DNA of 64,000 nucleotides from Rhizobium sp. WSM4643 (GTDB lineage Bacteria > Pseudomonadota > Alphaproteobacteria > Rhizobiales > Rhizobiaceae): positions 4,431,501-4,495,500 of the forward strand of contig NZ_CP104040.1 in NCBI RefSeq assembly GCF_025152745.1, written 5' to 3'. Of the stretch, positions 1-64,000 are shown piece by piece; the first letter of the stretch is position 1, and each line of letters opens with the position of its first letter. A program made the position numbers and the translations under genes. Below the pieces are notes generated by a model. The model was not told the DNA's origin and ran no database searches. It saw nothing but the letters and a program-made list of their open reading frames with translations.

Positions 1-160
1 CAAGATCGAACTTGTCGGCAGCGCGGGCGCTGCCGAGGCGAAGCGCCCGCTCTTGCAGGACGACGGAAACGCCAAGCGCGGTCGCAAGCGCCACGAGCAG
101 CACGACCACCAGCGACCCCGCCCAGAGGCGACGAAGATCGGAAAGGATGAAGCGGATCAT
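1..160 (-). CDS. ABC transporter permease, FtsX-like, N-terminal fragment (cut by window edge)
   Basis: Only the first 53 codons are inside the window. They read MIRFILSDLRRLWAGS and continue into a hydrophobic stretch (about residues 16-35, LVVVLLVALATALGVSVV) that looks like the first membrane helix of a MacB/FtsX-type permease. The ATG at 158-160 overlaps the TGA of the upstream ATPase gene (157-159) by four bases as ATGA, a typical translationally coupled ABC operon. The inferred role is the membrane half of the transporter whose ATPase is the next entry. The fragment is too short to show the periplasmic domain or FtsX signature, so the family call rests partly on the type of ATPase. Confidence 0.7.
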   Translation of the reverse strand, partial: MIRFILSDLRRLWAGSLVVVLLVALATALGVSVVLQERALRLGSARAADKFDL

Positions 161-849
161 GCAGCCTCTCCCGCCGTCGTCGCGGAATCTTCGCTGATCC
201 GACCGGAACCGAAGGTGATGCGCCGGTCGAGGCGGTTGGCCAAGCGATGGTCGTGTGAAACGACAATCAGCGTGCTGCCCTCGGCAATGGCCAGATCGAG
301 GATGAGATCGCCGACCGCCTCGCCGCTTTCGGCATCGAGGCTTGCGGTCGGCTCGTCGGCGATGATGACGCCAGGCTTGCGCAGCAGTGCTCGGCCGATC
401 GCCACGCGCTGCATCTCGCCGCGTGACATGGTTTCGATTTTCTGGCCGGGGCGGGAAAGACCGACCGTCCTCAAAAGTGCATGCGCCCGCTCGATGACAT
501 CACCTGTCGCAGCGTCGGCGAGCCGCGCCGGCAGCAGCACGTTTTCCACCGCCGACAGGCCGGGAAAGAGATGGAACTCCTGCATGACCAGGCCGATATT
601 TGCAGCACGGAACCGGTCGCGCCGGCTTTCTGAAAAAGCCGCGATATCCTCGCCGTTCCAGCGGATGCGGCCTTGCCGTGTCCGCTCCAGCCCGGCAACG
701 ATATTGACGAAGGTGCTCTTGCCGGAGCCTGACGCGCCTGTAATGGCGACCCTGCTGCCTGCATCGATCGACAGCCGGCCGATCGCCAGTGCCGGCGAGG
801 ACAGGCCCGGGAAGGTGACGGTCAGGTTTTCGATATCGAGAGCGAGCAT
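157..849 (-). CDS. ABC transporter ATP-binding protein, MacB/LolD-like
   Basis: 230 residues with all nucleotide-binding motifs in order: Walker A GASGSGKST (38-46), Q-loop Gln90, signature MSRGEMQRVA (141-150), Walker B VIIADE (161-166), D-loop SLD and switch His199. Length and motif style fit the LolD/MacB/FtsE group, which couples ATP hydrolysis to FtsX-type permeases rather than to substrate import through a classical channel. The signature is MSRGE instead of the usual LSGGQ, a moderate departure. It lies 6 bp downstream of the Tat-secreted protein gene (856-1317) and overlaps the permease start, so the three genes are probably one transcript. Substrate unknown; a zinc-related role is only an inference from the partner gene. 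Confidence 0.88.
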   Translation of the reverse strand: MLALDIENLTVTFPGLSSPALAIGRLSIDAGSRVAITGASGSGKSTFVNIVAGLERTRQGRIRWNGEDIAAFSESRRDRFRAANIGLVMQEFHLFPGLSAVENVLLPARLADAATGDVIERAHALLRTVGLSRPGQKIETMSRGEMQRVAIGRALLRKPGVIIADEPTASLDAESGEAVGDLILDLAIAEGSTLIVVSHDHRLANRLDRRITFGSGRISEDSATTAGEAA

Positions 850-855
850 ATTGGT

Positions 856-1317
856 TCAGACGGCGAAATATTCGGCCTGGCGGATTCGCAGCAGGCTGAC
901 AAAGCCGGTGTCCGGATCCGTCCACGAACCATATTCCAGCGTGCCGCGCACTTCGATCGTCTGGCGCGACTGCACGAAGGTCTGTTTCTCCAAGAGATAG
1001 ACGACCACGATATTATCAGGCCAGTCCGCATCCGAGGAACAAAAGGGGCAGAGCGACATCGGCACTTCGGTCAGCACGAAGAACTGGGCCTCGGCCTTCA
1101 ATGGCGGCGCCATGAAGCCCTTCATACTGATGTCCTGACCGGCAAGGCGCTTCACCTTGTCTGAGAATTCAAGGCCGAGCACGCCGAACTTGCCGTAGAG
1201 CTCACCGAACGCAAGCGAAGAATCGGCAGCGCGAACGAGGGAAGCGGTGAGGGGAAGCATAATGGCGGCGCCGATCAGCCGGCGGCGGCTGAGATGCAAC
1301 GAAGAAACTGTTTCCAT
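856..1317 (-). CDS. Small Tat-secreted protein, DUF3299-like
   Basis: 153 residues. The N-terminus carries a twin-arginine motif (SRRRLIGA, residues 10-17), a hydrophobic run and a VRA-A cleavage site near residue 30, so it is probably exported folded. The mature part has a compact beta-rich look with GQDISMKGFMAPP (60-72), a CPFC pair (Cys90, Cys93), and an end rich in R, G and Y. This layout resembles DUF3299 proteins, where a similar short cysteine segment follows a GYVVPL-like strand. The start at 1317 is chosen because CTTGGAGGTCGCC places a strong Shine-Dalgarno upstream; the open frame extends further only as alkaline phosphatase antisense. Metal binding or delivery is a guess. Confidence 0.65.
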   Translation of the reverse strand: METVSSLHLSRRRLIGAAIMLPLTASLVRAADSSLAFGELYGKFGVLGLEFSDKVKRLAGQDISMKGFMAPPLKAEAQFFVLTEVPMSLCPFCSSDADWPDNIVVVYLLEKQTFVQSRQTIEVRGTLEYGSWTDPDTGFVSLLRIRQAEYFAV

Positions 1318-1338
1318 GGCGACCTCCAAGAAGCAAAT

Positions 1339-1360
1339 CCCGGCCGCTGAACGGCCGGGA
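1339..1360 (-). terminator. GC-rich hairpin between phosphatase and Tat-protein genes
   Basis: CCCGGCCG and CGGCCGGG arms separated by a short loop, just upstream of the Shine-Dalgarno of the next gene. On the minus strand it is followed by ATTTGC only, so it is a weak terminator or an mRNA-stabilising hairpin. Confidence 0.4.
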
Positions 1361-1377
1361 CCATGATCGATGAAAGA

Positions 1378-1402
1378 GGCAAGGCCGGCAAGCGGCCTTG
1401 CC
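1378..1402 (-). terminator. Intrinsic terminator after alkaline phosphatase
   Basis: A perfect 10-bp stem (GGCAAGGCCG / CGGCCTTGCC) with a 5-base loop starts 3 bases past the phosphatase stop and is followed on the minus strand by TCTTTCAT. It probably ends much of the phosphatase transcript, although only 88 bp separate that stop from the next gene. Confidence 0.6.
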
Positions 1403-1405
1403 AGA

Positions 1406-3160
1406 TCAGTTGGTCTGCTTGGCGCCGAGAGCGAAGGCGTCGGCGAGCACGCGATAGACGTCGCTCTGTTCCAGGTAGCCGTGGAAGCCTTCAGCGCCCG
1501 GACCAGCCGACTGCAGAACGACGTCGTCGACCGCATGGACGCCGCTCTCGCTGCTTTTGGGAAGATTGCCCTGAACGAAGACTGCGCCGGGAACATCCTT
1601 ATACTGTTCGTTGGCGACATATTCCTTCTTTTCGTTCTGGACAGCCGGAACGAAGGGACCATCAAGCTTCGGACGGAAGGTCTCGTAGTGGTCAGGGCCG
1701 TTGTTGGCGCTGAGAAACAGTCGGCGGCTGACGTCGATCTTATCGGGATAGCCGTCGCCGTTTTCGTCCTTGTAGTTCGGGAAGCCGGCTTCGGCATAGG
1801 TCCCGACCTTTTCGCGCATTTCCGTGCCGGGCTTTTCATCATCGACGGTGCCGATGATGGATACGCCATGCGTGTGGTCGCCGGTGACGACGATCAGCGT
1901 GTCCGGATGCGCCTTCTGGAAGTCGCGGGCAACGCCGATCGCCTGGTCGAATTCGATGGTTTCGATAACGGCGCGATCCCAATCGAGCGGATGGGACATT
2001 TTGTCGATCGAGGAGCCTTCGACCATCAGGTAGAAGCCATCAGGATTCTTGGAAAGGCGGTCGAGCGCAACCTTGGTCATGGCGACGAGACCCGGCTGGT
2101 TCGGGAACTTGTCGACGGTGCCCTTCTTCAGGAACTCGCGATCAAGCGTGACGTCCATATTGCCGGTGTGGAACAGGCCAAGGAGATTGCCTTCAGCCGA
2201 TGCATTGGCTGCGAGCTCGTTCTTGTCGGTCGCTAGCTTGTAGCCAGCATCCTGGAAAAGCTTGATGTAATCTTGATTGTCCTTGCGCTTGGAACCGGGA
2301 ACTTCTTTGCCGAGGAAATAGGCCGAGCCGCCGCCAAGCAGGACTTCCGGCTTGACGTCCAGCAGCATGCCGACGATGTCGGCCTTGTCGCCGCGGTTGC
2401 GGGTGTGGGATACGACCGCAGCCGGCGTGGCGTCTTCGACCTCCGCCGTTGCAACGATGCCGATCGCCTTCTTGGTCAGGCGGCGAACGGCTTCCGCGAA
2501 GGTTTCAACGCGCGGGTCATCGAGAGAGGCCGGCGTACGGTCCGCATAGACGCCGATCGCGTTGACGGCCGTCTTGTGGCCCGTCATGTAGGCGGACATG
2601 GTGTTGGCCGAGTCCGTGGCAACGGCGTTCGTCGCCGACGTGCCGATAAAAGCCATGCGATCGAGATCGTCCATATTCAGGCGGCCATTCGCCTTACCTT
2701 CGGTCATGCCCTTGGACATGATGCGGGCAGCGGTGCGATGTGCAACGGAAAGCCCGTCGCCGAGCAGGAAGATGATGTTCTTGGCCTTCGGCTGGGCTGC
2801 CGTTTCGTAAACGTTCCAGGTGACGGACTTCGTTTCGTCTCCGGCCGCGACTTCGATCTTGTAGTCGCCCGGCGCGGAAATCTTCAGGCCACGCAGCAGG
2901 ATAGCGGAGCCGAGAGCCTTGTCGTCCTTGCCTTTTTCCAGTTCGACGAACTGCGCCTCGCCCCCGAGAACGGTCTTGTAGTCCTGGCCATTGACGGTGA
3001 TCTTCACGTCTTCGGGCTTGACCTGCTTGTTGAGCTCAACCTTGAAATCGAACGGCGAACCGGCAAGGATCGTCGCGCGATCAAGCGGATAGACCGTCGT
3101 CGCCTGAGCGGCGCCCGCAAGGATGGTGGTGGCCGCAAAGGCGGCGAGAAGCGTACGCAT
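1406..3160 (-). CDS. Alkaline phosphatase, PhoA superfamily, secreted
   Basis: 584 residues. A cleavable signal peptide (1-20, ending AAQA) is followed by a beta-sandwich-like N-terminal domain (about 21-120) that classical PhoA lacks. The catalytic domain has IIFLLGDGLS (metal-ligand Asp135), ATDSA with the nucleophile Ser184, EDATPAAVVSHT (242-252), MVEGSSIDKMSH (379-390), VTGDHTHG (425-432) and the C-terminal SGVHAVDDVV and GPGAEGFHG. It hydrolyses phosphomonoesters in the periplasm using two zinc ions and one magnesium by family analogy. Residues 465-476 form a DxNxDGxxDxxD calcium-type loop inside a lineage-specific insertion. A Pho box upstream (3218-3235) points to induction in phosphate starvation. 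Confidence 0.9.
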   Translation of the reverse strand: MRTLLAAFAATTILAGAAQATTVYPLDRATILAGSPFDFKVELNKQVKPEDVKITVNGQDYKTVLGGEAQFVELEKGKDDKALGSAILLRGLKISAPGDYKIEVAAGDETKSVTWNVYETAAQPKAKNIIFLLGDGLSVAHRTAARIMSKGMTEGKANGRLNMDDLDRMAFIGTSATNAVATDSANTMSAYMTGHKTAVNAIGVYADRTPASLDDPRVETFAEAVRRLTKKAIGIVATAEVEDATPAAVVSHTRNRGDKADIVGMLLDVKPEVLLGGGSAYFLGKEVPGSKRKDNQDYIKLFQDAGYKLATDKNELAANASAEGNLLGLFHTGNMDVTLDREFLKKGTVDKFPNQPGLVAMTKVALDRLSKNPDGFYLMVEGSSIDKMSHPLDWDRAVIETIEFDQAIGVARDFQKAHPDTLIVVTGDHTHGVSIIGTVDDEKPGTEMREKVGTYAEAGFPNYKDENGDGYPDKIDVSRRLFLSANNGPDHYETFRPKLDGPFVPAVQNEKKEYVANEQYKDVPGAVFVQGNLPKSSESGVHAVDDVVLQSAGPGAEGFHGYLEQSDVYRVLADAFALGAKQTN

Positions 3161-3217
3161 GGAAAACCCCCGTTTTCGTTGCAGACATTAACAACCCGGC
3201 CGGGATACCTCCCGAGG

Positions 3218-3235
3218 ATGACATCGGCATGACAA
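3218..3235 (-). promoter_or_regulatory. Pho box (PhoB-binding site) upstream of alkaline phosphatase
   Basis: On the minus strand the site reads TTGTCAT-GCCG-ATGTCAT: two 7-mers with exactly the 4-base spacer of a PhoB box, 12 of 14 bases matching two CTGTCAT half-sites. It lies 58 bp upstream of the phosphatase ATG and faces it. Confidence 0.75.
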
Positions 3236-3289
3236 AATGTCGCAGGATTGCGGCCGCCGCTTTCACCTGCAGGCTCTGAGCGCAAAAAC

Positions 3290-3317
3290 CTTGACTCCTG
3301 TGGAAAACCTTCTAAGA
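3290..3317 (+). promoter_or_regulatory. Probable sigma-70 promoter of the asd leader transcript
   Basis: CTTGAC (3290-3295) matches the rhizobial -35 consensus perfectly and is followed after 16 bases by CTAAGA (3312-3317), a partial match to the CTATAT -10. Transcription would start near 3324, about 17 bases before the leader-peptide ATG. Confidence 0.5.
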
Positions 3318-3340
3318 GCAACACCGGAAAAGGAATCTCC

Positions 3341-3460
3341 ATGGTTCGCGACGAACACGCCATTGCCGAATGCAATGACCGGGCACGGGTTGCCGGGGTG
3401 GATATTGCCGTTCCGGTTTCTGCCAAAACCAAGGCCAAAACGACGACGAAAACCGTCTGA
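3341..3460 (+). CDS. Candidate Thr/Lys-rich leader peptide upstream of asd
   Basis: A 39-codon open frame that starts with ATG 11 bases after AAAAGG and ends with TGA 111 bases before asd. Its last 12 codons read AKTKAKTTTKTV, with five threonine and four lysine codons in the final eleven, the two amino acids made from the aspartate semialdehyde that Asd produces. It sits between a promoter-like CTTGAC and asd. The downstream RNA can form alternative hairpins (3482-3500 against 3496-3531). This layout resembles classic amino-acid attenuators such as the thr leader, but neither hairpin has a clear U tract, so translation control or coincidence remain possible. No homologue is recognised. Confidence 0.5.
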   Translation: MVRDEHAIAECNDRARVAGVDIAVPVSAKTKAKTTTKTV

Positions 3461-3481
3461 CGTCTCTGGCCTGCCGCTCTC

Positions 3482-3531
3482 TCCCCGGCTCGGCTGGGGA
3501 CAGGAAGACGCGATTGATCGCGCCTTTCCCC
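3482..3531 (+). promoter_or_regulatory. Alternative hairpins between the leader peptide and asd
   Basis: Hairpin 1 pairs TCCCCGGC (3482-3489) with GCTGGGGA (3493-3500), one G-U pair. The same GGGGA can instead pair with TCCCC (3527-3531), extended by AGG/CCT (3502-3504 with 3523-3525) and an inner CGCGAT/ATCGCG stem (3509-3514 with 3517-3522). The two folds exclude one another. Drawn by eye, no energy computed. Confidence 0.4.
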
Positions 3532-3571
3532 TCACCGGACAAGAGGAGAGAAGAGAAAGAGAGCTTGAGAA

Positions 3572-4606
3572 ATGGGTTTCAAAGTAGCAGTTGCGGGAGC
3601 GACCGGAAATGTTGGCCGGGAGATGCTCAACATCCTCTCGGAGCGTGGCTTCCCCGCCGATGAGGTCGTGGCACTCGCATCCTCGCGTTCGCAGGGCACC
3701 GAGGTTTCCTTCGGTGACCGGACGCTGAAGGTCTCCAATCTGGAGAATTACGATTTCTCCGATACCGACATCTGCCTGATGTCGGCCGGCGGCGAGATTT
3801 CCAAGAAGTTCTCCCCGAAGATTGGCCAGCAGGGCTGCATTGTCATCGACAATTCCTCGGCTTGGCGCTACGACGCCGACGTGCCGCTGATCGTGCCGGA
3901 AGTGAACCCGGATGCCATCAGCCAGTTCACCAAGCGCAACATCATCGCCAATCCGAACTGCTCGACCGCCCAGCTGGTGGTGGCGCTGAAGCCGCTGCAT
4001 GACTTCGCCAAGATCAAGCGCGTAGTCATCTCGACCTACCAGTCGGTCTCCGGCGCCGGCAAAGACGGCATGGACGAGCTCTTCAATCAGACGCGCGCCG
4101 TCTTCGTCGCCGATCCGATCGAGAACAAGAAGTTCACGAAGCGTATCGCCTTCAATGTCATCCCGCACATCGACGTCTTCATGGAGGACGGCTACACCAA
4201 GGAAGAATGGAAGGTGCTGGCCGAGACGAAGAAGATGCTCGACCCGAAGATCAAGGTGACCTGCACGGCGGTGCGCGTGCCGGTTTTCATCGGTCATTCG
4301 GAATCGGTCAACATCGAATTCGAAAACGAGATCACTGCCGATCAGGCCCGCGACATCCTGCGCGATGCACCGGGCTGCCTCGTCATCGACAAGCGCGAGG
4401 ATGGCGGCTACATCACGCCATATGAATCCGCCGGCGAGGATGCGACCTACATCTCTCGCATCCGCGAGGACGCAACGGTCGAAAACGGCCTCAACATCTG
4501 GGTGGTCTCCGACAATCTGCGTAAGGGTGCTGCGTTGAACGCCATCCAGATCGCCGAGCTGCTCGTCAATCGTGGTCTCGTCAAGCCGCGAAAGCAGGCC
4601 GCCTGA
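3572..4606 (+). CDS. asd: Aspartate-semialdehyde dehydrogenase
   Basis: 344 residues, the usual length. It converts 4-aspartyl phosphate to aspartate semialdehyde with NADPH, the branch point to lysine/diaminopimelate, threonine and methionine, in the cytoplasm. The N-terminal Rossmann motif GATGNVG lies at 9-15, SAGG at 71-74, and the catalytic cysteine is Cys130 in ANPNCSTAQ. The ATG at 3572 follows a purine-rich ribosome site (AAGAGAAAGAGAG). It stands alone between a leader-peptide candidate and a strong terminator, so it is probably monocistronic and may be controlled by threonine/lysine supply through the leader. Confidence 0.97.
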   Translation: MGFKVAVAGATGNVGREMLNILSERGFPADEVVALASSRSQGTEVSFGDRTLKVSNLENYDFSDTDICLMSAGGEISKKFSPKIGQQGCIVIDNSSAWRYDADVPLIVPEVNPDAISQFTKRNIIANPNCSTAQLVVALKPLHDFAKIKRVVISTYQSVSGAGKDGMDELFNQTRAVFVADPIENKKFTKRIAFNVIPHIDVFMEDGYTKEEWKVLAETKKMLDPKIKVTCTAVRVPVFIGHSESVNIEFENEITADQARDILRDAPGCLVIDKREDGGYITPYESAGEDATYISRIREDATVENGLNIWVVSDNLRKGAALNAIQIAELLVNRGLVKPRKQAA

Positions 4607-4631
4607 TACCATTTGTAAACCATAATGTGCT

Positions 4632-4665
4632 AAAGCCCTGCTGATGATGAAGGCAGGGCTTTTTG
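4632..4665 (+). terminator. Intrinsic terminator of asd
   Basis: AAAGCCCTGC pairs with GCAGGGCTTT around a short loop, followed by a run of T, 26 bp after the asd stop. Confidence 0.9.
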
Positions 4666-4757
4666 CCGATTTGTGGACGCTTCTGTCCATAAGCGCTTGC
4701 TGAAAAAGGCGGTCGTGACAACATCGCCTTCGGCTGGCATTCTGCCCGGCATCAAGC

Positions 4758-4833
4758 CAAAGCATGCCGTCCAAAACCGTGCAGCGGTTCGGGACAGCGA
4801 CATGAACAGAACGAAGACTTTGAGCGCGTCGCA
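4758..4833. repeat. Rhizobium-type palindromic intergenic repeat, family A, copy 1
   Basis: The stretch beginning AAAGCATGCCGTCCAAAACC and continuing GTGCAGCGGTT through to GAGCGCGTCGC aligns with a second copy at 59155-59245. The core CAAAA-N-CG-TGCAG-CGGTT is a near palindrome flanked by GCATG/CATG arms. I recognise it as a common intergenic element of Rhizobium chromosomes (RIME-like). It lies 52 bp before the transglycosylase start. Confidence 0.65.
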
Positions 4834-4884
4834 TGGCCCCGATCGGCCGCGGCGCGCTTCAGTAGATCGGAAGCGGGGTTTCTC

Positions 4885-5706
4885 ATGCGCATGACAACAT
4901 TCTTTCTGGCGGCGTTTACGGCGGCGGGCGTCCTGCACGCGCTGCCGGCGGCGGCCCAGGGCGCTCAATGCGGCAATAATAGCAGCGGTTTCGGTGCATG
5001 GGTCGCCGACTTCAAGCAGGAAGCGGCGGCAAACGGCGTCAGCCGCTCGGTCCTCGACCGCGCCTTCGCCAACGTCAATTACAACAGGCCGACAATTGCC
5101 GCCGACCGAGGCCAGAAGAGCTTCAAGCTCTCCTTCGACGCTTTCATGCAGAAGCGCGGCGGGGCCGCCGTCATCTCCCGCGGCCGCAGCATGAAGGCCG
5201 CCAACCAGGCACTTTTTGCCTCGATCGAGCGCCGTTTCGGCGTTCCGGCCGGCCCGCTGATCGCGATCTGGGGCATGGAGACCGGTTTCGGCAGCTATAT
5301 GGGCAACCAGCATACGCTGTCGGCTGTTTCGACCCTTGCCTATGACTGCCGTCGTTCGGACTATTTCACCGACCAGCTCTATGCAGCACTCCAGCTCGTC
5401 TCCGAGGGCTATCTGAGCCCGCAGGCCAAGGGTGCCGCCCATGGTGAAATCGGCCAGACGCAGTTTCTGCCGCGCAATGTCGTGCGCTTCGGCGCCGATG
5501 GCGACGGCGACGGCCGCGTCGACATGGTCGGTTCCCGCGCCGATGCCCTGGCCTCGACCGCGAATTTCCTCAAGGGCCACGGCTGGCGCGCCGGCGCCGG
5601 CTATCAGCCCGGAGAGCCGAATTTCGTCGCCATCCAAGGCTGGAACGCCGCCAGCGTCTACCAGCAGGCGATCGCCTATATCGGTCAGCAGATCGACGGC
5701 AGATAG
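4885..5706 (+). CDS. Lytic murein transglycosylase, MltB-like
   Basis: 273 residues. A signal peptide (1-25, ending AAAQG) directs it to the periplasm; there is no lipobox, so it is soluble rather than a lipoprotein like E. coli MltB. It cleaves peptidoglycan between MurNAc and GlcNAc with formation of 1,6-anhydro-MurNAc. The catalytic glutamate is Glu132 in IWGMETGFGSY, followed by the family's STLAYD and GEIGQTQFLP segments. GADGDGDGRVDMVGS is the EF-hand-like calcium loop found in Slt35/MltB. It lacks the long C-terminal peptidoglycan-binding domain some relatives carry. The ATG at 4885 is preceded by GGAAGCGGGG. It is followed by its own terminator. Confidence 0.93.
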   Translation: MRMTTFFLAAFTAAGVLHALPAAAQGAQCGNNSSGFGAWVADFKQEAAANGVSRSVLDRAFANVNYNRPTIAADRGQKSFKLSFDAFMQKRGGAAVISRGRSMKAANQALFASIERRFGVPAGPLIAIWGMETGFGSYMGNQHTLSAVSTLAYDCRRSDYFTDQLYAALQLVSEGYLSPQAKGAAHGEIGQTQFLPRNVVRFGADGDGDGRVDMVGSRADALASTANFLKGHGWRAGAGYQPGEPNFVAIQGWNAASVYQQAIAYIGQQIDGR

Positions 5707-5730
5707 GCTCTCATCGATAAGAATACTCGA

Positions 5731-5757
5731 AACGCCGCTGCGATATGCGGCGTTTTT
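5731..5757 (+). terminator. Intrinsic terminator of the lytic transglycosylase gene
   Basis: AACGCCGC and GCGGCGTT arms with an 8-base loop, then TTTTT, 25 bp after the stop codon. Confidence 0.9.
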
Positions 5758-5879
5758 CATACGCGGGAATCAAAGCCGCCGCCGGACAATCGCCACGCTG
5801 ATCAAAACGTCGGTCGTGCGCGACCAATTGACGGCGAGCTTAGCAACAATCCTTAAAAAACCGATAAACCGGCATGTCC

Positions 5880-6521
5880 CTAGATTTCGGGACGAATGAA
5901 GTCGCGTGTCTCGGCGTCCATGACCCAGAGTTCACCGGTCGAAATGTCGAACCAGGCGCCGTGGAGATGAAGGCTTCCCGCTTCCTCGAGAGCCTTGATG
6001 TCGGGGAAGCTTCTGAGATTGTTGATCGAATTGCGGATGGAGACACGCTCAAGCGCCGTCTGCCGCTCGGCCGCCGTCATCACGTCGTTGCTCTGGATCT
6101 GCTCGGCGGCCGGTCTGACCAGCGACATCCAACGGCCGATGAAATCGCCAGGCGACAGCGGTTCGGCATTCGGGTCGAGCGCTGCGCGGATGCCGCCGCA
6201 GCGTCCATGGCCCATCACGACGATATCCGAGACCTTCAGCGCCTGTACCGCAAATTCGAGCGCGGCCGAGGTCGAGTGGAAATGGCCGTCCGGCTCGTAG
6301 GGCGGCACCATGTTGGCGACGTTGCGAATGACGAAGAGCTCGCCCGGGCCGGCATCGAAGATCAGCTCCGGTGCCGCGCGGGAATCCGAACAGGCAATGA
6401 CAAGCGTATGGGGGTCCTGACCGTTTTCGGCAAGCTGCCGATACCTGTCGCGGGCGTCGGCATAACGCCCGTTCATGAAGTTGCGATAGCCGTCCAGAAG
6501 AGGTGTTGGAAAACGCTGCAT
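5880..6521 (-). CDS. Carbonic anhydrase, beta class
   Basis: 213 residues from the ATG at 6521. It interconverts CO2 and bicarbonate in the cytoplasm. The zinc ligands and catalytic pair are visible: Cys44 and Asp46 in IACSDSRAAPEL, and His105/Cys108 in VVMGHGRCGG. The frame remains open upstream to a GTG at 6566, but the ATG start gives the usual N-terminus (MQRFPTPLLDGYRNF) of alphaproteobacterial homologues. It probably supplies bicarbonate for carboxylases. It lies 72 bp after pdxY on the same strand. The intracellular partner is unknown, so CynT or Can naming is left open. Confidence 0.93.
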   Translation of the reverse strand: MQRFPTPLLDGYRNFMNGRYADARDRYRQLAENGQDPHTLVIACSDSRAAPELIFDAGPGELFVIRNVANMVPPYEPDGHFHSTSAALEFAVQALKVSDIVVMGHGRCGGIRAALDPNAEPLSPGDFIGRWMSLVRPAAEQIQSNDVMTAAERQTALERVSIRNSINNLRSFPDIKALEEAGSLHLHGAWFDISTGELWVMDAETRDFIRPEI

Positions 6522-6593
6522 GCTTTCTGGATTAGCGCGCGCGGAAGACAAGATCAACTGCTGCACTGCAAAATGAACATATCGGCAAATGCG

Positions 6594-7469
6594 TCATTTT
6601 TTCCGCCGCTGCGCCGGGTGCATGAGCCGGCGCATCTGCACCATGGCCATCGGCGTCGAAAGGCTGGAAGCATCGCTTGCCAGCATCAACTCGTTGCTGC
6701 CGCGCTTGACGGCACGCGCAAGAACCTCGAAGACGCTGGCGGTGGCAAGCTGCAGCGCCTTTTCGTCCTCGAGCCCGGAAAGCAGGCGCGACAGGAAGAC
6801 GGCGGCCAGCAGGTCGCCGAGACCATTCGGCGGGTTTTCGACGACGCGGTGCTCGGCAAGAAGCGCGTGGCGACCGGAAAGATAAAGATTGCCGGTACCG
6901 CCCGCCATCATCGGCACGGCTGAAGTGACGAGCATGCGCGATGGTCCGAGCGCGAGCGCCGCCTCCATGATCGTGCCGTTGTCTTCGAGGGCCGCCCCCG
7001 AAAGCCATGCGAGCTCGTAGCGGTTCGGCGTCGCCAGCGAGGCGAGCGGAATGAGATGATCGCGAATGGCCTCTGCGGTCGCTTCCGGCACATAAAGTCC
7101 GCCGAGATCGCCCATGACAGGATCGCAGACATAAAGCAGCTCAGGATTGTTTTGCCTGAGCGCACCGATCAGCCGGGCGACGGAGCGCGCCTGGGCGGCA
7201 TTGCCGAAATAGCCTGAAAGCACTGCCTTGACTTCGCCGATCCAGGGCGCGCGGATCAGATCGTCGATCGCCGCGTCGAAATCCGCTTCGGCGAAAGTCA
7301 GCCGTGTCGAGCGGCCGTGGCCGGGATGCCAAGGCAGCACGATGGTCGGCAGCGCCCAGACCGGATGACCGAGCGTCTCCAATGCAAACACCGCCGCCCG
7401 ATTGCCAACCGAGCCCCGGACCACATGGCTCGAAATGACGATGACTGCGCCCGCTGCATTTTCCGACAT
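6594..7469 (-). CDS. pdxY: Pyridoxal kinase
   Basis: 291 residues of the ribokinase superfamily; it phosphorylates pyridoxal to pyridoxal 5'-phosphate in the salvage pathway. The N-terminus AVIVISSHVVRGSVGNRAA carries the pyridoxal-binding SSHVxxGxVGN motif, YVCDPVMGDLGG is the central magnesium/ATP region, and NPPNGLGDLLAAVFLS is the C-terminal anion-hole GxGD motif with the catalytic Asp. The start at 7469 (MSENAAG) is preferred over an in-frame start at 7532 because homologues begin here. Other vitamin B6 genes are not adjacent. The gene lies divergent from the glutamate dehydrogenase across 276 bp. Confidence 0.92.
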   Translation of the reverse strand: MSENAAGAVIVISSHVVRGSVGNRAAVFALETLGHPVWALPTIVLPWHPGHGRSTRLTFAEADFDAAIDDLIRAPWIGEVKAVLSGYFGNAAQARSVARLIGALRQNNPELLYVCDPVMGDLGGLYVPEATAEAIRDHLIPLASLATPNRYELAWLSGAALEDNGTIMEAALALGPSRMLVTSAVPMMAGGTGNLYLSGRHALLAEHRVVENPPNGLGDLLAAVFLSRLLSGLEDEKALQLATASVFEVLARAVKRGSNELMLASDASSLSTPMAMVQMRRLMHPAQRRKK

Positions 7470-7745
7470 GATACCCAAGATCCGAATGATGACCGCGTTT
7501 GATGATCTTTTTGACGCCACGCTGTCAACCATTCTTCACGCGAGCATGGAAATGTCCGGCGGAACGAAAAACCGGAAGACGCGACTTTCGCTTTCGTTTG
7601 GCAAAGAAATCGGAAAATTTCTTACAAACTCTCGTTTCCAGCGCCAATAAAGCGTCAAAACATTCCTTCGGACCTCTCTTTTAGAGATTTTTTCGAAGAA
7701 TCTTCTGCTAGCTTGCAAAAAATCAGACATTGAGGGAGGCGATCC

Positions 7746-10700
7746 ATGGCTGCCAGAAACAATCCGAAACGGGAAAAGCAGATCGAAAGCGCGCGCAAGA
7801 TCGCCAAGGCGACAGGCGAGGCGCATCTCGATCCGGCAATTCTCTTCGGCCGGGCAAGCAATGACGATCTCGAACTCTATACGCCGGAAATGCTGGCACT
7901 CTCCGCCGTGCATTCGGCAAAGGAACTCGCCGCCTGGAACGGCAAGGCGCCCCGCGTCAGCATCGACACGATTGCCGATGTGACGCCTGGTGGCATCGCG
8001 GTCTCGGTGCTGTCAGTCACCGACCAGAATATGCCTTTTCTGTTTGAATCGGTCATGGGCGAAGTGACGAGCACCTATCGCGACCTGTTCATGGCCGTGC
8101 ATCCCATCCTGGTCATGGAGAAGGGCAAGGCGCCGGCGCTTTATTCTGCCGATCACCCGAGCGATCCGGCCAACCGCGTCAGCCATATCCAGCTTCATGT
8201 TGCGCCGCTCAATTCCGCCCAGGCGGCCGATCTCGTCAAACGCATCGAAAAAGTGCTCGAACAGGTCCGCCTGTCGGTGTCCGACTGGAAGCCGATGCTT
8301 GCCAAGCTCGACGGGGTGATCGCCGAGCTTTCGGCGAATGCCGCCGGCCGTAGGAAGGCCGAACATGCCGAGGCGGTGGCCTTCCTGACCTGGCTGCGCG
8401 ACGAGAATTTTACGTTTCTCGGCATGCGCGAATATGTCTATTCGGGCAAAGGCGCTGACGCCAAGGTTGAGCGCGACAAGGGTGCTGGCCTCGGCATCCT
8501 CTCCAATCCCGATGTTCTGGTGCTGCGCACGGGCAAGGACGCTGTGACCACCACGCCTGAGATCCTCGCCTTCCTCGACGGCCCCGACTTTTTGATCGTC
8601 ACCAAGGCCAATGTGAAATCGATCGTCCATCGCCGCGCCTATATGGATTATGTCGGCGTCAAACGTTTCGACGCCGAGGGCAACGTCACCGGCGAACTGC
8701 GCGTCGTCGGCCTTTTCACCTCGACGGCCTATACGTCGCTTGCCTCCGAAATCCCGCTGCTGCGGTCCAAGATCGAGAAGGTGAAGGAACATTTCGGCTT
8801 CGATCCGATGAGCCATTCGGGCCGCATGCTCGACAACACGCTGGAATCCTATCCGCGCGACGACCTTTTCCAGATCGACACGACGCTGCTCGCAAGTTTT
8901 GCCGAGCAGATCAACGACCTGGCCGATCGGCCGCGCGTGCGCGTCCTGCCGCGCATCGACCATTTCGACCGCTTCGTCTCGGTGATCGTCTACGTGCCGC
9001 GCGAGGAATATGACTCGATCGTCCGCGAACGGATCGGCACCTATCTGAAGACTGTCTATGACGGCCGTGTCTCTGCCTATTACCCGGCTTTCCCGGAAGG
9101 GGGCGTGGCGCGCGTGCATTTCATCATCGGCCGCTCCGGCGGTAAGACGCCACGCATTCCGCAGGCAAAGCTCGAGCAGGTGATCCGCGAGATCACCGCC
9201 CGCTGGGACGACCGTTTCGAGGCGCTGGCCGGGGCCAAGGCGCCGAAGATATCGGTCGACCAAGCCTTCCAGGATTCCTTCACTCCGGAGGAAACCGTGG
9301 CAGACCTCGCCGATATCGGCGCCTGCGCCGCCGGCGAGCCGCTGCGCATCCAGTTCTACCATCGTCAGGAAGAACAGGGCCGCGTCCTTTCGCTGAAGAT
9401 CTTTCACGCCGGCGGCCAGCTGGCGCTGTCGCGCCGCGTGCCGCTTCTCGAGAATCTCGGCTTCAATGTCGTCAGCGAACGCACCTTCGACATCGGGGTA
9501 CCGGCCGCCGATGGAGAAAAGAAACTCGTCGTGCTGCACGATATGGAACTCGAGGCCCGCAATGGCGGAGAGATCGATCTGCAGCGTTACGGCGCCGCCC
9601 TCGAGGAAGGCTTCGTCGCCGCCTTCGCCGGGACGATCGACAATGACAGCTTCAACCGGCTGATCCTTTCAGCCGGTCTCTCCGCGCGCGAGACGAACGT
9701 TCTGCGCGCCTATGCGCGTTATCTCCGCCAGGCCGGCATCGCCTATTCGCAGGATTATATCGCAACGACCCTCGACAAATATCCTGGTGTCGCCGCTGCT
9801 ATCTTTCGTCTCTTCCATGACACGCTCGACACCACGCTTTCGGAAAAGGCTCGCGTCAAGAAGCTTGCCGAACTGCACCAGGCGATCGAAGCCGAGCTTG
9901 CCGACGTGCCGAGCCTCGACGACGATCGTATCCTGCGCCGTTACGTCAATATCGTCGATGCGACGCTGCGCACCAATTATTTCCAGAAGAACCCGGATGG
10001 CTCGCCGAAGCCGATGCTGGCCTTCAAGCTCGATCCGCATCTGGTGGACGGGCTGCCGCAGCCGAAACCCTTCCGCGAGATTTTCGTCTACGGCGTCGAA
10101 GTAGAAGGCGTGCACCTGCGCTTCGGCAAGGTGGCGCGCGGCGGCCTGCGCTGGTCGGATCGCGCAGAGGATTACCGCACCGAAGTGCTCGGCCTCGTCA
10201 AGGCCCAGCAGGTCAAGAACGCGGTCATCGTGCCGGTCGGCGCCAAGGGCGGTTTCTATCCGAAAAAGCTTCCCGTCGGCGGCAGCCGCGACGAGATCTT
10301 CAATGCCGGCCGCGAGGCTTACAAGACCTATATCCGTACGCTGCTTTCGATCACCGACAATATATCGGGCGCCGATATCGTGCCGCCGAAGGATACGGTC
10401 AGGCTCGATGGCGACGATCCCTATTTCGTCGTCGCCGCCGACAAGGGCACCGCGACCTTCTCCGACACCGCCAATGCACTGGCACAGGAAGCCGGCTTCT
10501 GGCTGGACGATGCCTTTGCCTCCGGCGGCTCGGCCGGTTACGATCATAAGAAGATGGGCATCACTGCCCGCGGCGCCTGGGAAACCGTGAAACGCCATTT
10601 CCGGGAAATGGACATCGATATCCAGGCGACGCCCTTCACCGTCGCCGGCGTCGGCGACATGTCGGGCGACGTCTTTGGCAACGGCATGCTGCTCTCTCCC

Positions 10701-12521
10701 AAGATCCGGCTCATTGCCGCCTTCGATCACCGCGACATCATCATCGATCCGGACCCCGATATGGAAAAGACGCTGGCCGAACGCCAACGGCTCTTCGACC
10801 TGCCGCGTTCAAGCTGGCAGGATTTCGACAGAAACGTGCTGTCGAGGGGTGCGATGATCATCTCCCGCGCGGCGAAATCGGTCACGCTGACGCCGGAAGC
10901 GGTTGCCGCGATCGGCATCGACAAGGCCGTGGCGACGCCCTTCGAGATCATGATGGCGATCCTGAAGAGCCCGGTCGACCTGCTCTGGTTCGGCGGCATC
11001 GGCACCTATGTGAAAGCGCCGTCCGAAACCGACACCGATGTCGGCGACCGCGCCAACGACCCGATCCGCATCACCGCGGTGGAGGTGCGCGCCAAGGTGA
11101 TCGGCGAGGGCGCAAACCTCGGCGTTACCCAGAAAGGCCGCATCGCCTACGGACTGAAGGGCGGGCGCTGCAATTCCGACGCCATCGACAACTCGGCCGG
11201 CGTCAACACATCGGACGTCGAGGTCAATATCAAGATCGCGCTGGCAGCCGCCATGCATGACGGACGCCTGACGCGCGCAAAACGCGACCAGCTTCTTTCC
11301 TCGATGACGGGCGAGGTAGCGACCCTGGTGCTGCGCAACAACTACCTGCAGTCGCTGGCAATCTCCCTGACGGAACGCAAGGGCACGGCAAACGGTCTGC
11401 AGCTTGGCCGCTTTATGAGCGTGCTCGAGGGCGCTGGCCAGCTGAACCGCAAGGTCGAGACGTTGCCGGACGACCAAACGCTGGCCGAACGTTATACGGC
11501 CGGCAAGCCGCTGACCCGGCCGGAAATCGGCGTGCTGGTGTCTTATGCCAAGATCGTGCTCTTCGATGCGCTGGCCGCAAGCGACCTACCTGACGATCCC
11601 TATTTCATCGCAACGCTTATGAATTATTTCCCCGTGAAGATGCAGAAGTCGAACGCCGGTGATATCGCCAGCCACCGCCTGAAGCGCGAGATCGTCGCGA
11701 CCGTACTTGCCAACGAAGCGATCAACCGCGGCGGGCCGAGCTTCATCGTCGCCATGATGGACGCGACGGCGGCTTCGGCTCCAGAAGTGGTGCGCGCCGC
11801 GATCGTTGCCCGCGACGGTTTCGACCTGACCCGGCTCTGGGCCGAAACGGATGCTCTCGACGGCAAGGTTTCCGGTGATATGCAGAACCGTATCTATGAG
11901 GAGATCAGCCATAGCTTTACCGTATTGACGCGCCTGCTCCTGAAGACCGGGATGACCAAGGCGGATATGGCAGAAGTGATTAGCCGGCTGCAGGTTGCCT
12001 TGAAGAAGCTGAAGCCTGCCTTCGCCGAACAGGCGGGCGGCGATGTTGCAGCCCGCCAGGCGGAATACAGTCAGGCCGGCGTGCCCGAAAAACTTGGCGC
12101 CGAGATCGCCGGCCTCCAGGGCTTCGCGCTGGTGCCTGAGATCATGCAGATCGCCGAGCGTACAGGCGAGCCCCTGGTGCGCGCCGCCGAAAACTACTTC
12201 GCGGTGTCGCAGACCTTCCGTATCGGCAGATTGCTGGCGGCGGGCGGGCGGATCCTCACCTCCGACCATTATGAGAATCTGGCGCTTGCCCGCAGCATCG
12301 ATCAGATCGCCAGCGCAAGACGCGACATCGTCATCTCGGCTCTTTCCGATCACGGCAAGGAAAAGCTTCCCGTACAAGCCTGGCATGCCCAGGATCGCAT
12401 CCGCATCAACCGTATCCTCGAGGAGCTTTCAAGCCTCAGCGACGGCGGCGATCCCAATCTCGCGCGCATTACCGTTGCTGCAGGTATCCTCACCGATCTT
12501 GCGCGCGACCGGGCGAGGTGA
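7746..12521 (+). CDS. NAD-specific glutamate dehydrogenase, large (180 kDa) class
   Basis: 1591 residues, the size of the L-GDH180 class. It oxidises glutamate to 2-oxoglutarate and ammonium with NAD and mainly serves glutamate catabolism. The first about 700 residues are the regulatory N-terminal region (ACT-like and helical domains). The catalytic domain starts near residue 795 with KVARGGLRWSDRAEDYRTE, followed by AQQVKNAVIVPVGAKGGF holding the substrate lysines, and the NAD-binding part further on (VGDMSGDVFGNGMLLS). A helical C-terminal domain completes the subunit. The ATG at 7746 follows GAGGGAGGCGATCC. The MFS gene follows after 27 bp and may be cotranscribed. Confidence 0.96.
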   Translation: MAARNNPKREKQIESARKIAKATGEAHLDPAILFGRASNDDLELYTPEMLALSAVHSAKELAAWNGKAPRVSIDTIADVTPGGIAVSVLSVTDQNMPFLFESVMGEVTSTYRDLFMAVHPILVMEKGKAPALYSADHPSDPANRVSHIQLHVAPLNSAQAADLVKRIEKVLEQVRLSVSDWKPMLAKLDGVIAELSANAAGRRKAEHAEAVAFLTWLRDENFTFLGMREYVYSGKGADAKVERDKGAGLGILSNPDVLVLRTGKDAVTTTPEILAFLDGPDFLIVTKANVKSIVHRRAYMDYVGVKRFDAEGNVTGELRVVGLFTSTAYTSLASEIPLLRSKIEKVKEHFGFDPMSHSGRMLDNTLESYPRDDLFQIDTTLLASFAEQINDLADRPRVRVLPRIDHFDRFVSVIVYVPREEYDSIVRERIGTYLKTVYDGRVSAYYPAFPEGGVARVHFIIGRSGGKTPRIPQAKLEQVIREITARWDDRFEALAGAKAPKISVDQAFQDSFTPEETVADLADIGACAAGEPLRIQFYHRQEEQGRVLSLKIFHAGGQLALSRRVPLLENLGFNVVSERTFDIGVPAADGEKKLVVLHDMELEARNGGEIDLQRYGAALEEGFVAAFAGTIDNDSFNRLILSAGLSARETNVLRAYARYLRQAGIAYSQDYIATTLDKYPGVAAAIFRLFHDTLDTTLSEKARVKKLAELHQAIEAELADVPSLDDDRILRRYVNIVDATLRTNYFQKNPDGSPKPMLAFKLDPHLVDGLPQPKPFREIFVYGVEVEGVHLRFGKVARGGLRWSDRAEDYRTEVLGLVKAQQVKNAVIVPVGAKGGFYPKKLPVGGSRDEIFNAGREAYKTYIRTLLSITDNISGADIVPPKDTVRLDGDDPYFVVAADKGTATFSDTANALAQEAGFWLDDAFASGGSAGYDHKKMGITARGAWETVKRHFREMDIDIQATPFTVAGVGDMSGDVFGNGMLLSPKIRLIAAFDHRDIIIDPDPDMEKTLAERQRLFDLPRSSWQDFDRNVLSRGAMIISRAAKSVTLTPEAVAAIGIDKAVATPFEIMMAILKSPVDLLWFGGIGTYVKAPSETDTDVGDRANDPIRITAVEVRAKVIGEGANLGVTQKGRIAYGLKGGRCNSDAIDNSAGVNTSDVEVNIKIALAAAMHDGRLTRAKRDQLLSSMTGEVATLVLRNNYLQSLAISLTERKGTANGLQLGRFMSVLEGAGQLNRKVETLPDDQTLAERYTAGKPLTRPEIGVLVSYAKIVLFDALAASDLPDDPYFIATLMNYFPVKMQKSNAGDIASHRLKREIVATVLANEAINRGGPSFIVAMMDATAASAPEVVRAAIVARDGFDLTRLWAETDALDGKVSGDMQNRIYEEISHSFTVLTRLLLKTGMTKADMAEVISRLQVALKKLKPAFAEQAGGDVAARQAEYSQAGVPEKLGAEIAGLQGFALVPEIMQIAERTGEPLVRAAENYFAVSQTFRIGRLLAAGGRILTSDHYENLALARSIDQIASARRDIVISALSDHGKEKLPVQAWHAQDRIRINRILEELSSLSDGGDPNLARITVAAGILTDLARDRAR

Positions 12522-12548
12522 GACAGTCCGCGTCAAAACAAGGAGCGG

Positions 12549-13937
12549 ATGTTGAATCGCATTGACTGGACAGGAACGCAGCCGCCGAAGGCCACCGAGA
12601 AGGGCATCTGGGGGTGGATGTTCTTCGACTGGGCAGCACAGCCCTTCTTTACCGTGGTCACAACCTTCATCTTCGGACCCTATTTCGTTTCCCGCCTGAC
12701 CGATGACCCGGTTTCCGCCCAGACGACGTGGAGCAACATGGCGACGATCTCCTCGGTGATCATCGCCCTGCTCTCACCCGTCCTCGGCTCGATCGCCGAC
12801 CAGTCCGGCGCGCGCAAACCCTGGATCGGCTTCTTCGCGATCATCAAGATCGCCAGCCTCTTCTGCCTCTGGTTCGCAGCCCCCGGTTCGCCTGTTGTCT
12901 ATCCCGTCATTTTCATGATCCTCGCCTCGATCTCGGCCGAGTTTTCGATCGTCTTCAACGATTCGATGATGCCGCACCTGGTCGGCAAGCACGAGGTCGG
13001 CAAGCTCTCCAACACCGCCTGGGGGCTCGGTTATCTCGGCGGCATCATCGTGCTCATTGCCGTCGTGACGCTTTTGGCGGCGAGCCCTGAGACCGGCAAG
13101 ACCATCCTCGGCCTCGATCCGCTATTCGGCCTCGATCCTCAGACCGGTCAGGATGCACGCATCACCGGGCCGATCTCGGCCGTCTGGTATCTGATCTTCA
13201 TCCTGCCGATGTTCTTCTTCACGCCGGATGTCGGCAGGGGTCTTCCCTTCGGCACCGCCGTCCGCTCCGGCTTGCGGGAACTCAGAAACACGCTCAGCGA
13301 ACTCCGGGAGCGCCGCGGCATCCTGACATTCCTCATCGCCCGCATGATCTATCAGGACGGCGTCAACGGCCTGCTGATCCTTGGCGGTATCTTCGCAGCC
13401 GGCATGTTTGGCTGGGCAACGATCGAGATCGGTATCTACGGCATCATCCTGAATATTGTCGCGATCTTCGGCTGCCTGATCGCCGGCCGCGTCGACAAGG
13501 GCGTCGGTTCGAAGGTAACCGTCGTCATCAGCCTCACCATGCTGCTTCTCGCCACCATCGGCATCATCTCGACAGGACCGGGTTACACCCTGTTCGGACT
13601 GATGCCGCTGCCGACGGCCGATTCCGGCGGCCTTTTCGGCACTTCGGCGGAAAAGGCCTATATCCTCTATGGTCTGCTGATCGGGCTCGCCTTCGGGCCG
13701 GTGCAGGCCTCGTCGCGCTCTTATCTTGCCCGCAGCGTCAGTCCGGAGGAAGCCGGCCGCTACTTCGGCATCTACGCGCTTTCGGGCCGTGCCACGAGTT
13801 TCATGGCGACGCTGCTCTTCTCGCTGGTGACCTATATGAGCGGATCACCGCGGCTCGGGATGGCAACGCTGATCCTGTTTCTTGCCGGCGGACTGGTGCT
13901 CTTGTTCCGTACACCCTATCCGGCCGACCGGGCATAG
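12549..13937 (+). CDS. MFS transporter, UMF1/Atg22-like family
   Basis: 462 residues with about twelve hydrophobic segments, an inner-membrane permease. The N-terminus [20 protein letters not shown] is the characteristic WxxYDWAxxxF-type signature of Atg22-like (UMF1) transporters, and [29 protein letters not shown] is the conserved segment near the end. Substrate not known; the fungal relative exports amino acids from the vacuole. It begins 27 bp after the glutamate dehydrogenase with an AAGGAG ribosome site, so amino-acid traffic linked to glutamate catabolism is possible but unproven. It is convergent with purH. Confidence 0.88.
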
Positions 13938-13976
13938 CAATCAGCTCTGCCCTGGCCGACGGCGGCGTACAATCAC

Positions 13977-15593
13977 TCAGTGCCGGAAATGGCGCATGCC
14001 GGTAAAGACCATTGCGACGCCGTGTTCGTTAGCGGCATCAATGACCTCCTGGTCGCGCATCGATCCGCCCGGCTGGATAACCGCCGTCGCCCCTGCCGCG
14101 ATCATCGACAAAAGACCGTCGGCAAAAGGCAGGAAGGCTTCGGAGGCAACCGCCGACCCGTGCGTCATCGGCACTGCAAGGCCAAGCGCCTTGGCGGCCT
14201 CTTCGGCCTTCAGCGCGGCGATGCGGGCGGAATCGACCCGGCTCATTTGGCCTGCGCCGATACCGGCGGTCTGGCCGTCCTTGGCATAGACCACGGCATT
14301 CGATTTCACATGTTTGCCAACCTTGAAGGCGAACTTCATGTCATCAAGTTCCCGTGCCGTCGGCGCGCGCTTGGTGACGACCTTGAGTTCCAGATCCTCG
14401 ACCATGCCGTTGTCGCGGCTTTGGACCAGCAGGCCGCCGGAAACGGTCTTTGCCGTCAGGCCCGCGGCACGCGGATCAGGCAGCCCGCCGGCGGACAGCA
14501 GCCGCAGGTTCGGCTTACGGGCGACGATCGCCTTTGCCTCCTCCGTGACATCGGGCGCGATGATCACTTCGGTGAAGAGCTTGACGATCTCCTCAGCCGT
14601 TTCGGCATCCAGCGTCCGGTTGAGGGCGATGATGCCGCCGAAGGCGGAAACGGAATCGCAGGCGAGCGCCCGCCGATAGGCCTCGACCAGGCTGGATCCG
14701 GTGGCGACGCCGCAGGGATTGGCATGTTTGATGATCGCGCAGGCCGGCGCCTTCTCAGGCAGGAACTCGGCGACCAGTTCGTAGGCGGCATCCGTATCGT
14801 TGATGTTGTTGTAGGAGAGCTGCTTGCCCTGGAGAAGAGCGGCCGTCGAAACACCCGGGCGCTTCTCGCCGGTGACATAGAAGGCGGCCTTCTGATGCGG
14901 GTTTTCGCCGTAGCGCATCTCTTCCTTCAGCGCGCCGCCGATGACCCGGTGGCGCGGCGTGTCGATCGACAGCGCCTCGGCGAACCAGTTGGAGATCATT
15001 GCATCATAGGCGGCGGTGCGGGCATAGGCCTTGGCGGCCATCCGCTGGCGGAAGGCATAGGCGGTCTTGCCGTCATCTGCGGAAAGCTGCTCCAGCAGTT
15101 CGGCATAATCGGCCGGATCTGTCAGGGTCGTCACATAGGCATGGTTCTTGGCCGAGGCGCGGATCATCGCCGGACCGCCGATATCGATATTCTCGACGGT
15201 CGTCGGATAGTCGCCGCCGGCCGCACGCACCTCCTCGAAGGGATAGAGGTTGATGACGGCGAGGTCGATGCCCTCGATGCCGTGCTTTTTCATCGCCTCC
15301 TGGTGTTCACCGTCGTCACGGACCGCCAGCAGGCCGCCATGCACCATCGGATGCAGCGTCTTGACCCGTCCGTCCATGATCTCGGGAAAACCAGTGATTT
15401 CGGAGACATCGGTGACGGCAAGACCGGCAGCAGTAATCGCTTTATAGGTGCCGCCGGTCGAAAGCAGCCGCACACCTCTGGCAGACAAGGCGTGGGCGAG
15501 GTCGACGATGCCGGTCTTGTCGAAGACGGAGATGAGCGCGGTCTTGATTTCGACCTTGTCGGGGGCGGGGATCTTTTTGGAAATGACGGCCAT
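13977..15593 (-). CDS. purH: Bifunctional AICAR formyltransferase / IMP cyclohydrolase
   Basis: 538 residues from the ATG at 15593. It performs the last two steps of IMP synthesis: formylation of AICAR with 10-formyl-THF, then ring closure. The N-terminal IMP cyclohydrolase domain shows [15 protein letters not shown] and the MGS-fold [16 protein letters not shown]; the transformylase domain has [12 protein letters not shown] with the catalytic Lys-His and ends in [19 protein letters not shown] and TGMRHFRH. A ribosome site AGAAGG precedes the ATG. It is the last gene of a minus-strand run rsmB, heparinase protein, purH, separated from the latter by a 205-bp leader that probably holds its own promoter. 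Confidence 0.97.
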
Positions 15594-15798
15594 GAAACCT
15601 TCTCCGTTCGGGCTTCGGGAGGACATCCGCAAGGGACGTTCGCATGCTGGCGCCGCGTTAGCACAGGTTTGCCGCCACGCAAACAGGCGTCAGAGCAGAT
15701 GTCGAAAAGCACGAGCTATTTTTGGATAGCATCATACCTTACTTTTTTGGTGTGGGTGCGATCCCAATCTTCGGCCACTCGGCTGAAATCATCCGCCT

Positions 15799-17472
15799 CT
15801 AGCTTTTACGAGATAGGAACCAGCGGATTTCTGTCTTCTCGGCAAGATCGAAGTCGATTTCGATCTGGTCCGAACCGCAGATGCCGGAGCTGTCGGCGAA
15901 GAAAATATCCTCGGCGATCAGCACTTCATTGCCGGGCGCCGAAAACAGCCAGCTTTCGCCGTCCGGCGCCGTCAGCAGCACGGACTCTCCGTCACTCTGA
16001 TGCAGGACGATCGAGGGATGGATATGAAAACGGGCGACGGCCTTCAGAGGCTCGTCATGCTCATGTCCTTCGCGGACGACGAGCCGGTCGCGGCCTGTCA
16101 CGATCGAGCCTGCGGCATTGAGCGTCAGCTCACGCTCGTGCAGCACCCCGAACACCCTGAGATAACCGTCATGGCTGAGCTTGATGCCGTCGCGTCCGTC
16201 CTCGGTTTCGGCACGTTCGACAGTGATTGTTCTCACCGGTTCGGTAATCGCGTGACTGAGGAAGGGTGAGGGCGAAAAACGGCTGGATGAGGTGTCGTTG
16301 AGGATGACGGTCGAATGTGCCGCCGTCGTGCGCGCCATCTGGACATAGCGGTGCCCGGCAAATTTCGGCGAACCGGAATTGACGATGAAGCGATGGCGGC
16401 CGGACGACATCTCGAAGGAGAGGCTGCCCGCGTGCGCGGTCCGAAGCGCGCCTCCCGAAGGCGGCGTGCCGGTATCGGCAATGATCACCGTCTTGCCCCC
16501 CGAAAGCCGCTGATAACGCGAATGCGGCAAAGCCTTGAACGGCTGGCCGGCTGTCTCGTCATATCGCAGCACGGACATCAGCTCGTTTGCGAGCGTCGAC
16601 GTCGCCCCGTTGAAGAGCGCCAGATCCCCGTCCTGATGGCGAAAAAACCGCAGTGCCGGATAGATGCGGTCTATGCCGGAGATCAGCTTCTGCGGCAGGT
16701 CATGGCCGAGATTGACATAGGTCTGCCGGAGCGGCAGCAGATCGAGCAGCAATTCCAGCCCAACGCGCGGATTGCGCGACACATGGCCGCCATCCGGTAG
16801 AATCTGGCTGTCGAATTCGCGGTCGAGCGCCTGCGCCGCCCTTCTCAGTGTAGAGGCGCGCGCCGGCATGGCGACGGAGGCCATGGCGAGCGCGATACGC
16901 AGCCGAAACAGCTCCAAGCCACCGAGAGTAAACGGCGCCATCCGGTGCAGGAACCTTACCTGGAACGCCAGCGATTTCATGAAGCGACGATAGAAGCCGC
17001 GGTCGGCGTTCTGCAGCACCACCGGCGAATGCGACAGCCAGGCGATAACGCGTTGGGCGGTGACGTCGGTCTCCCAGGCAATCCCCTCCATACGTCCGGC
17101 ATGGATGGAAAGCCAGCTGTCGACGATCGCGCGGGCGGCAGCCGAACTGCGCTCCGTCTTGTTCGCCCGCATATGCCGCAGCCAGCCGAAGCTATGAAGA
17201 CGGATCGCGAAGGGGCGCGAGGGCAGGGTGAAGGTGAAGGGCGACTTCTCGCTGGTTTCCAGCATGCGCCCGGCCAGGAGAAAACGTCCGTTGAGAATCT
17301 CGTCGGCCACATGCGGATCGATGCTGCGCAGATCGGTCGGCGCGACGATCAGGCGCTCGGGCACCTTGATCGAATGACGAAAGAGCTTCAGGCGCAGCAA
17401 CGCGACGCGGCGCAAGGCGCGCCGCCAAGCCTCCCGAACATACATGCTCGCAAAACGTCGACCGGACTGCAT
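15799..17472 (-). CDS. Heparinase II/III family protein
   Basis: 557 residues. An all-helical alpha-toroid N-terminal half (about 60-300, with FLHRMAPFTLGGLELFRLR and ILPDGGHVSRNP, the latter containing the conserved Gly-His of the family) precedes a beta-sandwich C-terminal half with AHAGSLSFEMSSGRHRFIVN and HSTVILNDTSSSRF. These are the segments that define polysaccharide lyases of the heparinase II/III superfamily. No signal peptide is evident, so it may act in the cytoplasm on imported or internal uronic-acid oligosaccharides. The start is uncertain: neither ATG 17472 nor ATG 17445 has a good ribosome site. Located between rsmB and purH; substrate unknown. Confidence 0.85.
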   Translation of the reverse strand: MQSGRRFASMYVREAWRRALRRVALLRLKLFRHSIKVPERLIVAPTDLRSIDPHVADEILNGRFLLAGRMLETSEKSPFTFTLPSRPFAIRLHSFGWLRHMRANKTERSSAAARAIVDSWLSIHAGRMEGIAWETDVTAQRVIAWLSHSPVVLQNADRGFYRRFMKSLAFQVRFLHRMAPFTLGGLELFRLRIALAMASVAMPARASTLRRAAQALDREFDSQILPDGGHVSRNPRVGLELLLDLLPLRQTYVNLGHDLPQKLISGIDRIYPALRFFRHQDGDLALFNGATSTLANELMSVLRYDETAGQPFKALPHSRYQRLSGGKTVIIADTGTPPSGGALRTAHAGSLSFEMSSGRHRFIVNSGSPKFAGHRYVQMARTTAAHSTVILNDTSSSRFSPSPFLSHAITEPVRTITVERAETEDGRDGIKLSHDGYLRVFGVLHERELTLNAAGSIVTGRDRLVVREGHEHDEPLKAVARFHIHPSIVLHQSDGESVLLTAPDGESWLFSAPGNEVLIAEDIFFADSSGICGSDQIEIDFDLAEKTEIRWFLSRKS

Positions 17473-17628
17473 ATTCTATTGTCTATTGACCCTCGTGGTT
17501 AAGAATAGGTGAAAAGTGGCCGATTTCATCGTCCGCAATGAATTAATTCGTGACAAGGTTCGAATATACGCACATTAACGCGTTTCACCTGAAATCATGC
17601 GGGGGTTTTGGAGAGCGGCATGCGTGAA

Positions 17629-17650
17629 ACGAGGCGATGAAACGCCTCGT
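17629..17650 (-). terminator. Hairpin after rsmB
   Basis: A perfect 8-bp stem ACGAGGCG / CGCCTCGT with a 6-base loop lies 38 bp past the rsmB stop. It lacks a T run on the minus strand, so termination is only possible. Confidence 0.4.
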
Positions 17651-17687
17651 ATAGCCCAGGCTCACCGCCAGCGCTCAAGCCTTGCGA

Positions 17688-19076
17688 TCAGGCCACGCGC
17701 CGCAGCACGGCCGCATAGAAGCCGTCGAGGCCGGAGGCAATGCCGTCAGGCATTTTCGCCATCGTGGGAAGCGTGCGGAATTCGCCGAGCGGCGTGATCG
17801 CTGCCTCAAGGTCGGGCCAGTCCCCGGCGCCGATCGGAACGCGCTCAATCGCATCCGTGTCGGAAAGTACGCGGGCGACGACGTCCTCACCCTCGACAGG
17901 ATCGAGCGAACAATTCGAAAAAACCAGCGTGCCGCCCGGCTTCAGCAATGTCAGCGCATGCCGCAGCAGCCGTTCCTGCAGTGCCGCCAGCCTGGCGATA
18001 TCCTCAGGCCCCTTGGTCCACAACACGTCAGGGTGCCGGCGTGTCGTGCCGGTAGAAGAGCAGGGAGCATCGAGCAGAATCGCGTCGAAACGCTCCGCCG
18101 GCTCGAATGTCGTCAAATCTGCCTGGATCGTCTCCGCCTCAAGGCCGAGCCGGTCGAGATTCGACCGCAGCCGTCTCAGCCGATTTTCCGACTGGTCGAG
18201 TGCGGTGACTGCGCCGCCGGCAAGGATGAGCTGCGCCGTCTTGCCGCCAGGCGCGGCACAGAGATCGGCGGTGCGTTTGCCCGAGAGATCACCGAAAAGC
18301 TTCGCCGGGATACTTGCCGCCGCATCCTGAACCCACCAGGCGCCGTCGTCGAAGCCTTCGAGCGAAGGGATGCCGCCGTCGAAAGCCGCGAGCCGCACGC
18401 CGCCGGTGGGCAGGACGACGCCGTTCAACCGCTTCGCCCAGCCTTCGGGGTCGGACTTGACGGTCAGATCGATTGCAGCCGGTTCGAGCTGGGATTCCGA
18501 AATCGCCAGCGCCGCATCCCGGCCATAGGCCTTTTCCAGCCTGGCGATGAACCAGGCCGGCATCGGCGCGACCTTGCCGATCTCATCAAGCACCTGCTCC
18601 TTCTCGCGGCCAAGCCGGCGGAGGATGGCATTGACCAGCTTGGCGAAACGGCGATTGCGCGGATCCTGATTGGCCTGCTCGACGGCAAGATCGACGGCCG
18701 AATGATCCGGCACGTCGAGATAGAGGATCTGCGCCGCCCCGATTGCAAGCACGTGATGCAGCGCCCTTGCGCCCTCCGGCAGCGGCGAATCCAGCAGCCC
18801 GGCAATCGCGGCATCGATACGCGGCAAATGGCGCAGCGTCGTGTTCAGGATGGCGCGGACGAGCGCCCGGTCGCTTTCGCCGAGCGCCCTATAGGCCGGA
18901 TTGCCGTGTTCATGATCGAGAGCGCCGTCGAGCGGCAGCTTGCGATCAACGACGGCAGCAAGAATTTTTGCCGCCGCAGCCCGGGCCTGCAGGCCAGGCT
19001 TATCAGGCGCAGAGCGCTCGGTGGAGGGCTTATGCTTGCGGAATGGCTTCTTCGTGCCGTCTGAATTCAAGACCAC
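17688..19076 (-). CDS. rsmB: 16S rRNA (cytosine-C5)-methyltransferase, RsmB/Sun family
   Basis: 462 residues. An N-terminal NusB-like RNA-binding domain (about 20-160, with [23 protein letters not shown]) is joined to a Rossmann-fold methyltransferase. The SAM motif [12 protein letters not shown], the motif [17 protein letters not shown] and motif [16 protein letters not shown] provide the two cysteines used in catalysis and product release. It methylates C967 of 16S rRNA by family analogy. The GTG start at 19076 lies inside the last codons of htpX (10-bp overlap), so the two are translationally coupled. In rhizobia this gene commonly precedes the heparinase protein and purH. Confidence 0.9.
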
Positions 19077-20029
19077 GGACCTTTTGGCGGTTGCGAACCA
19101 CCGCGACCAAGACCCGTATCCGGAACAGAGCGCGATTTGCGCGACGGATTAGCAGCACGAGCCGGCTGCGTCGAGACATTCATGCCGCCTTGCGCCATGT
19201 CCTGCAACGCGGCGATACGGTTTTCCGTGTTCGGATGCGTGGAAAACAGATTGTCCATGCGCTCGCCGGAGAGCGGATTGATGATGAACATATGCGCCGT
19301 CGCCGGGTTGCGCTCGGCATCCGCGTTCGGCACGTGGGCAGCACCACGCGCGATCTTGCCAAGCGCCGAAGCGAGCCAGAGAGGATTGCCGCAGATTTCG
19401 GCGCCGCGGCGGTCGGCCGAATATTCGCGCGTGCGGCTGATCGCCATCTGCACCAGCATGGCGGCGAGCGGTGCGACGATCATCGCGACGAGGACGCCGA
19501 CGATACCGAGCGGATTATTGTTGTTGTCGCGATTGCCGCCGAAGAAGAAGGCGAAGTTGCCGAGCATCGAGATCGCGCCGGCAAGCGTTGCCGTGATCGT
19601 CATGGTCAGCGTGTCGCGGTTCTGGATATGGGCGAGCTCATGCGCCATAACGCCTGCGACCTCCTCGGGAGACAAGGCAGCGAGCAGGCCGGTCGAGGCG
19701 GCGACGGCGGCATTGTCGGGATTGCGGCCGGTGGCAAAGGCATTCGGCTGCGGGCTGTCATAGAGATAGACCTTCGGCATCGGCAGACCGGCATTGCGGG
19801 CGAGATCGCGCACGATCCGGAAGAATTCCGGCGCATTGCGCTCATCGATCTCCTGAGCGCGATAGGCCGCAAGCACCATGCGGTCGGAATTCCAGTAGGA
19901 GAAGAAATTCATGCCGGCGGCAATGACGAACGCGATCATCATGCCGGCCCGACCACCGATCAGGAAGCCGACAAACATGAAAAGCGCCGTCATGAAGGCA
20001 AGCAACATGGCAGTGCGAACGAGGTTCAT
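19067..20029 (-). CDS. htpX: Zinc metalloprotease HtpX
   Basis: 320 residues, family M48B, an inner-membrane protease that degrades misfolded membrane proteins together with FtsH. Two N-terminal membrane helices (about 7-25 and 28-47), the zinc motif [13 protein letters not shown] with catalytic Glu, a second hydrophobic pair after it ([37 protein letters not shown]) and the third zinc ligand region [12 protein letters not shown] are all present. The C-terminal tail past about residue 285 is polar and Ser/Pro/Arg-rich. The start at 20029 is preceded by a GGAGATCCGC ribosome site. It is divergent from the SDHAF4-type gene. Confidence 0.95.
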
Positions 20030-20140
20030 TGCGGATCTCCATCTCCGATTTCGGCGTCACAAGCTTTCAATCCCGGCACCGGCGCATTATGATTTGGTTA
20101 TTCACCAGCCATTTTCAATATTTTCCGGCAGGAGACGGCC

Positions 20141-20365
20141 ATGCAGGACGCCGATAACGACAATAGCGAAACGCCGACGGCCGAAGGAACGGAGCCGCCG
20201 CGCAATATACTGTCCCCGGCTGCCAGACGCGCCCTTGCCGAAGCCGAAGAGCGGCGAGAGAAACAGAAACCGCTGGAGTTGCCGCCTGAGATCGGCGGCC
20301 GCGGCGGAGCCGAGCCAGCACGCTTCGGCGATTACGAAATCAATGGCCGAGCGATCGATTTCTAA
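20141..20365 (+). CDS. SDHAF4-type succinate dehydrogenase assembly factor (DUF1674)
   Basis: 74 residues. The N-terminal half is polar and low in complexity; the last about 25 residues GGRGGAEPARFGDYEINGRA plus IDF match the conserved C-terminus of SDHAF4 (GPEPTRYGDWExxGRxxDF). In eukaryotes this factor binds the flavinylated SdhA subunit before it joins SdhB. The bacterial DUF1674 proteins share only this tail, and the same role is inferred. The ATG follows GGCAGGAGACGGCC, an excellent ribosome site. The sdh operon is not in the window, so the gene is solitary, divergent from htpX. Confidence 0.82.
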   Translation: MQDADNDNSETPTAEGTEPPRNILSPAARRALAEAEERREKQKPLELPPEIGGRGGAEPARFGDYEINGRAIDF

Positions 20366-20537
20366 GTCAATATTCCTATTGGCTCCCTCGTCATGGCCGA
20401 GAATCCGGCTAACGAAATTTAGGTGACGGGTATTTGACCGCATTCTGGCGGGTGTCACCTCGCCGGCAATCTTCTCTCCGGGGGCTTCGTATATGCCGGA
20501 GGCCGCAAACCACGCAGGAACAATGCGCAAGCAAAGT

Positions 20538-20575
20538 GAGCCGCCCCGGAAAGCCCGAACGGGCTGGAGCGGCTC
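20538..20575 (-). terminator. Terminator-like double hairpin after acetyl-CoA synthetase
   Basis: GAGCCGC (20538-20544) pairs with GCGGCTC (20569-20575), enclosing an AGCCC/GGGCT stem. It sits 8 bp past the acsA stop. No long T run follows on either strand. Confidence 0.55.
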
Positions 20576-20582
20576 GATCCGA

Positions 20583-22538
20583 TCAGGCGGTCGCCTTGTT
20601 CTGCCGGTTGGCGATCAGATCGTCGACGACTGCCGGATCGGCAAGCGTCGATGTGTCGCCGAGAGCACCGAAATCGTCTTCGGCAATCTTGCGCAGGATG
20701 CGGCGCATGATCTTGCCGGAACGCGTCTTCGGCAGGCCCGGCGCAAACTGGATCTTGTCGGGCGAAGCGATCGGGCCGATTTCGGCCCGCACATGCTTTA
20801 CCAGTTCCTGGCGAAGCGTATCCGATCCCTCGTGACCGGCCATCAGCGTCACGTAGCAATAGATGCCCTGGCCCTTGATCGGATGCGGATAACCGACGAC
20901 CGCGGCTTCCGAAACCTGATTGTGCGAGACGAGCGCGGATTCCACCTCCGCCGTGCCGAGCCGGTGGCCGGAGACGTTCAGCACGTCGTCGACGCGGCCG
21001 GTGATCCAGTAATAACCGTCCGCATCGCGCCGGCAGCCGTCGCCGGTGAAATACTTGCCCTTGTAGGTGGCGAAATAGGTCTGGATGAAGCGCTCGTGGT
21101 CACCATAGACGGTACGCATCTGGCCCGGCCAGCTGTCGGTGATGCAGAGATTGCCGTCGGCAGGGCCTTCCAACACCTTGCCCTCATTGTCGACCAGCTC
21201 AGGCTTGACGCCGAAGAACGGCGTCGCCGCCGAACCGGGCTTCAGATCGGTGGCGCCGGGCAGCGGCGTGATCATATGGCCGCCGGTTTCCGTCTGCCAC
21301 CACGTATCGATGACAGGGCAGCGCTTGTCGCCGACGACATTGTAATACCACTCCCAAGCCTCCGGATTGATCGGTTCGCCGACCGTGCCGAGCAGCCGCA
21401 GCGAAGAGCGCGAGGAGCGCGTGACGAAGTCGTCGCCGGCACCCATCAGCGAGCGGATTGCCGTCGGCGCCGTATAGAAGATGTTGACCTTGTGCTTGTC
21501 GATGACTTCCCAGAAACGGCCCTGGTCCGGGAAATTCGGCACGCCCTCGAACATCAGCGTCGTCGCGCAATTCGCAAGCGGCCCATAGACGATATAGGAG
21601 TGGCCGGTGACCCAGCCGACATCGGCCGTACACCAGTAGACGTCGCCGTGGTGATAATCGAAGACATATTCATGCGTCATCGCGGCATAGACGAGGTAAC
21701 CGCCGGTCGTATGCAGCACGCCCTTCGGCTTGCCGGTCGAGCCTGACGTATAAAGTATGAAGAGCGGATCCTCCGCCTTCATCTTCACCGGCGGGCATTC
21801 CGCCTTCACCGTGGCAATCTCCTGGTGATACCAGAGATCGCGGCCGGGCGCCCAACCGGTCTTGCCGCCGGTGCGGCGAACGACCAGCACCTTGCTGACA
21901 TTGACATGCTGGCGGGCGGCGATATGGATCGCGGTATCGGTATTGTCCTTCAGCGGCACCGGCTTGCCGCCACGCAGGCCTTCGTCGCAGGTAATGACGA
22001 AGGTGGATTCGCAGTCGACGATGCGCCCGGCCAGCGCCTCGGGCGAGAAACCGCCGAAGACGACCGAATGCACCGCGCCGATGCGGGCGCAGGCGAGCAT
22101 CGCATAGGCCGCTTCCGGGATCATCGGCATATAGATGGTGACGCGATCACCCTTCTTGACGCCGTGCTTCTTCAACACGTTCGCCATCCGGCAGACGTGC
22201 TCGTAGAGCTCGTTGTAGGTGACCTTCTTGTCGATATAGGGGTTGTCGCCCTCCCAGATGATCGCCACCTGGTCGCCATTCGTTTTCAGATGACGGTCGA
22301 TGCAGTTGTAGGAGACGTTTGTCTGACCGTCCTCGAACCACTTGATCGACACCTTGCCGGTAAAGGAAGTGTTCTTGACCTTGGTATAGGGCTTGAACCA
22401 GTCGATCCGCTTGCCGTGCTTGCCCCAGAACTTGTCCGGGTTCTCGACGCTTTCCTCGTACCATTTCAGGTACTTTTCCTTATCGATCAGGGCGCGCGCC
22501 TTCACCGGCTTCGTGACCGGATAGATCTTCTCCGACAT
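20583..22538 (-). CDS. acsA: Acetyl-CoA synthetase (AMP-forming)
   Basis: 651 residues from ATG 22538, which follows the strong ribosome site GAGGAGGAG. It activates acetate to acetyl-CoA through acetyl-AMP in the cytoplasm. The N-terminal ACAS domain ([18 protein letters not shown]), the AMP-binding P-loop [15 protein letters not shown], the acetate-pocket region [13 protein letters not shown], the [20 protein letters not shown] hinge and the C-terminal [11 protein letters not shown] with the acetylatable catalytic lysine are all present. It is divergent from trcR and is paralogous to the ligase at 23656-25566. A GNAT acetyltransferase regulator is not in view. Confidence 0.97.
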
Positions 22539-22666
22539 GCAACTCCTCCTCATGAGACATGCGACGGGCCGCGTGAGCTAGCAGGGCCCGGACTTGAAAT
22601 CACGGCAATTCATAGCAGTTCGCACCGCCACGGCAATTAGACGAAGGTCATTTCATTTCGGAAGAA

Positions 22667-22695
22667 TTGCAATTCTGCGACAGTGCGGTTATATA
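22667..22695 (+). promoter_or_regulatory. Probable sigma-70 promoter of trcR
   Basis: TTGCAA (22667-22672), a 17-base spacer and TATATA (22690-22695) lie 75 bp upstream of the trcR ATG. This is a good match to the vegetative consensus. Confidence 0.6.
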
Positions 22696-22769
22696 GCGGC
22701 ATATTTCCCGGACATTGTGGTGACAATCCACGGACCGCGACCGGCGCGGACGATAGAAGGACTATATCC

Positions 22770-23474
22770 ATGGCTCAAACACTGCTCATGCCGAAGGCGA
22801 CCGCCATCTGGCTCGTTGACAATACGGCACTGTCTTTCGATCAGATTGCGCAGTTCTGCAAACTGCATCCGCTCGAAGTCAAGGCGATCGCCGATGGCGA
22901 AGCGGCGCAGGGCATCAAGGGCCTCGACCCGATCTCGACTGGACAGCTTTCCCGCGACGAGATTGCCCGCGCCGAGGCCAATCCGAACCACAAGCTGAAG
23001 CTTTCCGAACCGAAGGTGCGGGTGCCGGAATCCAAGCGCCGCGGTCCGCGTTATACGCCGGTTTCCAAGCGTCAGGACCGCCCGAACGCCATTCTCTGGC
23101 TCGTTCGCAACCATCCGGAACTGAAGGACGCGCAGATTTCCCGCCTCGTCGGCACGACGAAGTCGACCATCGAGCAGATCCGCGAGCGCACCCACTGGAA
23201 CTCCGCCAACTTGGCGCCGATGGATCCGGTCACGCTCGGCCTCTGCAGCCAGATCGATCTCGACATGGAAGTGGAAAAGGCCTCCAAGGGCCGTCCGCTG
23301 CCGACCGCTGCCGAGCTGGGCGCAACGCTGCAATCGGCACAGGAAACCGAGCGCCTGACCCCGAGCTACGAGCGCGAGGAGGAAAAGGAAAAGGAAATCG
23401 ACGCCGACGCCGTCTTCCGCAAGCTGAGCTCGCTGCGCTCGGCCCCGAAGGACGAGGACGACGATCAGTACTGA
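22770..23474 (+). CDS. trcR: Cell cycle transcriptional regulator TrcR (DUF1013)
   Basis: 234 residues beginning MAQTLLMPKATAIWLVDNT at ATG 22770. It is a DUF1013 protein, conserved in alphaproteobacteria and named TrcR from Caulobacter. It contains two similar helix-turn-helix-like halves: WLVDNTALSFDQIAQFCKLH (15-34) and WLVRNHPELKDAQISRLVGT (110-129), each followed by an IKGLDPI- or IREIRERT-like segment, consistent with DNA or RNA-polymerase binding. The C-terminus is acidic and charged (EREEEKEKEIDAD, ending DEDDDQY). It has its own promoter and a strong terminator, so it is monocistronic. DNA targets cannot be read from this sequence. Confidence 0.88.
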   Translation: MAQTLLMPKATAIWLVDNTALSFDQIAQFCKLHPLEVKAIADGEAAQGIKGLDPISTGQLSRDEIARAEANPNHKLKLSEPKVRVPESKRRGPRYTPVSKRQDRPNAILWLVRNHPELKDAQISRLVGTTKSTIEQIRERTHWNSANLAPMDPVTLGLCSQIDLDMEVEKASKGRPLPTAAELGATLQSAQETERLTPSYEREEEKEKEIDADAVFRKLSSLRSAPKDEDDDQY

Positions 23475-23491
23475 TTATCAGTAATTTCATG

Positions 23492-23530
23492 AAAACCCCG
23501 CCGGTATGAGCTGACCGGCGGGGTTTTTTG
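23492..23530 (+). terminator. Strong intrinsic terminator of trcR
   Basis: AAAACCCCGCCGGT pairs with ACCGGCGGGGTTTT around an 8-base loop and runs into six T, 17 bp after the stop. Confidence 0.93.
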
Positions 23531-23551
23531 TTGCGGATGGCCTATTTCGAA

Positions 23552-23617
23552 TTAGCTGCGGAACAGGGTGAGAATGTTCTGCGCCGAACTGTTGGCGATC
23601 GAGAGCGACTGGGTAGC
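23552..23617 (-). pseudogene. Relic of a flagellin gene 3' end
   Basis: Read on the minus strand, 20 codons followed by TAA spell TQSLSIANSSAQNILTLFRS. This matches the highly conserved C-terminal end of rhizobial and agrobacterial flagellins (LSIANSxSQNxLSLFR), the D0 helix that packs in the filament core. Upstream of the Thr codon the reading frame turns into unrelated sequence (RHYRPA), so only the last about 65 bp remain, with no start. It lies between the trcR terminator and the propionyl-CoA synthetase stop. No other motility gene is in the window. It is most likely debris from recombination or deletion of a fla gene. Confidence 0.7.
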
Positions 23618-23648
23618 AGGCCGGTAATGGCGACCGCATCATGCGTAA

Positions 23649-23668
23649 CCTGCCGTCACATCGGCAGG
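23649..23668 (-). terminator. Hairpin at the end of the PrpE-like gene
   Basis: CCTGCCG / CGGCAGG with a 6-base loop overlaps the stop codon at 23656. Only a weak T-poor tail (TTACGC) follows on the minus strand. Confidence 0.35.
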
Positions 23669-25566
23669 GAGCCTAAACCACGCCCGCGCAGCGCCTCGGC
23701 AATTTCCTCCAAAATCGTTGGATCATCGATGGTTGCAGGCATTTTCCAGGGTATGCCGTCGGCGATCTTCTGCATCGTGCCGCGCAGGATTTTGCCGGAG
23801 CGCGTCTTCGGCAAGCGGTTAACGGTGATGGCCGTCTTGAAGGCGGCGACAGGTCCGATCGAATCACGAATCATCGCCACGACCTCCGATTCGATCGCCG
23901 TCGCGTCACGGGAAACATGTCGTTTCAGCACCAGGAAACCGCAGGGCGCCTGGCCCTTCAACGCATCGATGACGCCGATAACAGCGCATTCGGCGACATC
24001 GGGATGACGCGCACAGACCTCCTCCATCGCCCCTGTCGAGAGCCGATGACCGGCGCAATTGATGATGTCGTCGGTGCGCGACATGATGAAGAGATAGCCG
24101 TCTTCGTCGACATAACCGGCGTCGGCCGTCTTGTAGTAGCCGGGAAACTCATCGAGATAGGCCGAGCGGAAACGCTCGTCCGCGTTCCAGAGAGTCGGTA
24201 GACAGCCGGGCGGCAAGGGCAGCTTCACGACGATATTGCCGAGCGTTCCCGCCTCGATCGGATGACCGGCATCGTCGAGCACCGCAATATCATAGCCGGG
24301 CATCGGCAGCGCCGGCGAACCGTGCTTGATGGGAAGGACGCCGAGGCCGAGCGGATTTGCCGCGATCGGCCAGCCGGTCTCCGTCTGCCACCAATGATCG
24401 ATGACGGGTATGCCAAGCATGCGCTCGGCCCATTTCAACGTCTCCGGATCCGCCCTCTCGCCGGCAAGAAACAGTGCCCGTAGATCCGGCATGGGATACT
24501 GGCGCATCAGTTCACCGTCACCGTCCTCCCGCCGGATGGCGCGGAATGCCGTCGGCGCCGTGAACAGCACCCGCACTCGATACTCTGAAACAATGCGCCA
24601 GAATGTGCCCGCATCCGGAGTGCCGACTGGCTTCCCTTCAAAGATCAGAGTGGTTACGCCTGATAGCAGCGGGGCATAGACGATATAGGAATGTCCGACG
24701 ACCCAGCCGATATCCGAAGCCGTCCAGAAGACCTCGCCCGGCTTCAAGCCGTAGATATTCCGCATCGACCAGTTGAGCGCGACCATATGGCCGCCATTGT
24801 CGCGCACAACGCCCTTCGGCTGGCCCGTCGTGCCCGAGGTATAGAGGATGTAGAGCGGATCGGTCGCCTTGACGGGGACACAGGCGATCTCGGCGCCACG
24901 ATGCTGCGCCACCGCCACCTCGAAATCCTGATCGCGGCCGCTGGCGAGATCTGCCCGAAGCTCCGGCCGCTGCAGCACCAGGCAGTACTCCGGCTTCGAA
25001 CGCGCGATCTCGATTGCCTGATCGACCAGGGGCTTGTAGGCGACGATGCGACCAGGCTCGAGCCCGCAGCTCGCGGTGATCACCAGCTTCGCACCGCAAT
25101 CGTCGATGCGTGCCGCAAGTTCGCTGGCGGCAAACCCGCCGAAAACGACGGAGTGAACCGCACCGATGCGGGCGCAGGCGAGCATGGAAAAGACCGCCTG
25201 CGGCACCATCGGCATATATAGGATGACGCGATCGCCTTTGCCGATGCCGCGCTCGACCAACGCTGCTGCGATGGCCATCACCTCGCAAAGCACCTCATCA
25301 TAGGTGAAACGGCGCTTCTCGCCGTTCATTGCGCTGTCGAAGATGACCGCAGTCTCGCCGCCGCGGCCGGCAGCCACATGCCGGTCCACGCAATTGTGGC
25401 ATGTATTGGTTTCCGCTCCAGAGAACCAGCGGCCATAGACGCCCTCACTGGGCGAAAAAATCCGCTCCGGCGGCTTGAACCAGTCGATGCCGACGGCTGC
25501 TTCGCGCCAGAAGGCTTCGGGATCGCGTTTCCAGGCCGCATAGGCCTGATGATAGCCGTTCTGCAT
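23656..25566 (-). CDS. prpE: Propionate-CoA ligase-like AMP-forming acyl-CoA synthetase
   Basis: 636 residues from ATG 25566, preceded by GGGGAGGAGC. It has the AMP-binding fold: N-terminal AWKRDPEAFWREAAVGIDWF, TNTCHNCVDRH, P-loop YILYTSGTTGQPKG, HWWQTETGWPIAAN, FIMSRTDDIINCAGHRLSTG and [13 protein letters not shown] with the catalytic lysine. The absence of the acetate-specific WWQTETGG and the SGHR-to-AGHR change argue for propionate or another short acid over acetate, which fits PrpE. It is about 31 percent similar by eye to the neighbouring acsA, so this is an old paralogue, not a recent duplication. It follows yggS by 82 bp on the same strand. Confidence 0.78.
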   Translation of the reverse strand: MQNGYHQAYAAWKRDPEAFWREAAVGIDWFKPPERIFSPSEGVYGRWFSGAETNTCHNCVDRHVAAGRGGETAVIFDSAMNGEKRRFTYDEVLCEVMAIAAALVERGIGKGDRVILYMPMVPQAVFSMLACARIGAVHSVVFGGFAASELAARIDDCGAKLVITASCGLEPGRIVAYKPLVDQAIEIARSKPEYCLVLQRPELRADLASGRDQDFEVAVAQHRGAEIACVPVKATDPLYILYTSGTTGQPKGVVRDNGGHMVALNWSMRNIYGLKPGEVFWTASDIGWVVGHSYIVYAPLLSGVTTLIFEGKPVGTPDAGTFWRIVSEYRVRVLFTAPTAFRAIRREDGDGELMRQYPMPDLRALFLAGERADPETLKWAERMLGIPVIDHWWQTETGWPIAANPLGLGVLPIKHGSPALPMPGYDIAVLDDAGHPIEAGTLGNIVVKLPLPPGCLPTLWNADERFRSAYLDEFPGYYKTADAGYVDEDGYLFIMSRTDDIINCAGHRLSTGAMEEVCARHPDVAECAVIGVIDALKGQAPCGFLVLKRHVSRDATAIESEVVAMIRDSIGPVAAFKTAITVNRLPKTRSGKILRGTMQKIADGIPWKMPATIDDPTILEEIAEALRGRGLGSLPM

Positions 25567-25648
25567 TTGCTCCTCCCCAGGACATGCAACCTCGATCTTA
25601 AATCTAGACGGGGTGAAGCGAGACAGGAAGCCCGACCAAAGCCGCGTA

Positions 25649-26308
25649 TCAGCGCGCGCCGAAAATCGCCGATCCGACGCGGACGCTTGTGGCGCCGAAG
25701 GCGACCGCCGTCTCGTAGTCACCCGACATGCCCATGGACAGCTTTTCGACGCCGCATTTGAGCGCGAGCTTTGCCAGCAAAGCGAAATGCGGCCCGGGAT
25801 TTTCCTCGGCCGGCGGAATGCACATCAATCCTTCGATGGAAAGGCCAAGCTCGTCGCGGCAGAAGGCGACGAAGGCCGACGTCTCTTCCGGAGCGATGCC
25901 GGCCTTCTGCGGTTCGAGCCCGGTATTGACCTGGACGTAAAGCCGCAGCACCTTGCCTTGCCGCTTCATCTCCTCGGCAAGCGCGCGGGCGATCTTTTCC
26001 CGGTCCACCGTCTCGATGACGTCGAAAAGCGCTACGGCATCCGCCGCCTTGTTCGATTGCAGCGGTCCGATCAGATGCAGCTCGATATCGGGCCGCTCAG
26101 CTTTCAGCGTCGGCCACTTTCCCTGGCTTTCCTGCACCCGGTTTTCGCCGAAGACACGCTGCCCGGCTTCGATGGCCGGTCGGATCGCCTCCGCCTCGAA
26201 GGTCTTCGAGACAGCGACGAGCTGAACGGAACCCGCCGGACGACCTGCTTCGCGTTCCGCGGCGGCAATCCGCGACCGCACGTCGTTCAATCGCTCTCGA
26301 AGTTCCAT
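25649..26308 (-). CDS. YggS/PLPBP family pyridoxal phosphate-binding protein
   Basis: 219 residues of the alanine-racemase-like TIM-barrel family without racemase activity. VQLVAVSKTF carries the PLP-binding lysine near residue 35, followed by FGENRVQE, HLIGPLQSNKA and the C-terminal SMGMSGDYETAVAFGATSVRVGSAIFG phosphate-binding segment. Members keep free PLP and amino-acid pools balanced. It lies upstream of the PrpE-like gene and divergent from leuS; the vitamin B6 kinase pdxY is elsewhere in the window. The ATG at 26308 is the only good start. Confidence 0.93.
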   Translation of the reverse strand: MELRERLNDVRSRIAAAEREAGRPAGSVQLVAVSKTFEAEAIRPAIEAGQRVFGENRVQESQGKWPTLKAERPDIELHLIGPLQSNKAADAVALFDVIETVDREKIARALAEEMKRQGKVLRLYVQVNTGLEPQKAGIAPEETSAFVAFCRDELGLSIEGLMCIPPAEENPGPHFALLAKLALKCGVEKLSMGMSGDYETAVAFGATSVRVGSAIFGAR

Positions 26309-26507
26309 CGTTCTGCCTCAACATATCTGGATGAAATGATTGGAATGAACTAGCCAGCCATTCTATGCTTGCCAAGTCCCGTCTCGGCGAAATCGCCTGG
26401 TCACGATCAAGATCGGACGCTTGCAGCACCTGCAAAACTTGACGCTGTAGTGGTTTCATGGTGAAGGTCTCGACCAACTCCCCTGATTTTCCGGAAATAC
26501 GAATACC

Positions 26508-29138
26508 ATGGCCACCGAACGTTATAATCCGCGCGACGCCGAGCCCCGCTGGCAGCAGAAATGGAATGAAGACAAGGTCTTCGAGACCGACAATGCCGAT
26601 CCGCGCGAAAAATATTACGTCCTCGAAATGTTCCCCTATCCGTCGGGGCGCATCCATATGGGCCATGTCCGCAATTACGCCATGGGCGATGTCGTCGCCC
26701 GTTACAAGCGCGCCCGCGGCTACAACGTGCTGCATCCAATGGGCTGGGACGCCTTCGGCATGCCGGCGGAGAATGCCGCCATGGAGCGTGGCGTTCACCC
26801 CGCCTCCTGGACCTACCAGAATATCGCCTCGATGAAGGCGCAGCTGAAGGCCATGGGGCTTTCGCTGGACTGGAGCCGCGAATTCGCCACCTGCGACGTC
26901 GAATATTACCAGCACCAGCAGCATCTCTTCGTGGATTTCCTGGAGAAGGGCCTGGTCTATCGCAAGCAGTCCAAGGTCAACTGGGATCCTGTCGATAATA
27001 CCGTGCTCGCCAACGAACAGGTAATCGACGGACGCGGCTGGCGTTCCGGTGCGCTCGTCGAACAGCGCGAATTGACGCAATGGTTCTTCAAGATCACCGA
27101 CTTCAGCCAGGATCTGCTGGACGCGCTGGATACGCTCGACCAGTGGCCGGAAAAAGTCCGCCTGATGCAGAAGAACTGGATCGGCCGTTCGGAGGGCCTG
27201 ACGATCCGCTGGGAGATCGTGCCGGAAACGGCACCTGCCGGCGAGAGCGAAGTCACGGTCTATACGACCCGGCCGGACACGCTCTTCGGCGCCTCTTTCC
27301 TGGCGATCGCCGCCGATCATCCGCTGGCGAAGGATGCCGCCGCGAAGAACCCTGATATCGACGCCTTCTGCGAGGAGTGCCGTCGCGCCGGCACGTCGCT
27401 CGCAGCGCTCGAGACCGCCGAAAAGAAGGGCATGGATACCGGTATCCGCGTCCGGCATCCGCTGGATCCCTCTTGGGAGCTGCCCGTCTATATCGCCAAC
27501 TTCGTCCTGATGGATTATGGCACGGGCGCGATCTTCGGCTGCCCGTCGGGCGACCAGCGTGACCTTGATTTTGCCCGCAAATATGGCCTGCCGGTCGTGG
27601 CCGTCGTCATGCCGAGGGATGGCGACGCAACAAGCTTTTCCGTCGGCGACACCGCTTATGACGGCGATGGCGTGATGATCAATTCACGCTTCCTCGACGG
27701 CAAGACCACGGAAGAAGCCTTCAATATCGTCGCCGATCGACTGTCTGCCGCTTCGCTCGGCAATGCGCCGCAGGGCGAGCGCAAGGTCAATTTCCGTCTG
27801 CGCGACTGGGGTATTTCCCGCCAGCGTTATTGGGGCTGCCCGATCCCGGTCATCCATTGCGATGATTGCGGTGTCGTGGCGGTGCCGAAGGTGGACCTGC
27901 CGGTCAAGCTGCCTGACGACGTCGCTTTCGACCAGCCCGGCAATCCGCTCGACCGTCATCCGACCTGGCGTCATGTCTCTTGCCCGAACTGCGGCAAGGA
28001 TGCACGCCGCGAGACGGATACAATGGATACCTTCGTCGATTCGAGCTGGTATTTCACCCGCTTCACCGCGCCCTGGGAAGGCAAGCCGACCGATCCGGAA
28101 GCGGCAAACCGCTGGCTGCCGGTCGACCAGTATATCGGCGGCATCGAGCACGCGATCCTGCACCTGCTCTATTCTCGCTTCTTCACCCGCGCCATGCGCG
28201 AGACCGGTCACGTCGCCGCCACCGAACCTTTCAAGGGTCTCTTCACCCAAGGCATGGTGGTCCACGAAACCTATAGCCGCGGCGCCGGCGCCGGCCGCGA
28301 ATGGGTGGCACCCGCCGATATCCGCATCGACGAACTCGACGGCAAACGCCGGGCTTTCCTGCTGACGAACAACGAGGAAGTCGCGATCGGCTCGATCGAG
28401 AAAATGTCGAAATCGAAGAAGAACGTCGTCGATCCTGACGATATCATTGCCTCCTACGGCGCCGATACCGCCCGTTTCTTCGTTCTGTCCGACTCCCCGC
28501 CGGAGCGCGATGTCATCTGGTCCGAGGCGGGCGTCGAAGGTGCTCATCGCTTTACCCAGCGTCTGTGGCGCCTGATTTCCGAAGCTGCGGACGCGCTCTC
28601 TACCGTCGCACCTGCGCCGGCAACCGATGGGGAAGCGCTGTCAATCTCGCAGGCTGCCCACAAGACGCTGAAGGCCGTGCAGAACGACTACGACAAGCTC
28701 TGGTTCAACAAGGCCGTTGCCCGAATTTATGAACTCGTCAACGCGCTGGCCGCACCGATGACGAAGGTTGCGGCAGGCGAGGGTGATGCCACCTATCGCG
28801 CAGCGGTACGCGATGCCGCAGAGATCCTGATTCAGCTCGTCTCTCCGATGACGCCGCACCTGGCTGAGGAATGCTGGGCCGCACTCGGCAACGAAGGGCT
28901 GCTTGCCCGGGCAAGCTGGCCGCAGTACGACGAAACACTCGTTATCGAAAATGATGTCGTCCTGCCGGTACAGATCAATGGCAAGAAACGCGCTGAATTG
29001 ACAATTTCTCGCGATGCAGATCAGAATGCCGTAACCGACGCCGTGCTGGATCTGGATGCGGTGAAAAACGCCTTGAACGGACAGGCACCGAAAAAGATCA
29101 TCGTGGTTCCCCAAAGGATTGTAAACATTGTCGTCTGA
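26508..29138 (+). CDS. leuS: Leucyl-tRNA synthetase
   Basis: 876 residues, a class I aminoacyl-tRNA synthetase. The HIGH region appears as [15 protein letters not shown] (near 43-57) and the KMSKS loop as EKMSKSKKN. Between them lies the CP1 editing domain that hydrolyses mischarged tRNA-Leu ([13 protein letters not shown], with the later [12 protein letters not shown]). [16 protein letters not shown] is the leucine-specific segment, and the anticodon-binding domain ends [14 protein letters not shown]. The start MATERYNP fits homologues. It is the first gene of a conserved alphaproteobacterial run leuS-lptE-holA. A CTTGAC at 26438 upstream has no convincing -10. Confidence 0.98.
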
Positions 29139-29649
29139 TATCGCTTGCAAGCTGGCCCGCAATGCCGGCATCGCCATGATCCTTGCCTCCGCGGCATTTC
29201 TCTCCGCCTGCCAGGTTCGTCCGCTCTACTCCGAGAGTTCCGGTGTTACTGAAAAGCTTTCCTCGGTCGGCTTTTCCCCAGCAGGTAGCCGCGTCGAACA
29301 ACAGGTTCGTAACCACTTGATTTTCCTATCGTCACGTGGAGCCGGCGAGCCGGAAAAACCGGAATATCTCGTCGAAATGCACGCCTCCTCGACCGTTGCC
29401 GACACGTTGCTGAGGGAATCCGGCGACACGTCGCGAGCCGGTCGTGTGACCGTCAGCGTCACCTACACGCTACGCGCGGCGACCGACAATCATGTCATCA
29501 AGGCCGGCAGCCGCGCGACCACGGCGCTGGTGGATTTCCCTGACCAGGAATTCGCCAAGCAGCGCGCAATCCGTGATGCCCAAAATCGTGCGGCAGATCA
29601 GGTAGCGGAATTCGTCGGGGCCGATATAGCCGCTGCCCTCAGCCGCTGA
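29128..29649 (+). CDS. lptE: LPS-assembly lipoprotein LptE
   Basis: 173 residues. A TTG start at 29128 lies within the leuS end (11-bp overlap), with AAAGG about 11 bases upstream. The N-terminal signal ends in the lipobox LSAC, so Cys28 or thereabouts is lipidated and the protein sits at the inner face of the outer membrane. The mature start [10 protein letters not shown] matches the RPLY motif of alphaproteobacterial LptE, which plugs the LptD barrel for lipopolysaccharide insertion. The rest is a small alpha/beta domain ([37 protein letters not shown]). The position between leuS and holA is conserved and supports the call. Confidence 0.88.
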
Positions 29650-29659
29650 GGGCGGAGAT

Positions 29660-30700
29660 GTGGCCGAGATAAAATCCCACGAATTCGAGACCTTCCTGCA
29701 GAAATCGGCACGGAACTATCGTATTTTCGTCATCTACGGGCCGGATCGCGGCCTTGTTTCCGAACGAGCAGGCTTGCTCGCCGGCAAGAGCGGTGTCGCG
29801 CTCGATGATCCCTTCTCGCTGACGAAACTCGATGTCGGCGACCTGCAGAAGGATCCCGGGCGATTGGTCGACGAGGTCCAGTCGATCGGCTTGTTCGGCG
29901 GTGAGAAACTGATCTGGATCCGCGGCGCCGCCAACGAGAAATACCTGGTCGAGTCCCTGGCACTGCTGGCCGAAAAACCACTCGAAGCCGCCTATCTGAT
30001 CGTCGAGGCCGGCGACCTGAAGAAGGGCTCGCCGCTGCGCAAGACCGCGGAAGCCGCGCGATCTGTCATGACGATCCCCTCCTACGCCGACGACAGCCGC
30101 GCCTTGAATGCCTTGATCGATACGGAGCTCGGCGCAGAGAAGCTCGGCATTACGCCGGCCGCGCGCCAGGCGCTGATCGCGTTGATCGGTGGCGATCGGA
30201 TCGCTTCGCGAAACGAGGTACGCAAGCTCGCGCTTTACTGCCGCGGCTTCGATACGGTCGAAGAACATCACGTTACCGAAATAATCGGCGACGCCAGCGC
30301 CATTTCGGTCGACGATGCCGTCGACGCCATTCTCGGCGGTGATCTCAGTGCATTTCTACATGCTATGCAAAAGATCAGCAGCTCGAAAACCGCGATCTTT
30401 CTGGTTCTGCAGGCATGCCTGAAACAATTCCAGCTTCTGGATTCGATGCGCGCCGAAATGGATGAAAGACGGCTGCAGCCGCCTCAAATCATGCAGACGA
30501 TGGGGCGGCATTTGCATTTCCGCCGCAAGCCGATCATCGAACAGGCGCTGCGACAATGGACCGCCGAAAGCATCGCTCGAGAATCCAACCGGCTGCAGGC
30601 AGCTATTTTGCAAAGCAGGCGGCGACAAGTGCTGGAGGACAGCGTTGCAATGCAAACGCTCCTATCCACCACCCTTCAATCCGGCCGGAAATCCGCCTGA
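29660..30700 (+). CDS. holA: DNA polymerase III delta subunit
   Basis: 346 residues; the clamp-loader delta subunit that opens the beta clamp. The N-terminal domain begins AEIKSHEFETFLQKSARNYRIFVIYGPDRGLVSERA, with the degenerate nucleotide-binding fold and no Walker A (IYGPDRG), as expected for delta, which does not hydrolyse ATP. The helical lid and collar domains follow (LIALIGGDRIASRNEVRKLALY; ISVDDAVDAILGGD). The GTG at 29660 has GGCGGAG immediately upstream. It is 10 bp after lptE and convergent with parB, with a palindrome between them. Confidence 0.93.
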   Translation: MAEIKSHEFETFLQKSARNYRIFVIYGPDRGLVSERAGLLAGKSGVALDDPFSLTKLDVGDLQKDPGRLVDEVQSIGLFGGEKLIWIRGAANEKYLVESLALLAEKPLEAAYLIVEAGDLKKGSPLRKTAEAARSVMTIPSYADDSRALNALIDTELGAEKLGITPAARQALIALIGGDRIASRNEVRKLALYCRGFDTVEEHHVTEIIGDASAISVDDAVDAILGGDLSAFLHAMQKISSSKTAIFLVLQACLKQFQLLDSMRAEMDERRLQPPQIMQTMGRHLHFRRKPIIEQALRQWTAESIARESNRLQAAILQSRRRQVLEDSVAMQTLLSTTLQSGRKSA

Positions 30701-30712
30701 CTAGCAAAGAGT

Positions 30713-30755
30713 GAGAGCGTCCTTTGTGTACCTATAGGGACGCACGACGCTTTAA
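30713..30755. repeat. Rhizobium-type palindromic repeat, family B, copy 1
   Basis: GAGAGCGTCCTTTGTG through GGGACGCACGACGCTTT is an inverted repeat between the convergent holA and parB stops. It resembles the element at 56285-56324 (AGAGCGTCCTT, then GGACGC and CGCT). It may act as a bidirectional terminator; its right arm overlaps the parB stop. Confidence 0.6.
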
Positions 30756-31633
30756 CGCCTCTCGAGCAAGCGGCAGACTTCCTCGAGCTGCTCCAGTGAC
30801 TTATAGGAAATTTTGATCTGACCGCCGCTTGATTTGTGATTGATCGCAACATCAAGGCCGAGTGCATCGGAAAGTGTCCGTTCCAGCGCCAGCGTGTCGG
30901 AATCCTTCTGATCTCGCCGCAAGGCCGGCTGCTGTGGTTCCGATTGGGCCTTGATATTGTTTTGTGCGAGCTTTTCCGCATCACGCACCGACATGCCCTT
31001 GGCAACAATCGTACGGGCAAGACCTGCTGGGTCAGATGTCGAAACCAATGCGCGCGCGTGCCCGGCCGATAGGCTGCCGGCGGCAAGCAGATCGCGAACC
31101 GGATCCGGCAGCTTCAGCAAGCGCAAGGAATTGGCAACGTGGCTGCGGCTTTTACCAATGATTTCCCCAAGGTCGTTCTGAGTGTAACCATATTCCGCAA
31201 TAAGCTGCTCATAACCCAACGCCTCTTCGAGGGCATTGAGATCCGCGCGCTGCACGTTTTCGACAATGGCGATTTCCAGCGCCGTCTTGTCATCCACATC
31301 ACGGACAATGACAGGAATCTCGATCAGCCCGGCAAGCTGAGCTGCGCGCCAACGTCGCTCGCCGGCGATGATTTCATATCGATCCCGCGACATCGTCCGC
31401 ACAACAATCGGCTGAACGATACCATGTTGACGAATCGAACTTGCGAGATCGTGGAGCTCTGTGTCATCGAAGAAACGACGAGGGTTACGAGGGTTACGGC
31501 TGACGAACTCGATCGGGATCATTCTGTCGGCACTGATAGTCCGCTCGGCTTCCACCGGGACAGGCTGATCCATCTCACCAATCAGCGCCGCAAGGCCGCG
31601 GCCCAATCGCCTCTTCGATACATCGTCATTCAT
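30752..31633 (-). CDS. parB: Chromosome-partitioning protein ParB
   Basis: 293 residues. The N-terminal CTP-binding region has the box motifs GIVQPIVVR, ITGERRWRAA-like AGERRWRAAQLAG and ENVQRADLNALEEA. The helix-turn-helix YTQNDLGEIIGKSRSHVANSLRLLKLP recognises parS. A linker is followed by a C-terminal dimerisation domain with VAINHKSSGGQIKISYKSLEQLEEV. ParB loads at parS sites, slides as a CTP clamp, and recruits ParA and condensin. Three or four parS-like palindromes lie nearby (33062, 35020, 35055, 41392). It is 32 bp downstream of parA, last in the run mnmE-mnmG-rsmG-parA-parB. Confidence 0.97.
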   Translation of the reverse strand: MNDDVSKRRLGRGLAALIGEMDQPVPVEAERTISADRMIPIEFVSRNPRNPRRFFDDTELHDLASSIRQHGIVQPIVVRTMSRDRYEIIAGERRWRAAQLAGLIEIPVIVRDVDDKTALEIAIVENVQRADLNALEEALGYEQLIAEYGYTQNDLGEIIGKSRSHVANSLRLLKLPDPVRDLLAAGSLSAGHARALVSTSDPAGLARTIVAKGMSVRDAEKLAQNNIKAQSEPQQPALRRDQKDSDTLALERTLSDALGLDVAINHKSSGGQIKISYKSLEQLEEVCRLLERR

Positions 31634-31665
31634 GATCTACACTCACCTACACCCCTAAAATGATA

Positions 31666-32460
31666 TTACGCGGCCAGTCTTTGCCGCTCCCGTTGGATGA
31701 CCTCGGAGGCCAGCTGCAGGTAGGCTTGGCTGCCCGCGCACTTCAAATCATAGAGAATAGCCGGCTTGCCGTAGGACGGCGCCTCGGAAACCCGGACGTT
31801 GCGCGGAATCAACGTGTGGTAAACCTTTTCTCCGAGATGCGTGCGCACGTCATTGACCACCTGCTGGGCAAGATTGTTGCGCGCATCGAACATCGTCAAG
31901 ACGATCCCTTGAATATCCAGACGCGGATTAACCGTTCGCCGGACCTGGCTGACGGTCTCAAGCAGCTGGCTCAATCCCTCCAGCGCAAAGAATTCACATT
32001 GCAATGGCACCAAAACCGAATGCGCCGCCGCCATGGCATTCATCGTCAGCAGATTGAACGACGGTGGGCAGTCCAGAAGAATATAGGAAAATGCCATGGC
32101 TTCGGGCGAAGACAAGGCTTTCCGCAATTTGAAGACCCGATCGCTTTGCTGCGAGATCTCCATCTCGATGCCAAGCAAATCCATCGTCGACGGGACGATA
32201 AAGAGATTCGGAACCGCCGTCTCGAGAGTCACTTCGGGGATGCCCCGATCTCCAACCATCAGATCGTAGGAGGAGAGTTTGCGATCACGACGATCGATAC
32301 CAAGGCCGGTGCTGGCATTACCCTGCGGGTCGAGATCGACGATCAAGACGCGCTCGCCAATGGCAGCAAGCGCTGTTGCCAGATTGATTGCTGTGGTCGT
32401 CTTGCCAACGCCACCCTTCTGATTTGCGATGGTGATAATCCGATGTCGTTCGCCAGCCAT
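31666..32460 (-). CDS. parA: Chromosome-partitioning ATPase ParA/Soj
   Basis: 264 residues, small ParA type without an N-terminal HTH. The deviant Walker A KGGVGKTTTAINLATALA carries the signature lysine, with the A' motif VLIVDLDPQGNASTGLG and Walker B YILLDCPPSFNLLTMNA. The dynamic ATP-dependent nucleoid-bound dimer pulls ParB-parS complexes towards the poles. Start MAGERHRIITIANQKGG. It lies 19 bp after rsmG and 32 bp before parB, the standard arrangement in rhizobial chromosomes (as distinct from the repABC type of plasmids). Confidence 0.97.
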   Translation of the reverse strand: MAGERHRIITIANQKGGVGKTTTAINLATALAAIGERVLIVDLDPQGNASTGLGIDRRDRKLSSYDLMVGDRGIPEVTLETAVPNLFIVPSTMDLLGIEMEISQQSDRVFKLRKALSSPEAMAFSYILLDCPPSFNLLTMNAMAAAHSVLVPLQCEFFALEGLSQLLETVSQVRRTVNPRLDIQGIVLTMFDARNNLAQQVVNDVRTHLGEKVYHTLIPRNVRVSEAPSYGKPAILYDLKCAGSQAYLQLASEVIQRERQRLAA

Positions 32461-32479
32461 TGCCGCAATATCCGATCTG

Positions 32480-33097
32480 TTAAACCAAGCGCCGGAGATT
32501 TGATACTTCTAAAATAACAGATTCCTGCCCGACGGCGCTCTTATGTTCTACCAGATCGAATTCCCACCGACCACGTGCTTTGACGATTTCCTTCCGGTAA
32601 TCCCGGCCTTTATGAAAAAAGCCACGACAATATTCCTTGCCAAGCATCCAAGGGGCCGAATATCCGATGAGCCCATCAAGATCGGTAAGCGCACGCGCTG
32701 AAATCGCACCGCATTCGCCAACCACCGGATAAGCATCTTCGATTCGAATGCTATGCACGCTGCCGCGCGCATTTGTCTCCCGCAGCGCCGTGCGCAGAAA
32801 CGCTGCCTTCTTATGGCTGCTTTCGACCAGATGGACCCATCCACCTTGCAGCTCGGCCAGAAGAATTGCGGTAATAACGCCGGGAAAGCCACCTCCGCTA
32901 CCGAGGTCAACCCAGGTAACAGGCTGCGGATGAATCTGAAAGATTTGGCTGCTATCGGCGATGTGCCGGTGCCAAAGGTCATCGAGTGTCGACGGCGCCA
33001 CCAGATTAATTGCTTTCGCCCACTTCTGAAACAGCGCGGCAAAGTGTTGCAGCCGTTCCTGTGTTTCACGTGAAACACGCAAACCGTTTAATTCCAT
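32480..33097 (-). CDS. rsmG: 16S rRNA (guanine-N7)-methyltransferase RsmG
   Basis: 205 residues, formerly GidB. It methylates G527 of 16S rRNA with SAM. The SAM motif [13 protein letters not shown] and the following [15 protein letters not shown] are canonical, with [19 protein letters not shown] in the second half. Codons 7-13 (RVSRETQ) contain a perfect parS site (33062-33077), so this coding segment has a second role as a ParB loading site. The start at 33097 is 12 bp after the mnmG stop. Confidence 0.96.
33062..33077. promoter_or_regulatory. parS site 1, perfect
   Basis: TGTTTCACGTGAAACA, the complete 16-bp ParB-binding palindrome, located inside the rsmG coding region about 20-35 bp after its start codon. 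Confidence 0.95.
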
Positions 33098-33109
33098 TCC
33101 GAAAGACTC

Positions 33110-34996
33110 TCAAATCTTGTAATCAGGCGCTATGGCGGGGGCGGGTAGGCGACGCAAGTGCACAAGCAGCAATGCGATTGCTGCGGGCGTCATCCCTTCA
33201 ACAATTGCGGCCTGGGCGATGCTGAAAGGTCGAGCAGCGCTGAGTTTTGCCTTGAGTTCGTTCGAAAGACCGGAGAGTACGTCATAATTGAAATCTAGCG
33301 GTATCTGCCGGTCTTCGTCGCGCTGCTGATCGGCAATCCCCGCGGCTTGCCGATCCAGATAAACCGAATACCCGGCCTCGATTTCCAACGCTTCCGCGAC
33401 TTTCGGCCGGATCGCGTCAAGCGCCTCCGGCCAAACATGCCGGAGCGCGGCCAGATCGTAATTCGGATAGGACAACAAATCATAGGCAGTTCGGCGCTGC
33501 CCATCGAGATTAATATTCAAGCCAGCACGGCGGGCCTCGTTCGGCGTAACCGCCAGCGACCGCAGCAGCGCTCGGCCATTTTCGATTTCTGCCTGATAGC
33601 ACGTGAATCGCTGTACGCGCTCGCCGCTCACGCATCCAAGCCGCATGGCCAAGGGCGTCAAGCGCATATCGGCATTGTCAGCCCGTAACGTCAGTCGATA
33701 TTCCGCACGGGATGTAAACATTCGATACGGTTCCGTAACGCCACGCGAGGTGAGATCGTCAATCATGACACCGATATAGGAGCTTGTTCGGCTAAAATGA
33801 AACCGTTCCGAATCGCTGCTTCGCAACGCAGCATTCAGCCCGGCTGCCAGGCCTTGGGCGGCTGCTTCTTCATATCCGGTGGTCCCATTGATCTGACCGG
33901 CGAGAAACAGGCCCCTCAACCGTTTGACCTCCAACGATGGCGTCAGCTCCCTCGGATCGACATGATCATATTCGATCGCATAGCCCGGTTGCAGAATTCT
34001 TGCCACTTCAAGCCCCGGAATCGTTTTGATGAAGTCTGACTGCACCTCCGCCGGCAAGGAGGTCGAAATCCCGTTCGGATAGACCGTGTCATCGTCCAGT
34101 CCCTCGGGCTCGAGAAAGACCTGATGTCCATCCCGCTCTCCGAATTTCACTAGCTTGTCTTCGATAGACGGACAATAACGAGGCCCGACGCCTTCGATCT
34201 GCCCGGAATACATTGCCGAGCGCATAATATTGTCGACAATGATGCGATGGGTCGCTTCCGTCGTCCTGGTGAACCCGCATTCGATCTGTGGCGTGGTAAT
34301 CGCGTCGGTCATGAAAGAGAAGGGAACAAGCTCCGCGTCAGCCCCTTGTCGGCCGATGGATTGCCAGTCGATCGTCTTTCCATCCAGTCGGGCGGGTGTT
34401 CCGGTCTTCAGACGTCCCAACCGCAATCCCAGGCGGGCGAGGGTCGCAGACAATCCGATTGACGGCGCTTCGCCAACACGCCCGGCTGGTGTCTTTTCCG
34501 AACCGATATGAATAAGGCCCCGCAGAAAGGTTCCAGTGGTCAAAACCACCGACGGCGCTTTCAGGGTTCGACCATCCTTCATAATCACGCCGGCGACCTG
34601 GCCATCGACAACATCCAGATCAAATGCATCGCCTTCGATGATATCCAGGCCTGGCGTTGCTTCGATCGCCGCCAGCATTGCCAGGCGATAAAGCTTTCGA
34701 TCGGCCTGCGTCCGCGGACCGCGGACCGCCGCGCCCTTCTTCTTGTTCAGCATCCTGAACTGAATGCCCGCGACGTCGGCAATACGACCCATCAGGCCGT
34801 CCATCGCGTCGATCTCCCGAACCAGATGGCCCTTGCCAAGCCCACCGATTGCCGGATTACATGACATGACGCCAATCGTGTCTCGTCTATGCGTAATCAG
34901 TGCGGTTTTCGCCCCGAGGCGCGCAGCTGCGCTGGCAGCCTCCGAGCCTGCATGGCCGCCACCTATCACAATCACATCGAAGGCATCATTCGTCAT
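33110..34996 (-). CDS. mnmG: tRNA 5-carboxymethylaminomethyluridine synthase subunit MnmG
   Basis: 628 residues, formerly GidA. With MnmE it makes the (carboxymethylamino)methyl group on U34 of several tRNAs using glycine, methylene-THF and FAD. The N-terminal FAD motif [21 protein letters not shown] is at about 9-28; the family signature [15 protein letters not shown] and [20 protein letters not shown] (second dinucleotide segment) are clear. The C-terminal helical domain that contacts MnmE and tRNA is present, ending [31 protein letters not shown]. It lies 70 bp after mnmE, a gap holding two parS-like palindromes. Confidence 0.97.
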
Positions 34997-35019
34997 TCAA
35001 GACTCCACATCCGGCAGAC

Positions 35020-35033
35020 GTTTCACGTGAAAC
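35020..35033. promoter_or_regulatory. parS site 2
   Basis: GTTTCACGTGAAAC, a perfect 14-bp core with non-consensus flanking bases, in the mnmE-mnmG gap. Confidence 0.85.
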
Positions 35034-35054
35034 CAGCGCAAGCTGGCGCCCAGG

Positions 35055-35068
35055 GTTTCACGTGAATC
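35055..35068. promoter_or_regulatory. parS site 3, one mismatch
   Basis: GTTTCACGTGAATC, 13 of 14 bases of the core, 21 bp from site 2 and overlapping the mnmE stop codon (35067-35069). Confidence 0.6.
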
Positions 35069-36386
35069 ATTTGCCGATACAAAACTCCGAGAAGATCACC
35101 TCGAGTAGCTGTTCGACGTCCACTCTTCCAGTAATTCTGCCCAAATACTCAGCGGCAATTCGCAGCTGCTCGGTCCGCAGTTCGAGATTCACATCCGTCT
35201 GCGATATTGCCGCATCGAGCGCCGTTAAACATTTCGTTAGCGAATCTTTATGCCGTTGCCGACTGGGGATTGCCATAGACAGGCCGGCAAAACGTTTGTC
35301 GACAATATTGCCGATCAACCGGCGTAGTTCCGTCAGACCCTCACCCGTCGCCGTCGAAATCTGCAGATCATACCAATCCGCTGCGATATCGATGAGATCC
35401 TTCTTTGTCCCGACAGTAACATGTGGAGATGCTTGCTCCAAGTCGTCAGGAATCTGGGGATCCGTCATGTCAACCAGCATCAGGACGAGATCGGCATCGC
35501 CAAGCGCAATACGCGCGCGCCGCACGCCTTCCATTTCGACCCTGTCGTCCGCCTCACGAAGTCCCGCCGTGTCATAGAGCTTGATCAGAAAACCATCAAT
35601 ATCGAGATCAACCTGCAGGACATCGCGCGTGGTTCCGGCAATCTCCGTCACGATTGCCACATCACGACGAGCCAAAGCATTCAACAGGCTCGATTTTCCA
35701 GCGTTCGGAGCGCCGGCGATGACCACCTTGAAGCCGTCCCTGATAATCTCGCCGGCCGAAGCTGCCGCCAGGTGATGCTCCATATCAACGCGAAGCTTCC
35801 CCATATCGGCCCAGACCATATCCGACACCGACCCCGGAACGTCATCCTCGTCGGGGAAATCAAGTTCCGCCTCGATCAACGCTCGGGCGCGCGTTAATCG
35901 TTCCGCCCACGAATCGTAAAGTGTGGAAAGACCGCCTGCGCTGTGTTCGACCGCAAGGCGTCGCTGCATTTCAGTCTCGGCGCTGATGAGGTCGGCCAGT
36001 CCTTCGACCTCGACCAGATCAAGTTTGCCGTTTTCAAAGGCGCGGCGGGAGAACTCGCCCTCGACTGCCATTCGAACACCTGGAATATCGCCAAGTGCGT
36101 GAAACAGCGCCGCCAGCACCGCTCTGCTGCCGTGGATTTGCAGCTCGGCAACATCCTCGCCGGTAAACGAATTCGGCGCAGGAAAAAATAGCACCAGCCC
36201 GCTATCGATCGGCTGATCGTTACGAGCCCGAATCGTCCGGTAAGATGCCTTCCGGGCTGTCGGCACGGATCCGATCAGCCTCACCAATATATCTTTGGTC
36301 AGGGGACCGCTGATCCGAATGACTGAAACCCCCGAAGGCAGGGCGCCGCTCGATAGCGCATATATGGTATCATTCAACATGGCCAT
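35067..36386 (-). CDS. mnmE: tRNA modification GTPase MnmE
   Basis: 439 residues from ATG 36386 ([14 protein letters not shown]); ATG 36380 is an alternative and the open frame extends to 36425. The N-terminal THF-binding domain ([20 protein letters not shown]) is followed by the GTPase domain with G1 [15 protein letters not shown]2 AGTTRD, G3 DTAGLR and G4 TKKD, and the C-terminal FCIGK, whose cysteine is the conserved end of all MnmE proteins. It acts with MnmG on tRNA U34. It is separated from rho by a possible terminator and starts the rsmG-parA-parB run. Confidence 0.96.
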
Positions 36387-36427
36387 ATCGCTTGGTCCAT
36401 TGGAATCGAAATCGATTCCCCTCAAAT

Positions 36428-36463
36428 AGAAAAGCTGGCGACATCATCACAATGCCTCCAGCT
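36428..36463 (-). terminator. Possible intrinsic terminator of rho
   Basis: On the minus strand AGCTGG pairs with CCAGCT across a 19-base loop and is followed by TTTTCTATTT, 26 bp past the rho stop. Confidence 0.5.
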
Positions 36464-36488
36464 CTTATAGGGTGAATCCGGCTAAGGA

Positions 36489-37754
36489 TTAAGTGTTCAT
36501 CGAGTCGAAGAAGTCGGAATTATTCTTCGTCTGCTTCAGCTTGTCGATAAGGAATTCGATCGCGTCGGTCGTGCCCATCGGAGCAAGGATGCGGCGGAGC
36601 ACGAAGATCTTCTGCAGATCCTGGCGTGGAACGAGAAGATCCTCCTTGCGCGTGCCGGACTTCAGGATGTCCATCGCCGGGAAGATGCGCTTGTCGGCGA
36701 CCTTGCGGTCGAGGACGATTTCCGAGTTGCCGGTACCCTTGAACTCTTCGAAGATCACTTCGTCCATGCGGCTGCCGGTATCGATCAGCGCGGTTGCAAT
36801 GATCGTCAAGGAGCCGCCTTCCTCGATGTTACGCGCGGCGCCGAAGAAGCGCTTCGGCCGCTGCAGAGCGTTGGCGTCCACACCGCCGGTCAGGACCTTG
36901 CCTGACGAGGGAACGACCGTGTTATAGGCACGGCCCAGGCGCGTGATCGAATCGAGCAGGATGACGACGTCGCGTCCGTGTTCGACAAGGCGCTTGGCTT
37001 TCTCGATGACCATCTCGGCCACCTGCACGTGACGCACAGCCGGTTCGTCGAAGGTCGAGGAGATAACCTCGCCGCGAACCGAGCGCTGCATGTCGGTCAC
37101 TTCTTCCGGGCGTTCATCGATCAGCAGGACGATCAGATAGCACTCCGGATGGTTGGCGGTGATCGAATGCGCGATGTTCTGCAACAGCACGGTCTTGCCG
37201 GTGCGCGGCGGCGCGACGATCAATCCACGCTGGCCCTTGCCGAGCGGCGCCACCAGGTCGATCACACGCGGCGACAGATCCTTGGTGGTGGGAATATCCA
37301 GTTCCATCTTGAACCGCTCGTTCGGATAGAGCGGCGTCAGATTGTCGAAATGAACCTTGTGACGGATCTTTTCCGGATCGTCGAAATTGATGGTGTTGAC
37401 TTTGAGCAGGGCGAAATAGCGCTCGCCTTCCTTCGGCCCGCGGATCGGACCCTCGACGGTATCGCCGGTTTTCAGCGAAAAACGGCGGATCTGCGACGGG
37501 GAGATATAAATATCGTCCGGGCCCGGCAGGTAGTTTGCATTGGCCGAACGCAGGAAGCCGAAACCGTCCTGCAGCACTTCGACGACGCCTTCGCCGATGA
37601 TTTCGACATCCTGGCTGGCAAGCATCTTGAGGATCGCAAACATCAGCTCCTGCTTGCGCATCGTGCTTGCATTCTCGACCTCGAGCGATTCGGCAAATGC
37701 CAGCAGATCCGTCGGGGATTTACTCTTAAGTTCCTGAAGCTTCATTTCAGCCAT
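36489..37754 (-). CDS. rho: Transcription termination factor Rho
   Basis: 421 residues, a hexameric RNA helicase. The N-terminal RNA-binding domain shows [29 protein letters not shown] (the primary binding site), then the ATPase with P-loop [14 protein letters not shown], Walker [13 protein letters not shown] and the [11 protein letters not shown]-loop region. Length matches E. coli Rho without the large insert that some actinobacterial versions have. The start ATG 37754 is followed by [22 protein letters not shown], the rho N-terminal domain. It is transcribed away from oriC on the left arm, upstream of mnmE. Confidence 0.97.
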
Positions 37755-37951
37755 GAAGTGACCAATACTCTTTTCAATTTCAAAGGGGAAAGGCGATGTT
37801 GGGTCGTATTCGGTACCGCGAAAGGGCTCGCAGACGACTGAACTCTACACACATGCCACGTAGATGAGATGCGCGGAAAATAGCGACTCGCAATCGCTGC
37901 CGCAAGAGGGCTGCTTAAAATGAAGCAAATTTAACCTGAGGACGATTTTCC

Positions 37952-38494
37952 TCAGAACGGCTTCACCACGGCGAGGATGACGATCACGACCATCAGCACC
38001 GTCGGCGCCTCGTTCATGAACCGCCAATAACGCGCCGAGCGGCGATTTTCATCCCGCTCGAACGCTCTGACGGCGCGGCTGAAGAACATATGAACGCCGG
38101 TCAGCAACACGACGAGACCGATCTTGGCATGCAGCCAGCCGCCGTGGAATCCATAGACCGACCAGGCGAGATAGAGGCCGAAAATCCACGTCATCATCAT
38201 TGCCGGCGTCATGATGATTCGAAGCAGCCGACGCTCCATCAGCTTGAAGGTTTCCGATTGCACCGAGCCGGGCTCCGCATCGGTGTGATAGATGAACAGC
38301 CGCGGCATATAGAACAGTCCGGCCATCCAGGAAATGACCGCGATGATGTGCAGCGCCTTGATCCAGAGGTAGAGATTATCGGGGTTCCACGCAAAAAGCC
38401 CGACCGCCATCAGCGCGAAGAAGGCCAGCGCAAAATGAGCCCGGCGCCTGGCGTAGGCGCCAGACCTCCGATCGGTCTGTTTTTCCATCGTCAC
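37952..38494 (-). CDS. hemJ: Protoporphyrinogen oxidase HemJ
   Basis: 180 residues with four membrane helices (about 23-43, 55-75, 92-115, 155-178). It oxidises protoporphyrinogen IX to protoporphyrin IX in organisms without HemY/HemG. The conserved [22 protein letters not shown] holds the essential histidine and WMAG motif, and [27 protein letters not shown] are typical. Its GTG start at 38494 overlaps the hemE stop (GTGA), so the two heme genes are translationally coupled. A direct ATG at 38488 is an alternative start. A CTGAGGA/TCCTCAG hairpin overlaps its stop codon. Confidence 0.9.
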
Positions 38495-39537
38495 GCCCCA
38501 CCTCGCACGCGCCCGCCTCGCACCTGATCGACCAGCAGCCGCACATGCTCGGGGTCAGCCTGCGGCGTAATGCCGTGACCGAGATTGAAGATCAGCGGTC
38601 CATTGCCGAGATGCTGCAATATATCGTCGACGCCCTCTTCCAGCGCCCGGCCGCCGGCAACGACGCGCATCGGATCGAGATTGCCCTGAACCGGTCCGTC
38701 TTTCTGAAGTTCGGCGGCAAACGCCAGCGGGACCGACCAGTCGAGGCCGATCGCATCAGCACCCGTCTTCTGACGATAGGTTTTCAGCTGGTAGCCGGCG
38801 CCCTTGGCAAAAGCGATGATGCGAGCATGCGGCCGGCGCGACTTGACCGAAGCAATCATCCGCGCAACCGGCCTGATCGCAAACGCCTCGAACTCCTTTT
38901 CGCCGAGAACGCCAGCCCAGGAATCGAAAATCTGCACGGCATCGGCGCCGGCATCGATCTGGGCGACGAGATAATCGGCCGATACGTCGGCAAGCAGCAT
39001 CAGCAGATGCTCGAACGCGCGGGGGTGCCCGTAGGCGAAGAGGCGCGCAGGGGCCTGATCCGGCGTGCCGTGCCCGGCAATCATGTAGGTCGCAACCGTC
39101 CAGGGCGCGCCGCAGAAGCCGAGCAGCGTCGTCTCGACTGGCAACTCCTCCCGCAGCCGCCGCACCGTCTCCAGAACCGGTCTGAGATAATCGACAACCT
39201 CTTCGCCATTCAATCTGCCGATCCCGGCTTCATCGATCGGATCCATCTCCGGGCCATGGCCCTCGGTGAACCGGACATTCCGTTTCATTGCATCGGGAAT
39301 GACCAGGATATCGGAAAACAGTATGGCCGCATCAAAGCCATAGCGGCGGATCGGCTGCAATGTCACTTCGACGGCGTGCTCAGGCGTGTAGCAGAGATCG
39401 AGAAAACTCCCTGCCTTTGCCCGAGTCTCCCGATATTCCGGGAGATAACGTCCTGCCTGTCTCATCAGCCAGAGAGGAGGAGGGGAGAGGCTCTCGCCAC
39501 TCAAAACCCTCATGATCTTTCGGCGCGTATCGCTCAA
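38491..39537 (-). CDS. hemE: Uroporphyrinogen decarboxylase
   Basis: 348 residues. It converts uroporphyrinogen III to coproporphyrinogen III, a cytoplasmic heme-synthesis step. [23 protein letters not shown] is the N-terminal signature with the catalytic-site arginines, followed by [18 protein letters not shown] (Asp) and [14 protein letters not shown]. The chosen start is TTG 39537 with GGAAGAAG upstream, which gives the [16 protein letters not shown] N-terminus seen in relatives; ATG 39513 would be 8 residues shorter. Next to oriC, as in Caulobacter and rhizobia, and coupled to hemJ. Confidence 0.96.
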
Positions 39538-39938
39538 GCGCTTCTTCCCTATAAAAAATCAAAGATATTTTAAAAGGTTTCTATTTCTTAGAGTCGGTGA
39601 CTATCAAGGATTAAAATCCATCCACTGCCGTCGCCATTTGTCGCGCGCCTGCAAAACAACATCGGAAAGATTTGTCCTTCTCGACCGAATCTCGGGGAGA
39701 AGCCAAATCTAAAAATGATTTCAAATCCTTCCGGGTCGGCAATTTTTCCTATAGCTGTGGATAGGCTGTGGACCGGCTTTCGAGAAATAGATCTCTTCCC
39801 CATCGTCCACAGGGCCAATCAAAACCGACCCGCAAAATCCGAAATGTGGATAAGGAGGCATGTTTTCCCTTGCCGGAGACTGCCTCGCCGCCGTAGCTCT
39901 GTTTCATCCAGTCTTTTCAACAGGCAGCGGAAAATAGC
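39538..39938. other. oriC: Chromosomal replication origin, oriC
   Basis: 401 bp without a gene between hemE and the PPDK regulator. It holds a perfect DnaA box TGTGGATAA (39845-39853, reverse TTATCCACA), a one-mismatch box TGTGGATAG (39756-39764), and two weaker ones TGTGGACCG (39767-39775) and TCGTCCACA (39803-39811). An AT-rich block (39549-39625, ATAAAAAATC, AGATATTTTAAAAGG) may be the unwinding element. GANTC methylation sites occur at 39591, 39687, 39981 and 39995, the last two just inside the next gene. Genes on both sides are transcribed away from it. The position beside hemE agrees with the rhizobial and Caulobacter origins. Confidence 0.88.
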
Positions 39939-40760
39939 GTGGAGAACAGAACGAACTTCTTCCATCTGCATCTGATTTCTGACTCAACGGGAGAGACTCT
40001 GATCTCGGCCGGGCGCGCCGCGTCGGCGCAATTCAGATCAGCGCAGCCGATCGAACATGTCTATCCGTTGATCCGCAATCGCAAGCAGCTGCTGCCGGTT
40101 CTGCAGGCGATCGATGACGCCCCTGGCATCGTGCTCTACACCATTGTCGACCGGGAGCTTGCAAGCCTGATCGATGAGCGTTGCATCGAGATGGGCGTCG
40201 CCTCGGTGAATGTGCTGGAGCCGGTGATGAATGCCTTCCAGATCTATCTCGGCGCTCCGTCGCGCCGTCGGGTTGGGGCCCAGCATGTGATGAATGCCGG
40301 CTACTTCGCGCGCATCGAAGCGCTGAATTTCACCATGGATCACGACGACGGCCAGATGCCCGACGATTACAACGACGCCGATGTCGTGATCATCGGCATC
40401 AGCCGCACGTCGAAAACACCGACCAGCATTTACCTCGCCAACCGAGGCATCAAGACGGCGAACATTCCGATCGTCTATGGTGTGCCATTGCCGGAGAGCC
40501 TCTTCGTCGCGAGCAAACCGCTGATCGTCTGCCTGATCGCCACCACCGACCGTATTTCCCAGGTGCGGGAAAATCGTGTGCTCGGCGTGACACAGGGCTT
40601 CGATCGCGAACATTATACCGACCGTGCCGCGATTTCGGAGGAGTTGAAATATGCCCGCTCGCTTTGCGCCCGCCATAACTGGCCGCTGATCGACGTCACC
40701 CGCCGCTCAATCGAGGAAACGGCCGCGGCAATCGTTGCCCTGCGGCCGAAGCTGCGCTAA
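39939..40760 (+). CDS. Pyruvate, phosphate dikinase regulatory protein (DUF299)
   Basis: 273 residues. The bifunctional kinase/pyrophosphorylase family regulates pyruvate phosphate dikinase or PEP synthase by ADP-dependent phosphorylation. [13 protein letters not shown] begins the family, and the nucleotide-binding loop [18 protein letters not shown] (about residues 150-167) is characteristic. [16 protein letters not shown] leads into it and [29 protein letters not shown] closes the protein. The GTG at 39939 follows CGGAAAATAGC. It is the first gene of the right arm from oriC and may share its transcript with maf (33-bp gap). Confidence 0.93.
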
Positions 40761-40793
40761 GCGCTGACGGAAAGCCGGCACGCCGAGGAACCC

Positions 40794-41393
40794 ATGACGC
40801 CGAAACTCATCCTTGCATCGTCGAGTCCCTTTCGCCGGATGCTGATGGAAAATGCCGGTCTGGCCTTCGAGGCACATGCCGCAAGGATCGATGAACGGGC
40901 CGTCGAAGCGCCGCTGGAAAAAGCCGGCGCTAAGCCTGACGCCGTGGCCCTCGTCCTGGCCAGGGCCAAGGCCGAGGAAGTCAGCAGCCGTTTTCGCGAT
41001 ACCCTGGTCATCGGCTCGGATCAAACGATGTCGCTCGGCGACAGCGTCTTCCATAAGCCGAAGGACCTGGCCGACGCGGCCAGTCATCTTCAAGCCCTTT
41101 CGGGCGTAAGCCACCGGTTGAACAGCGCCGTCGCCATCGTCAGCGATGGCGTGGTCTTGTGGGAACATCTCGCCCATGCCGAGCTAACGATGCGGCCGCT
41201 GACGGCGGAATTCATCGCCAGACATCTGGCCCGGGTTGGCGAACGCGCGCTTTCCAGTGTCGGCGCCTATCAATTGGAGGGGGAGGGCATCCAGCTCTTC
41301 GAGAAAATCGAGGGTGATTATTTCACCATTCTCGGCCTGCCGATGCTGCCGCTCCTAAAAAAACTGCGAGAACTGGGAGCGATCGATGGGTGA
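40794..41393 (+). CDS. maf: Maf-like nucleoside triphosphate pyrophosphatase
   Basis: 199 residues. The N-terminus [19 protein letters not shown] is the Maf signature with the substrate-binding Ser-Ser-Pro-Arg, followed by [21 protein letters not shown], and the later [30 protein letters not shown]. It hydrolyses non-canonical nucleotides (dTTP, UTP or modified derivatives). The ATG has AGGAA upstream. Its stop overlaps the aroE start by 8 bp. Confidence 0.95.
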
Positions 41394-42243
41394 TTCACGT
41401 GAAACATTCGGGCCGGAAGCATTTGTCACGGGCTTTCCCATCAAGCATTCGCGCTCGCCATTGATCCACGGATATTGGCTGAAGACGCTCGGCCTGCCAG
41501 GCAGTTATCGCGCTCATGAAGTGGCACCCGGGGCCTTTCCCGATTTCATTCACTCGTTGAAGGATGGCAGTTCCGGCTTTACCGGAGGCAATGTCACCAT
41601 TCCCCACAAGGAATTGGCGTTCCGGCTCGCCGACAAGCCGGATGCGCTATCGCAAGAACTCGGTGCCTCGAATACGCTCTGGCTGGAGGATGGCGCCCTG
41701 CATGCGACGAATACCGACGGTCGCGGCTTCATCGCCAATCTCGACGAACGCCATCCGGGCTGGGACCGCCATGACACGGCCGTCGTCTTCGGTGCCGGCG
41801 GCGCCAGCCGGGCGATCATCCAGGCGGTCCGTGATCGCGGTTTTAAGGAGATCCAGGTCGTCAATCGCACCGTCGAACGCGCGCGCGAACTCGCGGATCG
41901 TTTTGGCCCGCGTGTTCGGGCCCATCCGGCCGGTGCGCTTGCCGAAGTGATGAAAGGCGCCGGCCTCTTCATCAATACCACCTCGCTCGGCATGGACGGC
42001 GAGGCGGCGCCGCAACTCGATTTCTCGCCTCTTGCAGCCGATGCCGTCGTCACCGATATCGTTTATGTGCCGTTGAAGACGCCGATCCTGGCACAGGCGG
42101 AAGAGCAAGGATTTCCAATCGTCGATGGTCTCGGCATGCTCTTGCACCAGGCCGTGCCCGGATTCGAGAAATGGTTCGGCCAGCGTCCCATCGTCGACGC
42201 GGCGCTACGCGCGCTCATCATCGCGGATATGGAAGCGCACTGA
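41386..42243 (+). CDS. aroE: Shikimate dehydrogenase
   Basis: 285 residues. It reduces 3-dehydroshikimate to shikimate with [25 protein letters not shown] carries the substrate-binding segment, [11 protein letters not shown] the catalytic lysine/aspartate region, and [20 protein letters not shown] the NADPH Rossmann motif. It ends [21 protein letters not shown]. Codons 3-7 (DSRET) overlap a parS-like palindrome (41392-41405). The gene order maf-aroE-coaE-dnaQ with overlaps of 8, 1 and 8 bp indicates one tightly coupled operon. Confidence 0.96.
41392..41405. promoter_or_regulatory. parS-like site 4, one mismatch
   Basis: GATTCACGTGAAAC, 13 of 14 bases of the parS core, at the maf/aroE junction and inside the aroE start region. 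Confidence 0.6.
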
Positions 42244-42854
42244 TGCTGAAGATTGGTCTCACCGGCTCCATCGGAATGGGAAAATCGACGGCGGCAAAGC
42301 TCTTTGCCGATGCAGGAATCCCGGCGAATGATTCGGATGCCGTGGTCCATGATCTCTATGCCGGCGAGGCTGCACCCCTGGTGAATGCTGCCTTCCCCGG
42401 CACGATGAAGGATGGAGCAGTCGACCGGCATGAACTCGGCCGCCAGCTCGCTCTTGATCCCGCCGGCTTCAAACGCCTGGAAGCGATCGTCCACCCGCTG
42501 GTTCGCAAACGCGAGACGGAATTTCTGGAGCGGCAACGCGCCGCCGGCGCCGACATGGTATTGCTCGATATTCCATTACTTTTCGAAACCGGCGCCGAGG
42601 TAAGAGTGGATGTAATCGTCGTCGTCAGCACTGATCCACAGATTCAGCGCCAAAGGGTGCTTGCGCGCGAAGACATGACCGAGGAAAAATTCGAGATGAT
42701 TCTCTCCCGCCAGACGCCGGACGCCGAAAAACGGCGGCGGGCCGATTATCTGGTCGATACCAGTCACAGTATCGCGACGACGAGGGAACGAGTGCTTGAA
42801 ATCGTCGCCGACCTGAAAACGCGGATTGCCAAGGGAGATTTCCGGAATGCGTGA
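42243..42854 (+). CDS. coaE: Dephospho-CoA kinase
   Basis: 203 residues from the ATG in TGATG, sharing one base with the aroE stop. It phosphorylates dephospho-CoA in the last step of coenzyme A synthesis. The P-loop GLTGSIGMGKSTAAKLF (about 5-21), the DSDAVVHDLY substrate motif, DIPLLFETGAE and the lid-region REDMTEEKFEMILSRQ are all typical. An alternative upstream start exists in the frame but is not supported by homologues. Confidence 0.96.
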   Translation: MLKIGLTGSIGMGKSTAAKLFADAGIPANDSDAVVHDLYAGEAAPLVNAAFPGTMKDGAVDRHELGRQLALDPAGFKRLEAIVHPLVRKRETEFLERQRAAGADMVLLDIPLLFETGAEVRVDVIVVVSTDPQIQRQRVLAREDMTEEKFEMILSRQTPDAEKRRRADYLVDTSHSIATTRERVLEIVADLKTRIAKGDFRNA

Positions 42855-43569
42855 GATCATCTTCGATACGGAAACAACCGGCCTCGACAACCGCGCCGAC
42901 CGCATCATCGAAATCGGCGGCATCGAACTCTTCAATCATTTCCCCACAGGCAATACGATCCATATCTTCATCAATCCTGGAGATCAGAAAGTTCATCCGG
43001 ATGCGCTCGCCGTGCACGGCATCACCGATGAATTCCTGAAGGACAAGCAGCCTTTCGCCGACGTGGCCGAACAAATCCTCACCTTCTTCGGCGATGCGAA
43101 GTGGATCGCCCACAACGCCACCTTCGATATGGGCTTCATCAACGCGGAACTCGCGCGGATCGGTTTGCCGCCGATCCTGCCGGAACGGGTGCTCGATACC
43201 CTGTCGATGGCGCGGCGCAAACATCCGATGGGGCCAAATTCGCTGGATGCGCTTTGCCGGCGCTACGGCATTGATAATTCGCACCGCACCAAACACGGCG
43301 CGCTGCTCGACTCCGAACTGCTTGCCGAAGTTTATATCGAGATGATCGGCGGCAGACAGGCAGCCCTCGGCCTCGGCATGGTCGGCAAATCCAACCGGGC
43401 AGATCGCGGTGACATGGCGATGGAAGACGATGTGGTAATTGCCGCCGTGCTCGAGCGGCCCCGGCCGCTCGCCCTGCGCCTCAGCCAAACCGAGGAGCAG
43501 GCGCATGAGGCGCTCGTCGCCAAGCTCGGTGAAAAAAGCATCTGGGCGAAATACGCCAACCTCGATTAA
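42847..43569 (+). CDS. dnaQ: DNA polymerase III epsilon subunit, 3'-5' proofreading exonuclease
   Basis: 240 residues. MREIIFDTETTGLDNRADRIIEIGGIEL carries the ExoI motif (Asp7, Glu9), WIAHNATFDMGFINAEL the ExoII motif, and HRTKHGALLDSELLAEVY the ExoIII motif with the catalytic His/Asp. A basic linker and C-terminal peptide contact DnaE (PRPLALRLSQTEEQAHEALVAKL). ATG 42847 overlaps coaE by 8 bp. The transcript meets secB at a bidirectional terminator. Confidence 0.97.
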   Translation: MREIIFDTETTGLDNRADRIIEIGGIELFNHFPTGNTIHIFINPGDQKVHPDALAVHGITDEFLKDKQPFADVAEQILTFFGDAKWIAHNATFDMGFINAELARIGLPPILPERVLDTLSMARRKHPMGPNSLDALCRRYGIDNSHRTKHGALLDSELLAEVYIEMIGGRQAALGLGMVGKSNRADRGDMAMEDDVVIAAVLERPRPLALRLSQTEEQAHEALVAKLGEKSIWAKYANLD

Positions 43570-43587
43570 GCCGGCCCTCAATTGAAA

Positions 43588-43610
43588 ATGCCCGGGACCA
43601 GCCCGGGCAT
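43588..43610. terminator. Bidirectional terminator between dnaQ and secB
   Basis: ATGCCCGGG / CCCGGGCAT perfect inverted repeat with a 5-base loop between two convergent genes; it is followed by a T-rich tract (TTTTCAATT) on the minus strand. Confidence 0.8.
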
Positions 43611-43636
43611 CCGCATTTCAGCCAGGAAGGATCCGG

Positions 43637-44119
43637 TCAGTTCGGAACGGCCTGAACCTTGGCGCGGGCCTGTTCTTCGGCAACGCGCTGAGCGAACATC
43701 TGCGTGAAGTCGATCGGGTCGATCATCAGCGGCGGGAAACCGCCGTTGCGGGTGACGTCGGCGATGATCTGACGAGCGAAGGGGAAGAGCATCCGCGGGC
43801 ACTCGATGAAGAGAACCGGCAGCATGTGTTCCTGCGGGAAACCGGCAACGCGGAAAACGCCGCCATAGGTGAGTTCGGCATGGAAAACCGTCTTGTCGCC
43901 GTCCTTGGCTTCGGCATTCAGCGACAGCACGACATCGAAATCCGTATCGGAAAGCGGGTTGGCGTTGACGTTCACATTGATGTTGATCGTAGGCGCCTTG
44001 TCGCGGGCCTGCAGCGAACGCGGCGCACCCGGATTTTCGAAGGACAGATCCTTGGTATATTGCGCAAGGATCGAAAGGGTGGGGCTGGCCGCACCGTTGC
44101 TGTTGTTATCGTCTGCCAT
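43637..44119 (-). CDS. secB: Protein-export chaperone SecB
   Basis: 160 residues from ATG 44119 with GAGGAAAAG upstream; the frame extends further but homologues start MADDN. It keeps precursors unfolded and delivers them to Sec[25 protein letters not shown] is the N-terminal motif, [23 protein letters not shown] and [38 protein letters not shown] the conserved core of the tetramer. The acidic C-terminal tail of enterobacterial SecB is replaced by a basic stretch. It is convergent with dnaQ. Confidence 0.97.
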
Positions 44120-44220
44120 TGGCTTTTCCTCGAGGGGCATGGGAATGGTGCCGCCATCTAACATTTCAGGGAAGGGCTTACAACCCTGGGCGATTGGCGC
44201 GGTTGATCAGCCGCAGTGCC

Positions 44221-44736
44221 TCAGTCGCCGATATGCTTGCCGGACCACGGCGAGTTGCGATCCGGCTCCCTATGATAGTCCTCCTCGTCGAGATCGACCA
44301 CCTTGGAGTTCGGCTTGCGGTCGCGGAAATCGGGCTGCGGGCCAGAGGAAGAGCCGCCCTTGGCATTAACGACGACGAAGCGTTTGGCGATCGCCCGCCA
44401 GACGAGATCGCGCACCGGCGGAATGAGAATGAGGATCGCGATGACATCTGTGAGGAAGCCGGGAATGATCAGGAGCAGCGAGGCAATGACGTTCATCGCC
44501 GGCCGCAGCAGCTCGCGGCCCGGCATCACCCCATTTCGTCCTTCGCTCGACATTTGGCGCAAAATGCCAATGCCCTGCCGGCGCAGCAGAACCACGCCGA
44601 GAGCGAAACCCAGCATGACGAGCGCGAGCGTCAGCCACAATCCGATCGCCCGGCCGACGACGACGAAACCGGCAATTTCGGCGAGCGGCAACAGCAGAAT
44701 GAAAGCTGGCAGGATCGAAAAACGCATGTCGGTCAT
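44221..44736 (-). CDS. fxsA: FxsA family membrane protein
   Basis: 171 residues with three to four membrane helices in the first 110 (LPAFILLLPLAEIAGFVVV; LWLTLALVMLGFALGVVLL; MNVIASLLLIIPGFLTDVIAIL). The last two thirds of that section, IPGFLTDVIAILILIPPVR, is the FxsA hallmark; E. coli FxsA suppresses F-exclusion of phage T7. The C-terminal 60 residues are hydrophilic with many Asp/Glu and Pro. It is divergent from the timA-type gene across a promoter. Confidence 0.88.
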   Translation of the reverse strand: MTDMRFSILPAFILLLPLAEIAGFVVVGRAIGLWLTLALVMLGFALGVVLLRRQGIGILRQMSSEGRNGVMPGRELLRPAMNVIASLLLIIPGFLTDVIAILILIPPVRDLVWRAIAKRFVVVNAKGGSSSGPQPDFRDRKPNSKVVDLDEEDYHREPDRNSPWSGKHIGD

Positions 44737-44787
44737 GTCCCGGGCTCACCGGTCTCCTCTTGGCGCCGGCGAAGATGCCAGCCATCA

Positions 44788-44816
44788 TTTGAATCATCTG
44801 TATAGGCAGACTATAT
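44788..44816 (+). promoter_or_regulatory. Probable promoter of the TimA-mltA-smr-xre operon
   Basis: TTTGAA (44788-44793), 17 bases, then CTATAT (44811-44816), a perfect rhizobial -10, 43 bp before the TimA start. Confidence 0.6.
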
Positions 44817-44858
44817 GGGAGTACAAATCAGAGATGTTAACGGCGGCTGCGATACGAT

Positions 44859-45563
44859 ATGAGTTCGAACGACTTCATCACATTGTTTTTCCTGGTGGCG
44901 GCTGTGCTGATTTTCTTTCAGCTCCGCTCCGTGCTCGGACGCCGCACAGGAAATGAGAAGCCGCCGCGCGATCTCTATACGCCGCGGGATGCGGCTCCGG
45001 CCGAAGCCGCCGATGCCGGCAAGGTCGTGACGCTGCCGCGTCGCGATGCGACGACGGAGGATGAGGATCGCTTCGCTGCCATCGATGCTATCGCCGCACC
45101 CGGAACGCCGCTCAACGAATCGCTACGCGCGCTGAACAAGGCTGATCCCGCCTTCAGCCCGAAGGAGTTTCTGAACGGCGCCCGCATGGCTTACGAGATG
45201 ATCGTCATGGCCTATGCCGATGGCGACCGGAAAACGCTGAAGAACTTGCTGTCGCGCGAAGTCTATGACGGCTTCGATGCGGCGATTGGCGAGCGCGATG
45301 CCCGGGGCGAGAAGGTGAAGTCCACCTTCGTCGGCATCGATAAGGCCGAAATCACCCATGCGGAGACGAAGGGCAGCGAAGCGCAGATCACCGTGCGCAT
45401 CGTCAGCCAGCTGATATCGGCCACCTACGACAAGACGGATGTGCTGATTGAAGGCGACGCCGAAAACGTCGCCGAGGTCAACGACCTCTGGACTTTTGCC
45501 CGCGACACCCGCTCGCGCGATCCGAACTGGAAACTCGTGGCGACCGAATCGGAACATGAGTGA
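44859..45563 (+). CDS. Tim44/TimA family adaptor protein
   Basis: 234 residues. One N-terminal membrane anchor (NDFITLFFLVAAVLIFFQLRS, about 3-23), a low-complexity linker rich in Pro and Ala, and a Tim44-like C-terminal domain (about 90-234, DPAFSPKEFLNGARMAYEMIVMAYADGD and WTFARDTRSRDPNWKLVATESE). In mitochondria Tim44 anchors the Hsp70 import motor; bacterial TimA/TimB proteins are adaptors of unclear function in the inner membrane. It is the first gene of an operon with mltA, smr and xre, with mltA overlapping its end by 8 bp. Confidence 0.85.
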   Translation: MSSNDFITLFFLVAAVLIFFQLRSVLGRRTGNEKPPRDLYTPRDAAPAEAADAGKVVTLPRRDATTEDEDRFAAIDAIAAPGTPLNESLRALNKADPAFSPKEFLNGARMAYEMIVMAYADGDRKTLKNLLSREVYDGFDAAIGERDARGEKVKSTFVGIDKAEITHAETKGSEAQITVRIVSQLISATYDKTDVLIEGDAENVAEVNDLWTFARDTRSRDPNWKLVATESEHE

Positions 45564-46674
45564 CCACGCATTGGACTTCGTCCTGCAGGCCATAAGCTTC
45601 GACACTCTGGAAGGCTGGAAGGATGACGATCCCTCCGGCCTTTTTAAAGTCATGCGAAGCTGCCGACGGCAGATCACCGATGTCAAACCATACCGCACCG
45701 GATCGCTGGGCCTGAGTTCGGAAGACCTGCTTCCGCTTCTCGCTGCCGCCGAAGATTTCACGCCGTCATCTCCGGCGTCGGCGCGAAGTTTTTTCGAGAC
45801 GCATTGTCGGCCCTTTCTGATCCGCCGCAAGGACGGCAATTCCGGCTTCGTCACCGCTTTCTACGAACCCGATATCGACGTGTCGGACCGGCCGGACGAA
45901 ATTTTCCGTTTTCCTTTCTATCGGCGTCCGGACGATCTGATCGATCTCGACGATGCCAATCGCCCCGCCGAGCTCGACAAGGCCTACGCTTTCGGCCGTC
46001 TGCATGAGGGCCACGTCACTGCTTATCCGGACCGCCGCGCCATCGATCAGGGGTTTCTCGAAGGCCGTGGCCTCGAAATCGCCTGGGCGAAGTCGAAGGT
46101 CGATGTCTTCTTCGTGCATGTGCAAGGTGCCGCCCGCTTGCGTTATGAGGATGGTCGTATCGGCCGCATCACCTATGCGGCGAAAGCCGGCCATCCCTTC
46201 TCGGCGATCGGCAAGCTGCTGATCGAGCGCGGCGAGATCGATCGGGCGGAGATTTCGATGCAGGCGATCCGTGCCTGGCTGGCGCGCAATCCCGAGCGCG
46301 TCGACGAAGTGTTATGGCATAACCACTCTTATGTTTTCTTCCGTGATGCGCCGGTGGCCGATCCGCAGGCAGGTCCGATCGCGGCCGCCAAGGTGCCGCT
46401 TCTCGCCGGGCGCGCGCTTGCTGTCGACCGAATGATCCATACCTTCGGCTTTCCCTTTTTCATTCGCGCCGAAAGCCTCACCCATCTCGACCAAGGCCGG
46501 CCGTTCCGCCGGCTGATGCTGGCGCTCGATACCGGCTCGGCGATCGTCGGGCCGGCGCGGGGTGATATCTTCACCGGCTCGGGGGACATGGCCGGGGAAC
46601 GTGCCGGCACCGTCCGCAACGACGCCGATTTCGCCATTCTCATTCCCAATGCCGCCGCCGGAAGATTCGACTGA
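45556..46674 (+). CDS. mltA: MltA-family lytic murein transglycosylase
   Basis: 372 residues from the ATG at 45556, inside the last codons of the TimA gene. The MltA barrel begins GNSGFVTAFYEPDIDVSDRP, with KSKVDVFFVHVQGAARLRYEDG; the 3D domain (LALDTGSAIVGPARGDIFTGSGDMAGERAG) holds the catalytic Asp. The enzyme cleaves peptidoglycan to 1,6-anhydro-muropeptides. No signal peptide or lipobox is visible at the N-terminus (MSDHALDFVLQAISFDTLEG), and upstream in-frame residues are polar, so export is unexplained. Neighbours TimA, Smr and XRE look cotranscribed. Confidence 0.87.
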   Translation: MSDHALDFVLQAISFDTLEGWKDDDPSGLFKVMRSCRRQITDVKPYRTGSLGLSSEDLLPLLAAAEDFTPSSPASARSFFETHCRPFLIRRKDGNSGFVTAFYEPDIDVSDRPDEIFRFPFYRRPDDLIDLDDANRPAELDKAYAFGRLHEGHVTAYPDRRAIDQGFLEGRGLEIAWAKSKVDVFFVHVQGAARLRYEDGRIGRITYAAKAGHPFSAIGKLLIERGEIDRAEISMQAIRAWLARNPERVDEVLWHNHSYVFFRDAPVADPQAGPIAAAKVPLLAGRALAVDRMIHTFGFPFFIRAESLTHLDQGRPFRRLMLALDTGSAIVGPARGDIFTGSGDMAGERAGTVRNDADFAILIPNAAAGRFD

Positions 46675-47240
46675 TGGCCAGGGATCGCAAGCTGAGCGCG
46701 GATGAGAGGATCCTCTGGGGAAAGGTCGCCCGCAGCACGCGGCCGATGCCCGGCAAGGCGGGGGCGTTGACCGAACTCGATGCCTTTCTTGCCGAAGCCG
46801 AAGCGGCGGCCGAACGGGAACAGGAAAAGCAGACGCCCGCCACGCCAACACCGCTGCAGCCGCCAGCACCGTCGACGGCCAAGCCATCGGCCCGGGTACA
46901 TCATCCGCTGGAAAAACCGGTCAAGCGTAAAATCGCCAAGGGCCGGCTGGCGCTCGAAGCGCGGATCGACCTGCACGGGCTGGTGCAGAGTGAGGCCCAT
47001 GCCATCCTTCTCGATTTCCTGATCCGCGCCCATGAGCGCGGCATGCGACATGTGCTGGTCATTACGGGCAAGGGCAGCTCAATGGGCAGCGAGGGCGCGC
47101 TGAAGCGGGCCGTGCCTCTCTGGTTTTCCAAGCCGGAATTCCGCTACCTGATCTCCTCCTATGAGCCGGCCGCACAGCATCATGGCGGTGAGGGAGCGCT
47201 CTACATTCGCCTGTCGCGGCGGCATGGGGAAAGACCATGA
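46674..47240 (+). CDS. Smr domain protein
   Basis: 188 residues. The N-terminal half is polar with a Pro/Ala-rich linker (TPATPTPLQPPAPSTAKP). The C-terminal Smr domain has RIDLHGLVQSEAHAILLDF with the LDLHG signature, VLVITGKGSSM and the closing EGALYIRLSR. Smr domains act as endonucleases or DNA/RNA-structure binders, related to MutS2. The ATG at 46674 overlaps the mltA stop by one base (TGATG). Function in this operon not known. Confidence 0.88.
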   Translation: MARDRKLSADERILWGKVARSTRPMPGKAGALTELDAFLAEAEAAAEREQEKQTPATPTPLQPPAPSTAKPSARVHHPLEKPVKRKIAKGRLALEARIDLHGLVQSEAHAILLDFLIRAHERGMRHVLVITGKGSSMGSEGALKRAVPLWFSKPEFRYLISSYEPAAQHHGGEGALYIRLSRRHGERP

Positions 47241-47614
47241 CACCCTTCGGAGAGGCGGTTCGCAGGCTGAGAGCGCGCAAGGGCGTCTCGCAGAAGGAGA
47301 TGGCGGAAGCCCTGAATGTCTCTCCTGCCTATCTCTCGGCGCTCGAACATGGAAAGCGTGGGCTGCCGACGTTCGATCTGCTGCAGCGCATCGCCGGTTA
47401 TTTCAACATCATCTGGGATGAGGCCGAGGAACTATTCCTGCTCGCCCGTTCTTCGGACCCGCGCGTCGTGATCGACACCTCCGGCCTGCCCCCCGAATAT
47501 ACCGAATTTGCCAACCGGTTGGCGCGCCGAATCCGCAGCCTTGACAGCGCCGAGATAGGCCGGCTATCGGCTCTTCTCGAAAATAGCGGCAAAGGCGACG
47601 GAAAAGCGTCATAA
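47237..47614 (+). CDS. XRE-family transcriptional regulator
   Basis: 125 residues. A classical lambda-repressor-like helix-turn-helix (RKGVSQKEMAEALNVSPAYLSALEHGKRG, about residues 14-42) is followed by a small helical C-terminal half with DEAEELFLLARSSDPRVVIDTSG and RRIRSLDSAEIGRLSALLEN. The start overlaps the smr stop by four bases. It is the last gene of the timA-mltA-smr operon and stands before gyrB. Targets unknown; autoregulation of the operon is only a guess. Confidence 0.88.
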   Translation: MTPFGEAVRRLRARKGVSQKEMAEALNVSPAYLSALEHGKRGLPTFDLLQRIAGYFNIIWDEAEELFLLARSSDPRVVIDTSGLPPEYTEFANRLARRIRSLDSAEIGRLSALLENSGKGDGKAS

Positions 47615-50185
<2,571 letters not shown>

Positions 50186-50194
50186 TTGATTTTT

Positions 50195-50238
50195 CGAACG
50201 AAAGCCCAGCCGTCTCTGGACGGCGGGGCTTTCGTTCG
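50195..50238. terminator. Bidirectional terminator between gyrB and the nitroreductase gene
   Basis: CGAACGAAAGCCC and GGGGCTTTCGTTCG arms form a long inverted repeat 10 bp past gyrB, preceded by ATTTTTCG on the plus strand and followed by the convergent nitroreductase stop. Confidence 0.85.
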
Positions 50239-50250
50239 CCTGGCTACGGC

Positions 50251-50850
50251 TCAATTCGCAACGAAGCGCCCGTTGAAGGCGACCTCTGAGAGCGGCTTGC
50301 GCTGGCTGGGGAATTCGCGCGCCTGATTGCGTTCGGAAAGAACGCTCTTGTCGGCCAGACGACCGACCGCAACGCCAGCTTCGACGCGGTAACCCTCCGG
50401 AATATTGAAAGCCTGCCTGATCTCCTCATGCTTGATGCCGCCCATGCCATGGGCATAAAAACCGGAAAGGCGCGCCTGCAGCGCCAAGTACCCCCAGGCC
50501 GCGCCGGCATCGAAGGAGTGGGTGTAGCTCGGCTTTTCCTCAGCTGAGCCGGCGGCCCCGGTGAAGGCGCGCGACACGACGAAGATCAGCGCCGATGCGT
50601 TTTTTGCCCATTCCTGATTGGCGTCGACGAGCAACGCGACGAATTTCTCCCAATGCTCCGAGCCCTTGAGGGCATAGACGAAGCGCCAGGGCTGCTGGTT
50701 GGAAGAGGACGGCGCCCAATGGGCGGCGTCGAGCAGACTGAGCAACTGTGCTTCCTCGATGATTTCGCCGGTGAAGGCGCGCGGCGACCAGCGATCGAGA
50801 AACATCGGATCGATCGGATAGTCGGATTCGCGGTTATTGCTCTTCGTCAT
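50251..50850 (-). CDS. Nitroreductase-family FMN oxidoreductase
   Basis: 199 residues, a homodimeric FMN flavoprotein. DRWSPRAFTGEIIEEAQLLSLLDAAHWAPSSSNQQPWRFVYA is the N-terminal FMN-binding segment, GAAWGYLALQARLSGFYAHGMGGI the central helices, and VAVGRLADKSVLSERNQAREFPSQRKPLSEV the C-terminal end with the phosphate-binding Arg. Substrates could be quinones or nitroaromatics. It follows the DUF2218 gene by 45 bp and may share its transcript. Confidence 0.9.
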   Translation of the reverse strand: MTKSNNRESDYPIDPMFLDRWSPRAFTGEIIEEAQLLSLLDAAHWAPSSSNQQPWRFVYALKGSEHWEKFVALLVDANQEWAKNASALIFVVSRAFTGAAGSAEEKPSYTHSFDAGAAWGYLALQARLSGFYAHGMGGIKHEEIRQAFNIPEGYRVEAGVAVGRLADKSVLSERNQAREFPSQRKPLSEVAFNGRFVAN

Positions 50851-50895
50851 GCTTGTTCCAGGGTTCGGGGCAAAAAGTTTGGATTGGCGATGGGC

Positions 50896-51180
50896 TTAGT
50901 CCGTCCAGACGATGTCGAGTTCTTCGCGGAAGGCGAAGCGCTTCAGATGATCGTCGATGACATCCTGCATCCTTTCCCGTTGCGAGGGATCGGCGACGGA
51001 AAGTGTCATGGTCAGCGCCGCCTCGTCGGCCGCAAAGGTCACCTCGGCGGTATCGCTGAACGGCACCCAGCCCTTCAGAGGATCGAATTCGACGCTGAAC
51101 TTGTGGCTCCAGTGTTTGCAGAGCTGCTGCAGGTAGCGGCTTGCATGTTCGGTCCGCACGACGGCCTTCGAGAGATGCAT
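50896..51180 (-). CDS. DUF2218 domain protein
   Basis: 94 residues from the ATG at 51180 (MHLSKAVVRTEHASRYLQQL), which has GGAG 6 bases upstream; the frame opens to a GTG at 51192. The rest (WSHKFSVEFDPLKGWVPFSDTAEVTF) is a small alpha/beta domain of DUF2218, often found next to redox or siderophore-related genes. No activity can be read. It is transcribed with the nitroreductase and divergent from the glutathionyl-hydroquinone reductase gene. Confidence 0.75.
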   Translation of the reverse strand: MHLSKAVVRTEHASRYLQQLCKHWSHKFSVEFDPLKGWVPFSDTAEVTFAADEAALTMTLSVADPSQRERMQDVIDDHLKRFAFREELDIVWTD

Positions 51181-51350
51181 TTCGAACTCCACGTCATTTT
51201 GTATAGCAGAGACATATTTCCTGCTTCACCGGCTTGGCAAGCGCAGCATCGTTGCAGTTGGGGTGTACAGACTGTCTTCAAAAACGCGGCCTCACGCCGG
51301 CGTCGAAGCAGGGTAATGAACCATTTAGTCGATCGATCGGGGAGTTGCGC

Positions 51351-52310
51351 ATGCTGGTGAACGGAAAGTGGACGGAAGACTGGCAGCCCGTTCAGGCAAA
51401 GGACGAAAAGGGCGGCTTCGTCCGCCAGACGTCGAGTTTCCGCAATTGGGTGACCCCGGATGGCAGCGCCGGGCCGACCGGCGAAACCGGCTTTGCAGCC
51501 AAGGCCGGCCGTTACCATCTCTACGTCGCCTATATCTGCCCCTGGGCCTCGCGCACCCTGATCGGCCGCAAGCTCAAGGGCCTGGAAGACGTCATCTCCG
51601 TCTCGGTCGTCGAACCGCTGCTGAGCAAGCAGGGCTGGCGCTTTGGTGATTATCCCGGCGCGACGGAGGATCACGTCAACGGCGCAACCTATATGCATGA
51701 AATCTATACCAGGGCGGCGCCGGATTTCACCGGTCGGGCCACCGTGCCGGTTCTCTGGGACAAGCAGAGAAAGACCATCGTCAACAATGAATCCGCCGAT
51801 ATTCTGCGTATGCTGAACAGCGGCTTCGGCGGTCTGGCAAAAAATCCGATCGATCTTTACCCGGCGGAGAGACGTACCGAGATCGATGCTTTCAACGATC
51901 GCATCTATCCTGATCTGAACAACGGCGTCTACCGTGCCGGTTTCGCCACTACGCAGATCGCCTACGAAGAAGCCTTTGCCGATGTGTTTTCCTGCCTCGA
52001 CTGGGTCGAGCAGCAGTTCGAGGGCCGGTCTTTTCTTTTCGCTCACCATCCCACCGAGAGCGATATCCGGCTTTTTGTAACGTTGGTCCGCTTCGACGTC
52101 GCCTATCACGGCATCTTCAAATGCAATATGCGCCGGCTTTCCGATTATGCCAACCTGCGCGCCTTCTGCCGTCGCATGCTGGATTGGCCGGGCATCGGTG
52201 AAACGGTGAACCTCGATCATATCAAGCGCGGCTACTATTCGATCGAAAGCCTCAACCCGACGAAGATCATTCCTGTCGGCCCTGATCTGGCGGAAATTTT
52301 TAGAGTGTAA
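51351..52310 (+). CDS. Glutathionyl-hydroquinone reductase-like glutathione transferase
   Basis: 319 residues of the YqjG/ECM4 (xi-class) group. The thioredoxin-fold half carries the catalytic CPWA motif (AYICPWASRTLIGRKLKG, about residues 61-78), and the helical half begins DAFNDRIYPDLNNGVYRAGFATTQ, with NLDHIKRGYYSI near the end. The enzymes reduce glutathionyl-hydroquinones. The ATG at 51351 follows GGGGAGTTGCGC, so earlier start codons in the frame are not needed. Position beside a nitroreductase suggests a shared quinone or redox role, as inference only. Confidence 0.85.
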   Translation: MLVNGKWTEDWQPVQAKDEKGGFVRQTSSFRNWVTPDGSAGPTGETGFAAKAGRYHLYVAYICPWASRTLIGRKLKGLEDVISVSVVEPLLSKQGWRFGDYPGATEDHVNGATYMHEIYTRAAPDFTGRATVPVLWDKQRKTIVNNESADILRMLNSGFGGLAKNPIDLYPAERRTEIDAFNDRIYPDLNNGVYRAGFATTQIAYEEAFADVFSCLDWVEQQFEGRSFLFAHHPTESDIRLFVTLVRFDVAYHGIFKCNMRRLSDYANLRAFCRRMLDWPGIGETVNLDHIKRGYYSIESLNPTKIIPVGPDLAEIFRV

Positions 52311-52453
52311 TGCCGACAGGTACGGGCGATTTTCGGCAGAAAATCATCCGAATCGCCGAAAAGCCGTACTGCTTCGCGGTAAAGCCGTAATGACACCGAT
52401 GAATAATTCGTTCATAGGTGGCGGCAGATCCGTTTTCGATGAGGAGGAATTCC

Positions 52454-53296
52454 ATGAAGCTGATGCGTGTTGGCGAAGCGGGCAGTGAAAAACCCGCACT
52501 TCTCGATGCCGATGGCAAGATCCGTGATCTCTCCGGTCATGTCGCCGATATCGGCGGTGAAGCGATCACACCGGCAGGCCTTGCAAAGATAGCGGCGATC
52601 GATCCGAAGAGCCTTCCGGAAATCGCACCCGGCCGCATTGGTGCCTGCGTCGCGGGCACTGGCAAATTCATCTGCATCGGCTTGAATTATTCGGATCATG
52701 CTGCCGAAACCGGCGCGACCGTGCCGCCCGAGCCGATCATCTTCATGAAAGCAACATCCGCAATCGTCGGGCCGAACGACAATGTCGTCATTCCCCGCGG
52801 TTCGGAAAAGACCGATTGGGAAGTCGAACTCGGCGTCGTCATCGGCAAAACTGCCAAATATGTGACGGAAGCCGAAGCGCTGGATTATGTCGCCGGTTAT
52901 TGCGTCTCCAACGACGTTTCCGAGCGCGCCTTCCAGACCGAGCGGTCCGGTCAATGGACCAAGGGCAAATCCTGCGACACCTTTGGCCCGATCGGCCCCT
53001 GGCTCGTAACCAAGGATGAAATTCCGCAACCGCAGAACCTCGGCATGTGGCTGACGGTCAACGGCCAGAAGATGCAGAACGGCTCATCGAAGACGATGGT
53101 TTACGGGGTTGCCTTCCTCGTCTCCTACCTCAGCCAGTTCATGTCGCTGCATCCCGGCGACGTGATCTCGACCGGTACGCCTCCGGGCGTCGGCATGGGC
53201 CTCAAGCCGCCGCGCTATCTCAAGAACGGCGACGTGGTCGAACTCGAAATCGAAGGTCTCGGCACGCAGAAACAGACTTTTGTAGCGGATCGTTAA
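52454..53296 (+). CDS. Fumarylacetoacetate hydrolase family protein
   Basis: 280 residues from ATG 52454 with GAGGAGGAATTCC just upstream. The C-terminal FAH fold is clear: FICIGLNYSDHAAETG, FMKATSAIVGPNDNV, EKTDWEVELGVVIGK (metal-binding Glu/Asp), YCVSNDVSERAFQ, KSCDTFGPIGPWL and GDVISTGTPPGVGMGL. The family includes ureidoglycolate lyase, 2-keto-3-deoxy-acid hydrolases and acylpyruvases; the substrate here cannot be fixed. It is followed by its own terminator. Confidence 0.9.
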   Translation: MKLMRVGEAGSEKPALLDADGKIRDLSGHVADIGGEAITPAGLAKIAAIDPKSLPEIAPGRIGACVAGTGKFICIGLNYSDHAAETGATVPPEPIIFMKATSAIVGPNDNVVIPRGSEKTDWEVELGVVIGKTAKYVTEAEALDYVAGYCVSNDVSERAFQTERSGQWTKGKSCDTFGPIGPWLVTKDEIPQPQNLGMWLTVNGQKMQNGSSKTMVYGVAFLVSYLSQFMSLHPGDVISTGTPPGVGMGLKPPRYLKNGDVVELEIEGLGTQKQTFVADR

Positions 53297-53339
53297 CGAC
53301 GCTTCCTGTTGAGAAACTTAAGTTTTCAGGTCGATTGTG

Positions 53340-53366
53340 ATGCCGGAGATCAATTCTCCGGCATTT
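53340..53366 (+). terminator. Intrinsic terminator of the FAA hydrolase gene
   Basis: ATGCCGGAGA and TTCTCCGGCAT arms with a 4-base loop, then TTCTTG, 44 bp after the stop. Confidence 0.8.
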
Positions 53367-53500
53367 CTTGTGTATGTCTGGTTCGCCAATGTTGCTGTGC
53401 AACAAAAACCTGTTAGGCTGCGCGACGTGCCCGCGTTACGAAAAGGTCCGATGCCTCTCAATCGGTGTCATCTTTTCGATAGAGAAAGGTGGCGCCTTCC

Positions 53501-54778
53501 ATGTTTTATCAGCTTTATGAATTGAACCATGCCGCCATGGCGCCGTTTCGCGCCGCGGCCGATATCATGCGATTTGCCTATGCCAATCCGCTGAACCCCT
53601 TCTCCCACACGCCATTCGGCCGGACGATGGCGGCAAGCCTCGAAATGTTCGAACGGACGACGCGCCGCTACGGCAAACCGGAATTCGGTCTGAAGCAGAC
53701 GACGATCGGTGAAAAGACGGTTTCCGTCCGCGAAGAAGTCGTCTGGTCGCGACCCTTCTGCAATCTCCTGCATTTCGCCCGCAGTGTTCCAGCTGCCCGC
53801 GGCAATGATCCGCGCATTCTGATCGTCGCGCCGATGTCCGGCCACTATGCCACGCTGCTGCGCGGCACGGTCGAGGCGCTGCTGCCGAGCGCCGATATCT
53901 ACATCACCGACTGGATCGACGCCCGCATGGTGCCGATGACGGAAGGCACGTTCGATTTCGATGATTACGTCGACTACGTCATCGAGATGCTGCATTTCCT
54001 CGGTCACGACACGCATGTCATCGCCGTCTGTCAGCCTTCCGTTCCGGTGCTGGCAGCTGCTGCGGTGATGGAGGAAGCCAGAGATCCGCTTTCGCCGGCG
54101 TCGATGACGCTGATGGGCGGCCCGATCGACACGCGCATCAACCCGACAGCGGTCAACAAGCTCGCCCAGGAACGGTCGCTGCAGTGGTTCTCCGACAACG
54201 TCATCATGAACGTGCCCTGGCCGCAGCCGGGGTTCATGCGCCCGGTCTATCCAGGGTTTCTGCAGCTTTCGGGCTTCATGTCGATGAACCTTGATCGCCA
54301 CCTCGTCGCGCACAAGGAATTCTTCATGCATCTCGTGAAGAACGACGGCGAGCCGGAAAGACATCGCGATTTCTACGACGAATATCTCGCCGTCATGGAT
54401 CTGACCGCCGAATTCTATCTGCAGACGGTGGAGGAGGTCTTCATCAAGCATTCGCTGCCGAAGGGCGAACTGATGCATCGCGGCAAACGCGTCGATCCGG
54501 CGGCAATTCGCAATGTGGCGCTGCTGACCGTCGAAGGTGAGAATGACGATATCTCAGGGGTCGGCCAGACAATGGCGGCGCAGACCATCTGCGTGAACAT
54601 TCCCGAAGACATGCGCATGCATTATCTTCAGCCGGATGTCGGCCATTATGGTGTTTTCAACGGCTCGCGCTTCCGCCGCGAGATCGCGCCGCGCATCATC
54701 GATTTCGTCCGCCAGCATTCCCGTTCTGCCGTCAAGCCTCCGCTCCCGCGTGTCATCAAGGGCGGCCGGGCGGGCTGA
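53501..54778 (+). CDS. phaZ: Intracellular polyhydroxyalkanoate depolymerase
   Basis: 425 residues from ATG 53501 with AAAGGTGG upstream; a GTG at 53489 is in frame. The start MFYQLYELNHAAMAPFRAAAD is the family's N-terminus. ILIVAPMSGHYATLLRGTVEALLP begins the alpha/beta hydrolase fold. The nucleophile motif is AVCQPSVPVLAAAAVM (near residue 180), with cysteine in place of serine, as in intracellular PhaZ. LLTVEGENDDISGVGQT holds the Asp and PDVGHYGVFNGSRF the His. No signal peptide. It mobilises stored PHB in the cytoplasm. Confidence 0.93.
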   Translation: MFYQLYELNHAAMAPFRAAADIMRFAYANPLNPFSHTPFGRTMAASLEMFERTTRRYGKPEFGLKQTTIGEKTVSVREEVVWSRPFCNLLHFARSVPAARGNDPRILIVAPMSGHYATLLRGTVEALLPSADIYITDWIDARMVPMTEGTFDFDDYVDYVIEMLHFLGHDTHVIAVCQPSVPVLAAAAVMEEARDPLSPASMTLMGGPIDTRINPTAVNKLAQERSLQWFSDNVIMNVPWPQPGFMRPVYPGFLQLSGFMSMNLDRHLVAHKEFFMHLVKNDGEPERHRDFYDEYLAVMDLTAEFYLQTVEEVFIKHSLPKGELMHRGKRVDPAAIRNVALLTVEGENDDISGVGQTMAAQTICVNIPEDMRMHYLQPDVGHYGVFNGSRFRREIAPRIIDFVRQHSRSAVKPPLPRVIKGGRAG

Positions 54779-54923
54779 ATCAGGGATAGCTGAATTAGCA
54801 AAACGGATTCAAGGTGTTGTCCGATTTCGCGGGCAATCGTCTTGAAGGCGGTTATTGCGGTAACCACATCGATTTCAGCGTTCGGTATTCTGCCGGGCGC
54901 GGAAAGCGAGGGATACCCGCACG

Positions 54924-55358
54924 ATGAACCAGTCAGCATTGCTTCGACCGGATTGGACTCCGGCTACCATTGCCCTGATGATTCTCGGCTTCATGGTTTT
55001 CTGGCCTCTGGGTCTTGCCATGCTTGCCTACATCATCTTCGGCGACCGTCTGCGCGGCTTCAAGCGTGACGTCAACCAGGCGACCGATGGCTTCTTTGCC
55101 TCCTGCCGCCGCCCGCATGGCCGTCACCGCCCGCATTTTTCGACCGGCAACGTCGCCTTTGACGACTGGCGCAAGGCCGAACTCGACCGGATCGAGGAAG
55201 AGCGCCGCAAGCTTGACGAAATGCGCGAGGAATTCGACTCCTATCTGCGCGAACTCCGCCGCGCCAAGGATCAGGAAGAGTTCGACCGCTTCATGCGCGA
55301 CCGCAGGAACGCCAAGCGCGATGACAACGGCCCGGTCGCTGAATATCAGACGCCGTAA
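54924..55358 (+). CDS. DUF2852 membrane protein
   Basis: 144 residues. One or two membrane helices near the N-terminus (PATIALMILGFMVFWPLGLAMLAYIIFGD, about 12-41), then a charged cytoplasmic tail with GNVAFDDWRKAELDRIEEERRKLDEMREEFDSYLRELRRAKDQEEFDRFMRDRR, a coiled-coil region; it ends in GPVAEYQTP. This matches DUF2852, found only in alphaproteobacteria. ATG 54924 is the start. A 145-bp spacer separates it from phaZ. Function unknown. Confidence 0.85.
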   Translation: MNQSALLRPDWTPATIALMILGFMVFWPLGLAMLAYIIFGDRLRGFKRDVNQATDGFFASCRRPHGRHRPHFSTGNVAFDDWRKAELDRIEEERRKLDEMREEFDSYLRELRRAKDQEEFDRFMRDRRNAKRDDNGPVAEYQTP

Positions 55359-55380
55359 ACGCCTGAACGATGAATTGATG

Positions 55381-55407
55381 ACCGGCATCTCGCGATGCCG
55401 GTTTTTC
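55381..55407 (+). terminator. Intrinsic terminator of the DUF2852 gene
   Basis: ACCGGCATC pairs with GATGCCGGT around a 4-base loop, then TTTTTCC. Confidence 0.88.
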
Positions 55408-55464
55408 CATGACTGCCCTTTCGCGATCATTTAGATTTGCCGGCGAATCGTATAGAAAACACAC

Positions 55465-56223
55465 ATGTTCTCGCTTCTGAAAACAAGGTCGAAGGCGCGA
55501 AAGCCGGCTCCCCCCGAAATGCGGACGCTCGACGTCGCCGGCCGGCTCATGCCGCTGACGATCAAGCAGCATGACCGGGCGACACGCATCACGCTGCGCA
55601 TCGAACCGGGTGGCCGCGCCTTGAAGATGACGGTGCCGAAAGGCCTTGCGGCGCGTGAGGTCAATGCCTTCCTCGATCGTCATCAGGGGTGGCTGCTCAC
55701 CAAGCTTGCCAGGTTTTCGACCGATGCCGGCCTGCGTGACGGCGGCGAGATCCTCCTTCGCGGCGTTTCCCATCGCATCCAGCATAGCGGCAGCTTGCGC
55801 GGGCTGACGGAGGCGGTTTCCATGGACGGCAGGCCGGTGCTGCGCGTCAGCGGCATGCCGGAACATGTCGGACGGCGCATTGCGGCCTTTCTCAAGAAAG
55901 AGGCGCGTGCCGACCTCGCAAGATTGGCGACGATGCATGCCGCAACGATCCGGGCGCCGATCCGCTCGATCTCGATGAAGGATACCCGCAGCCGCTGGGG
56001 CTCGTGTTCGTCGGAAGGAAATCTGAGCTTTTCCTGGCGTATCGTCATGGCGCCGCCTTCGGTGATCGATTATCTCGCTGCCCATGAGGTCGCCCACCTC
56101 AAGGAAATGAACCACGGTCCGCGCTTCTGGGCGCTCTGTGGCAAACTTTGCCCGGGCATGGACGAGGCGAAATCCTGGCTCAAGCGGCATGGCAGCCAGT
56201 TGCATGCCATTGATTTCGACTAG
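55465..56223 (+). CDS. YgjP-like metal-dependent hydrolase (DUF45, SprT-type fold)
   Basis: 252 residues, M48-type zincin. The N-terminal half binds an unknown ligand (RITLRIEPGGRALKMTVPKGL and VNAFLDRHQGWLLTKL). The zinc motif is VIDYLAAHEVAHLKEMNHGPRFW (HEVAH plus His in NHGPRFW), and TRSRWGSCSSEGNLSFSWRIVMAP is the conserved DTRSRWGS segment. These proteins were described as predicted metal-dependent proteases; substrate unknown. Its TAG stop abuts the compound repeat at 56223. Confidence 0.87.
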   Translation: MFSLLKTRSKARKPAPPEMRTLDVAGRLMPLTIKQHDRATRITLRIEPGGRALKMTVPKGLAAREVNAFLDRHQGWLLTKLARFSTDAGLRDGGEILLRGVSHRIQHSGSLRGLTEAVSMDGRPVLRVSGMPEHVGRRIAAFLKKEARADLARLATMHAATIRAPIRSISMKDTRSRWGSCSSEGNLSFSWRIVMAPPSVIDYLAAHEVAHLKEMNHGPRFWALCGKLCPGMDEAKSWLKRHGSQLHAIDFD

Positions 56224-56271
56224 CGCATAACCCCGAAAATCGGAATCGATCTTTCGGAAAGGATTATGCGC
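56223..56271. repeat. Rhizobium-type palindrome GCGCATAA...TTATGCGC
   Basis: Perfect 8-bp outer arms GCGCATAA (56223-56230) and TTATGCGC (56264-56271), with inner CCGAAA (56233-56238) and TTTCGG (56252-56257). It resembles the abundant GCATGATCCCGAAA-type intergenic repeat of rhizobia. It overlaps the final base of the YgjP stop. Confidence 0.65.
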
Positions 56272-56284
56272 AGATTTAAAGTGC

Positions 56285-56324
56285 CAGAGCGTCCTTAGCG
56301 CGTCCGTTGGACGCGCGGCGCTCC
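56285..56324. repeat. Rhizobium-type palindromic repeat, family B, copy 2
   Basis: Inverted repeat with the core GCGCGTCC-GTT-GGACGCGC (56298-56316) and near-paired outer AGAGCG/CGCTCC. It shares the AGAGCGTCCTT head and the GGACGC..CG.CGCT tail with copy 1 at 30713-30755. Confidence 0.65.
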
Positions 56325-56401
56325 AGCCGAGAGCCGCGCTAAATTCAATGTCCGTCGCAAATTGGCTCGACTCTTTCCGCATTTCGTGTCACTTCGCTGC
56401 C

Positions 56402-57070
56402 ATGAGACCGGATATCAAGATCTGTGGCTTGAAGACGCCTGAGGCTGTCGATCGCGCGCTGAAGCGCGGCGCGACCCATATCGGTTTTATCTTCTTCGAA
56501 AAGAGCCCACGCTACATCGAGCCGGACCTGGCGGCAAAACTGGCCGAACCGGCGCGTGGCAAGGCCAAAATCGTCGCCGTCGTCGTCGATCCGACCAATG
56601 ACGAACTCGATGAGATCGTATCGTTGTTGAAGCCGGATATGCTCCAGCTTCACGGCAATGAGAGCCCCGAACATGTGCTGACGATAAAGGCGCTCTATGG
56701 TCTGCCCGTGATGAAGGCCTTTTCGGTACGCACGGCAGACGACCTGAAGCGCGTCGAGGCCTATATCGGCATCGCCGACCGTTTCCTCTTCGACGCCAAA
56801 GCGCCGAAGGGTTCGGAACTGCCCGGCGGTAACGGTATTTCCTTCGATTGGAGCCTTCTCGGCTGGCTTGACGGCAGCGTCGACTACATGCTTTCCGGCG
56901 GACTGAACAAGGACAATGTCGCGGAAGCGCTTTTCATCACCAAGGCACCGGGTATCGACGTCTCCTCGGGAGTCGAAACTGCGCCTGGCGTGAAGAGCGT
57001 CGCGAAGATCGATGAATTTTTTGACGCGGTCGAAAAGGCGAATGCGCCTGTCATGGCCTCAGGGAGTTGA
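56402..57070 (+). CDS. trpF: Phosphoribosylanthranilate isomerase
   Basis: 222 residues from ATG 56402 ([20 protein letters not shown]). It isomerises N-(5'-phosphoribosyl)anthranilate in tryptophan synthesis, as a TIM barrel. [11 protein letters not shown] carries the catalytic Cys, [14 protein letters not shown] and [10 protein letters not shown] the phosphate site, [18 protein letters not shown] the second, and GIDVSSGVE the end of the active site with Asp. There is no strong ribosome site, but homologues start here. It leads trpB and trpA; trpE, trpD and trpC are elsewhere as in other rhizobia. Confidence 0.96.
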
Positions 57071-57072
57071 GA

Positions 57073-58293
57073 GTGAACGAGACGCCTAAACCCAATTCCT
57101 TCCGTTCCGGCCCCGATGAAGATGGCCGTTTCGGCATTTATGGCGGTCGTTTCGTTGCCGAAACGCTGATGCCGCTGATCCTCGACCTGCAGGACGAATG
57201 GAACAGGGCGAAGATCGATCCGAAATTCCAGGCCGAATTGAAGCATCTCGGCACGCATTATATCGGCCGCCCGAGCCCGCTCTATTTCGCCGAGCGGCTG
57301 ACGGCCGAACTCGGTGGCGCCAAGATCTATTTCAAGCGCGAAGAGCTGAACCACACCGGCTCGCACAAGATCAACAACTGCATCGGCCAGATCCTGCTCG
57401 CCAAGCGCATGGGCAAGACCCGCATCATCGCCGAAACCGGTGCCGGCCAGCACGGCGTCGCCTCCGCGACCGTGGCCGCCCGCTTTGGCCTTCCCTGCGT
57501 CGTCTACATGGGCGCCACCGACGTCGAGCGTCAGGCGCCGAACGTTTTCCGCATGAAGCTGCTCGGCGCGGAAGTCAAACCGGTCACGGCAGGCAGCGGC
57601 ACGCTGAAGGACGCCATGAACGAGGCGCTTCGCGACTGGGTCACCAATGTCGAGGATACCTATTACCTGATCGGAACGGCAGCCGGTCCGCATCCCTATC
57701 CGGAAATGGTCCGCGATTTCCAGTCGGTGATCGGCATCGAAGCGAAGGAGCAGATGCTGGCGGCCGAAGGCCGTCTTCCGGATCTCGTCATCGCTGCCGT
57801 TGGCGGCGGCTCGAACGCCATCGGCATTTTCCATCCTTTCCTGGATGATCCCTCTGTCAAGATGGTCGGCGTCGAAGCCGGCGGCAAGGGTCTACAGGGC
57901 GACGAACATTGCGCCTCGATCACCGCCGGTTCGCCGGGCGTGCTGCACGGCAACCGCACCTACCTGCTGCAGGACGGCGACGGTCAGATCAAGGAAGGCC
58001 ATTCGATTTCCGCCGGTCTTGATTATCCCGGCATCGGCCCCGAACATTCCTGGCTGAACGATACCGGCCGCGTCGACTATGTGCCGATCATGGATCACGA
58101 AGCGCTCGAGGCTTTCCAGATGCTGACCCGCCTCGAAGGCATCATCCCGGCGCTCGAGCCATCGCATGCGATTGCCGAGGTGATCAAACGCGCACCGACG
58201 ATGGGCAAGGACGAGATCATCCTGATGAACCTCTCCGGCCGCGGCGACAAGGATATCTTCACCGTCGGCAAGATTCTGGGAATGGGACTGTAA
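57073..58293 (+). CDS. trpB: Tryptophan synthase beta chain
   Basis: 406 residues from GTG 57073, which has GGGAG 6 bases upstream; a TTG at 57067 overlaps trpF. It joins indole and serine with [23 protein letters not shown] holds the PLP lysine, [23 protein letters not shown] the substrate loop, and [16 protein letters not shown] the PLP-phosphate cup. [17 protein letters not shown] and [14 protein letters not shown] follow. It is 3 bp from trpA, so subunits are made in balance. Confidence 0.97.
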
Positions 58294-58296
58294 GAC

Positions 58297-59136
58297 ATGA
58301 CCGCACGCATGGACAAACGCTTTGCCGAGCTGAAGGCCGAGGGCCGTCCGGCGCTTGTGACCTATTTCATGGGCGGCGATCCTGACTACGACACCTCGCT
58401 CGGCATCATGAAGGCGCTGCCGGAAGCGGGCTCCGACATCGTCGAACTCGGCATGCCCTTTTCCGACCCGATGGCCGACGGCCCAGCGATCCAGCTCGCC
58501 GGCCAGCGGGCGCTCAAAGGCGGCCAGACGCTGAAGAAGACGCTGCAGCTGGCAGCCGATTTCCGCAAGACCAACGATGCGACGCCGATCGTGATGATGG
58601 GTTACTACAACCCGATCTATATTTACGGCGTCGAGAAATTTCTCGACGACGCGCTCGTCGCCGGTATCGACGGCCTGATCGTCGTCGATCTGCCGCCGGA
58701 GATGGATGACGAACTCTGCATTCCGGCGATCCGCAAAGGCATCAATTTCATCCGGCTGGCGACGCCGACGACGGATGAGAAGCGCCTGCCGAAGGTACTG
58801 AAGAACACCTCCGGCTTCGTCTACTACGTCTCGATGAACGGCATCACTGGTTCGGCGTTGCCCGATCCGTCGCTGGTGTCGGGCGCGGTCCAGCGCATCA
58901 AGCAGCATACCAAGCTGCCCGTCTGCGTCGGCTTCGGCGTCAAGACGGCGGAACATGCAAAGGTCATCGGCGGTTCGGCCGACGGCGTCGTCGTCGGCAC
59001 CGCGATCGTCAATCAGGTCGCGACCAGCTTGACGCATGACGGAAAGGCAACGGCGGACACCGTTCAGGCGGTTGCCGCGCTGGTGCGCGGCCTTTCCACG
59101 GGAACACGTTCGGCGCGCCTTGTTGCTGCCGAATAG
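58297..59136 (+). CDS. trpA: Tryptophan synthase alpha chain
   Basis: 279 residues. It cleaves indole-3-glycerol phosphate to indole, which passes to the beta chain by tunnel. [19 protein letters not shown] begins the barrel, [20 protein letters not shown] has the catalytic Glu and Asp, and [39 protein letters not shown] and [10 protein letters not shown] follow in order. Its ATG is 3 bp after the trpB stop. A family A repeat lies between it and accD. Confidence 0.97.
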
Positions 59137-59154
59137 TTTGCCCACATTGGCAAT

Positions 59155-59245
59155 AAAGCATGTCGTGCAAAAGCGTGCAGCGGTTTTGCGGCAACGATAT
59201 GCGGAAACCAGAACCTACGGCGTGGCAGCGAAAGAACGCGACGCC
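59155..59245. repeat. Rhizobium-type palindromic intergenic repeat, family A, copy 2
   Basis: AAAGCATGTCGTGCAAAAGC leads into GTGCAGCGGTTTTGCGG and ACGATATGC. The arms GCATGTCGT and ACGATATGC, plus GCAAAA and TTTTGC, form a long imperfect hairpin with TGCAG in the loop. It aligns with copy 1 at 4758-4833 and lies between trpA and accD, probably inside their common transcript. Confidence 0.7.
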
Positions 59246-59270
59246 CTTTAGACTATCAGGAGTATTCGAG

Positions 59271-60176
59271 TTGAACTGGATCACCAACTACGTTCGCCCG
59301 CGGATCAATTCCATGCTGGGCCGTCGCGAAGTGCCGGAGAACCTCTGGATCAAGTGCCCGGAAACGGGCGAGATGGTCTTCCACAAGGACCTGGAAGGCA
59401 ACAAATGGGTCATTCCGGCGTCCGGTTATCATATGAAGATGCCGGCCAAGGCCCGCCTGACCGATCTTTTCGACAATGGCGAGTTCGAATCGCTGCCGCA
59501 GCCGAAGGTCGCGCAGGATCCGCTGAAGTTCCGCGATTCGAAGAAATATAGCGATCGCTTGCGCGACAGCCGCCTGAAGACCGAACAGGAGGATACGATC
59601 CTTGCCGGCGTCGGAAAGGTGCAGGGACTGAAACTCGTGGCCGTCGTGCACGAATTCAACTTTATCGGCGGTTCGCTCGGCATGGCCGCCGGCGAGGCGA
59701 TCGTCAAGGCTTTCGAGCGTGCGACATCTGAAAAGTGCCCGCTGGTGATGTTCCCCGCTTCCGGCGGTGCGCGCATGCAGGAAGGCATCCTGTCGCTGAT
59801 GCAGCTGCCGCGCACGACGGTTGCCGTCGACATGCTGAAGGAATCCGGGCAGCCCTATATCGTCGTGCTGACCAACCCGACGACCGGTGGCGTCACGGCC
59901 TCCTATGCCATGCTTGGCGATATTCACCTGGCTGAGCCCGGCGCCGAAATCGGCTTTGCCGGCAAACGTGTGATCGAACAGACGCTGCGAGAAAAACTGC
60001 CCGAAGGCTTCCAGACCGCCGAATATCTGCTGGAGCATGGTATGGTCGATATGGTCGTCAAACGTCACGATATTCCGGAAACGCTGGCGCGCCTCTTGAA
60101 GATCCTGACGAAGAAGCCTGTTACTGCGGCGAACGACATGAATAGCGGCGCGATTGCTCTGGCGGCGAGCGCCTGA
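59271..60176 (+). CDS. accD: Acetyl-CoA carboxylase carboxyltransferase subunit beta
   Basis: 301 residues from TTG 59271 with CAGGAGTATTCGAG upstream ([20 protein letters not shown]). It transfers carboxyl from biotin-BCCP to acetyl-CoA with AccA. The core [58 protein letters not shown] and [15 protein letters not shown] is intact. The N-terminal zinc ribbon is degenerate: at [14 protein letters not shown] only one of four cysteines remains, and the second pair is IPASG. It lies in the trp-folC run in all rhizobia I recall. Confidence 0.95.
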
Positions 60177-60203
60177 TAACCGACAAGCAGGCGGGGTGCC
60201 GAA

Positions 60204-61556
60204 TTGATACCCAGAGGCCAAACCGCGGTGAGCGAGGCAGCACAGGAGATCGACAAGCTCATGGGATTGCATCCCAAGGGCTTTGATCTGTCTCTCGATC
60301 GCATCACCCGTCTTCTCGATATGCTCGGCAATCCGCACAGGAAACTGCCGCCGGTGATCCATGTCGCCGGCACCAACGGCAAGGGGTCGGTCACCGCCTT
60401 CTGCCGCGCTTTGCTCGAAGCCGGCGGCTACAGCGCTCATGTCCACACCTCGCCGCATCTCGTCAATTGGCACGAACGGTACCGCATCGGCGTCAAGGGC
60501 GGACGCGGACAGCTTGTCGACGACGCTGTCTTTGCCGAGGCCGTGCGTCGGGTAGCCGATGCCAATGCAGGACAGCACATCACCGTCTTTGAAATCCTGA
60601 CGGCGGTTACTTTCATCCTGTTTTCCGAACATCCGGCCGATGCCGCGATCATCGAAGTCGGTCTCGGCGGCCGCTTCGACGCCACCAATGTCATCTCCGA
60701 TCCGGCCGTCTCGGTGATCATGCCGATCTCGCTGGATCACCAGCCCTATCTCGGCGACAGGGTCGAGTTGATCGCGGCCGAAAAGGCCGGCATCATGAAG
60801 CCGGGCTTTCCCGTTGTCATCGGTCATCAGGATTATGACGCAGCACTTGACGTACTGATGTCGACGGCCGAACGGCTGCATTGCCCGAGCGCCGTCTTCG
60901 GGCAGGATTTCATGGCGCATGAGGAATATGGCCGGCTTGTTTACCAGGACGAATTCGGTCTTGCCGACCTGCCGCTGCCGCGCCTTCCTGGCCGGCATCA
61001 GTATGCCAATGCCGCCGCCGCCATTCGCGCCGTCAAGGCGGCGGGATTCATCGTCACCGAAACGATGATGGAAAAAGCGATGAGTTCGGTCGAATGGCCG
61101 GGCCGGCTGCAGCGTCTGAGCGAGGGCCGGCTGCTGTCGCATGCGCCCGCCGGCGCCGAGATCTGGATCGATGGCGGACATAATCCGGGGGCCGGCGAAG
61201 TGATCGCCGAAGCCATGGCCAATTTCGAGGAGCGCCAGTCTCGGCCGCTTTTCCTGGTTACCGGCATGATCAATACGAAGGATCCGGTCGGCTATTTCAA
61301 GGCCTTTACCGGCTTGGTCGAGAAGGTTTTCTGCGTGCCGATCCGCGGCAGCGAAGCGATGATCGACCCGGTGATATTGTCGAATGCCGCTTATGATGCC
61401 GGCCTGGTTGCCGAACCGATGTCGACGGTCGGCGATGCACTGGAAGCGATAAAAGCCGTCGTCGATCCGGAGGCATTGCCGCCGCGCATCCTGGTCGGCG
61501 GCTCTCTCTATCTTGTCGGCGACGTGCTTGCCGACAACGGCACGCCCCCGAAATGA
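60204..61556 (+). CDS. folC: Bifunctional folylpolyglutamate synthase / dihydrofolate synthase
   Basis: 450 residues from TTG 60204 (GGGGTG upstream); GTG 60228 is an alternative. It makes dihydrofolate from dihydropteroate and adds glutamates. The P-loop VIHVAGTNGKGSVTAFCRALLE, HTSPHLVNWHERYRI and GLGGRFDATNVISDPAVSVI are typical Mur-ligase-like motifs, followed by LDHQPYLGDRVELIAAEKAGIMKPGFP and IDGGHNPGAGEVIAEAM. It is 27 bp after accD and ends at a bidirectional terminator. Confidence 0.95.
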   Translation: MIPRGQTAVSEAAQEIDKLMGLHPKGFDLSLDRITRLLDMLGNPHRKLPPVIHVAGTNGKGSVTAFCRALLEAGGYSAHVHTSPHLVNWHERYRIGVKGGRGQLVDDAVFAEAVRRVADANAGQHITVFEILTAVTFILFSEHPADAAIIEVGLGGRFDATNVISDPAVSVIMPISLDHQPYLGDRVELIAAEKAGIMKPGFPVVIGHQDYDAALDVLMSTAERLHCPSAVFGQDFMAHEEYGRLVYQDEFGLADLPLPRLPGRHQYANAAAAIRAVKAAGFIVTETMMEKAMSSVEWPGRLQRLSEGRLLSHAPAGAEIWIDGGHNPGAGEVIAEAMANFEERQSRPLFLVTGMINTKDPVGYFKAFTGLVEKVFCVPIRGSEAMIDPVILSNAAYDAGLVAEPMSTVGDALEAIKAVVDPEALPPRILVGGSLYLVGDVLADNGTPPK

Positions 61557-61570
61557 AGGCTGCAAAATGA

Positions 61571-61598
61571 AAAAAGCCCGGTCGAAGCCGGGCTTTTT
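61571..61598. terminator. Bidirectional terminator between folC and trxA
   Basis: AAAAAGCCCGG and CCGGGCTTTTT arms with a short loop; A and T runs on both sides let it serve both convergent genes. Confidence 0.92.
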
Positions 61599-61630
61599 CG
61601 TCAATGTGCTATGAATTAAGCGAATATCAA

Positions 61631-61951
61631 TCAGGCAGCGCTCGAAATCCAGTTCGAAAGAGCCGTCTTTGGCTTTGCGCCGACCGAGATATCGGCAACT
61701 TCGCCGCCCTTGAAGATTGCAAGGGTCGGAATGGAGCGCACACCGAACTGTGCGGCGAGTTCCGGGTTCTCATCGATATTCAGCTTGGCGACCTTGACCT
61801 TGCCTTCCATCTCGACAGCGATTTCTTCAAGGCTCGGAGCAATCATCTTGCACGGGCCGCACCATTCGGCCCAGAAATCGACGACGACGGGTTCTGCGGA
61901 TTCCAGAACTTCCGACTGGAAGTTATTGATATCGACTTTCACGGTAGCCAC
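61631..61951 (-). CDS. trxA: Thioredoxin
   Basis: 106 residues from the GTG at 61951 with AAAGGAG upstream ([21 protein letters not shown]). It reduces protein disulfides in the cytoplasm. The active site is [21 protein letters not shown] (WCGPC near residues 30-34), with the cis-proline loop [15 protein letters not shown]. The frame extends upstream as [13 protein letters not shown], which has no support. It lies 75 bp downstream of addA on the same strand. Confidence 0.96.
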
Positions 61952-62026
61952 GGGCTGCTCCTTTAACGGAATTGGGTGTTGAACCACATGTGATGGTGCG
62001 GTGCCGAATTTTCAATGTCCGGTATT

Positions 62027-64000
62027 TCACTTTGTCTTGACCGCTGCAAGCGCCAAACCGAGCGCCTCTTCGCTCAACGTGAAGAGCGAGGCGTTCTCGG
62101 TATAGACAAGCATGCAGTCGATGGACTTATCTGGATAGAGCGGCGCCAAGATCTCCCGATAGATCGCCAGCTGCGCCCGGTGTGCGAAGGGGATGGCTTC
62201 CTCTGTCGCCGGCGGCACCCGATTGGTCTTGTAGTCGAGGATGACGACGCGATCGGCAAGAACGGCAAGCCGGTCGATGCGGCCGGAGACGGCATAGCGC
62301 CGGTCTTCGAGCGTCAATGTTCCCATGATCGAGACCTCTGGCTGGGCCTGCGCACCGAGGACGGACTGAAGACCTTCCTCGTCCAATAGTTTCAGAACCG
62401 AATCGACAAGCTTGCGCCGTTCGGCGTCCGGCCAGAATCGAGCCGCTCGTTCAGCATAACGGCTCGCCGCATCAGGTCGTTCGCCAGGTGGAATTTCGGG
62501 AAGCGCCTGCAGCATGCGATGGATCAGCCTGCCTTTCTCCAGTGAACGATCGCTGCGCTCCTTCTCGCCGAACAGCGGCGAAACGACCAGCAGGCCGCCT
62601 TCGTCCTCATCGATGATCGTCCCGGCGCCGGAGGGGCTGAGCGGCCGCGGCAGCTCAGCCTGCGGCGGCAATGGCCGCAAAAGGCCATCCGGCAAGGTCT
62701 CCTCGCTGCCGCGCTCCTCGCTGCGGTCGATACGCTCGAAGCTTCGTTCCACCCGCGGCACGCGCCATTTGATGCCCGGCCATTCCCCATCGGGACCGGA
62801 GAACGTGGTCGCCTCCACATGCGGATGGTCGTCGCGCAGCGCCGTCGAAATCATCATATGCCAGGTGTCATTGTTCACACGTACGCCACGATAGCCGCAG
62901 ACGACCAGCTGGTCGGCGGCGCGCGTCATGGCGACATAGAGCAACCGGCGATATTCCTCTTCCGCCAGCATCTGGATACGCGTCGCATCGTCCTGGCTCA
63001 GCGAGTTGGCGAGATCGGAGACAGGGACCCAGACGGGCATCGGCGGCTCGTCGGGACCGGTCTCGAGCAGGCGAAGCTTCGGCAGATGCGTATGCGTAAA
63101 GGCCTTCGAACCGCCGTCGACCAGGAAAACGATCGGCGCTTCAAGACCCTTGGAGGCATGCACCGTCATGATGCGCACCTCGTTGCGTCCCTTGTCCTGC
63201 TCGCGTTTCACTACGGGCGCCTCGAGCTCCAGCGTCGAGATGAAGGATTGCAGCCCGGGAAGACCGGAGCTTTCGTGGTCGAGTGTGAAGGTCAAGAATT
63301 CGTCGAGGATATCGCTGACTTCGGTGCCGAGACGGGCAAGGAATTGCCGCCGACCGCCATGACTGCCCAGCACACGCGCATAGAAATCATGAACCGACAG
63401 CCGCCTGGACTGCCGGAGAAACAGCTCCAGCCTCTCGACGGCTGCACGGAAACGTTCGGTGCCGTCGGCGGCGAAGCTTTTCAGATGGCTCCAAACGCTC
63501 TCATTGTCGCTGCGTAGCGCGGCAACCGCAAAGATGTCGTCCTCGGAGAGATCGAAAAGCGGGCTCCTGAGCACGGCGGCGAGCGAAAGGTCGTCTTCCG
63601 GCAGAAGCAGGAAACGGCCGAGCGCCAGCAGATCCTGCACGGCGATATGGCTGGTCAGCACCAGCCTGTCCGCGCCGGCGACCGGAATATCGCCGCGGCG
63701 TTTCAACGCCCTTGTCAACGCATTGACGAAGGCGTCGCGCTTGCGCACCAGCACCAGGATGTCGCCGGCCTCGATCAGGCGTTCCTTGCCTTTTTCGACG
63801 ATCGTCTCGCGGCCAACAAGCGTGCCGATCGAATGGGCGATCCGCCGCGCGAGGATTGCGGCCGGCGCGCTTTCCGGCGTCGCGTCGAAGGGCGCCGTCC
63901 AGTCTTCTTCCTTCACCACCGCTTCCGGCGCAACCATCTCCCAGAGATCGACGGCGCCGGGATGTCCGATGCGGCTGGAGCGATGCACGACCGGTTCGCC
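62027..64000 (-). CDS. addA: Double-strand break repair helicase AddA, C-terminal part (cut by window edge)
   Basis: The last about 657 residues of an alphaproteobacterial AddA; the start lies beyond 64000. The visible part has UvrD/Rep superfamily motifs: VHASKGLEAPIVFLVDGG (motif V region), LYVAMTRAADQLVVCGYRG (motif VI) and the SSGLPGLQSFISTLELEAP 2B region. The C-terminal RecB-type nuclease shows VSGRIDRLAVLADRVVILDYKTNR, with the D and DYK of the PD-(D/E)XK site, and YREILAPLYPDKSIDCMLVYTENA. With AddB it resects DNA ends for RecA. AddB would lie upstream (outside). trxA downstream is a conserved neighbour. Confidence 0.93.
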   Translation of the reverse strand, partial: GEPVVHRSSRIGHPGAVDLWEMVAPEAVVKEEDWTAPFDATPESAPAAILARRIAHSIGTLVGRETIVEKGKERLIEAGDILVLVRKRDAFVNALTRALKRRGDIPVAGADRLVLTSHIAVQDLLALGRFLLLPEDDLSLAAVLRSPLFDLSEDDIFAVAALRSDNESVWSHLKSFAADGTERFRAAVERLELFLRQSRRLSVHDFYARVLGSHGGRRQFLARLGTEVSDILDEFLTFTLDHESSGLPGLQSFISTLELEAPVVKREQDKGRNEVRIMTVHASKGLEAPIVFLVDGGSKAFTHTHLPKLRLLETGPDEPPMPVWVPVSDLANSLSQDDATRIQMLAEEEYRRLLYVAMTRAADQLVVCGYRGVRVNNDTWHMMISTALRDDHPHVEATTFSGPDGEWPGIKWRVPRVERSFERIDRSEERGSEETLPDGLLRPLPPQAELPRPLSPSGAGTIIDEDEGGLLVVSPLFGEKERSDRSLEKGRLIHRMLQALPEIPPGERPDAASRYAERAARFWPDAERRKLVDSVLKLLDEEGLQSVLGAQAQPEVSIMGTLTLEDRRYAVSGRIDRLAVLADRVVILDYKTNRVPPATEEAIPFAHRAQLAIYREILAPLYPDKSIDCMLVYTENASLFTLSEEALGLALAAVKTK

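Follow-up and report, generated by a model that had tools for sequence, protein, structure and literature searches.

A conserved block beside hemE as the probable unwinding module of a Rhizobium chromosomal replication origin

The gap between hemE and the PPSR gene of Rhizobium sp. WSM4643 is almost certainly oriC of the 4.86-Mb chromosome, and its hemE-proximal segment at 39550-39614 is probably a diverged form of an origin unwinding module, as judged by sequence comparison among relatives. The origin is an ordinary one of the known hemE/COG1806 type, and it is the proposed diverged unwinding module with its invariant methylation site that is the apparently new part. These features are described within a 64,000 bp stretch of DNA (the window), which corresponds to C1 4431501-4495500; C1 is 4,855,628 bp long in a genome of 6.44 Mb in four contigs, and Rhizobium leguminosarum is the closest named relative among the matches listed for HemE (98%). 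Coordinates are those of the window except where C1 or chromosomal positions are given.

The gap (39538-39938) is bounded on the left by hemE (38491-39537, minus strand; TIGR01464, 404 bits) and on the right by the PPSR gene (COG1806, DUF299; 39939-40760, plus strand; NF003742, 332 bits). Its length is 401 bp, as given in the preliminary description, if hemE starts at the TTG at 39537, but 425 bp (39514-39938) if the in-frame ATG at 39513 is used; it had also been called the longest gap in the window, and a crude and unreliable ORF-coverage script reports three longer uncovered stretches. The gap is 394-420 bp long across 63 relatives, and its G+C content is 0.466 as against 0.602 for the window. 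Family profiles identify hemE, hemJ, rho, mnmE, mnmG, rsmG, parA and parB to the left, all on the minus strand. The rsmG score is slightly below the family cut-off, parA (31666-32460) matches ParA-type families (best TIGR03453) below cut-off, and parB (30752-31633) matches NCBIfam TIGR00180 above it. PPSR is followed on the plus strand by maf, aroE, coaE and an exonuclease gene, and gyrB is at 47636-50185. The reported divergence of genes from the gap thus holds from parB to hemE and from PPSR to the exonuclease gene, but secB at 43637 is again on the minus strand. Beside parB, at 29639-30700, there are overlapping open reading frames on both strands, among them one of 210 aa (minus) and one of 346 aa (plus), with no family match for the former in NCBIfam or for the latter in Pfam.

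The gap is assigned as oriC because of the parS sites, the keto skew, the polarity of the octamer GGGCAGGG and the retained hemE-PPSR gene order, together with the published Caulobacter origin, Cori, which according to the available text of PMC1914354 sits between hemE and COG1806. The clustered parS sites noted earlier were recovered as exact copies of GTTTCACGTGAAAC at 33063-33076 and 35020-35033, and these are the only two in the genome. The cumulative keto excess is lowest in the stretch starting at 4,430,761 when 80 evenly spaced 20-kb stretches of C1 are used, and at 4.48-4.50 Mb in a nearly contiguous 1.36 Mb around the candidates, read every 20 kb. GGGCAGGG is the most strand-biased octamer of the chromosome arms (89 to 4); with an origin at 4.471 Mb and an antipodal terminus at 2.043 Mb it has the leading sense at 138 of 152 sampled sites, and the best origin and terminus pair tried (4.40-4.44 and 2.02-2.06 Mb) accounts for 140 of the 152. 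A switch in strand composition with an opposite terminus is therefore seen in the keto skew and the GGGCAGGG polarity but not in plain GC skew. The GC-skew minimum that had been anticipated at the gap lies instead at 4.67 Mb in the sampled stretches and at 0.59 Mb in the nearly contiguous 1.36 Mb. Gene order is kept throughout the order: in a survey of 30 genomes hemE was found in 27, PPSR is beside it in 23 of these 27 loci, and rho is behind it in most. Overall, the reading of this gap as a replication origin stands well supported.

An origin at dnaA (C1:124, about 385 kb from the gap) is very unlikely. It draws on the noise of plain GC skew, on sets of 60 or 200 octamers, which count against the gap with minima at 42 or 81 kb, and on the running count of GGGCAGGG from position 1, whose minimum is at 40 kb; however, the parS pair and the keto minimum are at the hemE gap, the best origin and terminus fit is that given above, and the position of Cori between hemE and COG1806 (PMC1914354, as far as its text is available) is also against it. 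Unsupervised tetramer and hexamer skew gave change points at 0.36 and 2.00 Mb, and was set aside as probably driven by gene orientation.

Three further observations concern the chromosome and its relatives. The polarity of GGGCAGGG along the C1 arms is strong and is likened to that of GGGNAGGG, the FtsK-orienting octamer of E. coli; plain GC skew, by contrast, is too faint to locate the origin. Along C1 there are also recurring small clusters of GGGNAGGG, with both orientations present within about 150 bp (4257293-4257456, 4356804-4356938, 82814-82943, 498426-498556 and similar), which look like a dispersed palindromic repeat carrying polar octamers. One genome of the order (G035, locus L258) has hemE without PPSR in the locus, without the conserved block described below and without a nearby GANTC, and judging from this arrangement the origin may have left hemE there.

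All four DnaA-like sites of the preliminary description are real, one perfect and three with mismatches. These are TGTGGATAG at 39756-39764 (minus strand, one mismatch; mean identity among relatives 0.783), the weak box TGTGGACCG at 39767-39775 (minus, three mismatches; 0.639), the weak box TCGTCCACA at 39803-39811 (plus, two mismatches; 0.643 over 39804-39812) and the perfect box TGTGGATAA, or TTATCCACA, at 39845-39853 (minus; 0.931, with seven of nine columns invariant). The site at 39767 is often a better DnaA box in relatives, as the consensus row of the alignment shows, and a fifth conserved box-like site, TTTTCAACA at 39914-39922 (plus; 0.776 over 39913-39921), was absent from the earlier list. 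The box cluster had been offered as a mark of the origin, but by itself it does not prove one. When the motif TTWTNCACA with at most one mismatch is scanned in 150-bp windows over 2.49 Mb sampled from this chromosome, another six places do as well or better, and DnaA-box density as an origin finder would not pick out the gap. The window as a whole contains 27 sites that match TTWTCCACA with no more than one mismatch, compared with 11.8 in shuffles and 15.1 per 64 kb in the chromosome sample; this count is reached in 7 of 74 chromosome bins and may reflect chance or a mild origin-proximal excess.

The AT-rich block previously noted at the hemE end of the gap is present, and it contains the least stable DNA of the window. 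The 40 bp at 39550-39589, the proposed DNA unwinding element, are the weakest 40-mer of the 64 kb by nearest-neighbour dG (-40.3, the next place being -45.7), and only 41 of 2,487,492 40-mers in the chromosome sample are as weak. The weakest 40-mer in the 400 bp upstream of hemE is hemE-proximal in 60 of 65 relatives.

Abutting this unstable DNA is a conserved block at 39576-39614 (plus strand), the rest of the proposed unwinding module, made up of a tract rich in T, a GANTC site and two degenerate box-like elements. The gap was aligned in 64 sequences. These comprise the window together with 63 loci from the set of 65 at L010-L074, the remaining two having been dropped as PPSR was not found in them, and removal of near-duplicates left 61. 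In these 61 sequences the mean identity over 39578-39613 is 0.932 and 15 of 36 columns are invariant, such that this non-coding block is as conserved as the perfect DnaA box (0.93) and four times longer. The first box-like element, GGTGACTAT at 39596-39604 (plus), differs from TGTGGATAA at four positions; it reads GGTGGATAG in the Rhizobiaceae locus L246 and is GGTGGATTA-like in other families, and it is the part of the sequence profile described below with the most hits across families. The second half of the pair, CAAGGATTAA at 39605-39614 (plus), is likewise conserved in the alignment and in profile hits. The strong DnaA boxes are about 140 bp or more from the block, a point against the module reading, across a spacer (39626-39749, 124 bp) that has an identity of only 0.395 but whose length is held within a few bases in most aligned relatives. 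From the GANTC at 39591 to the box at 39845 the distance is 253-258 bp in 51 of 54 scored rows, ten rows with a variant box being left out. These distances are spread evenly over 253-258 bp, which indicates a length limit with no helical phase, and helical phasing between the block and the far box was rejected for this reason.

The block is also a specific mark of this locus. Its 37-mer, with up to three mismatches, is single copy in its own genome and was found in 9 of 397 genomes of the order. The degenerate 20-mer TTYTNNTTCTNNGASTCNGT is present in 26 of the 397, comprising 22 of 25 genomes of the same family and 4 of 372 others, and a reversed control of the pattern matches in 7 genomes. 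TTYTNNTTCTNNGASTCNGT marks the origin within the family, in that all 22 family matches adjoin hemE and have PPSR within one 3-kb locus, which is true of none of the four others. Two of the three family genomes without a match are 1.5-1.6 Mb genomes with no hemE match, and the third (L246) has a related block. Two Agrobacterium loci (L052 and L063) carry the block, A. tumefaciens itself being outside the sample. We found no description of the block or its GANTC in the open-access PMC literature, in so far as its text was available, and an earlier description is possible.

A more uneven pattern is seen with the sites of GANTC, the sequence that CcrM methylates (PMC8116508, in the part available). 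The four sites listed earlier are all present, at 39591, 39687, 39981 and 39995, but they are not equivalent. The GAGTC at 39591-39595 is conserved in 64 of 64 aligned rows, whereas that at 39687 is present in one of 64, the window itself being the sole carrier; the other two are inside the PPSR gene. Taking the best core match per locus (with up to 19 of 44 mismatches in the most distant), the site at 39591 is present in 80 of 80 relatives, 18 of which carry another GANTC 8 bp further left. The conservation extends to other families of the order, with a GANTC 10-80 bp from hemE in 21 of 23 PPSR-adjacent genomes, and in 6, 9, 9 and 8 of the same 23 in the next four 70-bp windows. Among all 256 words of the form abNcd, GANTC is the commonest within the 70 bp that adjoin hemE in these 23 genomes. 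Its N can be any base (T12, A12, G7, C4), an indication that it is GANTC itself that is kept. The origin thus contains a conserved methylation site, as is expected of a methylation-gated origin. In the sampled genomes of other orders there is no such excess near hemE (10 of 21, compared with 10, 8, 6 and 8 in the next windows), nor does a GANTC 10-80 bp from hemE track the presence of GcrA there, being found in 4 of the 8 genomes that lack a GcrA match and in 9 of the 21 that have such a match.

The comparison was widened to the rest of the class. A survey with each family represented by a single genome covered 45 genomes, of which 39 had hemE; it gave 30 loci, our own and 29 others, many of which have trinucleotide repeats followed by a DnaA box beside hemE (for example GGAAGTAGAGGTAGTGGATGCCTGTGGATAACGG in L277). 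Such an arrangement of a trinucleotide tract and a DnaA box is the basal unwinding system of PMC8287927, as set out in the available portion. T[AGT]G triplets, a class chosen after the sequences had been looked at, occur as at least three of five consecutive triplets at up to 140 bp in 12 of 21 PPSR-adjacent genomes of the class and in 0 of 21 on the other strand; further out they are found in 3 of 21 and 1 of 21, and in shuffles at 11%. The signal is weaker within the order (6 of 23, vs 2 of 23), where the tract is often TTG-rich or T-rich and the box is like GGTGGATTA; Rhizobium has TTTCTATTTCTTA as its tract and GGTGACTAT as its box. The window and 80 relatives were used to build a profile, which was searched against 56 upstream regions and 56 reversed copies of these. 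At E<1 it yields ten hits, every one of them on the expected strand, and the first reversed decoy has an E of 5.4. Eight of the hits are 36-129 bp from hemE, with L275 at 151 and L296 at 379 bp, and most rest on the box and the GGATT half. When iterated, in rounds that include its own training sequences, the profile gives 22 hits at E<=1 with 20 on the expected strand and no decoy. Judging from these similarities, the block is probably derived from the trio-plus-DnaA-box module located at the same place in other alphaproteobacteria, with both the trio and the box parts having diverged in the Rhizobiaceae past the published search rule. The single-box part of that rule, coded as at least three NAN triplets within 16 bp of a DnaA box with at most two mismatches, makes no call in the window gap, and in 2 of the 65 relatives its strongest call falls near hemE. 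The available text of PMC8287927 itself suspects that there are deviant trios without the middle adenine. Although the block is outside the published definition of a basal unwinding system, and is a place where the published rule comes up empty, it probably functions like a member.

Two other readings of the block must be weighed against that of an unwinding module. It could be a promoter or leader of hemE, for example one regulated by GcrA and CcrM with the GANTC between the -35 and -10 elements, that is beside oriC by chance, and this we regard as improbable. The block is directly upstream of hemE, GcrA favours promoters with methylated GANTC (PMC8116508, in the sections available), and the minus strand can be read as TTGATA-N17-ATAGAA with TTGATA as the -35. 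There is however no sigma-70-like site in 39400-40000, and TATCAA, the source of TTGATA, is replaced by TAGCAA in L051-L053 and missing from L075-L079, even though TTAGAGTC persists. In S. meliloti the oriC region was used as a negative control and no transcription was seen, according to an excerpt of PMC2245857. A transcript of a different kind, an origin RNA like CcnA, was also considered and discarded, as no Rfam match at gathering score is present in the window and no transcript is reported in S. meliloti (PMC8959179, in the available part).

There is even less reason to see the block as mainly a place where a DNA-bending or nucleoid protein, for instance IHF, binds and aids DnaA while the strands open elsewhere in the gap. 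The IHF consensus is WATCARNNNNTTR, and TATCAAGGATTAA in the block is one mismatch from it; moreover, IHF acts at both Cori and E. coli oriC (PMC4285127, in the text available). But the ATCAA part of this match is lost in L051-L053 and L075-L079 though the block remains, and an IHF site would not require that the T-tract and GAGTC be retained.

For the unwinding module, the mechanism that we infer in regard to protein contacts, strand opening and methylation involves two origin ends at a nearly fixed distance, the DnaA-box array at 39756-39922 and the module at 39550-39614, in which a T-rich tract, a GANTC and a degenerate pair resembling DnaA boxes are combined with a stretch of very high AT content. 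What the sequences themselves establish is the position, conservation, instability, spacing and single copy of the block, and the occurrence of GANTC across the order. DnaA would collect on the array and be brought to the block across the fixed length, and there touch the weak pair of boxes and spread along the T-rich strand such that 39550-39589 opens; helicase loading would follow. After firing, the GANTC would be hemi-methylated until CcrM acts, and this could delay a second opening.

The role of methylation is the more tentative part of this scheme. The simplest reading of the invariant GANTC is a CcrM mark in the proposed melting element, by which a newly fired origin would have a hemi-methylated opener; that it is functional in this way is possible but doubtful. 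The CcrM-controlled firing proposed in the preliminary description is favoured by one conserved site rather than four, and set against it is the report that depletion or overexpression of CcrM gave no significant change in ori1 in A. tumefaciens (PMC11514494, in the portion available). A more general version, in which oriC throughout the order has a melting element with a near-obligatory CcrM site, a diverged and T-rich trio-plus-box, and hemi-methylation after firing marks or silences the opener, is rather unlikely. If true, it would offer a candidate reason for the essentiality of CcrM in the Rhizobiales, which the available text of PMC3708114 gives as unexplained, a part in regulating DNA replication having been proposed, and where the origin that has been studied, that of S. 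meliloti, is not bound by CtrA (PMC4433202, in the part available). The presence of one invariant GANTC in the part of oriC that melts most easily and is best conserved reduces the question of timing to a test of a single site, and bears on how rhizobial origins open and are timed.

Comparison with named origins shows both shared and distinct features. The S. meliloti oriC is reportedly at hemE, as placed by Sibley et al. in 2006. Like Caulobacter Cori and other alphaproteobacterial hemE/COG1806 origins, as these are described in the available text of PMC1914354, the Rhizobium gap is located between hemE and COG1806, has DnaA boxes with parAB nearby, and carries its AT-rich region on the hemE side. 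The conserved block has no mention in that text, and Cori differs in being defined by CtrA sites, which contrasts with the S. meliloti oriC (PMC4433202, as above). The block resembles the basal unwinding system in having a repeat-like tract on one strand and a box-like element by the least stable DNA, and the profile ties it to the trio-plus-box sequences of other alphaproteobacteria; it is unlike that system in that nowhere in the gap do three NAN triplets in a row stand next to a box of two mismatches or fewer.

With the origin of E. coli the likeness is one of working only. The block and the E. coli 13-mers (TTAGAG-TCTGTT vs TTAGAGATCTGTT) look homologous by eye, but their similarity is not above shuffles. 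Two kinds of shuffle, 1000 each, reach the score 106 and 90 times for the window, 55 and 60 for L076, 77 and 177 for L074, 494 and 393 for L080, and 446 and 485 for L084. In E. coli a methylation site is located among the melting repeats, on the mnmG side, with a box in the TGTGGATAA orientation (L273), and the site is the GATC of Dam where that of the Rhizobium block is GANTC. If the methylation reading is true, the Rhizobium origin would be a GANTC counterpart of the Dam-marked origin of E. coli.
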